Assembly (NCBI GenBank): GCA_015063585.1
Contig: SVTW01000002.1
Span: 23,449-87,448, forward strand
DNA: 64,000 nucleotides
Direction: 5' to 3'
Source: Oscillospiraceae bacterium
Lineage (GTDB): Bacteria > Bacillota > Clostridia > Oscillospirales > CAG-272
Shown: in pieces, positions 1 to 64,000 of the stretch
Layout of the letters: each line of letters starts with the position of its first letter
Numbering within the stretch: the first letter of the stretch is position 1
Program-made: the position numbers and the translations under genes
The notes under the pieces: generated by a model
The model's input: the letters and a program-made list of their open reading frames with translations, nothing else
Databases searched by the model: none
What the model was told of the DNA's origin: nothing

Positions 1-1
1 T

Positions 2-1159
2 ACGGCGATCGTGGTCAATGACAGTGAACTTGCGCTGTCCAGACTTGCCAACCATTATAGGGCGTATCTCCGTTGCAAAACGGTTGCCGTTACGGGAAGC
101 GTTGGAAAGACTACGACAAAGGATCTGATCGCGTCGGTTCTTTCGGTTCGCGCCAAGGTCGCGAAAACACCGGGGAATCACAACAGCACGGTTGGCATGC
201 CCTTGTCAATGCTGGCAATTCCGACCGACAGCGAATGGTCGGTGCTTGAAATGGGAATGAGTGATTTCGGTGAGATCGAGCGACTTTCGATCACGGCAGA
301 GCCCGACATTGCCATCATTACGAATATCGGTACATCGCATATGGAAATGCTTGGCTCCCGCGAAAATATCTGCCGCGCGAAGCTTGAGATACTTTCCGGA
401 CTCCGTGAAAACGGGATCCTGATCTTGAGCGCGGATGAGCCTTTGCTTCAAAACGTAGGCGGGAAAAGTTACCAAACGGTTTATGTGTCCCATTCGAGTG
501 AAAAAGCCGACTTTTATGCAAAGAATATCAAAGTGGAAACCGATCGAACGGTATTTGATATTGTTCACGGCGATCACGTGGCGCGTGAGCTTTCGATTCG
601 TCTGCTCGGCCGTCACAATGTCTATGCGGCACTTTACGCGTATGCGGTTGCCTTTTTCGCGGGCCTTTCCGAGGACGAGATTCGAGAGGGCTTGATGAAT
701 TACAGTCCCGACGGCATGCGTCAGCACATTTATGAGATGGGAAAGATCACGGTGATCGAGGATTGCTATAATGCCTCGCCCGAATCTATGATCGCCGCTG
801 TTGACGTGCTTCGCCAATACAGCATGCGAACCGGAAAACGAAGTGTTGCGGTATTGGGCGACATGCTCGAGCTTGGGGTCGATAGCCCTGCGTTGCATCG
901 CTCGGTCGGCGCGTACCTGACCAAAAAGGGGATTCAGCAGCTGTTCACGGTCGGAAAGGGCGGAGAGCAGATCGCGGTGGGCGCGAGACAGCACGGAATG
1001 CCGCGTGCGCATATCGTGCAGAACGCCAACGTAAACGCCTTGGAGATCACGGCACAGCAGCTTGCGGAAAAGCTTTGCGACGGAGACGTGGTACTGTTTA
1101 AGGCAAGCCGCTCGGTTGGCGCGGAAAGGATTATCGCATATCTGAAGGATTTGCTTTGA
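2..1159 (+). CDS. murF: UDP-N-acetylmuramoyl-tripeptide--D-alanyl-D-alanine ligase, 5' truncated by window edge
   Basis: Mur ligase P-loop TGSVGKTTTKD, GNHNSTVGMP and YNASPESM motifs; frame open to the window start and the usual N-terminal domain is missing. Confidence 0.9.
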   Translation, partial: TAIVVNDSELALSRLANHYRAYLRCKTVAVTGSVGKTTTKDLIASVLSVRAKVAKTPGNHNSTVGMPLSMLAIPTDSEWSVLEMGMSDFGEIERLSITAEPDIAIITNIGTSHMEMLGSRENICRAKLEILSGLRENGILILSADEPLLQNVGGKSYQTVYVSHSSEKADFYAKNIKVETDRTVFDIVHGDHVARELSIRLLGRHNVYAALYAYAVAFFAGLSEDEIREGLMNYSPDGMRQHIYEMGKITVIEDCYNASPESMIAAVDVLRQYSMRTGKRSVAVLGDMLELGVDSPALHRSVGAYLTKKGIQQLFTVGKGGEQIAVGARQHGMPRAHIVQNANVNALEITAQQLAEKLCDGDVVLFKASRSVGAERIIAYLKDLL

Positions 1160-1186
1160 TTGAGCGGAGAGAGGATCGGCAGTTTT

Positions 1187-2203
1187 ATGGATTGGTTTAT
1201 AATTGGATTTATTGCCGTTGCGCTTTCTGTTTTCGCGCTGACGGTCATCATAGAGAGCAGATTGATTCCGATTTTGCGTTCCCGAAAGCTGGGACAAAAG
1301 ATCCTGGACATCGGTCCGCGTTGGCACAAATCGAAAGAGGGAACGCCGATCATGGGCGGGATCGGGTTTATTCTCGCCACCGTTCTGGTCATGGCAGTCT
1401 TCTTTGTGGTGCAAGGTGTGCGTGGCAATTCGGCGCACTTTATTCCGCTTGCGCTCACACTCTCCTTTGCGGTGGCAAACGGCGCGATCGGTTTTGTTGA
1501 CGATTACTGCAAGCTCGTAAAAAAGCAGAATGAGGGGCTGACCTCCAAACAAAAGCTCTTTTTACAGCTTGTGCTGGCGGCTGCATACGTATGTGTGATG
1601 TCGTACACGGGAAATATGGATACCGTTTTGCGCGTTCCGTTTACCGATATTATGCTGGATCTTGGGATCTTCTGGTATCCCTTGGCGATTCTGATCCTTG
1701 CCGGTGTTGTCAACGGCGGCAATATTACGGACGGCATCGACGGACTCGCAAGCTCGGTCACCTTTGTGGCGGGCGCGTTCTTTGCGCTCTGGGCGTTTGT
1801 GATCCGCGACGAGCAGCTTGCTCCCGTTGCGGCGATCCTGATCGGCGCGTCGCTTGGATTCCTGGTTTATAATTTCCATCCCGCAAGAGTCTTTATGGGG
1901 GATACGGGATCCCTGTTTTTCGGAGCTATGCTGATCGCAACGGCGTTTCAGACCGAGGAGGAAGCAGTTGGATTGATCCTATCGGCTGTCTTTATTTTGG
2001 AAATGCTTTCAAGCCTGCTCCAATCCACTGTTTTTAAGATTACCAAGCGTATTTGCAAAGACCGCCGCGGAAGACGGATCTTCCGCATGGCACCGCTGCA
2101 TCACCATTTTGAAAAGTGCGGTTGGAGCGAAAATCAGATCGTTGCGGTCTTTTCATTGGCGGAACTCTTGTTCTGCGTGTTAGCGTGGTTTGCGCTTTCA
2201 TGA
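1187..2203 (+). CDS. mraY: Phospho-N-acetylmuramoyl-pentapeptide transferase (start moved to ATG at 1187)
   Basis: NITDGIDGLASS and APLHHHFE motifs, multiple TM segments, follows murF. Confidence 0.93.
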   Translation: MDWFIIGFIAVALSVFALTVIIESRLIPILRSRKLGQKILDIGPRWHKSKEGTPIMGGIGFILATVLVMAVFFVVQGVRGNSAHFIPLALTLSFAVANGAIGFVDDYCKLVKKQNEGLTSKQKLFLQLVLAAAYVCVMSYTGNMDTVLRVPFTDIMLDLGIFWYPLAILILAGVVNGGNITDGIDGLASSVTFVAGAFFALWAFVIRDEQLAPVAAILIGASLGFLVYNFHPARVFMGDTGSLFFGAMLIATAFQTEEEAVGLILSAVFILEMLSSLLQSTVFKITKRICKDRRGRRIFRMAPLHHHFEKCGWSENQIVAVFSLAELLFCVLAWFALS

Positions 2204-2231
2204 ATTCATTGCATAAAAAAGGGGGCGGCGT

Positions 2232-3485
2232 ATGAATCGGGAAGAGAATCAGTCAAATACACCGCACCGAAACGGCTTTTTTCGAACCGGGAAACAGTCG
2301 GGAAAGGCGGAGTCTGTTGAGACAACCTACTCCGAGCCCGAGCGCGAAACGATTCTTCCGGCAAAGGGGAGTGTGGACGTACCGTTTTTGCTGATCACAA
2401 CGGCACTCGTTCTGTTCGGATGCGTTATGATATACAGTGCCTCCTCGGTTTACGCCGAGCAGTATCACGACGACAACACCTATTTCATCGCGCGGCACCT
2501 GCTCTTTCTCTTGATGGCGGTTGCCTTTACAACCGTGATCGTGAAATTTTGCACACCGTTGTTCTGGCGCGACTTCAGTTACGTGCTGTTTGGTGTTTCC
2601 GTTGTCTTGCTTTTACTTGTTCTTGTGATCGGTGTGGATCTCGGAAGCGGTGCCAAGCGTTGGCTCAATCTCGGGATCTTTACGGTACAACCTTCCGAGA
2701 TCGCAAAGCTCGCGTTGGTTCTCGCGCTTGCGCGTTTTCTTTCCAGACATGAGCGAGAGATCCTTTCAAACGCGCGGCGCGGCGGACATTTCCGCTACGG
2801 TGTGATGTGTCCGGGAATTATGATCGGCACGATCGCGCTTTTGATCGCGGCGGAAAAGCACATTTCGGGATTGATGATCGTGGGAATGATCGGCATTGCC
2901 GTTATGCTTCTTGGCGGAACACGCTGGAGATGGATCCTCGGCATCGCGGGTGCGGTGTTTGCCGCGGGATGCCTGCTGGTCCTTGTCTCGGAATACGCGC
3001 AGGCGCGCGTGATGACTTGGCTTTACATCGAGGATGCCGACCCGCTCGGCTCCGCCTGGCAGACTCTGCAAGGGCTCATGGCGATCGGTTCGGGTGGCTT
3101 TTTCGGAAAAGGGCTTGGAAACAGCGATCAGAAATTCGGTTACGTTTCCCAGCCGCAAAACGACTTTATTTTTACCATTGTTTGTGAGGAGCTTGGCTTT
3201 GTGGGCGCCTTTTTGGTACTTGGTTTATTTGCGGCGTTTGCATGGCGCGGATTCTATATCGCGCGGCATTGCCCCGATAAATTCAGCGCACTCACGGTTT
3301 ACGGCTTGACCTTTAAGGTGGTCTTACAGGTGATCCTTAACGTGGCGGTTGTAACCAACTCCATGCCAAACACGGGAATTGCCTTGCCGTTCTTCAGCTA
3401 CGGCGGAACCTCATTGATGTTGCAGGTTTTTGAGGTGGGAATCATTTTGTCGATCTCACGTTATGCTTCCCACAGAAAAATATAA
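2232..3485 (+). CDS. ftsW: SEDS family cell division/peptidoglycan polymerase
   Basis: IYSASSVYA, PSEIAKLALVLALARFLS and GIALPFFSYGGTS motifs; dcw cluster position. Confidence 0.9.
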   Translation: MNREENQSNTPHRNGFFRTGKQSGKAESVETTYSEPERETILPAKGSVDVPFLLITTALVLFGCVMIYSASSVYAEQYHDDNTYFIARHLLFLLMAVAFTTVIVKFCTPLFWRDFSYVLFGVSVVLLLLVLVIGVDLGSGAKRWLNLGIFTVQPSEIAKLALVLALARFLSRHEREILSNARRGGHFRYGVMCPGIMIGTIALLIAAEKHISGLMIVGMIGIAVMLLGGTRWRWILGIAGAVFAAGCLLVLVSEYAQARVMTWLYIEDADPLGSAWQTLQGLMAIGSGGFFGKGLGNSDQKFGYVSQPQNDFIFTIVCEELGFVGAFLVLGLFAAFAWRGFYIARHCPDKFSALTVYGLTFKVVLQVILNVAVVTNSMPNTGIALPFFSYGGTSLMLQVFEVGIILSISRYASHRKI

Positions 3486-3524
3486 AATACGGCGAGAGTG
3501 TGCCGTTTGAAAGGAGAATCCGAG

Positions 3525-4649
3525 ATGCGTTTGCTATTGACAGGCGGTGGAACGGCGGGGCATATCAATCCCGCGCTTGCCATTGCCGAAACCGTAAAAC
3601 AGAATGATCCGAATGCCGAGATCGCGTTTGTAGGCGTGCGTGGCAAGCGTGAGGAGGATCTTGTTCCGCGTGCGGGATATCCGCTTTATTTCGTGCAAGC
3701 GCGCGGATTTCGCGGAAAATTGCCAACGCTGTCCAATCTACGGGCGGCATGGCTGGCACTTACGGCTCCCAACGCAAAGGATACGCAGGAGATCCTGGAT
3801 ACCTTCAAGCCCGATCTTGTGATCGGAACGGGCGGATATGCCTGCTGGCCCCTGATGGTGGCGGCGGCAAAACGGGGGATCCCGACCGCCGTGCATGAGT
3901 CCAATTCACACCCCGGCAAGGCGGTTCGCATGCTGCAGGGAAAGGTAGATCGCATTTGGACCAATTTCCCGAATACCGTACAGCATTTGCGGCGGCGGGA
4001 AAAGGTGGTTCGCGTTGGAAATCCTCTGCGCGGCGACTTTGGCGCACTCACACGCGAGGAAGCGAGAGCGCGGCTGGGAATTTCAAGTGACCGCCTGTTT
4101 ATCCTCTCCTTTGGCGGAAGCGGCGGTGCCGAAAACGTCAACCGCGGCGTGATCACCATGATGCGGGAATTGAGCGCGAAGAACCCCGCTATTTTGCACA
4201 TGCACGCAACCGGAAAGGCGGATTTTGAGGCAAGTATGCTCGCCTTTCGGGAGGCAGGGCTTGACGAGGTGCAAAACTGCATTCTGAAGGACTATATCTA
4301 CGACATGCCTCTCTGCATGGTGGCGGCGGATCTGATCATCAGCCGCGCGGGTGCGATGACACTCTCGGAGCTCGCGCTTCTTCATAAGGCATGTGTGCTG
4401 ATCCCCTCTCCAAACGTAGCATACAACCATCAGGTCCTCAATGCCACCGAGCTTGGACGCGCGGGAGCGGCAAAGGTGCTTGATGATGACGCGGTAACAA
4501 AAGAGGGCGTTCTGGCATCGGCAGTACAGGAGATCCTGACAGACGGGACGCTTCGTCACAGTATGGAAGAAAAGATCGTTGCGTTTGCCGATCCCGAGGC
4601 AAACCGTAGAATCTGGGAGGAGATCGGTGCGTTGCTCAAAACGCACTGA
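3525..4649 (+). CDS. murG: UDP-N-acetylglucosamine--N-acetylmuramyl-(pentapeptide) pyrophosphoryl-undecaprenol GlcNAc transferase (start at ATG 3525)
   Basis: LLTGGGTAGHINPALA, HESNSHPGKAVR and SRAGAMTLSELALLHKACVLIPSP motifs. Confidence 0.93.
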   Translation: MRLLLTGGGTAGHINPALAIAETVKQNDPNAEIAFVGVRGKREEDLVPRAGYPLYFVQARGFRGKLPTLSNLRAAWLALTAPNAKDTQEILDTFKPDLVIGTGGYACWPLMVAAAKRGIPTAVHESNSHPGKAVRMLQGKVDRIWTNFPNTVQHLRRREKVVRVGNPLRGDFGALTREEARARLGISSDRLFILSFGGSGGAENVNRGVITMMRELSAKNPAILHMHATGKADFEASMLAFREAGLDEVQNCILKDYIYDMPLCMVAADLIISRAGAMTLSELALLHKACVLIPSPNVAYNHQVLNATELGRAGAAKVLDDDAVTKEGVLASAVQEILTDGTLRHSMEEKIVAFADPEANRRIWEEIGALLKTH

Positions 4650-4704
4650 GACAAAAGAAAGGAAGGAATAACCGCACCTGCTGATGCGGTACGGTTGAAA
4701 GATC

Positions 4705-5559
4705 ATGAATGCACAAGAAGTAAAAAAGAATCAAACGCAAAAGAACGGGCAGAGAAACGCGACACCCGCGCGCTCTCCGCAAAGACGGCGCCCGAATCCT
4801 GCTGCGCTCCGTTTGTTGCGCAATTGCATGCTCGGTCTTGCGGGATTGATTTTCGTGGTCGGCATGCTCCTGATCATTCTCCCGCTCTTTCGCGTGAAGA
4901 CGATCGTGGTGGAGGGAAACAGCTACTACAGCGCCGAGCAGATCATTGAGGCATCGGGTATAGAAGTAGGGCAGGAGATCCTCGGGGTTGACGTGGATGC
5001 CGTTTGTCAGGCGATCTGGGCAGAGTGTCTCTATGTCAATGAAATCGGTGTCGGAAAGAGCTTTTCCAAGATCACCATTGTGATCAGCGAGCGCGAGAAC
5101 GTTATGTACACCGAATTTAACGGTGATTACTATTCTCTCGATTCTAATTTCCGTGTGTTGGAGCGCTCGGAGGACGCGGCTGATTTCTCGGATTTTTTAA
5201 GGGTCGAGTTGCCGCAGATTCAATCGCTTTCGATCGGAAAACCGTTGCATTTTGAAAAAGAGGAAATGGATCTTTCCTACATCGGAGAGCTGATCGGGGT
5301 GCTGGAGGAGCAGGAGATTTTGGATCGCGTGACCTCCATCGATTTTTCGAAAAAATATAGCGTTTCCTACGTGATGGATAACACCTGCCGTGTTGAGCTT
5401 GGACGTGTGGACGACCTTTCTCTCAAGCTTGAGATCATCAGCGGCATTTTGGAAATGAAGGGCGACCTTGGCGGTATGAGCGCGGTGGTAGACGTTACCA
5501 ATCTGAGTAAGCCCACCTTCCGTCTGCTCGGTGCCTCCGATACGTTGCTATCGGACTAA
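4705..5559 (+). CDS. FtsQ/DivIB-type cell division protein
   Basis: Single TM after basic N-terminus, POTRA-like VKTIVVEGNSYYSAEQIIEASGI; between murG and ftsZ. Confidence 0.8.
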   Translation: MNAQEVKKNQTQKNGQRNATPARSPQRRRPNPAALRLLRNCMLGLAGLIFVVGMLLIILPLFRVKTIVVEGNSYYSAEQIIEASGIEVGQEILGVDVDAVCQAIWAECLYVNEIGVGKSFSKITIVISERENVMYTEFNGDYYSLDSNFRVLERSEDAADFSDFLRVELPQIQSLSIGKPLHFEKEEMDLSYIGELIGVLEEQEILDRVTSIDFSKKYSVSYVMDNTCRVELGRVDDLSLKLEIISGILEMKGDLGGMSAVVDVTNLSKPTFRLLGASDTLLSD

Positions 5560-5583
5560 AAAATTGAATTCAATCATGAAATG

Positions 5584-5629
5584 GGCCGTTTTTGTCGAAA
5601 AAAGCAGAGTGAATGCGACAAAAACGGCC
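5584..5629. repeat. 14-bp perfect inverted repeat GGCCGTTTTTGTCG/CGACAAAAACGGCC
   Basis: Read directly; 18-nt loop; no T-tract on either strand. Confidence 0.85.
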
Positions 5630-5687
5630 TAAAAAAAAGATTTTTGAAAAATAAATGTGATTTTATTCAAAAAAATTAAAAAAACAC

Positions 5688-5716
5688 TTGCAAAATCCGA
5701 AAAAAAATAGTATGAT
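5688..5716 (+). promoter_or_regulatory. Sigma-A-like promoter for ftsZ (TTGCAA-17-TATGAT)
   Basis: -35 at 5688-5693, 17-bp spacer, -10 at 5711-5716. Confidence 0.65.
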
Positions 5717-5794
5717 ATTATATGAGTAAGTCTAAATTGCCCTGAAAATGGGCGTCGGATCATAAAAATCCGAAGATTGTAAAAGTTCGGGAGG

Positions 5795-6985
5795 ATGAAA
5801 ACCATGACATTTGAACATGATGATAGCCTGGAATGTGGCGTTAACATTAAGGTTATCGGTGTAGGTGGCGGCGGAAACAATGCCGTAAACCGCATGATCG
5901 TCAGCAACATTCGCGGCGTCGATTTCGTTTCGGTAAATACCGACCGTCAGGCTCTGCGTAAGTCTGAAGCACCCAGCCAGCTCGTAATCGGTGAAAAAAT
6001 CACCAGAGGCTTCGGCGCGGGCGCAAACCCCCAGATCGGTGAACGTGCGGCAGAGGAGTCGATTGACGATATCCGCACGCTGCTTGAGGGCACCGATATG
6101 GTGTTTATCACAGCCGGTATGGGCGGCGGAACCGGAACGGGTGCAGCTCCCGTAGTGGCACGTGTTGCACGTGAGCTTGATATTCTCACGGTCGGTATCG
6201 TAACCAAACCCTTCAATTTCGAAGGTAAGAGAAGAATGGAGCAGGCTGAGGCAGGTATTGCCGAGCTCGCACAGTACGTTGACTCTCTGATCGTAATTCC
6301 CAACGAGCGCCTCAAGGAGGTTACCGCAACCAAGATCTCGATCTCCAATGCGTTCAACATTGCCGACGACGTGCTTCGCCGCGGTGTAAAGAGTATTTCG
6401 GATCTGATCAACGTCACGGGTCTGATCAACCTCGACTTTGCCGACGTTACCAGCGTTATGGCAAACGCGGGCTATGCACACATGGGCGTTGGTGCCGCAA
6501 CCGGTAAGGATAAGGCAGAGCAGGCTGCAAGAGAGGCAATCTCCAGCCCGCTGCTTGAAACCTCCATCAAGGGCGCAAAGGGTATCCTGATGAACATTTC
6601 GGTTTCTCCCGACGTAGCGCTCGAGGATACCGAGCTCGCTTCCACGCTGATCGCGCAAGAGGCACACGAGGACGCAAACGTGATCTGGGGTGTTACGCTT
6701 GACGAGGAGCTTGAGGACGAGATGCGCATCACGATCATCGCCACGGGTTTTGAAAAGAAGCCCGAGGACGCTGCTCGCAACGTTCCCAAAAACCGCACCT
6801 CTGTTTTCCAGAAGGAGGCTGCAAAGGCGGCTGCTCCCGCAGAGGCTCCCGTTGAAAAGAAAGCTGCTCCCGCAGAGGCTCCCGCAGTCAGACGCGTGGT
6901 AAAGCCCGTTCCGAAGCAGACCAAACCTGTTTCCGACGATGATGATTTTGACGATATCCTGGATATCGTTCGCAAGAAAAAATAA
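5795..6985 (+). CDS. ftsZ: Cell division GTPase FtsZ
   Basis: GGGGNNAVNRM, GGGTGTGAAPVVA and NLDFADV motifs; probable start ATG 5804. Confidence 0.97.
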   Translation: MKTMTFEHDDSLECGVNIKVIGVGGGGNNAVNRMIVSNIRGVDFVSVNTDRQALRKSEAPSQLVIGEKITRGFGAGANPQIGERAAEESIDDIRTLLEGTDMVFITAGMGGGTGTGAAPVVARVARELDILTVGIVTKPFNFEGKRRMEQAEAGIAELAQYVDSLIVIPNERLKEVTATKISISNAFNIADDVLRRGVKSISDLINVTGLINLDFADVTSVMANAGYAHMGVGAATGKDKAEQAAREAISSPLLETSIKGAKGILMNISVSPDVALEDTELASTLIAQEAHEDANVIWGVTLDEELEDEMRITIIATGFEKKPEDAARNVPKNRTSVFQKEAAKAAAPAEAPVEKKAAPAEAPAVRRVVKPVPKQTKPVSDDDDFDDILDIVRKKK

Positions 6986-6999
6986 TTTCTTCATTTCAT

Positions 7000-7037
7000 A
7001 AGAAAGCCGCCGCGGTTGACCCCGCGGCGGCTTTCTT
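7000..7037. terminator. Stem-loop AAGAAAGCCGCCGCGG/CCGCGGCGGCTTTCTT after ftsZ
   Basis: 16-bp perfect stem, 6-nt loop. Confidence 0.85.
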
Positions 7038-7045
7038 AAACGGAC

Positions 7046-7074
7046 TTGACAAAGCGACAAAAAACGTGTATAAT
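7046..7074 (+). promoter_or_regulatory. Consensus promoter TTGACA-17-TATAAT
   Basis: Exact -35 and -10 with 17-bp spacer upstream of the 7107 ORF. Confidence 0.8.
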
Positions 7075-7106
7075 AAAAGACGATCGAATAAAAGGAGGTT
7101 TATTTA

Positions 7107-7994
7107 TTGATGGATACAACACTTGTGATTCTGGCGGCAGGCCTTGGCAGCCGCTTCGGTGGAAATAAGCAGATCTCTCACGTGGGTCCCAATGGTGAGA
7201 TCTTGATGGAATACTCGATCCATGATGCGATCGAGGCGGGTTTTACGCAGATCGTTTTTATTTTAAAGGAAGAAATGGTGGAAACCGTTCGGGAAAGTGT
7301 CGGAAAACGCATTGAGGGGCGCGTACGCGTTGATTACGCGGTGCAGGACATGCAATCACTTCCCGCGTGGTATTCGGTCCCTGCCGACCGTGTCAAGCCT
7401 TTTGGAACGGTTCACGCGGTGCTCTGCGCCAAGGACGTGATCCGCGGTCCCTTCGCAACCGTCAATGCAGATGACTATTACGGCAAGGAAGCCTTTCGGT
7501 TGATGCATGAAATGCTCAGCGGTTTCCAATCCAAATCCGAGGCGGGAATGGTTCCGTATATCCTCGGCAATACGATGAGCGAAAACGGCGGCGTGACCCG
7601 TGGGATCTGTGACGTGCAGAGAGGGTATTTGCGCCGTGTAGATGAAACACATGATATTCATTATGAGGAAGATCACCGCATTGTGGGTGAGTATGGCGGA
7701 CTCGACCCGCAGGAAATGGTTTCTATGAATATCTGGGGCTTCCACCCCGAGCTGCTTGCCGATATGCAGAACTATTTTGAGGATTTTCTGCATGCTCTTA
7801 CGCCCGAGCAGATCAAGGCGGAGTGCCTGTTGCCTGTGATGGTAAACGATTTTCTGGAGACACAGAAGATCTCTGTCCAGGCAAGAGCTTCGGGCGATCG
7901 CTGGTTCGGCATCACCTATCAGGCGGATCGCGAAACCGTTATGACGGAGCTGAAGCTGCTTCATAAAAAGGGGATTTACCCCGAAAAGCTGTAA
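7107..7994 (+). CDS. Nucleotidyltransferase-fold protein (sugar-phosphate NTP transferase-like)
   Basis: LVILAAGLGSRFGGNKQ N-terminal motif, NADDYYG motif. Confidence 0.8.
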   Translation: MMDTTLVILAAGLGSRFGGNKQISHVGPNGEILMEYSIHDAIEAGFTQIVFILKEEMVETVRESVGKRIEGRVRVDYAVQDMQSLPAWYSVPADRVKPFGTVHAVLCAKDVIRGPFATVNADDYYGKEAFRLMHEMLSGFQSKSEAGMVPYILGNTMSENGGVTRGICDVQRGYLRRVDETHDIHYEEDHRIVGEYGGLDPQEMVSMNIWGFHPELLADMQNYFEDFLHALTPEQIKAECLLPVMVNDFLETQKISVQARASGDRWFGITYQADRETVMTELKLLHKKGIYPEKL

Positions 7995-8012
7995 AGCAAT
8001 TTTTCATACAAG

Positions 8013-8054
8013 GCGGGACGGTATTTGAGAAGATACCGCCCCGCATGGTTTTTT
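8013..8054 (+). terminator. Intrinsic terminator after the nucleotidyltransferase gene
   Basis: GCGGG-a-CGGTAT ... ATACCG-c-CCCGC stem, then ATGGTTTTTTG. Confidence 0.8.
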
Positions 8055-8065
8055 GTATATAAACT

Positions 8066-8178
8066 AAAAATTGCACACCGAGACCGCTGATGCGCAGGGA
8101 TGCCATAAGCTTGGCATTTCGCAAAATCGGAAAGTGGTGTGCAAAAAAGGGGAACCTGACAGACGGTTGCCTGTCAGC
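8066..8178 (-). ncRNA. Candidate small RNA, unknown family
   Basis: Minus strand: promoter 8213-8185, hairpin CTGACAG/CTGTCAG, then nested stems closed by TTGCACACC/GGTGTGCAA and a TTTTT run at 8070-8066. Confidence 0.55.
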
Positions 8179-8184
8179 ATGAAT

Positions 8185-8213
8185 ATTATACCAAAGTCAG
8201 TGCGATTTGTAAA
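8185..8213 (-). promoter_or_regulatory. Minus-strand promoter TTTACA-17-TATAAT with extended -10 (TGG)
   Basis: Plus strand ATTATA 8185-8190 and TGTAAA 8208-8213, 17-bp spacer. Confidence 0.6.
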
Positions 8214-8382
8214 TATTCAATAGTGACGAAAATCGGCAAAAAAATTTGTGAAAAAGCATATGGAGTAGAATTTAATGCCCATTCTGTTCGCTTCTTTTGT
8301 CCATTTTTCCAATAGACATTTCATGTCGTACCAAAAAATGGAAGGTGAAAAAATATTGTGTAAAAATTTTTTTGAAAAGCTA

Positions 8383-8411
8383 TTGACAAAGCGGGAAAAC
8401 TGTGGTATAAT
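8383..8411 (+). promoter_or_regulatory. Consensus promoter TTGACA-17-TGG-TATAAT for infC operon
   Basis: Exact -35 8383-8388 and -10 8406-8411, extended -10. Confidence 0.85.
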
Positions 8412-8429
8412 ACGCGAGTAAAACAAAGC

Positions 8430-8556
8430 AGAGCACTCCGCTCTCACCTACACACCGGTTGTGATGTGGGTTGATAACGTAAAATCCTTTTGTGCAAAAT
8501 GTGCGCAATGGGGGAGCCGTGCGGAGATGCTGTGTCTTTGTACGGTTTATTTTTTT
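8430..8556 (+). promoter_or_regulatory. Structured infC-rpmI-rplT leader with attenuator (L20-leader-like)
   Basis: Terminator stem 8517-8527/8535-8545 then TTTATTTTTTT; upstream CCTAC-ACA/TGT-GAT-GTGGG stem; GCACTCCGC 8433-8441 complementary to GCGGAG(A)TGC 8521-8530. Confidence 0.7.
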
Positions 8557-8575
8557 CGCTTGGAGGTGTTGAACT

Positions 8576-9100
8576 ATTAGCGCGAAAGACAAAGAAAACC
8601 TGCTCAACGAGGAGATTACCGCGAAAGAAGTCCGCTTGATCGGATCTGACGGAGAATCGCTCGGCATCATGAGTTCGGCAAAAGCATTGGAAATGGCTTA
8701 TGAACGCGGAATGGATCTTGTAATGATGGCATCGCAGGCAACCCCGCCCGTGTGCAAGATCATGGACTATGGAAAATTCCGTTTTGAACGCGATAAGCGT
8801 GAGAAGGAAGCCAAGAAAAAGCAGCAGACCGTTGAACTCAAGGAGATCCAGTTGTCCTGCCGCATTGATACGCACGATTTTGAAACCAAGGTCAAGCATG
8901 CGATCCGCTTTTTGACCGACGGAAACAAGGTGCGCGTTGTAATGAAGTTTAAGGGACGCGAGATGAGCCATATGAATATCGGCCGCGAGGTGCTGGAGCG
9001 CTTCGAAGCGGCGTGTTCTGAGGTTGGAACGGTGGATAAGAAGCCTGTTCTGGACGGCAGATTTATGAGTATGGTGATTTCACCTGTCAAAGCCAAATAA
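8576..9100 (+). CDS. infC: Translation initiation factor IF-3, AUU start codon
   Basis: In-frame extension of the 8636 ORF: ATT-AGC-GCG-AAA-GAC... = (M)SAKDKENLLNEEITAKEVRLIGSDGE; GGAGG at 8562-8566. Confidence 0.9.
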   Translation: MSAKDKENLLNEEITAKEVRLIGSDGESLGIMSSAKALEMAYERGMDLVMMASQATPPVCKIMDYGKFRFERDKREKEAKKKQQTVELKEIQLSCRIDTHDFETKVKHAIRFLTDGNKVRVVMKFKGREMSHMNIGREVLERFEAACSEVGTVDKKPVLDGRFMSMVISPVKAK

Positions 9101-9202
9101 TTCGGCACGCGAAACCGCAGCTTTGGTTCTTTGCATTCGCAGAGACCTCAAATTGTAAGATCATCGGCATCATCCAAATGCCGAAAACAGAAAAAAGGAG
9201 TA

Positions 9203-9403
9203 ATGAAAATGGGAAAGGTCAAAACACATAAGGCTTCTGCCAAGAGATTTTCCGTAACCGCCAACGGCAAGGTAAAAATGTTCCACAGCTCGCACCGTCA
9301 TAAGACCGGTAATAAGAGCGCAAAGAGACTCAGACATCTGCGTTCCAGCACGATGGTGCAGGGTAAGATGGCAGAGAATCTGAAGACATTGATTCTGAAA
9401 TAA
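9203..9403 (+). CDS. rpmI: 50S ribosomal protein L35
   Basis: MGKVKTHKASAKRF...HRHKTGNKSAKRLRHLR; RBS AAAAGGAG; start 9203 or 9209. Confidence 0.95.
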   Translation: MKMGKVKTHKASAKRFSVTANGKVKMFHSSHRHKTGNKSAKRLRHLRSSTMVQGKMAENLKTLILK

Positions 9404-9425
9404 GACGAAACGGAGGATATAGAAA

Positions 9426-9779
9426 ATGGCAAGAGTTAAGGGCGCAATGATGACGCGCAAGAGAAGAAAGTCCATGCTCAAGGCAGCCAAGGGCTATTGG
9501 GGAGCAAAATCCAAGCATTTTAAGATGGCAAAGCAAGCCGTTATGAAGAGCGGCAACTATGCATTCGCCGGCAGAAAGATGAAGAAGAGAGACTTCCGTT
9601 CTCTCTGGATCACCAGAATTTCCGCACAGGCAAAGGTGAACGGTATGAACTACTCCACCTTTATGCACGGTTTGAAGAAGGCAGGCATTAACCTCAACCG
9701 CAAGATGCTGGCTGAAATTGCTGTTTCCGATAAGGAAGCATTTGCAGCACTCTGCGCACAGGCAAAGGCAGCTCTCTGA
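9426..9779 (+). CDS. rplT: 50S ribosomal protein L20
   Basis: [29 protein letters not shown]. Confidence 0.97.
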
Positions 9780-9789
9780 TTTTGAGAAT

Positions 9790-9817
9790 AAAAACCCGAT
9801 GATTTCATCGGGTTTTT
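9790..9817 (+). terminator. Intrinsic terminator after rplT
   Basis: AAAAACCCGATG/CATCGGGTTTTT. Confidence 0.85.
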
Positions 9818-9829
9818 GTCATTGATAGA

Positions 9830-9853
9830 CACCTTTTTGCAAGGTGGTTTTTT
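9830..9853 (+). terminator. Second tandem hairpin with T-tract after rplT
   Basis: CACCTT tttgc AAGGTG then GTTTTTTC. Confidence 0.55.
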
Positions 9854-9884
9854 CATAAAAATGGACGGAAAGGAGGCTGTTTTT

Positions 9885-10733
9885 GTGAATTGGAGCCAGG
9901 AAGTGATCTGTTCCAGGCAGAACCGAACGGTGGTTGAATTGTGTAAATTGAGCGACAGAAAGGCGCGCGAGGCACATTGTTCCTTCCGCTTCGACGGCAT
10001 TAAATTGCTGGAGGAGGCGGTGCGAAATCGGCTCGCACTTGAGCTTGTTGCGTTGCGTGAATCAAGCGCGGAACGCATCGGCAGGGCATATTCCGAATGG
10101 TGTGAAAGCACGAACTTTGAAGGTGCAAAGCGGATCTTGGTTCTTTCTGACGAACTTTTTGATAAAATTTCGGAAGAAAAATCACCCGAAGGCGTAATTT
10201 GTGTGGCAAAATATATTGACAAATTTCAAAAAAACATTACAATATATAATAGCGCCGATTTTTTGAAGCTGAAAAACGAGCGAATCGTGCTGGTGGAATC
10301 GGTTCGGGATCCCTCCAATATCGGAGCGATCATTCGCAGCGCGGCAGCGCTTGGAGTTGACCGCTTGATCATGAGCTCGGATTGCGCCGACATTTACCAT
10401 CCCCGTGCGGTGCGCGCCTCCATGGGAACGCTTTTTAATCAACCGATCGACCGTGTGGACGACCTTGCGCAGGTCATCGCGCAGTTGCGTGGGACAGGGC
10501 GGCGCGTTTATGCGGCGGCACTCGATCCCTCCGCAAAGCGCTTGGGAAGCTTCGCAATTTCGGAGCATGACACCGTTGTGATCGGAAACGAAGGACACGG
10601 ATTGACCGATGAGACGATCGCGGCATGCGATGCTTGCGTGATGATTCCGATGAGTGACCGTGCCGAGTCTTTTAATGCCGCAGTTGCGGCATCGCTCCTG
10701 ATGTGGGAGTTCGTTGGAAAAACAACCGTTTGA
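9885..10733 (+). CDS. TrmH/SpoU family RNA 2'-O-methyltransferase (GTG start)
   Basis: VRDPSNIGAIIRSAAALGVDRLIMS, GNEGHGLTDE, IPMSDRAESFNAAVAASLLMWE; RBS AAAGGAGG. Confidence 0.88.
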   Translation: MNWSQEVICSRQNRTVVELCKLSDRKAREAHCSFRFDGIKLLEEAVRNRLALELVALRESSAERIGRAYSEWCESTNFEGAKRILVLSDELFDKISEEKSPEGVICVAKYIDKFQKNITIYNSADFLKLKNERIVLVESVRDPSNIGAIIRSAAALGVDRLIMSSDCADIYHPRAVRASMGTLFNQPIDRVDDLAQVIAQLRGTGRRVYAAALDPSAKRLGSFAISEHDTVVIGNEGHGLTDETIAACDACVMIPMSDRAESFNAAVAASLLMWEFVGKTTV

Positions 10734-10756
10734 TTTTTGGAAAGGAGTGCGATCGG

Positions 10757-12109
10757 ATGCAAAAGGGAATGCTATTCTGGATATGGCTTGCCGAGGCTTT
10801 GGGCCCTGCCAACCGCGATTTCCGCGCGTTGATCAGTATTTATGAAAATCCATACGATATTTTCCACGCGGAAGAGGAAGAATTGGAACGGCTGTCTCTT
10901 TCCGATCGCACCCGTAAAAAGCTTGCCGATAAAAATCTTTCACATGCAACCGATATTCTTGACGTGTGTGAACGGTCCGGCATCGGGATTCTCGCCTATT
11001 CGGATGGGGAATATCCCAATACACTCCGTCAGATTGACAGTCCGCCCGTTCTGCTCTATTACAGCGGAACGCTTCCCGATTTCAATACACGGCTGTGTGT
11101 TGGCATGGTGGGCACACGGCGCATGAGCGCTTACGGATTGCGGTCTGCGTATAAGCTTGCATATGAGCTTGCTTGCACAAAGGCAATGGTGATCAGCGGA
11201 ATGGCGGCGGGAATTGACGGCGTATCTGCTGCCGCGGCAATCGCCGCAAAGGGAACTACCGTTGCGATCCTCGGCTGCGGCGTCGATGTTGTTTATCCGC
11301 GCCATCATCAGCGGCTCCGAGACGAGATCCGCCGAACCGGTGTGATCCTTTCCGAGTATCCGCCCGGAACGCGCCCCAACTCCTATCATTTCCCGATCCG
11401 AAACCGGCTGATCAGCGGACTTTCGCACGGCACGGTTGTGGTAGAGGCGGGTATTGGAAGCGGTTCTTTGATCACGGCAAAGGATGCGATCGTGCAGGGC
11501 AGAGACGTATTTGCGATTCCTGCCAACGTTGGAAGCGTTGGAGCGGAAGGAACAAACGGGCTTTTGCGAGACGGTGCCAATCTCGTAACGCAGGCAAAGG
11601 ATATTCTGGACCGCTATGCGTACGTTTTCTCAGAGACGCTTGATACTGCGAGATTGCTCAAGATCGGCGATCGCTCCGAGGCGGATCTCGCCTTTTTGGA
11701 GCAGATGGGCGTGATCACGCTCCATAAAGGTCCCACCCCTCAATCGCCTCGCCTGCAAGCAACGGCACCGATTGAGGAAGCTGCGCCGAAGCCGAAAAAG
11801 CGAGCGGCCAAACCGAGCGGGAACCGCAAAGGAAGGACGGACGAAGCAGTCTCCGCCCACCTGACCGAATCGAGGCAGGCGCGTGAGGCGGAAGCACCGA
11901 CTGCACGGCAAACCCCCGACGAGGTTCTGACCTCTCTCAATGAGGTCCAACGCGCGGTGCTGGAGGCAATTCCGGATGACCGCGCCATTCATGCGGACGC
12001 GCTTTGCGGATTGGACTTTTCATACGGCGACATCGTTGCCGCACTTACGATGCTTGAAATCCTGGGGCTGATCCAAAAGCTTCCGGGTGCACTATATACT
12101 AAAAAATAA
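10757..12109 (+). CDS. dprA: DNA processing protein DprA
   Basis: VGTRRMSAYG, VISGMAAGIDGVS, FPIRNRLISGLS motifs; RBS AAAGGAG; C-terminal winged-helix-like segment. Confidence 0.92.
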   Translation: MQKGMLFWIWLAEALGPANRDFRALISIYENPYDIFHAEEEELERLSLSDRTRKKLADKNLSHATDILDVCERSGIGILAYSDGEYPNTLRQIDSPPVLLYYSGTLPDFNTRLCVGMVGTRRMSAYGLRSAYKLAYELACTKAMVISGMAAGIDGVSAAAAIAAKGTTVAILGCGVDVVYPRHHQRLRDEIRRTGVILSEYPPGTRPNSYHFPIRNRLISGLSHGTVVVEAGIGSGSLITAKDAIVQGRDVFAIPANVGSVGAEGTNGLLRDGANLVTQAKDILDRYAYVFSETLDTARLLKIGDRSEADLAFLEQMGVITLHKGPTPQSPRLQATAPIEEAAPKPKKRAAKPSGNRKGRTDEAVSAHLTESRQAREAEAPTARQTPDEVLTSLNEVQRAVLEAIPDDRAIHADALCGLDFSYGDIVAALTMLEILGLIQKLPGALYTKK

Positions 12110-12132
12110 CCCTTGACAGAAAGGAACCAAAA

Positions 12133-14448
12133 ATGGCAAATAATCTGGTGATTTTGGAGTCTCCTTCCAAAGCTTTGACTGTGAAAGGATATCTCGGAAC
12201 CAACTATAAAGTAATCGCGTCCTTCGGACACGTCAGAGATCTGCCCAAGAGCTCTCTCGGTGTCGACATTGAACATGATTTTGACGCGCATTATATCAAT
12301 ATCCGCGGCAAGGGCGATCTGATCAAAGAGATCCGCCGAGAGGCAAAGGCGGCAAACAAGATCTTCCTCGCAACCGACCCTGACCGCGAAGGAGAAGCCA
12401 TTGCTTGGCATCTCGCCGCGGCACTTGGGATTCCGGAAGAAAAAACACAGCGCATCTGCTTCAACGAGGTTACAAAAACCGCGGTAAAGGCGGCAATCAA
12501 GTCGCCCCGTCCGATCGACATGAATCTTGTAAATTCTCAGCAGACACGCCGTATTCTTGACCGTATCCTCGGTTATAAGCTCAGCCCTCTGCTTTGGAAA
12601 AACGTGAAGAGCGGCTTGAGCGCGGGACGCGTACAGTCGGTCGCAACGCGCATGATCGTGGAGCGCGAGGAAAAGATCCGTTCCTTTGTACCTGTGGAGT
12701 ATTGGACCATCGATTCCATGCTTCACAGCCCCGACGGAAAGAACTTTATCGTTCACTTTTGGGGGGATCGGAACGGAAAGATCCGACTTTCCAGCGAGGC
12801 AGAGGCACAGGCTGTCGCACAGGCGGTGAACGGACGGCAGTATGCGGTCCACTCGGTCAAAAAGGCGGCAAAGCATAAGCTCCCCGCAGCCCCCTTTACA
12901 ACCTCCACCCTGCAGCAGGAGGCGTTCCGCAAGCTTGGATTTCAGTCCCAGCGCACCATGCGCGTAGCGCAGGAGCTTTACGAAGGTATCAATCTCGGCA
13001 CGGAGCTTGGCGGTGTGCAGGGTCTGATCACCTATATGCGTACCGATTCGGTCCGTATTTCGGCTGACGCGCAGACAAGCGCACGCGAATTTATCAAACA
13101 AAAATACGGTGAGAGCTATTGCCCCGAAACGCCCCGCGTCTTTAAGACCAAGGCAGGCGCGCAGGACGCGCACGAGGCGATCCGTCCCACCAACGTTGCA
13201 TTTGAGCCGCAACGTCTTCGCAAGCAGCTCACAGCCGATCAGTTCAAGCTTTACAAGCTGATTTGGGAATGCTTTATCGCAAGCCAGATGGAATCTGCCG
13301 TATTGGATACAATCACCATTGATTTCCTTTGTGCCGATTATATCTTCCGCACCAGCGGCTATTCGGTTCAATTCCCCGGATATATGGCGGTTTATGAGCA
13401 GAGCGAGGAGGAGTCGGGCAATAATGCCGATGATCCGCGCGAGGTCAAGGATATTCGTTTGCCCAATCTGGCAAACGGTCAGATGTTGAATGCCGATGAC
13501 GCAGAGCTGACTCAGCATTTTACAGAGCCGCCCGTACGCTATAACGATGCGTCGCTCATTCAAATGCTCAAGGATCTGGATATCGGACGTCCCAGTACGT
13601 ACGTCAGCATCATTACCACCATTCTTGCGCGCAATTACGTGAAGCGAGAGGGAAAAGCGTTTGTGCCCACCCCCTTGGGAGAGGTTACCAATAAGCTCAT
13701 GCTGGAGAATTTCGCTTCGATCGTTGACTACGGATTTACCGCGGAGATGGAAAAGGCACTCGATGAGATTGAGGACGGAAACGAGGAGATGCTGAACGTT
13801 CTTCGTCGCTTCTGGGGGGATTTCTCCAAGCAGCTTGAGGTTGCGGAAAAGACGATCGGGGAGAATGCGATCGAGGTTCCGCCTGAGGAGACCGATATTA
13901 TCTGTGATAAGTGCGGCAGCCGCATGGTTGTCAGAAACGGACGCTTCGGCAAATTTGCCGCATGTCCCAATTATCCCACCTGCCGCAACACCAAGCCCTT
14001 AACGGCTCCCGTCGTAACCGATTCCGAAGAAAATGAGGAATCCGAGGCGGAGAAGAAGAAGGCTCCCGTGATCGCTGATTTCAAATGCGAGAAATGCGGA
14101 GCGGATATGGTTCTCCGTACGGGAAAATTCGGAAGCTTTTATGCTTGCAGCCGCTATCCCGAATGCAAGTACACCAAGGCGCGCGTGCGTGAGACCGGCG
14201 TGGATTGCCCCAAGTGCGGCGCAAAAGTGATCACAAAGCTTGGCCGTAACCATTCGGTTTTCTATAGCTGTGAAAAATATCCCACGTGTGATTTCTCGTC
14301 CTGGGATATGCCCGTGAATGAGCATTGTCCCAATTGCGGCAAGCTGCTCTTCCGCAAGAAGGGGAAAAACCTGCTTGTGTGCCATGATACGAATTGCGGG
14401 TATTCGCGTGTGATCGAAAATCAGACGTCCGAGGGAACAGAGGAATGA
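12133..14448 (+). CDS. topA: DNA topoisomerase I with C-terminal zinc ribbons
   Basis: LVILESPSKALTVKGYLG, DPDREGEAIAWHL, TYMRTDS, four C-terminal Cys4 ribbons. Confidence 0.96.
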   Translation: MANNLVILESPSKALTVKGYLGTNYKVIASFGHVRDLPKSSLGVDIEHDFDAHYINIRGKGDLIKEIRREAKAANKIFLATDPDREGEAIAWHLAAALGIPEEKTQRICFNEVTKTAVKAAIKSPRPIDMNLVNSQQTRRILDRILGYKLSPLLWKNVKSGLSAGRVQSVATRMIVEREEKIRSFVPVEYWTIDSMLHSPDGKNFIVHFWGDRNGKIRLSSEAEAQAVAQAVNGRQYAVHSVKKAAKHKLPAAPFTTSTLQQEAFRKLGFQSQRTMRVAQELYEGINLGTELGGVQGLITYMRTDSVRISADAQTSAREFIKQKYGESYCPETPRVFKTKAGAQDAHEAIRPTNVAFEPQRLRKQLTADQFKLYKLIWECFIASQMESAVLDTITIDFLCADYIFRTSGYSVQFPGYMAVYEQSEEESGNNADDPREVKDIRLPNLANGQMLNADDAELTQHFTEPPVRYNDASLIQMLKDLDIGRPSTYVSIITTILARNYVKREGKAFVPTPLGEVTNKLMLENFASIVDYGFTAEMEKALDEIEDGNEEMLNVLRRFWGDFSKQLEVAEKTIGENAIEVPPEETDIICDKCGSRMVVRNGRFGKFAACPNYPTCRNTKPLTAPVVTDSEENEESEAEKKKAPVIADFKCEKCGADMVLRTGKFGSFYACSRYPECKYTKARVRETGVDCPKCGAKVITKLGRNHSVFYSCEKYPTCDFSSWDMPVNEHCPNCGKLLFRKKGKNLLVCHDTNCGYSRVIENQTSEGTEE

Positions 14449-15797
14449 TGGATCAACCGATCGTTCATATCTACGGAGCGGGGCTGGCAGGGTGTGAGGC
14501 CGCATGGCAGGCTGTTCGCAACGGCGCGCGGGTTCGGCTTTTTGAAATGAAACCCGAAAAATACACCCCCGCTCATCACACCCCCGATTTTGCGGAATTG
14601 GTCTGTTCCAATTCGCTTCGCTCAGACAGTGTATCCAATGCCGTGGGGCTTCTCAAAGAGGAGATGCGCCGCCTTGGGTCGCTGATCATGGAAGCGGCAG
14701 ATGCCACACGTGTCCCCGCGGGCTCGGCGTTGGCGGTCGACCGCGTGAAATTTTCGCAATATATCACCGATAAGATCCGTTCCTGCCCGATGATCGAGGT
14801 GGTTTCCGCCGAGGCGGATCGGGTGGAGGACGGGTGCGTTACCGTGATCGCAACAGGACCCCTTACCTCGGATCGCATGGCGAACTACATGCAAACCGAT
14901 CTTGGGTGTGAGGGATTGCATTTCTTTGACGCGGCGGCACCGATCGTGGACTACGCGTCGATCAACATGGACGTCGCATATTTTGCGTCGCGCTATGATA
15001 AGGGCGATGCGGACTATATCAACTGCCCGATGACAAAGGAACAGTATGATGCCTTTTACGAGGCTTTGCTATCCGCCGAGGAGGCAGAGCTGAAGGAATT
15101 TGACCGTGAGAGTCAAAAGTCTTTGAAGGTTTTTGAGGGATGCATGCCGGTGGAGGTAATGGCACGGCGCGGCTACGATACGCTCCGTTACGGACCGCTC
15201 AAGCCGGTGGGGCTCATTGACCCCCGCGTGGGGAAGGAGGCATATGCCGTTGTGCAGCTCCGCAAGGAGAACGTGGAGGCAACGATGTTCAATCTCGTTG
15301 GCTTTCAAACGCACCTGACCTTTCCCGAGCAAAGACGCGTGTTCCGCATGATCCCCGGGCTTGAAAACGCCGAGTTTTTGCGCTACGGTATCATGCACCG
15401 AAACACCTATCTGAATTCTCCCGGCTTTTTGCAAGCCGATTACTCCATGCAATCGCGCCCGCAGATTTTCTTCGCGGGGCAAATGACAGGCGTTGAGGGA
15501 TACGTAGAGTCAGCGGGAAGCGGGCTTGTTGCGGGCATCAATGCGGCGCGTCGCGCAAAAGGCGAGACGGCAAGGATCTTCCCCGAGGAGACCATGCTCG
15601 GTGCTATGGCGGCTTACGTCAGCCGAGGCGGAGTGGGGGCATTTGTTCCCATGAATGCCAATTTCGGAATCGTTCCGCCGCTGGGCTATCGCGTCAAAGG
15701 CGGAAAGACCGCCAAAAATGAAAAGCTTGCCGAACGCGCGCTTGCGCTGATCGAGTCGATTGCGGGCGGTGACGCTTGTTCAACCGACGCCACGTAA
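14445..15797 (+). CDS. trmFO: Methylenetetrahydrofolate--tRNA-(uracil-5-)-methyltransferase
   Basis: IYGAGLAGCEAAWQ, ELVCSNSLRSD, FFAGQMTGVEGYVESA; overlaps topA stop. Confidence 0.94.
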   Translation: MMDQPIVHIYGAGLAGCEAAWQAVRNGARVRLFEMKPEKYTPAHHTPDFAELVCSNSLRSDSVSNAVGLLKEEMRRLGSLIMEAADATRVPAGSALAVDRVKFSQYITDKIRSCPMIEVVSAEADRVEDGCVTVIATGPLTSDRMANYMQTDLGCEGLHFFDAAAPIVDYASINMDVAYFASRYDKGDADYINCPMTKEQYDAFYEALLSAEEAELKEFDRESQKSLKVFEGCMPVEVMARRGYDTLRYGPLKPVGLIDPRVGKEAYAVVQLRKENVEATMFNLVGFQTHLTFPEQRRVFRMIPGLENAEFLRYGIMHRNTYLNSPGFLQADYSMQSRPQIFFAGQMTGVEGYVESAGSGLVAGINAARRAKGETARIFPEETMLGAMAAYVSRGGVGAFVPMNANFGIVPPLGYRVKGGKTAKNEKLAERALALIESIAGGDACSTDAT

Positions 15798-15836
15798 ATA
15801 AAAGAAGGATCGGCGATCTCAGCCGAGGAAAGATAA

Positions 15837-16880
15837 ATGAAAATCATTGTGGATATCATGGGGGGCGACAATGCCCCCGAGGAAACCGTCAAGGGCGCGA
15901 TCATGGCAACGCGCGAACTTGATGCCGAATATATTTGGGTTGGAGACCGCAACGCGATCGAGTCGATCGCAAAGGCGGAAAATTTTGATCTGAGCGGTAT
16001 TGAGATCGTTCATGCCGAGGATGTGATCACAATGGAGGATGATCCTCTTTCGATCACACGCGCCAAAAAACAGTCGTCCATGGCAGTTGGCTTGCGTTTG
16101 CTTGCCGAAGGGCGGGGCGATGCCTTTGTCAGCACGGGAAATACGGGTGCACTCTTTACGGGCGCTACCTTGATTGTGCGCAAGATCAAGGGATTGCAAC
16201 GCGCGGGAATCGGTACGGTTTTGCCGATGAAGAATCCCGTTCTGCTTCTGGACTGCGGTGCGAACGTGACGGTAACCGACGAGAATCTGGAGCAATTTGC
16301 CGTGATCGGATCTGCATATATGCGCAAGATGTTCGGCATCGCGTCGCCGCGTGTCGGACTGCTCAACAACGGCACCGAGGCTTGCAAGGGCACCGAGCTC
16401 CAACAGGCGGCTTACCGCCGTTTGTCGGAGGCTCCCGATCTCAATTTTGTCGGAAATATTGAAGGCAGCGCAATTGCCGCCGACCGTTGCGACGTGCTTG
16501 TTGCCGATGGTTTTACCGGTAATATCCTGCTTAAAAGCATTGAGGGCGTTGGAAAATTCATGCTCAGCAAGCTCAAGGGCGTGTTTTACTCCTCGCTCGT
16601 GACCAAGCTTGCCGCCGCTGTGATCAAAAAGCCGCTTTATGCCATGAAAAAGGATCTGGATCCCAACGAGCAGGGCGGTTCCCCGATCCTCGGTATATCC
16701 AAGCCGGTGATCAAGGCGCACGGTTCTTCAAAAGCCAAGGCGTTCAAGAATGCCATTCGCCAAGCGATCGCTTTTTCGCAATCGGGAGCGATCGAGGAGC
16801 TGACCGAGGCGGCTGCCGCATACGCGGCAAGAAAGAAAGCCGCGCGGGAACGTGTTTCGTCGCAAAGTTCTGCGGAGTAA
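15837..16880 (+). CDS. plsX: Phosphate acyltransferase PlsX
   Basis: MKIIVDIMGGDNAPEETVKGA, STGNTGA, GFTGNILLKSIEG. Confidence 0.94.
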   Translation: MKIIVDIMGGDNAPEETVKGAIMATRELDAEYIWVGDRNAIESIAKAENFDLSGIEIVHAEDVITMEDDPLSITRAKKQSSMAVGLRLLAEGRGDAFVSTGNTGALFTGATLIVRKIKGLQRAGIGTVLPMKNPVLLLDCGANVTVTDENLEQFAVIGSAYMRKMFGIASPRVGLLNNGTEACKGTELQQAAYRRLSEAPDLNFVGNIEGSAIAADRCDVLVADGFTGNILLKSIEGVGKFMLSKLKGVFYSSLVTKLAAAVIKKPLYAMKKDLDPNEQGGSPILGISKPVIKAHGSSKAKAFKNAIRQAIAFSQSGAIEELTEAAAAYAARKKAARERVSSQSSAE

Positions 16881-16946
16881 TACGTGGCTCCATCGGAATA
16901 CACATTCCGAAAAACTTTTAGCACGACAGAAAGAGGTTTTGATTTC

Positions 16947-17669
16947 ATGCCATTGTCATTGGAAGAATTGCAGGAGCGGGTTGGTTATCGCTTCCGCGAT
17001 CCTGAATATTTACGTCGCGCGCTGACGCATTCGTCTTACGCGAATGAGACTGGTGTACCCAATCACCACTTGCTCTGCAACGAGCGCTCGGAATTTCTCG
17101 GAGATTCGGTGCTTTCTTTGGTAACGAGCGATTTTCTGTTCCACCGTTACCCCGAGCTACCCGAGGGCGATCTGACGCGCATGCGCGCCGAGCTGGTTTG
17201 TGAAAAAGCCTTGGCGTCCTTTGCCACCGAGCTTGGATTGGGCGATTTTCTTCTGCTTGGAAAAGGGGAACGTAACAGCGGCGGTGCCGAAAAGCCTGCC
17301 GTGATAGCCGATGCTTTTGAGGCAATTTTAGCCGCGATCTATCTGGATGCCGGAAGAATGAACGGGCTGCATGCCGTAGCCGATTTTCTGCTTCCTTTTC
17401 TGGAACGCGCGGCGGCTACCATGCCCAATGCGGGCGGTTACCATGCCGACTGCAAATCACGCTTGCAGGAGTTTGTGCAAAAGGATCATTCCAACGGAAA
17501 GCTTGATTACCGTTTGGTCAGCGAAACGGGGCCCGATCATAACAAGACCTTTACCGTAGAGGTTTATCTTGACTCCAATTGTATCGGCCGCGGGGTCGGA
17601 CATGCTAAAAAGATGGCTGAACAAATGGCGGCACGCAACGCGCTGGCTTTGTTTGGAATCGAAGTTTAA
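16947..17669 (+). CDS. rnc: Ribonuclease III
   Basis: NERSEFLGDSVL motif, C-terminal dsRBD DCKSRLQEFVQK. Confidence 0.94.
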   Translation: MPLSLEELQERVGYRFRDPEYLRRALTHSSYANETGVPNHHLLCNERSEFLGDSVLSLVTSDFLFHRYPELPEGDLTRMRAELVCEKALASFATELGLGDFLLLGKGERNSGGAEKPAVIADAFEAILAAIYLDAGRMNGLHAVADFLLPFLERAAATMPNAGGYHADCKSRLQEFVQKDHSNGKLDYRLVSETGPDHNKTFTVEVYLDSNCIGRGVGHAKKMAEQMAARNALALFGIEV

Positions 17670-18716
17670 ATGGCACATCGCAATATCCCCATTTTTATCC
17701 CGCATATGGGATGCCCAAACCAATGTGTGTTTTGCAATCAGCGTTCGATCTCGGAATGCCGCTCGTTTGACCGAGCGCAGGTGCGTGTTCAGATCGAGCA
17801 ATGCCTCGCTACCATTCCCGCAACCGATGACGTTGAGATCGCTTTTTTCGGCGGGTCATTTACAGGGATCGACCGGGACCTGATGATCGGGCTTTTGGAG
17901 ATCGCACAGGATTACGTGCGGCAGGGCAGGGTTGGCGCGATCCGTCTTTCCACCCGTCCCGATTATATCAGCGAGGAGATCCTGTCGATCCTCTCGCGCT
18001 ATTCGGTACGCGTGATCGAGCTCGGATTGCAAAGCATGGATGAGCGTGTATTGTTGGCATCAAAACGGGGACATACCGCACAGGATTCCGAGCGGGCGTG
18101 CCGTATGATCCTGCAAGCAGGCTTTGGTCTTGTTGGGCAAATGATGATTGGACTGCCGGCTTCTACCCCCGAGAGTGAGCTTGCAACCGCCCAAAAGATC
18201 TGTGATATGGGTGCCGAGGCGGTTCGTATCTATCCAACCGTCGTGTTTTATGACACACCCCTTTGTGAGATGGTGAAAAACGGTTCCTATGTGCCCTTAA
18301 ATCAATCCGATGCCGTTGCGCGGTCGGCGGCTGTGCTCCGTATATTTGTTGCGCGAGGAGTTCCTTGCATCCGTTTGGGGCTTTGCGCAACCGAAACGTT
18401 GACTTCACCGCAAGCCGTGATGGCGGGACCGAATCACCCCGCACTCGGAGAGCTTGTTTGGAACGCGGTGTGGTACGGCGTGCTACGGGAGCGGGTCGAA
18501 CAACGCGGATTTTGCGGGGAAGAAATTATACTTCGGGTTCCCGCGCGTGAAATCTCGCGTATTGTGGGACAAAAGCGTTGTAATATAGACCGTTTGGAGC
18601 GCGAAACCGGCACGCGCGTGAAGAAAATTGTCGGTGAGAAAGAGTTACAGGAAATTCTGCCGGAGGCGGCAGATACAAACAAAGATGCGCAGGAGGAAAA
18701 GCCACCGTGTATTTAA
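17670..18716 (+). CDS. Radical SAM protein (Elp3-like)
   Basis: HMGCPNQCVFCNQR CxxxxxCxxC-type cluster motif; FFGGSFTGI. Confidence 0.85.
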   Translation: MAHRNIPIFIPHMGCPNQCVFCNQRSISECRSFDRAQVRVQIEQCLATIPATDDVEIAFFGGSFTGIDRDLMIGLLEIAQDYVRQGRVGAIRLSTRPDYISEEILSILSRYSVRVIELGLQSMDERVLLASKRGHTAQDSERACRMILQAGFGLVGQMMIGLPASTPESELATAQKICDMGAEAVRIYPTVVFYDTPLCEMVKNGSYVPLNQSDAVARSAAVLRIFVARGVPCIRLGLCATETLTSPQAVMAGPNHPALGELVWNAVWYGVLRERVEQRGFCGEEIILRVPAREISRIVGQKRCNIDRLERETGTRVKKIVGEKELQEILPEAADTNKDAQEEKPPCI

Positions 18717-21700
18717 AATCGTTGGAAATGCAGGGATTCAAATCCTTTCCCGATAAAACCAAGCTTGTTTTTGAGAATCAGCCGCAGGTTACACTTCTGA
18801 CCGAAGGGGCAAATGCGGAGGGCTCGGCACAAGGCGTTACGGTTATCGTAGGTCCGAACGGATCTGGAAAATCGAATATTGCCGACGCGATGCGTTGGGT
18901 TTTGGGTGAGATCTCGTCGAAAAGCCTGCGCGGATCCAAAATGGAGGACGTTATTTTCGGCGGTGCCGACAGTCGCCGTCCGATGGGATATGCCGAGGTT
19001 TCGGTCACCTTTGACAACCGAGGTGAGTTTGCAAAGCTCGACTGCCCGTATGATGAGGTAACCGTTACCCGCCGCTATTATCGCGCGGGAGACAGTGAAT
19101 ATTTTATCAACCGTAAGGGGGTTCGTCTGAAGGATATTTACGAGCTCTTTATGAACACGGGTATCGGACGTGACGGCTATTCGATCATCGGACAGGGTCG
19201 AATCGCTGAGATGGTTTCGCGTAAGAGCGAGGAGCGCCGCAGTACCTTTGAGGACGCTTCGGGAATTGCGAAGTACCGTTACAAAAAGAACGAGGCGGAG
19301 CGCAAGCTCAAGGATACCGAGGACAACATGGCGCGTGTCAATGATATTTTCGCGGAGGTCTCCTCGAGAATCGGACCGCTTGAAAAGGAAGCCGAAAAGG
19401 CAAAGCGCGCGATCGAGCTCATGGAGAACAAGAAGCGCGCCGACGTCAGCCTTTGGCTTTACGATACCGAAAAGCTTCGCGGGGAGTTGACCGCCGCCGA
19501 GGAGGCAATGCAGCACGCATCGTTTGACCTTTCGGCAGCCGAGGACGCGATCCAATCGCTGGAAGCGCAAAATACAAAGCTGTTTGAGGTCTCGCAGGGA
19601 AGTAAGAAGGAGTCCGAGTCTCTTTTGACGCAGATTCAGGAGCAGACCGAGCTTTGCCACCGTTTGGAGAGCGAATACCGCGTATCCGAAAATACCATCA
19701 GCCACGCGAAGGACCTGATTGCCGCCACGCAGGGCAGTGTAACCAGCAATGAAAAGTCGATGCAGGCCGAAATGGATGCCGCAAAGGAGCACGCTGAGAA
19801 GATCGCGGCATTGCAGGCAACCGAGGAAGGGCTGGCGGAAAGGCGCGAGGTGCTTTTGACCGAACAGCAACAGCTCTCGCTTCGCGAAAGTGATCTTGAG
19901 GTAGCAATTGCGCAGTCGCTTGACGATATTCGCGCGCTTGAAGCCGACGCTGTCGACGTGAAGGTACGCGTATCGGTCCTTGAAAATGCTAAAAACAGTG
20001 ATACAGATAAAAACAGCTCTGCGCTGACCGAGCTTGCGGGATACCGCAAAATATCCGAGGATCTTGGTGCGCAGTGCGAAGCAAAGGAACGCACGGTTGC
20101 GGGGTACGATGCTGAGATCGCCGCGATCGATGCCGACGTTACCGAAGCCGAAACCAAATTGGAGGCGGCAGGGGCAGAGGTCAAGCGATTGAGCGAGGAT
20201 CTCAATGCCGAGATATTCCGCCGTGATTCGGTAGAGCAGCGAATCTCCACGTTCAAGTCCATGGAGGAGCATTTCGAGGGCTATTCGGGGGCTGTCCGCT
20301 TTGTAATGAAGCAGTATGATGAGGGCAGGATCACCGATGCGCACGGCGCGCCGTGCGGTAAGATCTACGGTCCGCTTTCCAAGGTCATTTCGGTTGAGGA
20401 TCGCTTTATTACCGCGATTGAGATCGCGCTTGGCGCAAATCTGCAAAATATTGTGGTCGAAAATGAGTCCACCGCGAAGGCGGCAATGTTTGCGCTCAAA
20501 CGCGGAGAAGCCGGACGCGCAACCTTCTTCCCGCTGACCTCGATGCGCGCGTCCACTCCCACGAAAGAGCTGACCGATGCCACCGGATTTGCGGGCTATA
20601 TCGGAATTGCCGATACGCTTGTTACTGCCGACGCAAAATTCCGTGACGTGCTGTCCTCTTTGCTTGGCAGAACCGTGGTGTTTGACAATATTGACAACGC
20701 AACCGTAATGGCAAAGGCACTGCATTACCGTGTGCGCGCCGTCACGCTTGACGGACAGCAGATCAACGTGGGCGGTTCGTTTACGGGTGGTTCGGTCCGC
20801 ACAGGAAGCGGCATTTTGTCTCGCGCGGGAGAGATCAAGCGTTTGGAGGGTGAGCTTGCCGAGAAAAACGCGAAGATCGCCAAAATGCAGAGCGGTCTGA
20901 AACACGCGCAGGAAAAGCTGGAGTCTTTGGAGGACGAAAAATACGCGGCAGAGGATCGCCGCGAGCTGATCGTTGTTTTGCGGAATACCGAGAACGGTCA
21001 GTTGGATCAATTGCGCGCTAAATTGGATGCAAACAATACGCTCCTTGAAAAGCTCAAGGCTGACATGCGGCAGTATGAGGAGGCAAGAGCAAGATACGAG
21101 GAAGATATTGAGAGCTTGGCAGCCGAGGAAAAGAACCTGCGTCACAGAATTGCGGAGCTTACCGATTTCCGAACCGAAAAGAGCGGAGAGCGCGGCGAGG
21201 TGGTTCTGCGGCTTGAAGAGATCTCGCGCAGCTTGACCGAGCTTTACATCAAGATCAGCGAAACGCAAAAAGATATCGAAACCGAAAACACCCTCAGGGC
21301 GGGCGCCGAGGAACGCTTGGAAGCACTTAACCGCGAGCTTTTGATGCTCTCCGGGCGTATCAATACGCAAACCGAGCAGATCAGCGCGGTGCAGGCGTCC
21401 ATGGAGGCAAACCGTATCGCGCACGCGTCGGCAACGGCACAGCTGGAGATTCTCAGCGCAAAACGCGGTGAGGTTGAAAAGGATAATTTTGAGTTTGAGC
21501 GAAAACTCAACGAGCTCAACAGTAAGCTCCGTGACCGTATGAATCAAAAGGAGCTGATCTTCCGAGAATATACAAAGTGTGAGTCCAAGCTGGCATCTCT
21601 GCGTGACACGCAGGATAAGCTTGCAACCAAGCTTTGGGACGACTATGAACTGACAAGAAGCGATGCCATCGCGCTCGGATATCCGCCCGTTACGCGCGAG

Positions 21701-22393
21701 AACCGCACCGAAATGATCTCGCTTCAAACCGAGTGCAAGAATAAACTGCGCGTGATGGGAAGCGTGGATCTCGACGCGGTCAATAAATATGCCGAGCTGA
21801 AGGTGCGGTATGACTATATGAATGGTCAGATCACCGATCTGGAAAAGGCAAAGAAGGATCTCGACGGCATCATTTCCGATCTTGAATCCGAGATGAAGAC
21901 CGCGTTTGTGGATTCCTTTAACCGCATCAACGAAAACTTTGGCAGGGTATTTGCCGAGCTGTTCGGAGGCGGATCCGCCGAGCTTTCGCTCACCGACCCC
22001 GAAAACGTGCTCGAAAGCGGTATCGAGATCAAGGCGGCACCTCCCGGAAAGATCATCAAGAGCCTCATGCAGCTCTCGGGCGGCGAGCAGGCATTCATTG
22101 GTGTCGCGCTCTTCTTTGCGATTTTGCAGGTTAACCCCACGCCCTTCTGTATTCTCGACGAGATCGAGGCGGCGCTGGACGAGGTTAACGTAGAGCGCTT
22201 GGCGCAGTACATCAAGCGTTATTCACACGGTACGCAGTTTATTATGATCACGCACCGTCGCGGAACCATGGCGGCTGCGGATAGACTTTACGGCGTTACC
22301 ATGCCCGAGCATGGTATCTCCAAGGTGCTTATGCTCGATGTGAACGATATTTCCAAGAAGGAAGGAGAAGACTGGAATGGGATTTTTGGATAA
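18707..22393 (+). CDS. smc: Chromosome segregation protein SMC (GTG start)
   Basis: [22 protein letters not shown], coiled coil, [30 protein letters not shown]. Confidence 0.96.
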
Positions 22394-23984
22394 GCTGTTC
22401 GGAAAAAAGAAAAAAGAACGCGAAGCCGAAGACCAACAAATAGCCGAGGAGCAGGCGCGAAAGGAAGCCGAAGCGAAGGCAGCGGCTGAGGCGGAGGAGC
22501 AAGCAAAGGCGGCCGCCGAGGAACGTGCGCGCCGCGAGGCAGAGGAAAAGGCGGCTGAGGCGGCAATGAAAGCGGCGGAGGCTGCGCGTCTTGCCGCGGA
22601 ACAAGAGCGTATCGCATCGGAAGAACGCGCGCGAAAGCTTGCCGAGGAAGCGGCTGCCAAAGAAGCGGCTGAGGAGGCACGCAGAATTGCGGAAGAAAAG
22701 GCACGCGCGGTTGCCGAAGAAAAAGCAAAGCGCGAAGCCGAGGAACAGGCAAAGCGCGAAGCCGAGGAACAGGCAAAGCGCGAAGCCGAAGAACAGGCAA
22801 AGCGCGAAGCCGAGGAACAGGCAAAGCGCGAAGCCGAAGAACAGGCAAAGCGCGAAGCCGAAGAACAGGCAAAGCGCGAAGCCGAAGAAAAAGCAAAGCG
22901 CGAAGCCGAAGAACAGGCAAAGCGCGAAGCCGAAGAACAGGCAAAGCGCGAAGCCGAGGAACAGGCAAAGCGCGAAGCCGAGGAACAGGCAAAGCGCGAA
23001 GCCGAAGAACAGGCAAAATGCGAAGACGAGGCGTCAGAGGACGCATTGGTTTCTGAGGAAAGCAAGAAAAAGGAGAAGAAATCCTTTTGGAGCCGCGTAA
23101 AAGCAGGCTTGAATAAAACCAAAAACGCGCTGTTCGGTCAGATCGACGACCTTTTGAAGAATTTTGTTAAGGTGGACGAGGATCTTCTTGAGGAGCTTGA
23201 GGAGGTTTTGATCTGTGCCGACGTTGGAATCAATGCCGCTGAGCAGATCATTGATGAATTGCGCGAACAGATCAAGGACGGTCGTCTGAAGGAAAAGGAA
23301 CAGGTCATGACAGCTCTGCACGGCATTTTGGAGGGCATGATCGGAGAGGGAGAACCCCTCAATCTTTCCACTACACCGAGCGTGATCCTTGTAATCGGTG
23401 TCAACGGAGTTGGAAAAACCACCTCGATCGGTAAGATCTCCAATCAGCTCCGTCGGGCAGGCAAAAAGGTTGTGGTCGCGGCGGCAGATACCTTCCGTGC
23501 GGCGGCGATCGACCAGCTTGCGGTTTGGTGTGAGCGTGCCAAGGTGGATCTGATCCGTCAAAATGAGGGCAGTGATCCTGCGGCGGTGGTTTATGACGCT
23601 TGCCATGCCGCGAAGAACAAAAACGCGGACGTTTTGATCATTGATACCGCAGGACGCTTGCATAATAAAACCAATTTGATGAATGAGCTTGCAAAGATCA
23701 ACCGCGTGATCGACCGTGAATTGCCGGGCGCTGCGCGCGAAAACCTTTTGGTTCTTGACGCCACAACCGGTCAGAACGCGATCTCGCAGGCAAAGGAGTT
23801 CAAGAACGCGGCGGCACTTACGGGGCTGATCCTCAATAAAATGGACGGCACCGCAAAGGGCGGAATCGTGCTCTCGATCCGCCAGGAGTTGAACATTCCC
23901 GTGAAGTTTATCGGTGTCGGAGAAAAGCTTGACGATATGCAGGCGTTTGATCACAAGGAATTTGTGGACGCGCTCTTTGAATAA
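22377..23984 (+). CDS. ftsY: Signal recognition particle receptor FtsY with long repetitive N-terminal region
   Basis: [38 protein letters not shown] motifs. Confidence 0.94.
22717..23028 (+). repeat. Tandem 24-bp repeat (unit ~GAAGAACAGGCAAAGCGCGAAGCC), about 13 copies
   Basis: Encodes AEEQAKRE octads with two EEK variants and a terminal AKCE; read directly. Confidence 0.95.
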
Positions 23985-23999
23985 AGGCAGAGGTAGAGC

Positions 24000-24617
24000 A
24001 TGAAAATAGTATTGGCATCCAGAAACCGCAAAAAGATCGAGGAGCTTCGCACGCTTCTCGCGCAATCCTTTGCGGATATCGAAATCCTCTCACTTGATGA
24101 CGTTGGTATTCTCGGAGAGATCGAGGAGGACGGCACAACGTTTGAGGAAAACGCGCTGATCAAGGCGCGTGTTGCCGCCAAGACCGGTTATATCGGTGTG
24201 GGCGATGATTCGGGACTTTCGGTCGACGCGCTCGGCGGCGAGCCCGGGATCTACTCCGCGCGCTATGCGGCACGCTGTCAGTTTGCGGGCGACCATGACG
24301 ACGAAGGCAATAATCAAGCGCTTTTGAAAAATCTGGAAAACGTTCCCGACGAAAAACGCACGGGCGCTTATGTGTGCGCGATCGCGTGTGTTTTTCCCGA
24401 TGGCAGGGAATTTACGGTTCGCGGAGAATCGCGCGGCAGGATCCTGCGAGAATATCACGGAACCGGTGGCTTTGGGTATGATCCGCTTTTCTACTTTGAC
24501 GAGTACGGCAAAACCTTTGCCGAGGTCACGCCCGAGGAGAAGCACCGTGTTTCGCACAGAGGCTTGGCAATTGCCGCGTTTGCTGAAAAATTGAGATCTA
24601 TGGAGAACGGTATATGA
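24000..24617 (+). CDS. Non-canonical purine NTP pyrophosphatase (RdgB/HAM1-like)
   Basis: IVLASRNRKKIEEL, DDSGLSVDALGGEPGIYSARYA, GFGYDPLF. Confidence 0.93.
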   Translation: MKIVLASRNRKKIEELRTLLAQSFADIEILSLDDVGILGEIEEDGTTFEENALIKARVAAKTGYIGVGDDSGLSVDALGGEPGIYSARYAARCQFAGDHDDEGNNQALLKNLENVPDEKRTGAYVCAIACVFPDGREFTVRGESRGRILREYHGTGGFGYDPLFYFDEYGKTFAEVTPEEKHRVSHRGLAIAAFAEKLRSMENGI

Positions 24618-25099
24618 AATTTTCCGATTATTTCCACGCACCGGGAGTGCGGTTCCTTTCGTTCCTGTTCGGTGTTTTTACAGGACTCCCGATTGCGATT
24701 TTTTGGGATTGGAGATACGGTGTGCTCGTTTGCGCGGTCGTAACGGTTTTGGCATCTTTTATTCTGCCGATCCGTTTGTGGCGCGCGGAGCTTCCGTATA
24801 ATAAAATCAAAAGCACCATCTCCGATTCCTTCCTGTTTGATCTGCGCGTCCGTTTCACAATCCGAAACGGAACGGTTGGGGGACATTTTCTCCTGACGCA
24901 GCAAAGCATGATCTTCCTTTCATTTGAGCAGGGAGAGCATCGCCTGGAGCTGTCGCGTGATGACGTGAAGGCTGTGGAGCTTAGTGAAAATATGACCATC
25001 AGCATTTTTTTGAATGATAAGCAATTCGTTCGGGTCATCTCGGGCGAATGTGAGGAGATTTACGAGATCCTCCGAGACAACCAGTGGGCTGTCCGATAA
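24614..25099 (+). CDS. Hypothetical membrane protein with PH-like C-terminal part
   Basis: TM-rich N-terminus; overlaps preceding ORF by 4 bp. Confidence 0.55.
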   Translation: MKFSDYFHAPGVRFLSFLFGVFTGLPIAIFWDWRYGVLVCAVVTVLASFILPIRLWRAELPYNKIKSTISDSFLFDLRVRFTIRNGTVGGHFLLTQQSMIFLSFEQGEHRLELSRDDVKAVELSENMTISIFLNDKQFVRVISGECEEIYEILRDNQWAVR

Positions 25100-25127
25100 C
25101 AATAACACAGAAAGGCAAGTTCATTTT

Positions 25128-25424
25128 ATGATTACTTCCAAGCAACGCGCCTATTTGCGCGCGCTGGCAAACGAACTGCCCGCGATCATGCAGATCGGAA
25201 AGGGCGGACTGAACGACAATATGCTCAAAACCTTTTCGGATGCACTTGAGGCTCGTGAGCTGATTAAGCTCCACGTTCTGGAAAACAGCGGTGCCTCTCC
25301 CCGTGACGTGCTCAACGCGCTTGCCGAGGCATTGGACGCTGAGGCGGTGGCGGCAACGGGAAAGAAGATCGTGCTTTACCGTGCCTCCGAGAAGAATCCG
25401 ACGATCGTTTTGCCCAAGGCATGA
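25128..25424 (+). CDS. yhbY: YhbY-type RNA-binding (CRM) protein
   Basis: LTSKQRAYLRALANELPAIMQIGKGGLND-like; start ATG 25128. Confidence 0.85.
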   Translation: MITSKQRAYLRALANELPAIMQIGKGGLNDNMLKTFSDALEARELIKLHVLENSGASPRDVLNALAEALDAEAVAATGKKIVLYRASEKNPTIVLPKA

Positions 25425-26023
25425 CGCGCATCGGTATCTACGGCGGAACCTTTTCACCGCCACACAATGGGCATCTGCAAGCGGCACGCGCCTTTATGGA
25501 GCAGATGTGGCTGGATTTTCTTTATGTGATCCCAACCGCAACACCGCCGCACAAGGAAATGGAGGCACCTGTTTCCGCCGCACATCGGTTGGAGATGTGC
25601 CGGCTGGCTTTCTCGGACATGGAGGGCGTTTACGTAAGCGATCTGGAAATGCGGCGCGGCGGCATCAGCTACACGGTTGACACCCTGCGCGAGCTTTCGG
25701 GGGAGGATCGCCGTCTGTTCCTGCTTTGCGGAACCGATATGATGCTCACACTTGACCGTTGGCGCGAGCCCGACGAGATCTTCCGTCTTTGCTATCCCGT
25801 CTATATCCGCCGTGACAACGACCGTTCTCTCGATGCGCCGATCATTGACAAGATCGCGCAGTATCAGCGTAATTACGGAAAGGTCGTGCGCAGGATCGTA
25901 ACCGAGCCGATCGAGCTTTCGTCCAGTGACGTGCGCCGATGCATTGCCGACGGCAAGGAAATCGACGGAATGGTTCCCAAAGCGGTGAAAAAATACATCA
26001 AAGACAATCTTTTATACGTTTGA
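25421..26023 (+). CDS. nadD: Nicotinate-nucleotide adenylyltransferase
   Basis: GIYGGTFSPPHNGHLQAA, LFLLCGTDMMLTLDRW, SSSDVRR. Confidence 0.93.
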   Translation: MTRIGIYGGTFSPPHNGHLQAARAFMEQMWLDFLYVIPTATPPHKEMEAPVSAAHRLEMCRLAFSDMEGVYVSDLEMRRGGISYTVDTLRELSGEDRRLFLLCGTDMMLTLDRWREPDEIFRLCYPVYIRRDNDRSLDAPIIDKIAQYQRNYGKVVRRIVTEPIELSSSDVRRCIADGKEIDGMVPKAVKKYIKDNLLYV

Positions 26024-26044
26024 GGCGAAAGGAGAGTGCCAATA

Positions 26045-26686
26045 ATGATAGAGATTACCGATGCAATGCTTGCCGATCTGCGGGAACGCGTGATGCGGCT
26101 GATGTCGCCGAAGCGCTTTCGGCATACGGTTGCCGTTGAGGAAATGGCGGCACGGCTTTGCGCTCTGTTTTGCCCCGATTCCACAAACGCCATGCGCGCG
26201 GCGGCTCTTTTGCATGACATCACCAAGGAATGCTCTGTTGAGGAGCAGGAAGCGCTTTGTTGCAAATATGGGCTATCCGTGAGCGAGGGGGACCGCTTGG
26301 CACCCAAAACCTTTCACGCGCGAACCGCGGCGGCAATGATTTCCGACGTCTATCCCGCGTTCGCACTTCCGGAGGTGATCGAGGCGGTGCGCTGGCATAC
26401 CACCGGACACGCGAATATGACCTTGACCGAACGCTTGGTCTATCTTGCCGATTATATTGACGAATCGCGCACTTTTCCCGCTTGTGTGTTGTTGCGTCGG
26501 TATTTCTGGGGCGCGGATCCCGAAAGAATGACGCCCCCTGAGCGTGATGCACTTTTGCGCAATACGTTGATCTTATCCTATGATCTGACGATCCGCGATC
26601 TGCTCGATGAGGGCAAGCCCACCGCGCCGGACACCGTGAATGCCCGAAATGAGCTGCTTTTGGAGAAAAAGAACGCTGAGGCTTGA
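26045..26686 (+). CDS. yqeK: HD-domain protein, YqeK-like
   Basis: RFRHTVAVEEMA, ALLHDITKE, WHTTGHANMTLTERLVYLADYIDESR. Confidence 0.88.
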   Translation: MIEITDAMLADLRERVMRLMSPKRFRHTVAVEEMAARLCALFCPDSTNAMRAAALLHDITKECSVEEQEALCCKYGLSVSEGDRLAPKTFHARTAAAMISDVYPAFALPEVIEAVRWHTTGHANMTLTERLVYLADYIDESRTFPACVLLRRYFWGADPERMTPPERDALLRNTLILSYDLTIRDLLDEGKPTAPDTVNARNELLLEKKNAEA

Positions 26687-26737
26687 TAAAAGCGAATCCT
26701 ACATATCCATATAAAAATGTGATGGGGTGGGATTGAT

Positions 26738-27745
26738 ATGAAATTTAATATTAAAAAGAGCATTTTTTGTGTTTTGCTCTTAGGATTGACCGCAATCGGT
26801 CTTTCATACGTTTTTGCAACCGCAAATACAGGCACGTCCATTGCCGAGGACTGTTTATCCGATCCGACGGCATCCGCGGTTTCCGATGCGGATGAGACGG
26901 GAAGGATCACGCGCTTTTTGGTTCTCGGAACCGATCGGGCGGCAGGACTGACCGATAGCATTATGCTGGTAACGGTCAATGAGAGTGAAAACACCGCAAG
27001 TGTTTTGCAGATCCCGCGCGACACCTACGCAAACTATACCGATCATGATTACCGAAAACTCAACGGCGCGCTTTCCGCGCTTGGCGAATCACGGATCAAA
27101 CAGCTATTTTCCGAGGCATTCGGGGTTCGCGTTCACTATTTTGTCATTCTTGATCTTTCGGCGTTTGGCACGATCGTGGACGCGATCGGAGGTGTGGATG
27201 TTGTCTCCCCTCAGGAAATGCATTACAGCGATCCCACGCAGGGCTTGGAGATCCATTTGCCGCAGGGAACCGTTCATTTGGACGGTCATTCTGCCGAACA
27301 GTTTATTCGTTACCGTTCGGGATACGCGAATGCCGATCTCGGTCGTTTGGATGCGCAAAAGATCTTTTTACGTGCCTTCGCGCAAAAAACGGCTTCACTT
27401 TCGCCGCTTGAATTGACGCGCGCTCTCTCAACCGTGCTTACCAAGCTGCAAACCGATCTTGATCTGCCGAGTGCGATCCGTATTGTATCGGCACTGAAAC
27501 GCTGCTCCGCGGAAACCTTTCCAATGGCAACGCTTTCGGGGCAGGCTGTGCAGGGCGCAAGCGGAGCATGGTATTATGCGGTCAATCGTGCGGGGGCTGC
27601 GCGTATGCGCGCGGAATATCTGCTGCCGCGTGCAACCGATGCGGCAGAGTTTGACCCCAACCGTATCTTTGACAGACCGCAAACCGAACGGTTTCACCGA
27701 ATTTATATCGCTCCCGAGGCAGATTTGCCTTTGGACGACGCATAA
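26738..27745 (+). CDS. LytR-CpsA-Psr (LCP) family protein
   Basis: FLVLGTDRAAGLTDSIMLVTV, QIPRDTY, YRSGYANADLGRLDAQ. Confidence 0.9.
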   Translation: MKFNIKKSIFCVLLLGLTAIGLSYVFATANTGTSIAEDCLSDPTASAVSDADETGRITRFLVLGTDRAAGLTDSIMLVTVNESENTASVLQIPRDTYANYTDHDYRKLNGALSALGESRIKQLFSEAFGVRVHYFVILDLSAFGTIVDAIGGVDVVSPQEMHYSDPTQGLEIHLPQGTVHLDGHSAEQFIRYRSGYANADLGRLDAQKIFLRAFAQKTASLSPLELTRALSTVLTKLQTDLDLPSAIRIVSALKRCSAETFPMATLSGQAVQGASGAWYYAVNRAGAARMRAEYLLPRATDAAEFDPNRIFDRPQTERFHRIYIAPEADLPLDDA

Positions 27746-27765
27746 GAAAGAAAGGACCCTATCGA

Positions 27766-28179
27766 ATGGAAGAAATGTTACAGCAGCAGCTGCCCTCGCT
27801 GGAGGGCGCAACTCCCGAGGAACTCGCACACGCGATCTTTGACGTGCTCGATGCCAAAAAAGCACAAAACATCAAGGTCTTGCACGTTGAGGACCAAACT
27901 GTGATCACCGATTATTTTGTAATCTGCACGGGTAATTCGTCCACGCAGGTCAAATCTCTTGGCGGCGAGGTTGAATATAAGCTCGGCTTGCGCGGGGTTG
28001 ATCCCGTTCATTTTGAAGGACGTGATAACAATGGTTGGATCGTAATAGATTACAGCTCGGTTATCGTTCATATATTCAGTCGCGAGAACCGCGATTTTTA
28101 CAAATTGGAAAAACTGTACGGAGATTCGCAAGAGATCGTCTTCATGGGAATCGACGACAAGATTGGAGAACAGCAATGA
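27766..28179 (+). CDS. rsfS: Ribosome silencing factor
   Basis: DYFVICTGNSSTQVKSL, DNNGWIVIDYSSVIVHIFSRENRDFYKLEKLYGD. Confidence 0.93.
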   Translation: MEEMLQQQLPSLEGATPEELAHAIFDVLDAKKAQNIKVLHVEDQTVITDYFVICTGNSSTQVKSLGGEVEYKLGLRGVDPVHFEGRDNNGWIVIDYSSVIVHIFSRENRDFYKLEKLYGDSQEIVFMGIDDKIGEQQ

Positions 28180-30578
28180 AATACGATTTTAAAAACATTG
28201 AGGAAAAATGGCAAAAGCGTTGGGACGAGGCAGGCGCGTTCCGCGCGGAGGATTTTTCGGACAAGCCCAAATACTATAACCTGGTTGAATTCCCGTATCC
28301 GAGCGGACACGGCATGCACGTTGGCCACATCAAGGCTTATTCGGGCTTGGAGGTCGTTTCGAGAAAGAGAAGAATGCAGGGCTACAACGTTCTGTTTCCC
28401 ATTGGATTTGATGCATACGGACTTCCCACCGAAAACACCGCGATCAAGGATAATCTTCACCCCAGAGTGGTAACAGACCGCAACATTGAGAAATTTACAT
28501 CTCAGCTTAAGCGCGTCGGTTTTTCCTTTGATTGGTCGCGCGTGGTTGACACCACGGAGGAAAACTACTACCGTTGGACGCAGTGGATCTTCCTCAAAAT
28601 GTTTGAAAAGGGCTTGGTGTTCCGTGACACCGCACTGGTAAACTACTGCCCGAGCTGTAAGGTCGTACTTTCCAACGAGGATTCGCAGGGCGGTAAATGC
28701 GACATCTGTAAGAGTGATATCGTGCAGAAATCCAAAACCGTTTGGTATCTGCGCATTACCGAGTATGCCGACAAGCTTTTGGAGGGCTTGGATCGCGTGG
28801 ACTATCTGCCCAACGTCAAGCAACAGCAGGTCAACTGGATCGGCAAATCCACGGGTGCGTTTGTAAACTTCAAGCTCAAGGAGATCGAGGAGTCGCTTCG
28901 CATCTACACCACCCGTCCCGATACACTTTTCGGAGTTACCTTTATGGTGATCGCTCCCGAGCATCCGATCATTGAGGCAAACCGTGACCGCATTGCCAAT
29001 ATGGATGCGCTTGACGCATACCGTGAGGAATGCGCAAAGAAGACCGAATTTGAGCGTACTCAGCTTGTAAAGGATAAGACCGGTGTTTGCATTGACGGTT
29101 TGACCGCGATCAATCCCGTGAGCGGCAAGGAAATTCCGATCTATATCTCGGATTACGTTATGATGGGTTACGGCACGGGCGCGATCATGGCGGTTCCCGC
29201 ACATGACGAGCGTGACTGGGCATTCGCGAAGAAATTCGGGATCGATATCATTGAGGTCATCAAGGGTGGCGATATTGAAAAGGCTGCCTATGCGGGTGAC
29301 GGTGAAATGGTCAATTCGGCTTTCCTCAACGGTTACACCAACAAAAAGGATTCGATCGCGCGTATGCTTGAGCACTTGGAGGCAGAGGGCATTGGTGAGC
29401 GCGGTGTGCAGTATAAGATGAAGGATTGGGCATTCAACCGCCAAAGATATTGGGGAGAGCCGATTCCGATCGTGCACTGTCCTTGCTGCGGCATTGTTCC
29501 TGTTCCTTATGAGGAGCTGCCGCTCCGTTTGCCCGAAGTGAAAAACTTTGAGCCCGGAGAGGGCGGCGAGAGCCCGCTTGCAAAGATTGATGCTTACGTC
29601 AACTGCAAATGTCCCAAATGCGGAAAGGACGCAAAGCGCGAAACCGACACTATGCCGCAATGGGCAGGATCCTCGTGGTATTTCCTCCGCTATATTGATC
29701 CGCACAATGACCAAGCCTTTGCCGATCCCGAAAAGCTGAAATATTGGATGCCGATCGATTGGTACAACGGCGGTATGGAGCACGTAACGCGACATATGAT
29801 CTATTCGCGTTTTTGGCATAAATTCCTCTACGATCTCGGCGTTGTTCCATGCGATGAGCCTTACGCAAAGCGCACCGCGCAGGGCTTGATCCTCGGTCCG
29901 GACGGTGAGAAGATGTCCAAATCCAAGGGCAACGTGGTGGATCCGAATGACGTGGTTGATCTTTACGGTGCTGACGTGCTCCGTACTTACGTGCTCTTTA
30001 TGGGCGACTACGGAAGTGCCGCACCTTGGAACGAAAGCTCGATGAAGGGCTGCAAGCGATTCCTGGAACGTATTGCCGATCTGTTTGATATGGCAAAGGG
30101 CGAGGGGGTTACGCCCAAGCTTGAAACAGCGTTCCACAAGACGGTTAAAAAGGTGTCGCTTGACATTGAAGACCTGAAGTTTAACACGGCAATCGCATCT
30201 ATGATGGCGTTGATCAACGAGATCTATGAAGTTGGAAGCCTGACACGTGATGAGATGAAAACGCTTGTTCGTCTGATTTGTCCCTTTGCACCGCACTTGG
30301 CGGAGGAGCTTTGGGAAATGCTCGGCGGGGAAGGTCTCTGCTCGCTTGCCGCATGGCCCGAATGGGACGAAAACAAAACGGTTGACAGCACGGTAGAGGT
30401 TGCGGTGCAGATCAACGGTAAGGTTCGCGGAACCGTTTCGTTGCCGCTCAACTGCCCGAAGGACGATGCCATTGCGCTGGCAAAGGCAGATCCCAAGATC
30501 GCCGCCGCAATTGAAGGGAAAACGGTGGTGAAAGAGATCAGTGTTCCCAACAAGATTATTAATATTGTTGTAAAATAA
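28176..30578 (+). CDS. leuS: Leucyl-tRNA synthetase (start corrected to ATG 28176)
   Basis: FPYPSGHGMHVGHIKAY, MSKSKGNVVDP; ATGA overlap with rsfS. Confidence 0.96.
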   Translation: MKYDFKNIEEKWQKRWDEAGAFRAEDFSDKPKYYNLVEFPYPSGHGMHVGHIKAYSGLEVVSRKRRMQGYNVLFPIGFDAYGLPTENTAIKDNLHPRVVTDRNIEKFTSQLKRVGFSFDWSRVVDTTEENYYRWTQWIFLKMFEKGLVFRDTALVNYCPSCKVVLSNEDSQGGKCDICKSDIVQKSKTVWYLRITEYADKLLEGLDRVDYLPNVKQQQVNWIGKSTGAFVNFKLKEIEESLRIYTTRPDTLFGVTFMVIAPEHPIIEANRDRIANMDALDAYREECAKKTEFERTQLVKDKTGVCIDGLTAINPVSGKEIPIYISDYVMMGYGTGAIMAVPAHDERDWAFAKKFGIDIIEVIKGGDIEKAAYAGDGEMVNSAFLNGYTNKKDSIARMLEHLEAEGIGERGVQYKMKDWAFNRQRYWGEPIPIVHCPCCGIVPVPYEELPLRLPEVKNFEPGEGGESPLAKIDAYVNCKCPKCGKDAKRETDTMPQWAGSSWYFLRYIDPHNDQAFADPEKLKYWMPIDWYNGGMEHVTRHMIYSRFWHKFLYDLGVVPCDEPYAKRTAQGLILGPDGEKMSKSKGNVVDPNDVVDLYGADVLRTYVLFMGDYGSAAPWNESSMKGCKRFLERIADLFDMAKGEGVTPKLETAFHKTVKKVSLDIEDLKFNTAIASMMALINEIYEVGSLTRDEMKTLVRLICPFAPHLAEELWEMLGGEGLCSLAAWPEWDENKTVDSTVEVAVQINGKVRGTVSLPLNCPKDDAIALAKADPKIAAAIEGKTVVKEISVPNKIINIVVK

Positions 30579-30646
30579 AAATAAAACAGAGAGGGAAGCG
30601 TTCGTTTGAAAAAGCTTCCTTCTCCGTTATAGAGGGAGGGGTGTTG

Positions 30647-31267
30647 ATGAATTATCAGATCGCGATCTATTCAACCGACGAAATTTTTTCACGCATGATC
30701 GAGCTGGAGTTTTTGTTTCTCGGAAAAAGCGTATTTCGTGCCGCGCAGGCAGAGGAGCACGTCTTTTCGGATACCGTGATTTTGGATCTTGATACCGCAA
30801 CGCCGCCCCCCTCCGATTGCTATCGCCGCATGATCGGTTTTACCAACACCACCGCGCTCTCGGCAGACGACGCGCGACGGAAATGCTCGATGATCCTGCA
30901 CCGTCCGTTTGAGATTCGGCTGTTACGAAGCGAGGTGCTGGGAGAGAACTTTGTTGAAACGGCAAGGGGATCGCTGATACAGCCGCCCAAAAACGGATCA
31001 AGGCGCTTACAAATAAAACGAACAGAGAGCTGTGTTTCGGTGGACGGTGTCAATATTTCTCTCAGTCCGCGTGAGCTTGACGTAATGGAGCTCATGCTTG
31101 CAAGCAGAGGCGAGCCTGTTTCACGCACCGCCATTTCCGAACGGATCGGCGAATCGAGCGCAAATAAGGCGGACGTTTATATCTGCTATCTGCGCCGCAA
31201 ATTTGAGGCGGCGGTGGGGGATCGCTTGATCGCAACCGTGCGCGGAAAAGGATACCGGATATCATGA
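30647..31267 (+). CDS. Winged-helix DNA-binding protein with degenerate receiver-like N-terminus
   Basis: C-terminal LSPRELDVMELMLASRGEPVSRTAISERI...ANKADVYICYLRRKFEA..IATVRGKGYRIS (OmpR/PhoB type). Confidence 0.75.
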   Translation: MNYQIAIYSTDEIFSRMIELEFLFLGKSVFRAAQAEEHVFSDTVILDLDTATPPPSDCYRRMIGFTNTTALSADDARRKCSMILHRPFEIRLLRSEVLGENFVETARGSLIQPPKNGSRRLQIKRTESCVSVDGVNISLSPRELDVMELMLASRGEPVSRTAISERIGESSANKADVYICYLRRKFEAAVGDRLIATVRGKGYRIS

Positions 31268-31268
31268 T

Positions 31269-32627
31269 GTGAAAGGAGAAAATGGCGTGAAGGATTTTGT
31301 AATTGAGAATCAAAGATTGATCGCGTACAATGGAAAAAGCAAAGATCTGATTATCCCAAACGGTGTTATCGAGATCGAGTTTCAGCTCTTTCGGGGGTCA
31401 ACTGAGGTTGAGCGTGTGGCACTTCCGGGATCGTTATCCACGGTTGAAATGGGGAGCTTTCAGGACTGCACGTCACTCAAAAGCGCAGTACTGTTCGAGG
31501 GGATCAAAAAAGTGGATTGGTACGCGTTTCGGGACTGTAGTTCCCTGGAGGAGCTTTCGCTTCCCGATAGCTTGGAGGAGTTTGATGCAGAAGCCATTTT
31601 AGACTGTAAAAAACTTCGTTATAACGAATACGCAGGCGGAAAATATCTCGGCAATGAGAAAAATCCATACGTTGTTTTGGTCTCAGCGTCGGATAAGGAT
31701 ATGGATGCCTTTGAGATCCATCCGAATACGAGGGTGATTTTGGACGAGGTTTTTGCGGACTGCAAATATTTAAAACAGATCGTCCTTCCAAACGGTGTCA
31801 AGCGAATCAATTATTCCACGTTTCGGGGATGTGGATCCTTGGAAACCGTTCAATTTCCGCAATCTCTGAATGAGATCGGTCTGAACGCATTTGAGCATTG
31901 CAGCGCGCTGACACGGATTGATCTGCCCGAAACGCTGAAAAGGATCGAAGCACACGCCTTTGACGGTTGCGCCAAATTGAAAGACGTTCTCATTCCAAGC
32001 GCAATTGAAATGATCGGGGAAAAAGCCTTTGGGTATTGCCCACAGCTTTGCTATAACGAATATGCAGGCGGAAAATACCTCGGAAATGCTGAAAATCCGT
32101 TCGCGGTCCTTGCCGAAATCGCTCCTTGCACCGCAGAGCGGTTTTCCATTCATGAGGACGCGCGAATCATTATGGACTGCGTATTTAGCGGTTGTAAAAC
32201 CTTGAAGCAGGTTACGCTCCCACAAGGCATACGGCAAATCGGAGACCAAGCCTTTTGCGATTGCACCGCTTTGACGGAAATGCATTTTCCGGAGGGACTG
32301 CGCGAAATCGGGGCAAGCGCCTTTGTAAGTTGCTCGTCCTTGGTTTCCATCACCTTGCCGATGAAAGGCACCACGATTTGCGAGAACGCATTTGAGGGCT
32401 GTAGCGCGCTCGAACGGTTGGAGATCCACTGCAATTCGATTTGGGATTACGCTTTTTGCGATTGCACGTCGCTCAAGAGCGTGACAATTTCCGAAGGATC
32501 GAAATGGATAGGGGAGGGGATCTTCTGCGGTTGCTCAGAGATTACCGATGTATTCCTGCCGGCAGGACTTTCATTGCCGGACGATTGCTTTGAGGATTGT
32601 GAAAACGTTACCTTTCATGAGCAATAA
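31269..32627 (+). CDS. BspA-type leucine-rich repeat protein
   Basis: Repeated IGxxAFxxCxxLxxIxLPxxLxxI units; two copies of YNEYAGGKYLGNxxNP. Confidence 0.85.
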   Translation: MKGENGVKDFVIENQRLIAYNGKSKDLIIPNGVIEIEFQLFRGSTEVERVALPGSLSTVEMGSFQDCTSLKSAVLFEGIKKVDWYAFRDCSSLEELSLPDSLEEFDAEAILDCKKLRYNEYAGGKYLGNEKNPYVVLVSASDKDMDAFEIHPNTRVILDEVFADCKYLKQIVLPNGVKRINYSTFRGCGSLETVQFPQSLNEIGLNAFEHCSALTRIDLPETLKRIEAHAFDGCAKLKDVLIPSAIEMIGEKAFGYCPQLCYNEYAGGKYLGNAENPFAVLAEIAPCTAERFSIHEDARIIMDCVFSGCKTLKQVTLPQGIRQIGDQAFCDCTALTEMHFPEGLREIGASAFVSCSSLVSITLPMKGTTICENAFEGCSALERLEIHCNSIWDYAFCDCTSLKSVTISEGSKWIGEGIFCGCSEITDVFLPAGLSLPDDCFEDCENVTFHEQ

Positions 32628-32670
32628 AAAACACACGCGGAACAGATTTTCTGTTCCGCGTGTGTTTTTT
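32626..32670. terminator. Bidirectional terminator between convergent genes
   Basis: AAAAACACACGCGGAACAGA ttt TCTGTTCCGCGTGTGTTTTTTT. Confidence 0.9.
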
Positions 32671-32703
32671 TATTTGTAGATGTTTTTTGATAAATTATCA
32701 ATC

Positions 32704-33468
32704 TTAGCCCATCAGGTCGCTCATATCGAGGTATTCATCCGCATCAGCAGGAGCCTCGATCGTGGGAGCAGTGGTAATGTCCTTGAACTCATAAACAACG
32801 GTTGCTTTTGCAGCCATGCCGTCAGCATCGGTTGCTTCCTCGGTGGGAACGATCTCAAGATCCATAGCCATCTTGATCAGCTTGCCGCTCTTATCAAAGG
32901 TAAGGGTAACGTCAAACTTTTCAACCTTGATTTCATCGTCATCGCCAAAGAGCGAGCCGAGAACGCTGTCTGCAAAGTACTTCTTGCTGTCCTCACCTGC
33001 AAGTGCGATGGTAAAGAACTTGTTGTCGCCGTCTTTTTCGATCTTAACGTCCTTCAAAAGCTCTTCGGTCAGCTCAGGGAGAGCAACCTCACCGGTGTCA
33101 TAATCTTCTGCGAACTCATCGGCGCTAACTTCCATCTTCATCTTGCCGCCGAGCTCACCCATATCCATGTACATAACGCCATCAACGTAGAGGATCGTGT
33201 TTTCCATGGTTTCGCCGTCCATATCGACCTTGGTTACCATAGAGAGGTTCTCGCCATTTGCCTTCATATCCATCTCGATCTTCTGCTCCATGGCTTCGTC
33301 GCCACCGGTGATTTCGAGGTCGATCGTAACCTTCGCGTCAACACCGTTTGCCGCAGTCATAGCTTCGTTTGCAGCGGTATAGAGCGAATAGGGGGTTTCT
33401 TTTTTGCAGGAAGCAAAGGAAAAGAGGCAAACAATTGCCAGAACCAAAATCAAAATGCGTTTTTTCAT
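32704..33468 (-). CDS. Putative lipoprotein
   Basis: MKKRILILVLAIVCLFSFASCKKE lipobox; start corrected to 33468. Confidence 0.75.
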   Translation of the reverse strand: MKKRILILVLAIVCLFSFASCKKETPYSLYTAANEAMTAANGVDAKVTIDLEITGGDEAMEQKIEMDMKANGENLSMVTKVDMDGETMENTILYVDGVMYMDMGELGGKMKMEVSADEFAEDYDTGEVALPELTEELLKDVKIEKDGDNKFFTIALAGEDSKKYFADSVLGSLFGDDDEIKVEKFDVTLTFDKSGKLIKMAMDLEIVPTEEATDADGMAAKATVVYEFKDITTAPTIEAPADADEYLDMSDLMG

Positions 33469-33520
33469 GTCTTTCGTCCTTTCTTTCCCCGTTTGTTTTT
33501 TTATTTTTTGGGGTACTATC

Positions 33521-33549
33521 ATTTTAGCACAGAAATGTGAAAATGTCAA
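33521..33549 (-). promoter_or_regulatory. Promoter TTGACA-17-TAAAAT for lipoprotein gene
   Basis: Minus-strand reading, -35 33549-33544, -10 33526-33521. Confidence 0.7.
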
Positions 33550-33601
33550 TCCTTTTTTCATTTTTTCTTTTTTTTGTAGGGAGCGATAAAGCGTTGACCG
33601 G

Positions 33602-34657
33602 TCAGGAAATAATTCCGCCGCCAATTACACAATTGCCATCGTACATCACAACCGACTGCCCGGGGGAAATGGCCCGCTGCGGTTCATCAAAGTGAAGGAG
33701 CAGACGGTCCTCGTCGATCTGCTCTGCCGTGGCGCGGGCGGGAGATGCCTTGTATCGGATCTTTGCCTCCACGCGAATGGGGACGTTTATGCGGTCGGCG
33801 GCAATCAGGTTGATGCGGTGCGCTACAAGCTCCCGACGGAACAGTGCGTCATTGTCACCAAGCGTTACGGTATTGGTCTTTGCATTTTTCTCACAAACGT
33901 AGGTGGGTTTTCCAAAGGCTATTCCCAAGCCCTTGCGTTGACCGATGGTATACCGCAGGTGGCCCTCGTGTTTTCCGAGAATATTGCCTTCAAGATCGAT
34001 GAAATTACCGGAGGGGAATTTTAACCCCGTAATGCGTTCAATAAATCCAACGTAGTCGCCGTCGGGGATAAAGCAGATGTCCTGACTGTCCCTGCGTTCG
34101 GCGTTGCAAAAGCCGTTTGCGAGTGCCAATTCGCGGATCTCGTTTTTGGTCATGGAGCCAAGAGGAAAGAGCGTATGCGCGAGTTGATCCTGCGTGAGCT
34201 GCCACAAAACGTAGGATTGATCCTTGGAGTCGTCCACGGCACGGATCAGCTGATAACGCCCGTTGCCGTCTCGTTCAATGCGCGCGTAATGTCCCGTTGC
34301 AATTTTTTCACAGCCTTCTGCTTGCGCAAGCGAGAGCAAATGCCCGAACTTCATGGTACTGTTGCAGACCACGCAAGGATTCGGGGTTATCCCTTCCAGA
34401 TAGCTTTGAATAAAATAATCGATCACGTGTTGGCGAAATGCCTCGGAGCAATCATAAGTCATAAAGGGGATCGAGAGTAGATCTGCGATGCGGCGGGCAT
34501 CGCGTCCGTCCTCTTTCGGGGTAATTCCGATCTGTTCGGGGGAAAACAGCGACATCATTGCGCCCATGCAATCATAGCCCTGCTGTTTGAGGAGCCATGC
34601 CGCCACGCTGCTGTCCACACCGCCGCTCATGGCGATCATGATTTTTTCTTTCGTCAT
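33602..34657 (-). CDS. mnmA: tRNA-specific 2-thiouridylase MnmA
   Basis: IMIAMSGGVDSSVAAWLLKQQGYD, GITPNPCVVCNSTMKFG, RRDSQDICFIPDG. Confidence 0.95.
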   Translation of the reverse strand: MTKEKIMIAMSGGVDSSVAAWLLKQQGYDCMGAMMSLFSPEQIGITPKEDGRDARRIADLLSIPFMTYDCSEAFRQHVIDYFIQSYLEGITPNPCVVCNSTMKFGHLLSLAQAEGCEKIATGHYARIERDGNGRYQLIRAVDDSKDQSYVLWQLTQDQLAHTLFPLGSMTKNEIRELALANGFCNAERRDSQDICFIPDGDYVGFIERITGLKFPSGNFIDLEGNILGKHEGHLRYTIGQRKGLGIAFGKPTYVCEKNAKTNTVTLGDNDALFRRELVAHRINLIAADRINVPIRVEAKIRYKASPARATAEQIDEDRLLLHFDEPQRAISPGQSVVMYDGNCVIGGGIIS

Positions 34658-34679
34658 GCGTATCCTCCTTTTTAAAAGA

Positions 34680-35183
34680 TCAGTCATTCCATGTGTACGC
34701 GGTCAGGTTTCCCGTTCCCTGCAAGCCTTCAAAATTTCCCTGCCGCAGAATTTCATAAACGGCAACCGCCACTGTATTGGAGAGATTGAGGGAGCGCAGT
34801 CCTTCCCGCATCGGAAGACGCACGCAGGTATCGGGATTTTTCAGAAGCAGCTCCTCGGGCAGTCCTTTTGTTTCCTTGCCAAACATAATAAAAACAGGGG
34901 AGGGGTAGGAGATCTCGGTATAAACGTGACGTGCTTTGGTGGTAAAATAAAACACCTTGGCATCGGGATTTTTTTGATAAAAATCCTCCAACCCATCGTA
35001 ATAGGTGATATCGAGATGGTGCCAATAGTCAAGTCCTGCACGTTTGAGCTTTTTATCGTCGATGGTAAACCCGAGCGGGCGGATCAGATGGAGTGCCGCG
35101 CCCGTAGCGGCGCAGGTACGCGCGATGTTTCCCGTATTTTGCGGAATTTCGGGTTCGTGGAGTACAATATTGATTGATTTCAT
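34680..35183 (-). CDS. trmL: tRNA (cytidine(34)-2'-O)-methyltransferase TrmL-like
   Basis: NIVLHEPEIPQNTGNIARTCAATGAALHLI, FGKETKGLPEELL, LRSLNLSNTVAVAVYE. Confidence 0.92.
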   Translation of the reverse strand: MKSINIVLHEPEIPQNTGNIARTCAATGAALHLIRPLGFTIDDKKLKRAGLDYWHHLDITYYDGLEDFYQKNPDAKVFYFTTKARHVYTEISYPSPVFIMFGKETKGLPEELLLKNPDTCVRLPMREGLRSLNLSNTVAVAVYEILRQGNFEGLQGTGNLTAYTWND

Positions 35184-35419
35184 GGAATCAAACAGCCTTT
35201 CTGATAGGTTTTTCGGATAGTAGACGGATACATGATAGCACATTTTTCTATTTTGTGCAAGAGAAAAGAATAAAATTTACAATTTCTAATATATTTTTAT
35301 CTAAAATTATAGTATAATAAAATCAATATTATAAAATGGCGGAGTTTTTAAATCTGAGCCGATCGGGTCCCATGTTTTTAAAAATTTAAAAAAACAACGG
35401 GGATTCAACCAATCGGTGA

Positions 35420-35448
35420 TTGCAAAACGTAAGTGCATGTGATATGAT
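35420..35448 (+). promoter_or_regulatory. Promoter TTGCAA-17-TATGAT upstream of secA
   Basis: -35 35420-35425, -10 35443-35448. Confidence 0.65.
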
Positions 35449-35474
35449 AATCGCAGTGCCGGATCCGCCGAAAG

Positions 35475-35503
35475 ATCGCACCGTTTTCCTTCCTCGGTGC
35501 GAT
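35475..35503 (+). promoter_or_regulatory. secA 5'UTR hairpin ATCGCACCG/CGGTGCGAT
   Basis: 9-bp perfect stem, 11-nt loop, just upstream of the SD. Confidence 0.6.
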
Positions 35504-35527
35504 AGGGAAAAGAAAGGATCGACCGTT

Positions 35528-38299
35528 ATGTCTTTGATTACGAAAATGTTCGGAACCTACAGCCAGCGTCAGCTTAAAAAGCTGACCGTTATTGCCGACC
35601 GCATTGATGCGCTGGCGGAAAAGTATGCCGCAATGACCAATGAGGAGCTGCAGGGCGTGACCCCCGCTTTGCGCGCCCGTTTGGCGGCAGGGGAGACCAC
35701 CGACGATATTTTGACCGATGCGTTTGCCGCGATCCGTGAGGCAGACACCCGCGTGCTTGGCAAGCGACCCTTCCGCGTGCAGATCCTTGGCGGAATTGTT
35801 TTGCATCAGGGGCGTATTGCCGAGATGAAAACAGGTGAGGGTAAAACGCTTGTTGCAACGCTTCCCGCATATCTCAACGCACTTTCGGGCAACGGTGTTC
35901 ACATTGTAACCGTGAACGATTATCTGGCGCGCGTCGGTGCCGAGGAGATGGGGCGTGTGTATGAATTTATGGGGCTGACAACGGGGCTTGTTGTCCACGG
36001 ACAGAGCCACGAGGAAAAGCAGGCGGCGTACCGTGCCGACATTACCTACGGTACCAACAATGAGTTCGGCTTCGATTATCTCCGCGATAATATGGCGGTA
36101 TATAAACGGGATATGGTTCAGCGCGGTCACGTTTTCGCGATTGTGGACGAGGTCGACTCGATCCTGATCGATGAAGCGCGTACGCCTCTGATCATTTCGG
36201 GATCGGGCGAAAAGGCGACCGATCTTTATGAGCGTGCCGAGCGGTTGGTGCGCGGAATGCGCAAGTTTGTGATCAAGGAGCTTGACAATAAAAAGGATCA
36301 GGACGACATCAACGCAGACTATGTGGTTGATGAAAAAGCCAACCATGCGGTCTTAACACCGCAGGGTGTGAAAAAGACCGAGCAGTTTTTCGGAATTGAA
36401 AATCTTTCGGATATGGAAAACGCAATGATCGCGCACCACGTAAATCAGGCGATCTCGGCACATGGCTGCAAGCACCGCGACGTGGACTACGTTGTAAATG
36501 AAAAGGGTGTTGTGATCGTAGATGCCTTTACGGGGCGTTTGATGCCCGGCAGACGCTACTCCGACGGACTCCATCAAGCAATTGAAGCCAAGGAAGGCGT
36601 GCAGGTACAAAAAGAGAATAAGACGCTTGCAACCATCACCTTCCAAAACTATTTCCGCATGTACCGCAAGCTTTCGGGTATGACGGGAACGGCACTGACC
36701 GAGGAGAGTGAGTTCCGTGAGATCTACCGCCTTGACGTGGTTGAGATTCCAACCAACAAGCCGATGATCCGCATTGACCACCCCGACGTTGTCTACCGCG
36801 GAATGGAAGGAAAATACCGCGCGATCGTGGAAAAAATTCGCGAATGTCACGAAAAGGGACAACCGGTTCTGGTTGGTACGGTTTCGATCGACAAATCCGA
36901 GGCGCTCTCTGCGCGTTTGACGAAGGCGGGAATCCGCCACACCGTGCTCAACGCCAAGCATCACGAAAAAGAAGCCGAGATCGTTGCGCAGGCAGGTAAA
37001 TTCGGCGCGGTTACCATTTCCACCAATATGGCGGGACGCGGAACCGATATTCTGCTCGGCGGCAATCCCGAGTTCATGGCAAAAGCCGAGATGCGCTCAC
37101 GCGGATATGACGAGGAGCTGATTCAGCATTGCACCGGCTTTACCAATACCGATGATGAGGCATTGGCGGAAGCACGCGAAACCTTCCGCGCACTTGTTAA
37201 GCAGTACCGCGAGGAGATCGAGCCCGAGGCGAAGCGCGTGCGTGAGGCGGGCGGTCTCTTTATTCTGGGTACAGAGCGCCACGAAAGCCGACGCATCGAC
37301 AATCAGCTGCGCGGTCGTGCAGGCCGTCAGGGGGACCCGGGTGAATCGCGCTTCTTCCTCTCCATGGAGGACGATCTGATGCGCTTGTTCGGAACCGATC
37401 GGATTCAGGGCATTGTGAGCGCGCTGAAAATCAAGGAGGACGAGTGTGTGGACCTCAAGGTCCTGTCGGGCGGTATCGAGCGCGCACAGAATCATTTGGA
37501 GGAAAACAATTTTAAGCGCAGAAAGTACGTTTTGGCATACGATGACGTTATGAACCATCAGCGCACCATCATCTACAAGCAGCGTCAGGACGTGCTTGAC
37601 GAGGAGGACGTTTCGGAAACCATTCGCAAAATGTTCCTTTCCTCGGTTGAAAGCGCGGTTGCCGAATTTACCAACGGCGATGTTCCCGATGAATGGGATT
37701 TTGACGGCTTGCGCAGTTATTTTGCGGGAACGCTTACAACCGATTCGGATTTCCACTACACGCAGGAGGAGTTGAACCATCTGGAGCGTGAGTCAATCAC
37801 AGAGCTGCTCAGCGAGCGTATTCTCGCGCGCTATGAGGAGAAGGAAAAGCTGTTCGGTGCCGAGATGCTGCGTGAGCTGGAGCGCGCGATTCTGTTGCGT
37901 CAGGTCGATCTGGCATGGATGGAGCATCTTGATACGATGGAGGATTTGAAGGGAAGCGTGGGGCTTCAGGCATATGCCCAGCGTGACCCCATTACCGAAT
38001 TCCGTATCCAGGGAGCCGAGCTGTTTGAAGGAATGGTGGAGGAGATCCGTCAAAAAACGGTACGCGCTTTGCTCTCTCTTGTTCCGCAGGAGAAGCCGAT
38101 CAAGCGTGTGCAGGTCGCAAAGCCGATCTTTGCGGGTCCCGCATCGCCCGTTGTAAAACACAAAAAGGCACCCGTAGCCGGACGCGCGCCCACAACCTTT
38201 GTAAAATCCTCGGCGGATATCGGGCGAAACGATCTTTGTCCTTGCGGAAGCGGCAAAAAATATAAAGCATGCTGCATGCGCAAGAACGCAGGAAATTAA
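35528..38299 (+). CDS. secA: Preprotein translocase ATPase SecA
   Basis: EMKTGEGKTLVATLPAYLNAL, GRAGRQGDPGESRFFLS, C-terminal CPCGSGKKYKACC. Confidence 0.97.
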   Translation: MSLITKMFGTYSQRQLKKLTVIADRIDALAEKYAAMTNEELQGVTPALRARLAAGETTDDILTDAFAAIREADTRVLGKRPFRVQILGGIVLHQGRIAEMKTGEGKTLVATLPAYLNALSGNGVHIVTVNDYLARVGAEEMGRVYEFMGLTTGLVVHGQSHEEKQAAYRADITYGTNNEFGFDYLRDNMAVYKRDMVQRGHVFAIVDEVDSILIDEARTPLIISGSGEKATDLYERAERLVRGMRKFVIKELDNKKDQDDINADYVVDEKANHAVLTPQGVKKTEQFFGIENLSDMENAMIAHHVNQAISAHGCKHRDVDYVVNEKGVVIVDAFTGRLMPGRRYSDGLHQAIEAKEGVQVQKENKTLATITFQNYFRMYRKLSGMTGTALTEESEFREIYRLDVVEIPTNKPMIRIDHPDVVYRGMEGKYRAIVEKIRECHEKGQPVLVGTVSIDKSEALSARLTKAGIRHTVLNAKHHEKEAEIVAQAGKFGAVTISTNMAGRGTDILLGGNPEFMAKAEMRSRGYDEELIQHCTGFTNTDDEALAEARETFRALVKQYREEIEPEAKRVREAGGLFILGTERHESRRIDNQLRGRAGRQGDPGESRFFLSMEDDLMRLFGTDRIQGIVSALKIKEDECVDLKVLSGGIERAQNHLEENNFKRRKYVLAYDDVMNHQRTIIYKQRQDVLDEEDVSETIRKMFLSSVESAVAEFTNGDVPDEWDFDGLRSYFAGTLTTDSDFHYTQEELNHLERESITELLSERILARYEEKEKLFGAEMLRELERAILLRQVDLAWMEHLDTMEDLKGSVGLQAYAQRDPITEFRIQGAELFEGMVEEIRQKTVRALLSLVPQEKPIKRVQVAKPIFAGPASPVVKHKKAPVAGRAPTTFVKSSADIGRNDLCPCGSGKKYKACCMRKNAGN

Positions 38300-38302
38300 C
38301 GG

Positions 38303-39043
38303 GTGACAGACATGGGATTTGGTTATCTTTTGATCGGATATCTGATCACGTTTGTGCTGTATATGACGGTCAACGGACTTGGATTTGGAGGCTTGGCGCT
38401 TTTGCTTGGATATGGGCTGATGTTTTATGCCCTTGGGGAGCTATGCCGCTACCACCGCGCATTTCTTTACGCAAAGTGGCTCCTCGTACCGTGCTTTCCG
38501 CTTGCACTGTACGATCTTTTGGGCACTCTTGATGAAATGCTTTTGTGGGGGCTTCCGATCTACGGTTCTGCCGTGACAAATGTGACCGATTGGCTCACGT
38601 TCCTGCTCCTGATCGCATTTAATCTTGCGATGCTGTACGGTATCCGCATGATCGCGACCGACGTTGGAATTGGACATATGGCAACTACCGCAATGAGAAA
38701 TTCCTTTTTCGTAGGGCTTTATGCCATTCTTTACCTGTTTGTAAGACTGCCGATCGCGGCACTGGACGGTGCGCGCCCCTATTTGGGAATTGCTTTGATG
38801 CTTTGTAATTTGATGTGGATTTTTTTCAATCTGCTTCTCCTGCTCTCCTGCAACAAAAATATTTGCCGCGCGGGAGATGAAGATCAGCCCGCAAAGCCCT
38901 CTCGGTTTGCGTGGGTCAATCGAATCGGGGACGCTTACGAGCGCAACCGTCAAAAGGCGATCGACAATACCACACGTGAGGCGGAGGCGGTTTTGCGTCG
39001 ACGTAAGGAACGGCGTGAATCCAAAAAGAAAAAGAAAAAATAA
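38303..39043 (+). CDS. Hypothetical multi-TM protein with basic C-terminus
   Basis: Hydrophobic helices; KKKKKK tail. Confidence 0.5.
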   Translation: MTDMGFGYLLIGYLITFVLYMTVNGLGFGGLALLLGYGLMFYALGELCRYHRAFLYAKWLLVPCFPLALYDLLGTLDEMLLWGLPIYGSAVTNVTDWLTFLLLIAFNLAMLYGIRMIATDVGIGHMATTAMRNSFFVGLYAILYLFVRLPIAALDGARPYLGIALMLCNLMWIFFNLLLLLSCNKNICRAGDEDQPAKPSRFAWVNRIGDAYERNRQKAIDNTTREAEAVLRRRKERRESKKKKKK

Positions 39044-39073
39044 TCGACCGCTCTCGGAAAGGAGAAGGCAACC

Positions 39074-40495
39074 ATGCAAGAAAAAAATAAAATGGGCAGA
39101 GGTTTTCTGTTAATCCTTTTGTCCGCGCTCTTTCTGTTTAATCCCGTGATCGGCTTTGTCGATCCGGTGCCAAACTGCTTCGGCTATCTGCTCCTTTGTC
39201 TTGGACTGTCACAACTTGCCGATCTTTCCGAATCGGTTTCCGAATCGCTTCGCCGTTTTCGCATTTTGTTGCTTTTGAGCCTTGCGCACATGCTTGGCAT
39301 CTATTTGATCTACGGTGTAATGGGAGCACGCTCCGCTGAAATGAATCGCCTGGAACAGCCGGTTTATATTCTTTTGGCGTCCTTTTTGTTCCTTTTGGCG
39401 CAGTGGTATTTTCTGATCCCCGCAATGCGTGATCTTTTCAAAGGAATCCGGACCTTAGCCGAGGCGCAGGGGGCTGACGCTCTGACGCGTGAAAACAGAA
39501 AAGGGAAGACTCCGATCGATCGAATCCGTACCGCAACAACGCGCTTTGTGATCCTGTCCTCGCTTTTCGCGATGCTTCCCGAGTTGACGATCCTGACATC
39601 CTTCGAATATGAAGTTGAAAATCGGTATTTCCCGTTTGATTGGTATCGTTTTGTCGGACTTTTTCGGATTTTGTTTGGCTTTGCCGCATTTGTCGTTGGA
39701 ATACTGTGGCTGATTCGTATGATTCGGGTTTGTATCAAAGCCATGAAGGACAAGCCATGGCTCGATGCACTCCATGAAAGATACTGCCGCGAGGTCTTGC
39801 CGCAAACAGGCATGTTGACGGTACGGCGCTTCTCCGGTGTGTTTTTCCTGTTTCGGCTTGCGTTGATCTTTGCGATCAGCCTGCGTTTTGACAACCAATC
39901 CATCTTGCCCGCATTCTTTTTTGCAATCCTTGCGATCTTCGCAATCTATAGCCTGGGTGATCTTGTTTCCCGCGAGGCACGCCTGCCTGTTTTCATCGCA
40001 TCGGTGTGGCTTGGCGGTGTTGGTGTGGCACAGATCTTTTTTACAGCCGATTATCTCAAGCATTTTCTGCCCGAGGCCTCGCTTTACCAGCCCGATGCTT
40101 ACCGCGCATTTTTGATTGTGCGCGCGATTGACGTGGCAGAGGTCGTGCTGACTTTTGTGCTTGTTTGGATTCTTTTGCGCTTTTTTATGTCGATCGTCAC
40201 GTCACACACCGCGGTCGATTACGGGTCCAATGACGCGCGCTATCTATCCGCGGACGCAACCAAGCGCCTGCACCGTGAATTCCGTGTACGCCATTATCTC
40301 TCTTTGATCTTTTTCTTTATCGGCACTTGCTTTGGAATTGTTGACGCGTGGTTTCGTTTGGAGTATCCGTGGATGTGGATTCCCGCCGCACTTTTTACCG
40401 TAGTTGGAATCGCTTGCGCGTATTCCTTCCTGTTTGAATTAAAAACGCAGATCCAATATACGTATCGTTCAAATGGCATGAATAAAAATCAATGA
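39074..40495 (+). CDS. Hypothetical multi-TM protein
   Basis: Many hydrophobic helices; RBS GGAAAGGAG. Confidence 0.55.
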   Translation: MQEKNKMGRGFLLILLSALFLFNPVIGFVDPVPNCFGYLLLCLGLSQLADLSESVSESLRRFRILLLLSLAHMLGIYLIYGVMGARSAEMNRLEQPVYILLASFLFLLAQWYFLIPAMRDLFKGIRTLAEAQGADALTRENRKGKTPIDRIRTATTRFVILSSLFAMLPELTILTSFEYEVENRYFPFDWYRFVGLFRILFGFAAFVVGILWLIRMIRVCIKAMKDKPWLDALHERYCREVLPQTGMLTVRRFSGVFFLFRLALIFAISLRFDNQSILPAFFFAILAIFAIYSLGDLVSREARLPVFIASVWLGGVGVAQIFFTADYLKHFLPEASLYQPDAYRAFLIVRAIDVAEVVLTFVLVWILLRFFMSIVTSHTAVDYGSNDARYLSADATKRLHREFRVRHYLSLIFFFIGTCFGIVDAWFRLEYPWMWIPAALFTVVGIACAYSFLFELKTQIQYTYRSNGMNKNQ

Positions 40496-40508
40496 CGCGG
40501 CACATACT

Positions 40509-40535
40509 TTTTTTGTAATTCCCAATTACAAAAAA
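40509..40535 (+). promoter_or_regulatory. 5'UTR hairpin TTTTTTGTAATT-CCC-AATTACAAAAAA abutting the SD of the N/Q-rich ORF
   Basis: 12-bp perfect stem, GGAG at 40536-40539. Confidence 0.75.
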
Positions 40536-40548
40536 GGAGTGCAAAACA

Positions 40549-40728
40549 ATGCAAAACAACAACCAAAACTACAACAACCAGAACAACAACCAGAACAACA
40601 ATCAGAACAACAACCAGAACAACAATCAGAACAACAACCAGAACAATAACCAGAATAAGAACCAGAACAAGAACCAAAACAGCAATCAGCAAAATCAAAA
40701 CAACCGAAACAGCGGCAACGTTCGCTGA
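40549..40728 (+). CDS. 59-aa Asn/Gln-rich small protein
   Basis: ATG with SD AAAAAGGAG 9 nt upstream; MQNNNQNYNNQNNNQ...NSGNVR, 35 Asn and 14 Gln of 59; below the ORF-track size cutoff. Confidence 0.7.
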   Translation: MQNNNQNYNNQNNNQNNNQNNNQNNNQNNNQNNNQNKNQNKNQNSNQQNQNNRNSGNVR

Positions 40729-40733
40729 ATCGG

Positions 40734-40753
40734 TCCTCTCCTTCGGGGGAGGA
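40734..40753 (+). promoter_or_regulatory. Intercistronic UUCG-tetraloop hairpin TCCTCTCC-TTCG-GGGGAGGA
   Basis: 8-bp stem (one G-U), no T-tract. Confidence 0.7.
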
Positions 40754-40805
40754 TACATAAACCGCGCGTTGATTGCTTTTTCATTGAACGAAAGGAGGTG
40801 TTTTC

Positions 40806-43202
40806 GTGTTTGAGCTTGACCGCATTCCCGTCGCCGTGCTGGAAGCCTTGGAAAAGCACGGGTATGGGAGAGACGACGTTTTAATTGCCGCACGGTGTGA
40901 CCGTGACCGAACATTTAAACCCGCCGAGGTTTACCTGTTTGCTACATCTGAACGCCTGTTGATTCTCGAAGGGGCATTTGAAACGCTGTTGGCATCGGCG
41001 CGCAACCCCAAAACAGCCCTCGCAGGAACAGAATCAACCTTCTCGGAACAGGATTTTCGGGAATATGATATGCGCGCCCACCGCGGTTTTCGCGTGGAGG
41101 AGCTCCTGTCGTCGGGACGGCTGACCGCCAAGGTGCGCCCTGCGGATCGGAAGGAAAAGGAAACCGAAACCGAAAACAAAGGCGTAGCGGACCCCCAATG
41201 TGGGGAGACGGAATCCGAAACCGGCACAGCAGCGTGCGATGAGACGGTTTATCTTGCCGCTTTTACAAATTTCTGCAAAGCCTCCATGTTTCTCTTTGCC
41301 AAGTATGCGGATCGGCTGGCAGACGGTAAGGATTTGGAGATCGACCCGAAGGATGATCCTAAATCCAAGCGCTGTCCCAAATGCGGGTTGCGTTATCCCG
41401 ATCTGAACCGTCGTATCTGCCCGCACTGCATGGAGAAGGGAAAGCTCTTCCGCCGTTTTTCGGTCTTTTTCCTGCGCTATCGGTTGTCCATTGCCTTGAT
41501 GGTGCTTTCCTTGGTGGTGCTCACTGTAATGAGTATCATTGCCCCTTACCTCTCCAGCGGATTTTTCTATGATGAGGTGATCTATGGAACGGGTGAGTTC
41601 GCGGGGCAGATCCTGACCGTTTTGTTTTTGATCGTGGCAACCCGTATTTTGCGGCTGATCGCAACTATGTTTAACAATCTTCTCACCTCCACCATTGCCG
41701 CAAAAATGGTGTTTGACCTCAAAAAAACAATTTTTTCGTCGATCGAGCGTCTCTCGCTCAGCTTTTTTACGGGACGACAGACCGGTGGGCTTATGACGCA
41801 GGTCAATGAGGACGCCAACACGATCTACGGCTTTTTCTGTGACGGAGTGCCGTATCTGATCGTCAATTTGGTACAGGTTGCGGTGCTTGCCGTCCTGCTC
41901 TTTACCATTCAACCGATCCTCGCGTTTCTGACCCTGATCACGGTGCCGGTTTTCATGTTTCTGCTTGCAAAGATCTTTCGCCGCGAGCGGATGCTCCATG
42001 CAAAACGATACACCAATTCGCGACAGATGAATTCCTTTTTGGCGGACGTTTTCTCGGGTATGCGCGTTGTAAAGGCTTTTTCACGCGAGCAAGCCGAGAT
42101 CACGCGCTTTACGGGACGAAACCGCAACCTCGCAACGAGCGAGAAGCGGCTGTCACTCTTTATGAATTATGCGTGGCCGCTTTCCGGTTTTGTGCTCTTT
42201 CTCGGCAATATCATTGCCTGGGGTGTGGGCGGTTGGATGGTCATAAAGGGCTACAGCGGCTTGACCTACGGCATGCTGCTCACGTTCATTGCTTATATGA
42301 ATATGATCTTTGACCCGCTGATCTTTTTTACCGATTTTATCGATTGGACTGCCGATTGCTCCAACTCGCTCCAGCGTTTGTTTGAGATCATGGACGCACA
42401 GCCCGACGTGAGCGAGAAGGAAAATCCCGAGCGCCCCGATCCGCTTGGCGGCAGAGTGGAGTTTGACGACGTATCCTTTTCTTACCAAAAGGGTAAGAAG
42501 ATTATCGATCACGTCAGCTTTGACGTTCCCGAGGGGCATATTCTCGGTATCGTGGGGCACACGGGCGCGGGAAAAAGTACGCTTGCCAACCTTTTGATGC
42601 GCATGTACGACGTTGACGAGGGTGAGATCCGTATCGGCGGCTATCCCGTGCGTGATCTTGCGCTTTCCACGCTCTACCAAAATATCGCGATCGTATCGCA
42701 GGAGACCTATCTCTTTATGGGCTCGATCCTCGATAATATTCGATACGCAAGACCCGACGCTACCTTTGAGGAGGTGTTGGAAGCGTCTAAGTGCGCGGGC
42801 GCACATGATTTTATCATGAAATTACCCGATGCTTATGAAACACGGATTGGATTTGGATATCAGGATCTTTCGGGAGGCGAGCGGCAACGCGTTTCGATTG
42901 CGCGCGCGATTTTGAAGAATCCGAAAATTCTGATCCTCGATGAAGCAACTGCGGCAATGGATACGGGAACCGAGCGAAAGATCCAGGAGGCACTGTCTCA
43001 GTTGATTCGCGGAAAAACCACCATTATGATCGCCCACCGTCTTTCCACCCTAAGAGATGCCGACGAATTGGTTGTCATTGAACGGGGAAAGGTCGCCGAG
43101 CGCGGAACGCATAGCGAGCTGCTTGCGCGCGAGGACGGTGTATACAAAAAACTCTATACCTTGCAGGATGAAGCGCTTCGCAGTGCGGGTATCCGCGAGT
43201 AA
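40806..43202 (+). CDS. ABC exporter (fused TMD-NBD) with N-terminal PH-like/zinc-ribbon extension
   Basis: CPKCGLRYPDLNRRICPHC; Walker A GHTGAGKST; LSGGERQRVSIARA. Confidence 0.9.
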   Translation: MFELDRIPVAVLEALEKHGYGRDDVLIAARCDRDRTFKPAEVYLFATSERLLILEGAFETLLASARNPKTALAGTESTFSEQDFREYDMRAHRGFRVEELLSSGRLTAKVRPADRKEKETETENKGVADPQCGETESETGTAACDETVYLAAFTNFCKASMFLFAKYADRLADGKDLEIDPKDDPKSKRCPKCGLRYPDLNRRICPHCMEKGKLFRRFSVFFLRYRLSIALMVLSLVVLTVMSIIAPYLSSGFFYDEVIYGTGEFAGQILTVLFLIVATRILRLIATMFNNLLTSTIAAKMVFDLKKTIFSSIERLSLSFFTGRQTGGLMTQVNEDANTIYGFFCDGVPYLIVNLVQVAVLAVLLFTIQPILAFLTLITVPVFMFLLAKIFRRERMLHAKRYTNSRQMNSFLADVFSGMRVVKAFSREQAEITRFTGRNRNLATSEKRLSLFMNYAWPLSGFVLFLGNIIAWGVGGWMVIKGYSGLTYGMLLTFIAYMNMIFDPLIFFTDFIDWTADCSNSLQRLFEIMDAQPDVSEKENPERPDPLGGRVEFDDVSFSYQKGKKIIDHVSFDVPEGHILGIVGHTGAGKSTLANLLMRMYDVDEGEIRIGGYPVRDLALSTLYQNIAIVSQETYLFMGSILDNIRYARPDATFEEVLEASKCAGAHDFIMKLPDAYETRIGFGYQDLSGGERQRVSIARAILKNPKILILDEATAAMDTGTERKIQEALSQLIRGKTTIMIAHRLSTLRDADELVVIERGKVAERGTHSELLAREDGVYKKLYTLQDEALRSAGIRE

Positions 43203-43220
43203 ACGAAAGGAGTGAATCGA

Positions 43221-43775
43221 ATGGACAAGCGTCCGCCTATGCCGCCGTCGGATGGACGGCACGAAAAGAAACAGGAGCGCACGTTGGCTGAAATTTCGGT
43301 TACGAATTGGCTCACGCCCGAAAATGCTTCGTTTTTTATGAAAAACGGCTTTCTTTACATCAAGCATGACGCGAAGGAGCAACGCGCGTTTCTTTGTCGA
43401 CAGTTTCCGTTTGAACTTTTGTGGGAATTCATTTCTGTGTTGGACGATTCGCAGCAGGAGATCGGCATCATTCGCCGCCTCGATGATTTTACGGACGAGG
43501 CGCGCGATATGATCGCAAATGAGCTCAAACGCCGCTATTACGCCCCTGTGATCAAAAGCATTCTGCAGGTCAAGGAGCGTTACGGCTTCTCTTATTGGAA
43601 GGTGAAAACCGAAGAAGGCGACGTTTCCTTCACCCTGCACGACACCTTCCGCAGCATCATTCGTTCGGGCGACCGACGCCTCATTCTGTTAGATGTGGAC
43701 GGAAACCGCTTTGAGATTCCCGATGCGGAGGCATTGGATCGAAAGAGCTACAAAAAAATTGAACTTTACCTGTAA
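43221..43775 (+). CDS. DUF1854 family protein
   Basis: ISVTNWLTPENASFF, LLDVDGNRFEIPDAEALDRKSYKKIELYL; sits between two ABC exporter genes. Confidence 0.75.
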   Translation: MDKRPPMPPSDGRHEKKQERTLAEISVTNWLTPENASFFMKNGFLYIKHDAKEQRAFLCRQFPFELLWEFISVLDDSQQEIGIIRRLDDFTDEARDMIANELKRRYYAPVIKSILQVKERYGFSYWKVKTEEGDVSFTLHDTFRSIIRSGDRRLILLDVDGNRFEIPDAEALDRKSYKKIELYL

Positions 43776-43787
43776 GGGGGGATTTTC

Positions 43788-46001
43788 GTGGAAAAAATGA
43801 ATCCGCGCCTTCTTCAGGAGCTGAAAAAGCTGGACCCAAGTCCTGACCCCGAGCAGACCGTAACGGTATTGAGCGGTAATCTGTCCTTGACGGATTCCAA
43901 TGCGCACGCGAATACGGTTCTTGTGTTGATGACGCAGGAGTTGCGCGTTTACACCGACGGAAAGCTGACGCACCGCGAGAACAACGAGAACATGGAACGG
44001 CTTCATGTGATTTCGGGCGTCGGATGCGTCTTTGTAGAATACGAGCGAAAAAGCGATGGGGAACACGTGCTTGTTGCGCGCGCCGATAGCCGTTATCGCG
44101 GGGCGATCGGGCAGAGCGTCAAGCGTGCGAATCACTATCTGCGGTTTGGAAATCGCGATTTCTCGCGCTTCTCAAACGCGGGCGGACGGTTGTGCCCCAA
44201 ATGCGGCAAGCCGTTTCCGCGCGGCTCGCAAGCCTGTCCGCGCTGTGCCTCAAAGAAGAAGGTTCTTTTGCGTCTGCTATCGCTGGCGCGCCGTGAATGG
44301 AAATATATCGCGGTTGCTGCCGCGCTGTTCTTCCTGATCACGGGGGTGAGCGTGATCACGCCTTATATCAATCGCGTATTGGTGGACGAGTATATCCAAA
44401 ATACCGATGGCAATGTCTTTCTCATGGGCTTTTTGGGTGTGATTTTTTCAATGCTTCTGGTCAATCTTTTGCGCCGCTTGTTTTCAATCGTGCGCGGCTA
44501 TTTTCTCACGATTGCGGGAAATAACCTGATCGTGCGATTGCGGGATATGGTGTTTGAAAAGATCCAACAGCTCTCCATCGCGAAGATCTCGCGCCGTACC
44601 TCGGGAGAATTGATGAAGCGTGTCAATGGCGACACGCGAACCATCAAACAGTTTTTGGTCAACCATATGCCGAATATTCTGGAGCAATCGCTTCTCCTGA
44701 TTGCAATTTCGGCACTTCTGTTTTTCTATGATTGGCGTTTAGCACTCCTGATCCTCGTTCCCGCGCCCTTTGTCGCGCTCGCTTTTCGCCTGTTTTGGAG
44801 AAAGCTCCGCAACATGTTTAACCGTCGTTGGGAGCTCAATTCCCGCGCTAACGCGATCCTGCATGATATTTTTTCGGGTATTCGCGTTGTAAAATCCTAC
44901 GGTATGGAAAAACGCGAGGAAGAACGCTTTGTGGAGATCTCCGCCAAGGAGCGTGAGGCACAGCTTCGCATCGAACGCTTTTGGGCGGTCTTTATGCCTC
45001 TCCTTCATTTTTTAATGGGGGTTGGCGAGTATATCCTGTTATATTATGTCGGTCAAAAAATGCTTGACGGTGTGATGACAGCCGGCGAAATGTCTCAGTT
45101 TTCCTCCTATGCCGGCATGATCTACGGTCCCTTGAATGCTCTCATGGTATTCCCGCGTCAGTTTATGAACATGATGACCTCGGTTACCCGCGTTTATGAG
45201 ATCATGGATGAAACGGTGGATATCCGCGATTCGGAAAAGCATGAAAAGCTTGATTTTAAAGGATACATCGATATCGAACACGTGTCGTTTGGATATGAGG
45301 ATTCCGATGAGGTCTTGCGTGACATCAGTCTGCATGTCAAGCCGGGTGAGTTTATTGGCTTGGTTGGAAAATCGGGTGTGGGAAAATCCACACTGATCAA
45401 TCTGATCATGCGGATGTATGACGTAGATGAAGGCGCGATCCGCATTGATGGAATCGATATCCGCGATATTCCGCAAGAGGACCTTCGTGCGCGAATGGGT
45501 GTTGTATTGCAGGAAAACTTCCTCTTTACCGGATCGGTGTGGCAAAACCTGACCTATGCGAAGCCCGACGCAACACACGAAGAGGTGATTCAAGCCGCCA
45601 AAACAGCCGGTGCGCATGAATTTATCATTCGGCTGCCGGACGGCTACAATACGTACGTAGGTGAGAAGGGTCACACGCTCTCGGGCGGTGAACGCCAACG
45701 CATTTCGATTGCTCGTGCGTTGCTGCACGATCCCAGAATCCTCATTTTGGACGAGGCGACCGCCTCGCTTGATACCGAAACCGAGAAGCTGATTCAGGAC
45801 GCGTTGCAGGCGCTTTCAGCAGGCCGCACCACAATTGCCATCGCGCATCGACTTTCGACGCTCCGCAACGCTACACGGCTGGTTGTGATGGATCAGGGCG
45901 GTATTGCCGAGGTCGGCACACACGATGAGCTGATGGCGAAGCAGGGCATCTATTACGGTCTTGTAATGGCACAGCGAGACATGAGTAAGATGGACGCTTG
46001 A
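43788..46001 (+). CDS. ABC exporter (fused TMD-NBD) with N-terminal PH-like/zinc-ribbon extension
   Basis: CPKCGKPFPRGSQACPRC; GKSGVGKST; LSGGERQRISIARA. Confidence 0.9.
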   Translation: MEKMNPRLLQELKKLDPSPDPEQTVTVLSGNLSLTDSNAHANTVLVLMTQELRVYTDGKLTHRENNENMERLHVISGVGCVFVEYERKSDGEHVLVARADSRYRGAIGQSVKRANHYLRFGNRDFSRFSNAGGRLCPKCGKPFPRGSQACPRCASKKKVLLRLLSLARREWKYIAVAAALFFLITGVSVITPYINRVLVDEYIQNTDGNVFLMGFLGVIFSMLLVNLLRRLFSIVRGYFLTIAGNNLIVRLRDMVFEKIQQLSIAKISRRTSGELMKRVNGDTRTIKQFLVNHMPNILEQSLLLIAISALLFFYDWRLALLILVPAPFVALAFRLFWRKLRNMFNRRWELNSRANAILHDIFSGIRVVKSYGMEKREEERFVEISAKEREAQLRIERFWAVFMPLLHFLMGVGEYILLYYVGQKMLDGVMTAGEMSQFSSYAGMIYGPLNALMVFPRQFMNMMTSVTRVYEIMDETVDIRDSEKHEKLDFKGYIDIEHVSFGYEDSDEVLRDISLHVKPGEFIGLVGKSGVGKSTLINLIMRMYDVDEGAIRIDGIDIRDIPQEDLRARMGVVLQENFLFTGSVWQNLTYAKPDATHEEVIQAAKTAGAHEFIIRLPDGYNTYVGEKGHTLSGGERQRISIARALLHDPRILILDEATASLDTETEKLIQDALQALSAGRTTIAIAHRLSTLRNATRLVVMDQGGIAEVGTHDELMAKQGIYYGLVMAQRDMSKMDA

Positions 46002-46028
46002 TAAAATGCTTGATAAGGCTTGATTCTC

Positions 46029-46072
46029 AAACAGGCGCCCCCAATGCAAAGTTGCATTGGGGGCGCCTGTTT
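46029..46072. terminator. Bidirectional terminator between convergent ABC genes
   Basis: AAACAGGCGCCCCCAATGCA aagt TGCATTGGGGGCGCCTGTTTTTT. Confidence 0.92.
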
Positions 46073-46085
46073 TTTGCTTTGCTTT

Positions 46086-49000
46086 TTATTCGCTTCTCAG
46101 TGCCTCTACGGGGTTGCGTCTCGCGGCAATGCCGGAGGGAACAAGCCCCGCGATAAAGGTCAGGAACATGCTGATCGCAACCAGCACGACCGCGCCCTCA
46201 ATGGGAAGCGCTGCCTTGAGGTTGGGCAGACCCGTGAAATGGAACAGGATCACGTTGATGATCATATTCAGTCCGATTGTTGCAAGAATTCCGATCATGC
46301 CCGCTATAAAGCCGACGATCAGGGTTTCCGCGTTGAATACGCGGCTGATATCGCGTTTGGACGCACCGATCGCGCGGAGAATACCGATCTCCTTGGTGCG
46401 TTCAAGCACCGAGATATAGGTAATAATTCCAATCATGATCGACGAAACCACAAGCGAGATCGCAACAAACGCAATCAGAACGTAGGAGATCGCGTTGATG
46501 ATGGTGGTAACCGACGACATCATCACACCAACAATATCGGTGTATTGCAGTTTATCTTTTTCTTCCGCGTTATCGTTATATTCCTGAATGAAATCGGTGA
46601 TCAGATCCTTGGATTCAAAATCCTTGGCATAGAAGTTGATAGATGCAGGATTTGCTTTTTCAGCATCGCCCAAACGCTTCAGAACCAAGTCATAGGTTGC
46701 GTCGGTTTGGGGCGCAAGATTGTAAAGCGTTTCCTCCAGCGTTGCAAACTCACTGTCGGGAATCATACCGCCCTGTAGCAGAAGCGTGAAGCTTTCCTCG
46801 GTAATGGTGAGTGTTTTGAGCCGCTCGGTTACCGTGTTGTAAATGCTCTGCATGGCTTCCTCGCCGCAAAGCTCGATCAACCCCGGAATCGCGGGGATCG
46901 CGGGCATCTGTCCGTTGGCGGGCGTTTCAGGCATACCCGCAAGGGCAAGCATGAGCTGGTTGGTGGAAAGAATCGGCATGAGCGTGATCAGGTTGTCAGC
47001 CGTTACCGTCACGTTCCCGGTCGTTTGGCTCAAAACCGCCATAATCGGCATCAGGGACATGCCGCTGGGGTCGCGCTGTTTGATGATATTGAGCATGGTG
47101 GAGACCAATTCTTCCTGCTCCGCGTGCGGCATGATGGCAAAGAAGCCGAGAAGAGATTCGGGACTCGTTACAACCAACTGATCGGCAAACTCCTCATTTT
47201 CAAGGATCTCTTGTGTCATGAAGTCGTAGAGCTGTTGCATGGTGGCATCGTCCACCTTTTCGATCAGCTCATGAATGTTTTCTCTGGTATAGGGAATCCG
47301 TTCAAAGCTGAGTCCTGTGAGAACGTTGTGCGTGGGGGTCTTTTTCTGTTGATTGAGGATCTTGCTGTCGCGGTTGAGCGCGAGGATATGATCGGTCAGA
47401 TCCTTGGTATATCCGATCGTACCTGTAATCGAGGTTGCGGTCGCGCCTTCGCGGGGGCGCACAATGCCCGAGATCACAAGCTTGGTTCCGTTTTCGGTTA
47501 CAAACTTTTCCTGGTCAAAGATACCGTCGCGCATATCGTACCAGATCGGGTAGGTTTCACCGTCAACCGTGTAGGACGCGCCTTCCTTCACGTCGTAGAA
47601 ATCCGACGTATTGAGAAGCAGAAATTCCATGCCGAGAAAATCCGAGAGGTTGTAAGGCTCAAGCGGTGTTGTATCATAGGTGCCGTCGGTCATCAGCTGT
47701 TTCATGATGTCCTCCAGCTCGGATTGATCGAGCACGCCGAGCATATAGAGCGTCATTTTACTGATCTGATTGTTCTGATTCACCACAAGAACGACCTCAT
47801 TTGCGTTCGTGGGCCAATGGCTGCCTTCACCGATCAATTCGTATTGCTCGTCAAGAAGCTCCTGATTGTTGATCATTTCAGACATGACGTTAAAGCCTGC
47901 GCCGCCCATGGAATCCATCATCTCGCTGATGCCCGAGAATGCCGAGCCCATGTTGTCGAAGATCGTGGTGGGGGATACCTGCGTTTTTCCGTCGGCGGTG
48001 AAGATCTGCAGATCAAACGCATAGGTGTATTGGATATCGCTCACAGCATCTTTGAGGCGGTCGTAATTCTGCTCAATATAGCGCTTAAAGCGAGCGAGAT
48101 TGTTTGTGGTTGTGGCGCTCATTGCCGACATCATTGTACCGAGCGAATCGTCCACATAGATCTTATCAGGATCAAACTCGGCGTTTTGCTGTTCGTTCAC
48201 GTCGGTCATGGCGGCAAAGAGGGCACTGAAATCCTGCGTTTCCCCCTCGATCGTGAGCGGATAGGTGGAAAGCGTATCCCGCTGGACCGCGTTGATATAG
48301 TTGGTTACACCCGTGGAGACCGAAAGGATCAGGGCAATTCCGATGATACCGATTGAACCCGCAAAGGAGGTCATAAAAGTGCGGGTCTTTTTGGTCATGA
48401 GGTTATTGAGTGAGAGTGAAAGCGCGGTAAAGAAGGACATGGAGCGCTTTTTGCCGCTCTTGCCGTTTTTCGAAATGCCGCTTCCGCCAATTTGTGCGCG
48501 TTGCACGTCTTTTTGCGAGATCGAGAAGGGATTGCGCAGTTTCTTTTTCGCAGGTGCTTTTTCCTCTTTTACAACGGGGAGCGGATCCTTTCCGGCAACG
48601 TAAGGGTTGGAGTCGTCTACCACGCGTCCGTCGATCACGCGGATAATGCGCGAGGAGTATTGCGCAGCGAGCTCGGGGTTATGCGTGACCATAATGATCA
48701 GCTTTTTCTTGGAGATCTTGCGAAGGATCTCCATGATCTGCACGCTGGTTTGCGTGTCAAGGGCACCCGTGGGCTCGTCGGCAAGCAGAATATCGGGATC
48801 ATTTACCAATGCGCGTGCGATCGCAACGCGTTGCATCTGACCGCCCGACATCTGATTCGGCTTTTTGCGAAGCTGACTTCCAAGTCCTACCTGACGAAGG
48901 GCTTGAACGGCGCGCGCGCGTCGTTCCGCTTTGGAGATACCCGAAAGCGTGAGGGCAAGCTCTACGTTGGCAAGCACGGTTTGGTGAGGAATGAGGTTGT

Positions 49001-49274
49001 AGCTTTGGAATACAAATCCGATGGAGTGGTTTCGATAGGTATCCCAATCGGCATCGGTGTATTTTTTGGTTGAGACCTGATTGATGATAAGGTCTCCGCT
49101 GGTGTATTGGTCAAGTCCGCCGATGATATTGAGAAGCGTTGTTTTTCCGCATCCCGAGGGACCGAGGATCGATACAAATTCGTTGGGGCGGAAATCAAGT
49201 GTGATTCCGTCAAGCGCACGTACCGTGGAGTCTCCCGTAGCGTATTCCTTTACAATTTTTTTCAGTTCAAGCAA
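46086..49274 (-). CDS. Fused ABC ATPase-FtsX/MacB-type permease with large extracytoplasmic domain
   Basis: GPSGCGKTTLLNIIGGLD, MSGGQMQRVAIARALVNDPDILLADEPTGALD; C-terminal GILRAIGASKRDISRVFNAE. Confidence 0.9.
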   Translation of the reverse strand: MLELKKIVKEYATGDSTVRALDGITLDFRPNEFVSILGPSGCGKTTLLNIIGGLDQYTSGDLIINQVSTKKYTDADWDTYRNHSIGFVFQSYNLIPHQTVLANVELALTLSGISKAERRARAVQALRQVGLGSQLRKKPNQMSGGQMQRVAIARALVNDPDILLADEPTGALDTQTSVQIMEILRKISKKKLIIMVTHNPELAAQYSSRIIRVIDGRVVDDSNPYVAGKDPLPVVKEEKAPAKKKLRNPFSISQKDVQRAQIGGSGISKNGKSGKKRSMSFFTALSLSLNNLMTKKTRTFMTSFAGSIGIIGIALILSVSTGVTNYINAVQRDTLSTYPLTIEGETQDFSALFAAMTDVNEQQNAEFDPDKIYVDDSLGTMMSAMSATTTNNLARFKRYIEQNYDRLKDAVSDIQYTYAFDLQIFTADGKTQVSPTTIFDNMGSAFSGISEMMDSMGGAGFNVMSEMINNQELLDEQYELIGEGSHWPTNANEVVLVVNQNNQISKMTLYMLGVLDQSELEDIMKQLMTDGTYDTTPLEPYNLSDFLGMEFLLLNTSDFYDVKEGASYTVDGETYPIWYDMRDGIFDQEKFVTENGTKLVISGIVRPREGATATSITGTIGYTKDLTDHILALNRDSKILNQQKKTPTHNVLTGLSFERIPYTRENIHELIEKVDDATMQQLYDFMTQEILENEEFADQLVVTSPESLLGFFAIMPHAEQEELVSTMLNIIKQRDPSGMSLMPIMAVLSQTTGNVTVTADNLITLMPILSTNQLMLALAGMPETPANGQMPAIPAIPGLIELCGEEAMQSIYNTVTERLKTLTITEESFTLLLQGGMIPDSEFATLEETLYNLAPQTDATYDLVLKRLGDAEKANPASINFYAKDFESKDLITDFIQEYNDNAEEKDKLQYTDIVGVMMSSVTTIINAISYVLIAFVAISLVVSSIMIGIITYISVLERTKEIGILRAIGASKRDISRVFNAETLIVGFIAGMIGILATIGLNMIINVILFHFTGLPNLKAALPIEGAVVLVAISMFLTFIAGLVPSGIAARRNPVEALRSE

Positions 49275-49381
49275 GTTGATTTCCTCCCGAAAAATCCATT
49301 AACAATATTATACGGCTTTTTCATGAATTGAATATGAATAAGCGTGTGAAAATAATGTGAATTTTATGTGTGCAATACCGA

Positions 49382-51163
49382 TCAGAGCTCGGGTAGAGCA
49401 CCCACGAATTGACTTTGGTACAGATGCGCGTAGAATCCTCCGTTGGCAAGCAGCTCGGTGTGGTTGCCTTTCTCAATGATCTTACCGTCACGCATAACGA
49501 GGATCACATCGGCAGATTCGATGGTAGAGAGGCGGTGAGCAACAATAAAGGAGGTCCGTCCGCGCATCATCTCGGCAAATGCCTGTTGGATCTTCAATTC
49601 CATACGGGTGTCGATCGAGGAGGTAGCCTCGTCCAAAATCAGCATCGGGGGCAGGCAAAGCATGACACGTGCGATGCAAAGAAGCTGCTTTTGCCCTTGT
49701 GAGAGCGAACCGCCGTTCTCACCGAGCAGCGTTTCATAGCCGTTTGGAAGCCGTTTGATAAAGGAGTGCGCGTGCGCGGCTTTTGCCGCCGCGATCATTT
49801 CCTCATCGGTTGCGTCGGGCTTGCCCATGCAGATGTTTTCCCGAACCGTTGCGGCGCGCAGCCAGGTATCCTGCAAGACCATTCCCCAATTGGCGCGCAG
49901 GGAAGGTCTTGTAATGTTTCGTATGTCGGTGCCGCTGACCGAAATGGATCCGTCGTTGACATCATAAAAGCGCATGAGCAGATTGATCACCGTTGTTTTT
50001 CCGCATCCCGTGGGACCAACGATTGCCACACGCTGACCCGCTTCGACCGTCAGGTCAAGATCTCGGATCAGATCGCGGTCGGGGGAGTAAGAGAACGCCA
50101 CGCCTTCAAGCGAAACTCTGCCGTCGGCATGATCGAGCACGCGTGCGTCGGCGGCATCGGCAGGGAGCTCGGTTTCGTCCAAAAGCTCAAACAAACGCGA
50201 CGCGCAAGCAAGCGCATTCTGCAGTTCGGTCAAAACGCCCGAGATTTCATTGAAGGGCTTGGTGTATTGATTTGCGTAGGAGAGAAAGACCGAAAGTGAG
50301 CCAACCGTGAAGGTCGCTCCCGCACCAATGCAAAGCATTGCACCCGTGAGAGCAACTCCCGCATAAACGAGGTTATTTACAAATCGCGTGGAGGGATTGG
50401 TGAGTGAAGAGAAGAAGGTTGCACGGAGCGCACATTTTCCGAGTCTTGCGTTGACTTCGTCAAATTCCGCCTGTGCTTCATCCTCGCGCCCAAATGCGAC
50501 CGCAACCTTGTGGTTGCCGATATATTCGTCGATCAACGCGGTCTGCTCGGCGCGTGTCTCGGATTGCAGACGGAACATCGAGTAGGTCTTTTTTGCAATG
50601 AAGGAGGCAACGAACAGTGAGAGCGGTGTGACGAGAATTACAACGGCGGCGATGCCGGGTCGAATTACGAGCATAATCACGAGTGTGCCGAGAATGGTGA
50701 GGATTCCGGTAAAGAATTGTGCAAAGCCCATGAGCAGTCCGTCGGTAAACTGATCGGCATCGGTCATCATACGGCTGACGATCTCACCCACCGAATGGTT
50801 GTCGGCATAGGAGATCGGCAAGCGTTGGAGCTTTGCAAAGGCATCGCGGCGGAGCTTTCGCACCGTGCCGTAGGTGATGCGGTTGTTCAAAACGTTCATC
50901 AGCCACTGGAATACGGCAGAGAGAAGCGCGCAAGCCGCAATGAGCAGGGCATAGCGCATAACCCCTTGAAAATCCACGCGGTTACGGTCAAGGATCAGGT
51001 CGATCGCGTCACCGGTTAAAAGCGGAATATAGAGTGTGAGCGCCACGTTACCCGCCGCAAACAGAAGCGAGCAGAACAGCGCGATGCGATAATGCTTGAG
51101 ATAGGTGAGAACGCGTTTCATTGTGGCAAGATCAAAGCCTGCTTTTTTTGCCTTGGTTTTCAT
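49382..51163 (-). CDS. ABC exporter half-transporter (MdlB-like)
   Basis: GPTGCGKTTVINLLMRFYD; LSQGQKQLLCIARV; overlaps upstream ABC gene by 4 bp. Confidence 0.9.
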   Translation of the reverse strand: MKTKAKKAGFDLATMKRVLTYLKHYRIALFCSLLFAAGNVALTLYIPLLTGDAIDLILDRNRVDFQGVMRYALLIAACALLSAVFQWLMNVLNNRITYGTVRKLRRDAFAKLQRLPISYADNHSVGEIVSRMMTDADQFTDGLLMGFAQFFTGILTILGTLVIMLVIRPGIAAVVILVTPLSLFVASFIAKKTYSMFRLQSETRAEQTALIDEYIGNHKVAVAFGREDEAQAEFDEVNARLGKCALRATFFSSLTNPSTRFVNNLVYAGVALTGAMLCIGAGATFTVGSLSVFLSYANQYTKPFNEISGVLTELQNALACASRLFELLDETELPADAADARVLDHADGRVSLEGVAFSYSPDRDLIRDLDLTVEAGQRVAIVGPTGCGKTTVINLLMRFYDVNDGSISVSGTDIRNITRPSLRANWGMVLQDTWLRAATVRENICMGKPDATDEEMIAAAKAAHAHSFIKRLPNGYETLLGENGGSLSQGQKQLLCIARVMLCLPPMLILDEATSSIDTRMELKIQQAFAEMMRGRTSFIVAHRLSTIESADVILVMRDGKIIEKGNHTELLANGGFYAHLYQSQFVGALPEL

Positions 51164-52890
51164 GCAAGATCCTCCCCCTTTCGAAATTGCGATTCATAGA
51201 TCTCGCGGTAAACCTCGCAGGAGGCGAGAAGCGCGTCATGTGTGCCGATGCCGGCGGGGGCGCCTTCCTCAAGAACAAGAATGCTGTCTGCGTGTCGGAT
51301 CGATGCGGTTCGCTGAGAGATCAGAATCACGGTGGGATGCTCGGGGAGCTTTTGGATCGCGGTGCGAAGTGCCGCATCGGTTGCGTAGTCAAGCGCGGAG
51401 GAGCTGTCATCGAGGATCAGAATTTCGGCTTTCCGCACGAGCGCGCGTGCGATGGTCAGCCGTTGCCGCTGACCGCCCGAAAAGTTCTTACCGCCCTGTG
51501 TAACAGGGGCATCAAGCCCGCCTTCTTTTTGCATTACAAAATCCTTTGCCTGTGCAGCCTCCAATGCCGCCCAAAGATCTTCATCGGTAGCGTTTTCATT
51601 TCCCCAGAGCAGATTGGAGCGCACCGTTCCGCGAAACAGGATCGGTTTTTGCGGAACGATCGCGATGCGGGAGCGGAGCTCCTCGGGATCATACCCGCGA
51701 ACGTCGCGTCCGAAAACGAGCACCTCGCCCTCTGTCGCGTCATAAAAGCGGGGGATCAGATTCACAAGCGAGCTTTTTCCGGAGCCCGTTGAGCCGATTA
51801 CGCCCACCGTAGCGCCGCGGGGAATTTCCATTGTAATATCCGAAAGCGAGGGCGCGGCATTTCCCGCATAGGTCAAACCAACACCGCGGAAAACAATTGC
51901 CCGATCGGTCAGTGCTTCCTCTGTGGGGCAATCCAGAATTTCCACGTCGGCGTTTGTTTCCAAAACGTCCTCAATACGGTCGGCACAAGCAAGCGCCTTG
52001 TTGACCGTGATCAGCGTATTTGCGAATTTCACAAGCTCAACCAGAATTTGTGCCATATAGTTTGTCATCGCAACCACTTCACCCTGCGTCATATCACCGA
52101 TCTGAACAAGCTTTGCACCCGAGAGCAGGAGCGCGATCAAGCCGCCGTTGACAAGGATCAGCGTGAGGGGATTCATCAAGGCTGAAATTTTCCCAACGAA
52201 GTTTTGAATTTGGTTATGGGCATCGTTTGCTTCATTGAAGCGTTCGGTTTCCTCGTTTTCTTTGCGGAAAGCGCGTACAACGCGGACACCGGTCAGATTT
52301 TCGCGTGTGAGAGTGGTGACGTTGTCAAGATTTTTCTGTACACGTTTGAAAAGCGGAACGCTTTTGAGCATGATCGTAAAGACAACTACTGTCAGGAGCG
52401 GAATTACGATCACAAAGACAAGCGCGCTTTTCAGATTGACCGTGAAAGCCATGACCATTGCGCCAAGCACAATGATGGGGGAGCGCAGAAAGAGGCGCAA
52501 CGTCAGATTGACCGCGGATTGCAGTTGATTGATGTCGGCTGTGATGCGTGTAATGAGCGTGGAGGTTCCCACCCGATCGGTCTGCGCGTAGGAAAATTTT
52601 TGAATATGCGCAAACAGATCACGCCGAAGCTCGGTGGAAAAACCGACGGCGGCGCGTGCGGCATAGTATTGCGCCACAAGCGTACAGCTCAATCCAATCA
52701 CCGCAAAGCCGACCAGAACACCGCACATCGCAACGATGTAGGGCTTGTCTGCATTGGCAATTCCAACGTCGATGATCTGCTTGACCACAAGCGGAACCAG
52801 AAGATCAAAGATCGCTTCTAAAAACTTAAACAGCGGTGCCAGCACCGTTTCTTTTCGGTAGGGTTTCAAATAGGGAAGCAGTTTTTTCAT
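51160..52890 (-). CDS. ABC exporter half-transporter (MdlA-like)
   Basis: GSTGSGKSSLVNLIPRFYD; FSGGQRQRLTIARALVRKAEILILDDSSSALD. Confidence 0.9.
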   Translation of the reverse strand: MKKLLPYLKPYRKETVLAPLFKFLEAIFDLLVPLVVKQIIDVGIANADKPYIVAMCGVLVGFAVIGLSCTLVAQYYAARAAVGFSTELRRDLFAHIQKFSYAQTDRVGTSTLITRITADINQLQSAVNLTLRLFLRSPIIVLGAMVMAFTVNLKSALVFVIVIPLLTVVVFTIMLKSVPLFKRVQKNLDNVTTLTRENLTGVRVVRAFRKENEETERFNEANDAHNQIQNFVGKISALMNPLTLILVNGGLIALLLSGAKLVQIGDMTQGEVVAMTNYMAQILVELVKFANTLITVNKALACADRIEDVLETNADVEILDCPTEEALTDRAIVFRGVGLTYAGNAAPSLSDITMEIPRGATVGVIGSTGSGKSSLVNLIPRFYDATEGEVLVFGRDVRGYDPEELRSRIAIVPQKPILFRGTVRSNLLWGNENATDEDLWAALEAAQAKDFVMQKEGGLDAPVTQGGKNFSGGQRQRLTIARALVRKAEILILDDSSSALDYATDAALRTAIQKLPEHPTVILISQRTASIRHADSILVLEEGAPAGIGTHDALLASCEVYREIYESQFRKGEDLA

Positions 52891-53000
52891 TTGAAAACCG
52901 AATCCTTTCCTTATTTTTAATTATAATCCTTTTCATTATACTCTTTTTGACACGCAATTGATACCAAACAACATGAACATATATTGAACGATTTGTGAAC

Positions 53001-53034
53001 AAAAAGCTTTGCCCGCAAAAAACACGGACAAAGC
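53001..53034 (-). terminator. Intrinsic terminator on minus strand
   Basis: GCTTTGTCCG/CGGGCAAAGC then TTTTTG in minus-strand reading. Confidence 0.75.
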
Positions 53035-53042
53035 CTTTTGGA

Positions 53043-53525
53043 TCAAGGATATTTTCGTTTTACTTTGGGTTTCTTTTTTCCGAGAATTCCACCCAAAACC
53101 GAGAAAAGCAGAAATCCCGCATGTAAAAGAATGGCGAGGAGCGCAGAGTATCCCGATGCACGGCTTCGCATGAAAAGTGAAAGCAGGATCATTGCCGCCA
53201 TAAAGACACTTCCGTTGAGAAGTCCGCTGAGAGGCGGGCTTTGTTTTTGCAGGCGTGCGGATGCACCACCTCCGATCAGCGCGGTGAGTGCCGCGGCGAA
53301 AAGGGAGAGCGGTTTGATCCACGGATTGGGATTTGGCAGAAAATAAGCGAGCAGAGCGCAGGAGAGCAAGGAGAGTGCACCGGCAAGGAGCGTAATCGCC
53401 AAGCTTTTTGCCAGCGGTTGGAGTTGGATTGAACCGGACGCGGTATCGTTACGTTCCGCGCGGTGTGTATGCCGATGCCCCGTGCGAGCAGGGCGGCGTG
53501 CTATGCTTCGTTTGGTGGAATGCAT
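53043..53525 (-). CDS. Small membrane protein (TIGR04086-like)
   Basis: Four hydrophobic segments; GGAGG SD. Confidence 0.6.
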   Translation of the reverse strand: MHSTKRSIARRPARTGHRHTHRAERNDTASGSIQLQPLAKSLAITLLAGALSLLSCALLAYFLPNPNPWIKPLSLFAAALTALIGGGASARLQKQSPPLSGLLNGSVFMAAMILLSLFMRSRASGYSALLAILLHAGFLLFSVLGGILGKKKPKVKRKYP

Positions 53526-53591
53526 AAAAAAACCTCCGTAATGAAATACTGTTAGAGTATATTCACACGCAGGCTTTTTTATGATTGCGAA

Positions 53592-53921
53592 TCAGTTGTC
53601 AGCGTCTTCGGCTTTTACGTCAACGCGGCTGACCGCCGTTTTCAGAATACGGATTTTGGTGCGCTCGTGGCTGGTTTCAATTACGCAGGTTTCTTCCTTG
53701 ATGCTCACAACCTTGCCGATAATACCGCCGATGGTGGTAATTTCATCGCCAACTGCGAGATTGTTACGCATTGCCGCGTTTTCTTTTTCCTGTTTTTTCT
53801 GCGGGCGAATACCAAAAAAGTAGAAAACGGCAACCATTGCCACCAGCATCAGGACCATTGTGAGCGTACCGCCCGCGCCGCCTCCTGTTGCTGAGCCTTC
53901 CAATGCATATACGAAGTTCAT
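53592..53921 (-). CDS. yajC: Preprotein translocase subunit YajC
   Basis: YFFGIRPQKKQEKE, NLAVGDEITTIGGIIGKVVSI. Confidence 0.92.
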   Translation of the reverse strand: MNFVYALEGSATGGGAGGTLTMVLMLVAMVAVFYFFGIRPQKKQEKENAAMRNNLAVGDEITTIGGIIGKVVSIKEETCVIETSHERTKIRILKTAVSRVDVKAEDADN

Positions 53922-54060
53922 TTCTTTCCCTCCCTTTTTTTCTTTTTCCTTATTGTAATCATTTTCAGGGGATTTTACAAGACCTAATTTGTAAATATTT
54001 TTCGTAAAACCCATTTTTTTTCAAAAGATTGGACTTTTTCAGAAAAAAGAAGATCTTTTC

Positions 54061-54089
54061 TTGCTTTTTGGAGCGAGATATGGTATACT
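54061..54089 (+). promoter_or_regulatory. Promoter TTGCTT-17-TGG-TATACT for rimM
   Basis: -35 54061-54066, -10 54084-54089. Confidence 0.6.
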
Positions 54090-54126
54090 AATCCTAAAGA
54101 CAAACGTCGAAGGGACGGATCGAAAA

Positions 54127-54648
54127 ATGAAAAAAACACATCTTGAATGCGGAAAAATTATCAATACGCACGGCTTTCGCGGTACCGTGAAATTGGAATC
54201 CTGGTGTGATGCTCCCGAAGTTTTAGCGGGACTTGACACAATTTGGTTTGTACAGGGGAACGAATATCGCCCTTGCAGAGTTCTGCGCGCATCGGTATTC
54301 AAGCAATTTGTTTTGATGGATCTGGAGGGCATTGACAGCGAGGAACGCGCCAATGCGCTTCGCAATACCGTGGTTTGGGCGGCAAGAGCCGATCTTCCGC
54401 TGGAGGCAGGCGACTTTTTTATCGTTGATCTGCTGGGGCTCCCGGTTATACATGCCGATTCGGGCGAGTTTCTGGGAGAACTTACAGACATTAAAAGCGG
54501 TGCCACCGATCTTTACACCGTACGTACCGAAAAGGGTGATTTTCTCGTTCCCGCGGTGCCGGAGTTCGTTGTAAAGATCGATCCCGACAAAGCCGTTTAT
54601 GTTCGCCCCATTCCGGGACTTTTGGACGGAGGTGCCGAAAACGTATGA
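54127..54648 (+). CDS. rimM: Ribosome maturation factor RimM (start at 54127)
   Basis: LECGKIINTHGFRGTVKLESW, IDPDKAVYVRPIPGLLD. Confidence 0.93.
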   Translation: MKKTHLECGKIINTHGFRGTVKLESWCDAPEVLAGLDTIWFVQGNEYRPCRVLRASVFKQFVLMDLEGIDSEERANALRNTVVWAARADLPLEAGDFFIVDLLGLPVIHADSGEFLGELTDIKSGATDLYTVRTEKGDFLVPAVPEFVVKIDPDKAVYVRPIPGLLDGGAENV

Positions 54649-55352
54649 TGCGCTTTGATATTATGACACTGTTTCCGCAGCTGGTGGAAACGGTTTTGGG
54701 AGAAAGCATCATCGGGCGCGCACAGAAAAGCGGTGCGATCACGGTGCGAACGCATAATATCCGCGATTACACCGAGGACAAGCACCGCCGCGTGGACGAT
54801 ACCCCCTATGGCGGCGGAAAGGGAATGCTGATGATGGCGCCCCCGATCTACAACTGTTACCGCGCGATTTTGGACGAACAGAGTGCCGAAGGCTTTGACG
54901 GCCGCCGACGTGTGATCTATCTTTCCCCAACGGGCAAGGTGCTGACGCAGGCGCATGCGGCAGAGCTGGCGCGGGATTATGACAACCTGATTTTGCTCTG
55001 CGGGCATTATGAGGGTGTTGACCGTCGCATTGTAGACGAGATCGTGGACGAAGAAATTTCGATCGGTGATTTTGTTTTGACCGGCGGAGAGATCCCCGCA
55101 TGCATTCTCACCGACTGTGTGGCACGCTTGGTGGACGGGGTGTTGTCCGATGCCGAATGCTACGAGAAGGAAAGCATTTCATCGGGACTTCTCGAATATC
55201 CGCAATATACCCGCCCTTATGAGTTTCACGGCGTCAAGGTTCCGGACGTGCTTATTTCGGGGCATCACGCCAATATTGACCGATGGCGCGATGAGCAGGC
55301 AATGGAGTTGACCAAAAAGCTCCGCCCTGATCTTTTGCCCACCGATGAATAA
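54645..55352 (+). CDS. trmD: tRNA (guanine-N1)-methyltransferase TrmD
   Basis: MRFDIMTLFPQLVE, DDTPYGGGKGMLM, CGHYEGVDRRI, SIGDFVLTGGEIPA. Confidence 0.96.
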   Translation: MMRFDIMTLFPQLVETVLGESIIGRAQKSGAITVRTHNIRDYTEDKHRRVDDTPYGGGKGMLMMAPPIYNCYRAILDEQSAEGFDGRRRVIYLSPTGKVLTQAHAAELARDYDNLILLCGHYEGVDRRIVDEIVDEEISIGDFVLTGGEIPACILTDCVARLVDGVLSDAECYEKESISSGLLEYPQYTRPYEFHGVKVPDVLISGHHANIDRWRDEQAMELTKKLRPDLLPTDE

Positions 55353-55361
55353 ATAAAAACC

Positions 55362-55409
55362 AAATCCCTCCTACATAATGTTGAATCGAAAGTGTAGGAG
55401 GGGATTTTT
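55362..55409 (+). terminator. Hairpin with T-tract after trmD that contains the SD of the next gene
   Basis: AAATCCCTCCTACA / TGTAGGAGGGGATTTTT, one bulged G; ATG at 55410. Confidence 0.7.
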
Positions 55410-57266
55410 ATGTCGGGCACCCGAAACAGCCTGTTGCTTTCATATGCCGAGCGTGCGGTCACCTGTGTGCGTGACGCTTTTGGAAAAAGCCGCATGCTTC
55501 GGATCCTTTCCAATGCCTATCCTGCTTGTGAGCGTGCTTTTCGCGGCGGACGGCTTTCTTTTTTGAGTGATGCCGAGCCAAACCGTTCCGCGTGGCAATA
55601 TCGTTTTCGGCAAACGATACTGAATCAAACCGAGCGGAGCCTGTTTGCGCGTATGGCGCGCCGACTCACCGCCAATCTGCTGTCTGCCGACCTCGCCGCA
55701 TACGGTTGCTTTGGCATTTTATTCGGCGCGCTCTCGGCATCGGTGCTTTTTTTGAGACCATCTGCCGATTATTTCTATTTTTCTCTGTATCTTTCTCTCA
55801 TAGTTACCGTTCTTTCACTTCCATTGCTTCAAATGCGTGCCTCGCTGGGGCACGCACTTCGCAACAGCTTTCTGTTAGGTCATTTTTTCTTTGATTTTTG
55901 CGGATTTCCCGAAACAGGATTCGGCACAGCCGATACGGGTCAGGCACGGCGCTGGGGACCGCTCCTGTGCGCGCTTGCACTGTCTGCCGTTGGCTATTGG
56001 ATACCAACTGTTTATCTTTTTCTGTTTGCAACCGCCGCATTGCTGGCATGGCTTTTCTTTTCCTTGCCCGAGCTTGCCGCCACGCTCTTGTTTCTCCTTT
56101 TTCCATGGCTTCATATGCTTCCGCACCCCACGCTTTTTTTGACCGCGGCGGTTCTTTTCATAGATCTTTCATGGCTTACAAAAGCCCTTTGCGGCAGACG
56201 TCTTTTACGGTTTGGTATTTTGGACCTGTCGGTGCTTTTGCTGATGTTGCTCTTTGTTTTCGGAGGGGTATTCGGATTCGGCGGTAGAGAAGGATTTTTC
56301 GAGGGAATCATGTTGGCAATTTTTTGCTCCTTTTGGTATCCCTGCATCAATCTCTTTTCCAACCGACGCTGGCGCAACCGCGCCTTGGCGGCACTAAAAT
56401 TTTCGTCCGTTGGATGCGCAGGTCTTGGTTTATGGCAATATTTTTTTGATGATGTCGCGCTGATGTGGGTTGATCGGTCGCGCTTTTCGGATATCGGATC
56501 GCGTGTGATCGGTTGCTTTCAAAACCCCAACGTTTTCGCGATCTACCTGCTTCTGACCGCCCCCTTTCTTCTCGCGGGTGGGCTGGATCCTTTGCGCGGT
56601 CGGGTTGGACGCGTGCTTCATTTCCTTGGCTTTTTTATTTCTGTCGGATGCCTGATCGTGACCTGGACACGGGGAGCGTGGATCGGTTTTTTGGCGGCAA
56701 CCGTCCTTTGCCTTCTTGCGTTCAGCCGCCGCTCCGCCGCCGTCTTTTTACTATCGCTTCCGTTTCTGTTTGCCATTCTCCCATACCTTCCGTCCGAAAT
56801 GAAACGACGCTTTGTCAGCATTGCCGCTTTCTCGGATTCTTCCATTCGGTATCGCTTTTACACGTGGCGCGGAGTCCTGCGTATGCTCGCCGCATATCCG
56901 TGGGGAATCGGGGTAGGTGAGCGCGCTTTTCGCTGCGTTTATCCTGCCTATTCGGTAAGCGGAATTGAATCGGTCATGCATGCGCACCATCTTTTTTTGC
57001 AGATCGGAACCGAGCTTGGATGGGGCGGCCTCCTATGCTTTTTGTTCTTTTTTCTATTGCTTTTCTTTCGTTCAGCATATTGTATGCGTCATTTTCACGG
57101 AGAAAAGCGCGGCACGGCAATCGCGGCATCGGCGGCACTTCTCGGTGTTCTTACCATGGGGCTTTTTGACGTTTTATGGTATCAGCGCGGCATGCTTTTA
57201 CTGTTTATTTCGGTTGTGTCTTTTTTGTCACAGCCGGATTTTGACGAGGAGGTGTATCCGATTTGA
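55410..57266 (+). CDS. O-antigen ligase/polymerase-like membrane protein
   Basis: Many TM helices; RVIGCFQNPNVFAIYLLL, WTRGAWIGFLAA, HAHHLFLQIGTELGWGGLL. Confidence 0.8.
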   Translation: MSGTRNSLLLSYAERAVTCVRDAFGKSRMLRILSNAYPACERAFRGGRLSFLSDAEPNRSAWQYRFRQTILNQTERSLFARMARRLTANLLSADLAAYGCFGILFGALSASVLFLRPSADYFYFSLYLSLIVTVLSLPLLQMRASLGHALRNSFLLGHFFFDFCGFPETGFGTADTGQARRWGPLLCALALSAVGYWIPTVYLFLFATAALLAWLFFSLPELAATLLFLLFPWLHMLPHPTLFLTAAVLFIDLSWLTKALCGRRLLRFGILDLSVLLLMLLFVFGGVFGFGGREGFFEGIMLAIFCSFWYPCINLFSNRRWRNRALAALKFSSVGCAGLGLWQYFFDDVALMWVDRSRFSDIGSRVIGCFQNPNVFAIYLLLTAPFLLAGGLDPLRGRVGRVLHFLGFFISVGCLIVTWTRGAWIGFLAATVLCLLAFSRRSAAVFLLSLPFLFAILPYLPSEMKRRFVSIAAFSDSSIRYRFYTWRGVLRMLAAYPWGIGVGERAFRCVYPAYSVSGIESVMHAHHLFLQIGTELGWGGLLCFLFFFLLLFFRSAYCMRHFHGEKRGTAIAASAALLGVLTMGLFDVLWYQRGMLLLFISVVSFLSQPDFDEEVYPI

Positions 57267-57775
57267 AGCAGATTCAGAACGATAAAAAACAACGCTTGGT
57301 GTGGGTTGATTGGATCCTTTTGCTTTTCTTGGCGGCGGTGGGGATTCTCGGCGCGGTGTTTTGGCATATGCGCCGTCAAAGCGATTCACCGAATCAGCCA
57401 ATGGAATATCTTCTTTGCGTTGAAAAGGTCGACTCCGCGTTTTACGGTCTTCCGCAGGATGCGTCCTTTCCGATCAAACCGGGCGCAACCGTGAGAAATG
57501 AAAACGCGACTGCTCTCATGGGACGTGTGGTTGAAGTTGCGTTTGTACCGCACCGCGTGCCCTCCATAAAGAATGGGGACGTTGTGCTGACCGATCTTAC
57601 AGGCTACTACGACCTCTATATCACTGTGGAGGCGGAGGCAACCGCCAAAGCAGGTGACGGTATGCGCGTTTCGGATATTCGGATCGCCGCCGGCGGACGA
57701 GGGGATTTTCGGGTAGGCGGTTTTTATGCACAAAACGTAACGGTCGTTTGGGTGGATCGGAGGGACGCGCAATGA
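57263..57775 (+). CDS. DUF4330-like membrane-anchored protein (TTG start)
   Basis: LVWVDWILLLFLAAVGILGAVFW; 4-bp overlap with upstream gene. Confidence 0.55.
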   Translation: MKQIQNDKKQRLVWVDWILLLFLAAVGILGAVFWHMRRQSDSPNQPMEYLLCVEKVDSAFYGLPQDASFPIKPGATVRNENATALMGRVVEVAFVPHRVPSIKNGDVVLTDLTGYYDLYITVEAEATAKAGDGMRVSDIRIAAGGRGDFRVGGFYAQNVTVVWVDRRDAQ

Positions 57776-58278
57776 GAAACGGCAAACGAAAGGCGGGATT
57801 TTTGGATCTGCTTCTGTTGCTTTTGATCCTTTTTGCCGCGCTGGGCATATTTTTGCGATGGAATAGTATACGGAGCGCATCGGAAGGCGAAGGGACGGAG
57901 GAATATCACGTGTCTGCTGTTGTGGTCGGAGTTGACCCGCGCGTGTTCGCGACGATCGGAGCCGGCGAGACCTTATATACGGTCTCCGGTGATGCTTTTG
58001 GCAAAATTATATTTTTGGAAAAACGACCGAGTGAAATGGTGCTGGTTCAGAACGGTGTGTGTTACAGAGGGGAAGGGGATCCCGCGCTGCGGTGTGACAT
58101 TTTGATAGAGCTTTCAATTTTCGGAAATGAACGCGAGGGGCGGCTTTTGCGTGACGGCAGAACCGTGCTTTCGATCGGGCAAAATCTCACGCTTTATACC
58201 GAGCGAGCCGAATTACACCTTTGTATTCTGAATTATCTCAAAAAAAGTGAGCCGGACGCAATTTCGGTCAAAAAATAG
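57772..58278 (+). CDS. DUF4330-like membrane-anchored protein, tandem relative
   Basis: AGFLDLLLLLLILFAALGIFLRW; ATGA overlap. Confidence 0.55.
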   Translation: MRNGKRKAGFLDLLLLLLILFAALGIFLRWNSIRSASEGEGTEEYHVSAVVVGVDPRVFATIGAGETLYTVSGDAFGKIIFLEKRPSEMVLVQNGVCYRGEGDPALRCDILIELSIFGNEREGRLLRDGRTVLSIGQNLTLYTERAELHLCILNYLKKSEPDAISVKK

Positions 58279-58342
58279 AAAATAGTATCTATTTTGCACG
58301 AAAAGCTTTAGAATAAAAAGAAAAAAAACCATAGATTGACTA

Positions 58343-58371
58343 TTGATTTTTTGCTTGATTTTTGATATACT
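58343..58371 (+). promoter_or_regulatory. Promoter TTGATT-17-TGA-TATACT for HPr gene
   Basis: -35 58343-58348, -10 58366-58371. Confidence 0.6.
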
Positions 58372-58437
58372 ATAAATACAATAACAGTATTCTGTCTCCA
58401 TATCAGAGATCACATTTAGAAATGGGAGCTAAGCCAT

Positions 58438-58704
58438 ATGATTTCACGCGACATCGTTATAAACAATTTAAGCGGATTGCATGCAAGACCCGCAACGTTT
58501 TTTATTCAAAAGGCAAATTCATACCGTTCCGCAATTTGGATCGAAAAGGACGACCGTAAGGTAAACGCAAAGAGTCTTCTCGGCGTTCTGTCTCTTGGAA
58601 TTGCAAAGGGAATGACGGTTACGCTGATCGCTGACGGCGAGGACGAAAAGGCGGCAATTGCCGGCTTGGTTGAATTGGTTGATAGCGGATTTTCGGAAGC
58701 CTGA
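58438..58704 (+). CDS. HPr family phosphocarrier protein
   Basis: NLSGLHARPATFFIQKA, VNAKSLLGVLSLGIAKGMTVTLIADG. Confidence 0.93.
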   Translation: MISRDIVINNLSGLHARPATFFIQKANSYRSAIWIEKDDRKVNAKSLLGVLSLGIAKGMTVTLIADGEDEKAAIAGLVELVDSGFSEA

Positions 58705-58723
58705 TAAATAATCAATTAAGAGA

Positions 58724-58772
58724 GCGGTGTGCGAGGACGGGCCGATTGGCTACGTGGGCACACCGCTTTTTT
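58724..58772 (+). terminator. Intrinsic terminator after HPr gene
   Basis: GCGGTGTGC ... GCACACCGC TTTTTT. Confidence 0.8.
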
Positions 58773-58803
58773 GCACATTGAGAGGGAAGGGAGGGCAACG
58801 GAT

Positions 58804-60651
58804 ATGCCGCAAACCGAAAAAGAATTGCACGCTTTGCTTGAAAAAGCCAACACGTTGCCGCTCTGTCCGGGGGTTTACCTGATGCGAGACGCATCGGGGC
58901 GTGTAATATACGTTGGCAAATCACGCAAGCTGAAAAACCGCGTTTCACAGTATTTTCAAAAAAACGAAAAAAACATCAAAACCGCGCGTATGGTTTCTAT
59001 GGTGCATGATTTTGATTATTTTCTGTGTGACAGCGAAATTGAAGCACTGTCATTGGAAAACACCTTGATCAAGCAATATGCGCCCAAATACAATATCCGA
59101 CTCAAGGACGCAAAATCCTATCCCTATATCAAGATCACGGCGGAGGAATATCCGCGCATTGTGTTTACCCGAAAACGCGAGGGTGACCGCGCGAAATATT
59201 TCGGACCCTATTCGGGCTCGGAAAAGGCTTACGCGCTCATTGAGCTCTTACGTCGTACCCTGCGCTTGCCGTCCTGCTCGCGTCGATTCCCGCGCGATAT
59301 CGGACGCGAACGCCCCTGCATCTATTATCAGATGAACCGTTGCTGCGGTGTTTGCACCGGGCAGGTCTCTCCGGAGGAATACCGCCAAACCGTGCAGATG
59401 GCGGGGGAGATCCTGAGCGGGAAAACGGCAACCGTCAAGCGAGAGCTGGAGACACAAATGTACCGGTGTGCCGAGGAGGAGCGCTTTGAAGCGGCGGCAC
59501 GTTACCGCGATACGCTCAATGCGATCGCGGCGATCGGAGAGCGGCAAAAGGTTGTTGCCACGCCCGACGCGGAGCAGGACGTGATCGCGCTTTATTCCGA
59601 CGAAATTTGTTCCTGTGTTTCGGTTTTTTATATCCGCGCGGGTGTTTTACAGGACAAAGCCGACTTTATTTACGGAGCCGACAGTATTTTGGAACCCGAG
59701 GATATGACCACGTTCCTTTGTGAGCATTACCGAACCCGCGAATATATTCCGCCACAGGTGCTGCTCGCGTTTGATATGAGTGCCGAAGATAGCGCAATGC
59801 TTTCGGATTATCTTTCTCAACGTGCCGAGCGAAAGGTCAGCGTGCGTGTGCCGCAAAGAGGTGTGCTGCATTCTTTTTGCGAGATGGTGAAGAAAAACGC
59901 CGCCGATCAGGCAAAGCTATATAAGATCAACACCGAGAAAAATGAAAAAACATTGGTTCGCCTGGCGGAGCTTCTTTGTTTGGAATCCTATCCGTCCCGT
60001 ATTGAAGCCTATGATATCTCCAATCTCGGCGCGGAGCATCTCACGGCGGGAATGGTTGTTTGTAACGAGGGAAAATTCAAGAAAGCCGATTACCGAACCT
60101 TCCGTATCCGAAGCGTCAGCGATAACACCGATGACTACGCTTCCATGCGAGAGGCGATCGCGCGCCGATTGGATCATCTTGCCGATGCCGACGGCTCTTT
60201 TTCCAATCTTCCCGACCTGATCCTGCTGGATGGCGGACGCGGTCACGTATCGGTGGTGCGTGCATTGCTTGACGAGCGGGGGATCGATCTGCCCGTGTTT
60301 GGCATGGTAAAGGATGAGCATCATAAAACGCGTGCTCTGTGTACCGATCACGAGGAGATCAGTATCGCGCGTGAAAATGAGATCTTCTCTTTGATCTATC
60401 GGATTCAAGAGGAGGTACACCGTTATACGGTGGGGCGGATGCACCAAGCCAAGCGAAAAACGCTCACTACCTCTTCTTTGACGAAAATTCAAGGCATCGG
60501 TGAGGCAAAAGCCAAGAAACTGCTTGGCGCATTCGGCGGGATCCGTGCTTTGCGAATGGCGAGTGAGGATGAAATTGCCGCAGTGCGCGGAATCTCACGC
60601 GAGAATGCCGTGGCGGTCTACCGTGCCCTGCACGGTGATACAGAAAGCTAA
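58804..60651 (+). CDS. uvrC: Excinuclease ABC subunit C (start corrected to ATG 58804)
   Basis: CPGVYLMRDASGRVIYVGKSRKLKNRVSQYF, YDISNLGAEHLTAGMVV, helix-hairpin-helix end. Confidence 0.95.
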   Translation: MPQTEKELHALLEKANTLPLCPGVYLMRDASGRVIYVGKSRKLKNRVSQYFQKNEKNIKTARMVSMVHDFDYFLCDSEIEALSLENTLIKQYAPKYNIRLKDAKSYPYIKITAEEYPRIVFTRKREGDRAKYFGPYSGSEKAYALIELLRRTLRLPSCSRRFPRDIGRERPCIYYQMNRCCGVCTGQVSPEEYRQTVQMAGEILSGKTATVKRELETQMYRCAEEERFEAAARYRDTLNAIAAIGERQKVVATPDAEQDVIALYSDEICSCVSVFYIRAGVLQDKADFIYGADSILEPEDMTTFLCEHYRTREYIPPQVLLAFDMSAEDSAMLSDYLSQRAERKVSVRVPQRGVLHSFCEMVKKNAADQAKLYKINTEKNEKTLVRLAELLCLESYPSRIEAYDISNLGAEHLTAGMVVCNEGKFKKADYRTFRIRSVSDNTDDYASMREAIARRLDHLADADGSFSNLPDLILLDGGRGHVSVVRALLDERGIDLPVFGMVKDEHHKTRALCTDHEEISIARENEIFSLIYRIQEEVHRYTVGRMHQAKRKTLTTSSLTKIQGIGEAKAKKLLGAFGGIRALRMASEDEIAAVRGISRENAVAVYRALHGDTES

Positions 60652-60672
60652 ACAGAAAGGATTCGAAGCAAC

Positions 60673-61260
60673 ATGATGCGAATTATTACGGGGCGCGCGC
60701 GCGGCACCAAGCTCGCGGCACCAAAGGGCGAGGTGACACGGCCTACAGCCGAACGCACAAAGGAAGCCGTTTTTTCGATCCTGCAATTTGACATTGCGGG
60801 CAGGGAAGTGTTGGATCTTTTTGCGGGATCGGGGCAGATGGGGCTTGAAGCGCTCAGCCGCGGCGCGGCGCACGCGTTTTTTTGCGACCGTTCCAAGGAT
60901 GCGGTAGAGGTCATTCGCGCCAACGCTTTGAAAACACGGCTCGCGCCGCAATGTGAGGTGCTTTGCGCCGATTATGCATCGGCTCTGCAAACGCTTCGCC
61001 GCAAACAAACCTTCGATCTCGTTTTTCTCGATCCTCCCTATGCGGCGGGACTTCTTGCCGACGTGCTTTCGCGTCTTGCTCGCTCGCATCTCTTGCGAGA
61101 CGGGGCAACGCTCGTTTGCGAAACAGGGGAAGGAGACGTTCTTGCCAACGTGGAGGCGCGTGCGTGCTATTCGGTAGAGCGCGAGACGAAATACGGTATT
61201 GCCTACGTTACCATACTGAAATATCATGAACCCAAAACTTTAGAGGAGGAGACAAAATGA
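60673..61260 (+). CDS. rsmD: 16S rRNA (guanine966-N2)-methyltransferase
   Basis: MRIITGRARGTKL, VLDLFAGSGQMGLEALSRG, VFLDPPY. Confidence 0.92.
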   Translation: MMRIITGRARGTKLAAPKGEVTRPTAERTKEAVFSILQFDIAGREVLDLFAGSGQMGLEALSRGAAHAFFCDRSKDAVEVIRANALKTRLAPQCEVLCADYASALQTLRRKQTFDLVFLDPPYAAGLLADVLSRLARSHLLRDGATLVCETGEGDVLANVEARACYSVERETKYGIAYVTILKYHEPKTLEEETK

Positions 61261-61751
61261 GCCTTGCAATTGTTCCCGGAAGCTTTGACCCACTCACGAT
61301 GGGACATTTGGATTTGATTCGAAAAGCGGCAAAACGCTACGATGAGGTGGTGGTTGCCGTGATGGTCAATCCTGCCAAGCGCTATTGCTTTGACATGAAA
61401 ACGCGACTTGAAATCGCGCGCCTGAGCGTTGCCGACATTCCACGCGTGAGCGTGATCGCGGACAGGGGACTCTTGATCGACCTGTATGACCGGCTCGGCG
61501 CAAAAGCGGTATGCAAAGGCTGGCGAAACGAGGAGGACTATGCCTACGAGATCCGCATGGCGGATTGGAACCGTGCGCATAACCCGCGGTTCCGCACGGA
61601 GCTGATCCATTCGCGCGGTGAATTCGCCGATCTTTCGTCCACTGCCGTGCGGCAAAAACTGCTCCGCGGAGAAATACCCGAGGGATGGGTACATCCCAAT
61701 GCGTTGCAGATCGTACTGACCAAACTGAAAAAAGGAGAATCCGAAACATGA
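61257..61751 (+). CDS. coaD: Pantetheine-phosphate adenylyltransferase
   Basis: AIVPGSFDPLTMGHLDLIRKAAKRYDEVVVAVMVNP; SSTAVRQ. Confidence 0.95.
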   Translation: MSLAIVPGSFDPLTMGHLDLIRKAAKRYDEVVVAVMVNPAKRYCFDMKTRLEIARLSVADIPRVSVIADRGLLIDLYDRLGAKAVCKGWRNEEDYAYEIRMADWNRAHNPRFRTELIHSRGEFADLSSTAVRQKLLRGEIPEGWVHPNALQIVLTKLKKGESET

Positions 61752-62395
61752 AACATCTGAATTCCAAACAAACAACGCTTGCCTCCATTTTGATCTTTGC
61801 CTGCCTGGGTCTTCTCGCGGGCATGCTCCTGATTCTGATCCCCACCAATTTTCTGATCAATGTGATCTTTGTGGTGATGGGGGTTCTCACCATTCTCTAT
61901 AACATTCCCGGCTTTGCCGCAGGACTTGTCGCAATTCACACCAAAATGGGGATCGTAACCGTTCTTTTATCTTTGATCTCCATTGTAACGGGCTTTCTTA
62001 TGATCTTCTGGCATGCCGATCTGCTTATGATCTTTTTGGGTGCGTATATGGTTATTTTCCCGCTGGTTGAGATCCTTTTGTCGGAGGATAAATCGCAGCG
62101 TTTGAAAACCGAGCTTCCCAAAATCATCATCGGACTTGTGCTCCTGCTTGTTGGTCCGTCCACCGTAATGAACGTGATGTTTGACGTGGCAGGCTGGATC
62201 GTGATCGGTTTGACCGCGCTTTATGTGGTCGTAATTCTGATCGCACAGATCCGCGGCGCAGGAAAGGCAAAGCAACAGACGGGAGGCCGTATTTTCGTGG
62301 ATACCACGGGAGACGGAAAGATCGATACCGTTTATCACGACACCAACGGTGACGGGACCCCCGACACGGCAACCGAATACCGCGAAAACAAATGA
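61748..62395 (+). CDS. DUF308/HdeD-like membrane protein with C-terminal DxNxDG calcium-motif tail
   Basis: Six or so TM helices; tail DTTGDGKIDTVYHDTNGDGTPDTA. Confidence 0.65.
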   Translation: MKHLNSKQTTLASILIFACLGLLAGMLLILIPTNFLINVIFVVMGVLTILYNIPGFAAGLVAIHTKMGIVTVLLSLISIVTGFLMIFWHADLLMIFLGAYMVIFPLVEILLSEDKSQRLKTELPKIIIGLVLLLVGPSTVMNVMFDVAGWIVIGLTALYVVVILIAQIRGAGKAKQQTGGRIFVDTTGDGKIDTVYHDTNGDGTPDTATEYRENK

Positions 62396-63792
62396 ACCGT
62401 TATAAAAAACTTCTGTCCGATACCGTGATTTTGGGACTTGGGACGTTTGGCTCAAAGCTTTTGGTGTTTTTGCTCATGCCGTTTTATACGGCATGGCTTT
62501 CCACCTCACAGTACAGTACCGCCGAACTGATCACAAGCACGGCAAACCTGCTGATCCCGCTTGCTTGCGTTGGTATCACAAACGGTATTTTTCGATTTGC
62601 CGCCGAACGCGAGGCCGACCAAAAGACCGTTTTTTCAACGAGCATTGCTTTGCTTGGAATGGGGTTGGGTGGCTTTTGTCTGCTCTCTCCGTTGCTCGGA
62701 TTGATCTCGTATTTTGACGGTTACACCTGGCTGCTTGTTGCCTACGTTTTTTTCGCGAACGTGCAGGGCGTTTGCGCGCAATATGTCCGCGCCACCGACC
62801 GCACACGGCTGTTTGCAATACAGGGGATTCTGAACACACTTTTAACCATCGGGTGCAACGTTTTGTTTCTCGCCGTTTGGGATCTGGGCGTTACGGGCTA
62901 CGTTCTGTCGGTCGTGCTCGGCAATATTCTCACCACCGTCTATCTTGTGATTGCCGCCAAGCTTTGGCGCGTGTTCCGTCCCGCGGCGGTCAGCCGACCC
63001 TTGATGGGGGAGTTGCTTCGTTTCAGTCTGCCGCTCATTCCAACCACGGTTTGCTGGTTGATCACCGACCTTTCCGACCGCTATATGGTCACCTATTTTT
63101 GCGGATCCGACGCAAACGGTGTCTATTCGGCGGCATATAAGATTCCAACCATCGTCAACCTCGTTTCGGGTATTTTTTTACAGGCATGGCAGTTTTCTGC
63201 AGTAGCGGAATCTTCGGATCGGGAGAGTTGTTCCAAATTTTATTCCGAGGTATTCCGCGGCTTTTTGTCGCTGATCTTTATCGGATCGGCGGGGTTGGTT
63301 CTGCTGTCTCCGTTCCTGACACGGCTTCTGCTCAATGAACGCTTCCACGGAGCGGCGGAATTTATGCCGACCTTGCTTTGCGCGGCGGCGTTGGAGGCGG
63401 TGGTCGCGTTTCTTGCCAGCGTCTATATGGTGCGTAAAAAGAGCATGCATTCCTTTTTTACCGCGCTGATCGGAACGGTTGCCAATCTGATTCTCAATCT
63501 TTCCTTGATTCCGCGCTTTGGCGCACTTGGAGCGGCAATTGCGACCTTGGCGGCATATGCGTTGGTTCTGATCGCACGCCTGATCGATGCACCTCGCCTG
63601 ATTTCTTTCCGTTTGTATCTGCCTCGCCTGACGGCAAACGTTCTTTTGCTGTTGTCGTCTGCCGCAATGATCACGCGGATGCCAAAGCACGCGATTTTGT
63701 GGTCGCTCTTTTTCACCGTTGCGATCACAATTCTCAACGCCCCCGCACTTCTTCGTGCGCTCAAGGGGATCGTGCAAAAACGCCAATCATAA
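62392..63792 (+). CDS. Wzx/MurJ-type polysaccharide biosynthesis flippase
   Basis: LGLGTFGSKLLVFLLMPFYTAWLSTSQYSTAELI, 12+ TM helices. Confidence 0.85.
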   Translation: MNRYKKLLSDTVILGLGTFGSKLLVFLLMPFYTAWLSTSQYSTAELITSTANLLIPLACVGITNGIFRFAAEREADQKTVFSTSIALLGMGLGGFCLLSPLLGLISYFDGYTWLLVAYVFFANVQGVCAQYVRATDRTRLFAIQGILNTLLTIGCNVLFLAVWDLGVTGYVLSVVLGNILTTVYLVIAAKLWRVFRPAAVSRPLMGELLRFSLPLIPTTVCWLITDLSDRYMVTYFCGSDANGVYSAAYKIPTIVNLVSGIFLQAWQFSAVAESSDRESCSKFYSEVFRGFLSLIFIGSAGLVLLSPFLTRLLLNERFHGAAEFMPTLLCAAALEAVVAFLASVYMVRKKSMHSFFTALIGTVANLILNLSLIPRFGALGAAIATLAAYALVLIARLIDAPRLISFRLYLPRLTANVLLLLSSAAMITRMPKHAILWSLFFTVAITILNAPALLRALKGIVQKRQS

Positions 63793-63798
63793 CGCAAT

Positions 63799-63828
63799 AT
63801 GTGGGGGCTTGCCAAAGTCCCCATTTTT
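63799..63828 (+). terminator. Intrinsic terminator after flippase
   Basis: TGGGGGCTT gcca AAGTCCCCA TTTTTC. Confidence 0.85.
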
Positions 63829-63839
63829 CTTAAAAAAGA

Positions 63840-63980
63840 GGGGGTGAGTCAAATGCAAAAATGCATTTGGTATTCACCCCCGACGTTTTTGCTTTGCGGC
63901 TAAACACCGCAATTTTCGACTGCTTTGCAGTCGAAAACCGCAAATTCCGCGCTACAAAAAAGCCTACCGTCGGCTTTTTT
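63840..63980. repeat. Run of four consecutive stem-loops in noncoding DNA
   Basis: GGGGGTGA/TCACCCCC; TTGCGG/CCGCAA; TTTTCGACTGC/GCAGTCGAAAA; AAAAAAGCC/GGCTTTTTT. Confidence 0.75.
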
Positions 63981-64000
63981 GAGCAGAGGCTGCGCCAATG

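Follow-up and report, generated by a model that had tools for sequence, protein, structure and literature searches.

Within the window that we analysed, a 64,000-nucleotide stretch of an Oscillospiraceae genome, a 59-amino-acid ORF on the plus strand (ATG at 40549, stop codon at 40726–40728) encodes a product in which 49 of 59 residues are Asn or Gln (N/Q), and comparison with related sequences indicates that this ORF is a genuine protein gene, recurrent in dozens of Clostridia. Because the gene is real and recurrent and its promoter looks spore-specific, its product is probably a small protein of the developing spore. We lean slightly towards placing it in an undescribed class, present in many Clostridia, of forespore-expressed, near-pure Asn/Gln mini-proteins that would serve either as an amide-nitrogen store replacing gamma-SASP or as prion-like material shaping the spore core. 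We found no description of such mini-proteins in the literature searched; their genes readily escape notice, being shorter than ORF length cut-offs and hidden by low-complexity filters. The gene and its surroundings have the following features:

35528–40495, plus strand: secA, TM246 (38303–39043) and TM473 (39074–40495), in an order conserved in the genus and at 14 loci of other genera.
40480–40508, plus strand: predicted sigma-G/F-type forespore promoter, with GAATA (40480–40484), an 18-bp spacer and CATACT (40503–40508).
40513–40531, plus strand: 5′ stem-loop TTGTAATT-CCC-AATTACAA, just 5′ of the Shine–Dalgarno sequence (SD).
40530–40539, plus strand: SD AAAAAAGGAG, 9 nt 5′ of the ATG, with an SD-like sequence at 47 of 48 homologous loci.
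40549–40728, plus strand: N/Q-rich 59-amino-acid ORF, identified from its sequence and from the 48 homologous loci analysed.
40733–40754, plus strand: hairpin GTCCTCTCCTTCGGGGGAGGAT, 4 nt past the stop codon, terminator-like and with no T-run.
40806–46001, plus strand: ABC1-DUF1854-ABC2 operon, a neighbour in the genus only and outside the cassette.

We retrieved 80 DUF1854 loci from relatives, as well as 40 regions chosen by N/Q codon patterns, and analysed a set of 48 loci with an N/Q-rich ORF, comprising 20 from the genus, 14 other secA-linked loci (34 secA-linked in all) and 14 unlinked loci. The ORFs encode 35–78 amino acids; all 48 begin with ATG and 47 have an SD. Neither the length nor the repeat unit (NQ, NNQ, NNNQ or NQQ) is constant across the family; the composition is conserved, with a median N/Q content of 74–80%. 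Net charge is positive in nearly all members (median +3 to +4), and the substitution tolerated most often is to Lys. Searches of Pfam-A (E up to 0.01) and NCBIfam (E up to 0.001) gave no family match for the N/Q protein.

The original prediction had described the ATG at 40549, the SD and a 59-residue Asn/Gln-rich product, all of which we recovered with an identical translation, and had argued for a protein gene as opposed to a mere microsatellite. Positions 40555–40689 form a tandem repeat with a 12-bp unit (11 copies, 84% matches), so the ORF is a DNA repeat too, and the openness of the N/Q frame alone is no proof of coding because the other frames are frequently open (36 of 96). Both observations speak for a repeat that is not translated, a candidate that we rejected as extremely improbable because the N/Q frame keeps its ATG and SD while the repeat units change, and because synonymous variants are in excess. 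The Asn codons of the genus comprised 391 AAC and 198 AAT, synonymous C/T variants that far outnumbered the other one-step transitions at these codons (19 to Ser and 12 to Asp); substitutions to Lys numbered 54, and those to Thr, Ile and His 2 each. We attach no P value to these counts because the codons are not independent, repeats being prone to copy themselves. A check for orthologues carrying an out-of-frame repeat, which the original prediction had named as its refutation, found none among the 48 loci. The window has another tandem repeat, of 24 bp (22713–23029; 13 copies, 94% matches), which gives rise to EEQAKREA repeats in the N-terminal region of an ORF that we named an FtsY-like SRP receptor from a reading of its sequence.

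Upstream of the ORF lies a promoter motif whose −35 element falls within the last TM473 codons. Scored as GNATA-N17..19-CATAMT within at most 150 bp upstream, the motif was perfect at 23 of the 34 secA-linked N/Q loci (with a spacer of N17/18) and had at most one mismatch at 30 of them; the corresponding values for the unlinked loci were 3 and 11 of 14. Shuffled sequences contained perfect motifs in 0–0.2% of cases and one-mismatch motifs in about 3%, and among 565 control genes of the same loci none had a perfect motif and 13 had one with a single mismatch (Fisher P versus controls, about 4e-36 at linked loci and 1.5e-14 at unlinked ones). The statistics for the linked loci are post hoc because the motif was noticed there before scoring, and the unlinked loci, together with the gerA genes described below, provide the more independent support. 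Several AT-rich genera have a weaker −10, AATAAT.

The whole assembly contains 10 perfect sites, compared with 5 for a reversed control pattern; one of the 10 lies 5′ of the window ORF and another 28 bp upstream of a germination gene of the GerA family. Of 14 gerA genes of the genus with a placeable start, 9 had the motif either intact or with a single mismatch (P = 5e-11 versus control genes). The remaining intergenic perfect sites of this genome precede genes for a 73-residue protein of unknown function, a DUF2383-like protein (match below cut-off) and enolase (L292, L293 and L294). The gpr promoters of the genus share the −35 and the spacing of the motif and differ at the −10, and the alpha/beta SASP genes of the genus, with a −10 that is related but different, failed as a positive control for the exact motif. 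In B. subtilis, gerA operons are sigma-G dependent. From the differing −10 elements of the gpr and SASP genes, the gerA result and a published comparison with B. subtilis (PMC3789822), we conclude that the upstream motif looks like a forespore promoter of the sigma-G/F type, a label that does not choose between the two sigma factors.

Hairpins flank the ORF on both sides. Stems of at least 7 occurred on the 5′ side at 50% of genus loci and 79% of other secA-linked loci, compared with 9% and 27% of shuffles; the 5′ stem-loop showed no enrichment at the unlinked N/Q loci. On the 3′ side, stems of at least 7 were present at 79–100% of loci, compared with 27–33% of shuffles, and T-runs followed the hairpin at a minority of loci. 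What follows the 3′ hairpin in the window (40733–40760), and at the corresponding position of most loci of the genus, is a conserved TACATA, not a T-run. The order of putative promoter, leader, ORF and terminator-like hairpin is best explained as a self-contained, single-gene transcription unit. A short ORF rich in two residues, with an ABC operon 77 bp downstream and a hairpin between them, could also be a leader peptide that senses the supply of Asn and Gln and attenuates the downstream operon. We consider such a leader very improbable and rejected it, given that the ORF has a promoter of its own and exceeds known leader peptides in length, that the operon occurs without the ORF in three sister species, and that there is no fixed co-directional downstream operon, the downstream genes varying among loci or being convergent (L157 and L171).

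The original prediction had implied a link between the N/Q ORF and DUF1854 ABC operons, and an ABC-DUF1854-ABC operon does lie downstream of it in the window (this operon resembles cyanophycin-associated models of NCBIfam, with scores below their cut-offs). DUF1854 (PF08909) was found in 82 of 147 relatives' genomes of the family, and among DUF1854 loci the N/Q ORF occurred only where DUF1854 follows secA-TM246-TM473. Within about 7 kb per side, contig permitting, none of the 41 DUF1854 loci retrieved from other genera had the ORF, nor did the genus's second DUF1854 paralogue, and on this failed co-occurrence test we rejected a DUF1854/ABC-associated substrate. The usual site of the N/Q ORF is directly 3′ of secA-TM246-TM473, with or without DUF1854 downstream: two loci of the same genus have it there without the DUF1854 operon (L179 and L180; L178 and L182 stop at the contig edge), as do 14 loci of other genera, at which the next gene mostly encodes a UvrD/PcrA helicase. 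The protein gene of the original prediction stands; the link to DUF1854 operons that it had implied does not. The secreted-matrix or export roles that it had mentioned as speculation found no support, no signal peptide being visible in the N/Q protein and the promoter motif suggesting the forespore; gel or amyloid behaviour is conceivable.

In three sister species (L058, L072 and L075) the ORF and its promoter are both missing, the flanking genes are intact and ABC1 directly follows TM473; at 14 further loci the N/Q gene sits away from secA. To judge from these arrangements, the gene behaves as a removable single-gene cassette. Five of the unlinked N/Q genes (L158, L163, L172, L173 and L174) lie immediately 3′ of genes from a single protein cluster, of which the member tested (L172) has Big_9 and SLH surface domains. 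TM246 and TM473 (38303–40495) are conserved membrane proteins encoded after secA in many genera; neither matched a Pfam or NCBIfam family above cut-off, and a fold search with a predicted model of TM473 (mean pLDDT 87.8) found no PDB match at E ≤ 0.001.

A strict N/Q codon pattern was present in 39 of 198 genomes of the family, representing 27 of 71 genera, and about 31 of the 39 proved on inspection, counted by hand, to contain real N/Q ORFs. Scattered members occur in other families of Clostridia (L314, L321–L325 and L329), and a phylum-wide sample gave 23 candidate members in 300 as raw pattern matches. The genome of the window itself has homologues of gpr, gerA and sigF/sigG. Genes for alpha/beta SASP (PF00269) are present in most of the genus, elsewhere than at the N/Q locus, and were not found in genome G000 (86.5% complete). 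Homologues of sigF/sigG were present in 31 of 31 N/Q-positive family genomes, and the N/Q pattern in 0 of 18 genomes without them (P = 0.04), an association that has the expected direction but is weak and for which the strict pattern misses many N/Q genes. The presence of N/Q genes showed no correlation with that of gpr (24 of 31 versus 152 of 198 family genomes), which weakens a simple split between spore formers and non-spore formers. Three members of the genus have gpr and gerA and lack the cassette, which is therefore dispensable.

The missing correlation with gpr would also suit a small protein of growing cells, for instance one that works with the Sec system or with TM473, preceded by a motif that is coincidental, and at least 21 loci have the N/Q ORF directly after secA-TM246-TM473. 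We think such a protein quite unlikely in light of the motif statistics and the gerA control, the 14 N/Q loci apart from secA, most of which retain the motif, and the occurrence of TM473 without an N/Q ORF.

We instead propose, with even confidence, that the gene specifies a forespore-made N/Q polymer that has a gamma-SASP-like storage role and is non-homologous to SspE. Expression in the forespore is, on the sequence evidence, very likely; the cassette would be transcribed there from its putative sigma-G/F promoter. The product would be a small, slightly basic and probably disordered Asn/Gln polymer, and we infer that it accumulates in the spore core. There it might act as an analogue of gamma-SASP (SspE), that is, as a bulk filler and a reserve of amide nitrogen and amino acids; for this storage role in itself we regard the chances as about evenly split. 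After germination the reserve would be degraded by a protease other than GPR, the cleavage pattern of which ([TSN]E[FIVLY][AVG][SG]E, of the TEFASE type) occurs in 0 of the 48 N/Q proteins.

The near-pure N/Q composition of these proteins is of a kind typically seen in prion-like sequences. The promoter evidence fits equally well a forespore-made structural protein, in which the N/Q polymer gels or condenses in the spore core or at a spore membrane and has a mechanical or scaffold function instead of serving as a reserve; the membrane protein TM473 often adjoins the gene, and the Asn-rich repeats of the C. difficile protein GerG gel in vitro (PMC5241399). We consider a structural function unlikely, as those repeats are not needed for GerG function (PMC5241399), and as the many breaks by Lys/Arg, together with the changes in repeat unit and length, speak for composition and against a packed structure. 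The positive net charge nearly throughout the family and the tolerance of Lys, together with the forespore-type promoter, might alternatively indicate a nucleic-acid-binding spore protein, a disordered basic peptide that coats DNA or RNA beside alpha/beta SASP; the low charge density and the lack of matches to DNA-binding families lead us to doubt this strongly.

Gamma-SASP is an abundant amino-acid reserve in Bacillus spores. According to one report, none of the clostridial genomes examined contains SspE (PMC3533761), which raises the question of what reserves the spores of Clostridia lay down and use up in outgrowth; the recurrent N/Q cassette, with its predicted forespore promoter, offers a specific candidate that can be tested. 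If the proposal is true, the family would also supply naturally occurring, short proteins of nearly pure N/Q for studies of low-complexity proteins in bacteria. Like SspE, the N/Q protein is small and amide-rich, with a promoter of the forespore sigma-G type (assigned by sequence motif alone, sigma-F being possible as well) and a bulk role that for the N/Q protein is conjectural. Unlike SspE, it is far purer in N/Q and has no GPR site, and the two have no sequence similarity or shared family-model match.

The genes for alpha/beta SASP resemble the N/Q genes in encoding small spore-core proteins (putatively so for the N/Q genes) in the same genomes and in having a 5′-UTR hairpin just before the SD. 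They differ in belonging to a conserved DNA-binding family (PF00269, with no Pfam match in the N/Q protein), in their −10 and in their long conserved leader. In the genus (L191–L211) this leader extends over ~130 nt upstream of the genes (CAATARTRACAGAG...GACTCAATGATATAGATAAACGA) and ends in the hairpin GAACGGT..ACCGTTC just before the SD; four sequences gave no convincing Rfam match, and the leader is possibly an undescribed regulatory RNA element. GerG is a spore protein under sigma-E (mother cell) control, contains about 30% Asn along with Met and Pro in the repeat GMPNNMSNNMNSNM, and is found only in C. difficile (PMC5241399). It is longer than the N/Q protein and differs from it in sequence and promoter type, and neither sigma-E control nor an Asn/Met/Pro-rich central repeat between unique ends was found for the N/Q gene. 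In composition, however, GerG is the closest experimentally studied protein, being likewise Asn-rich and of low complexity, with repeats that vary in number.
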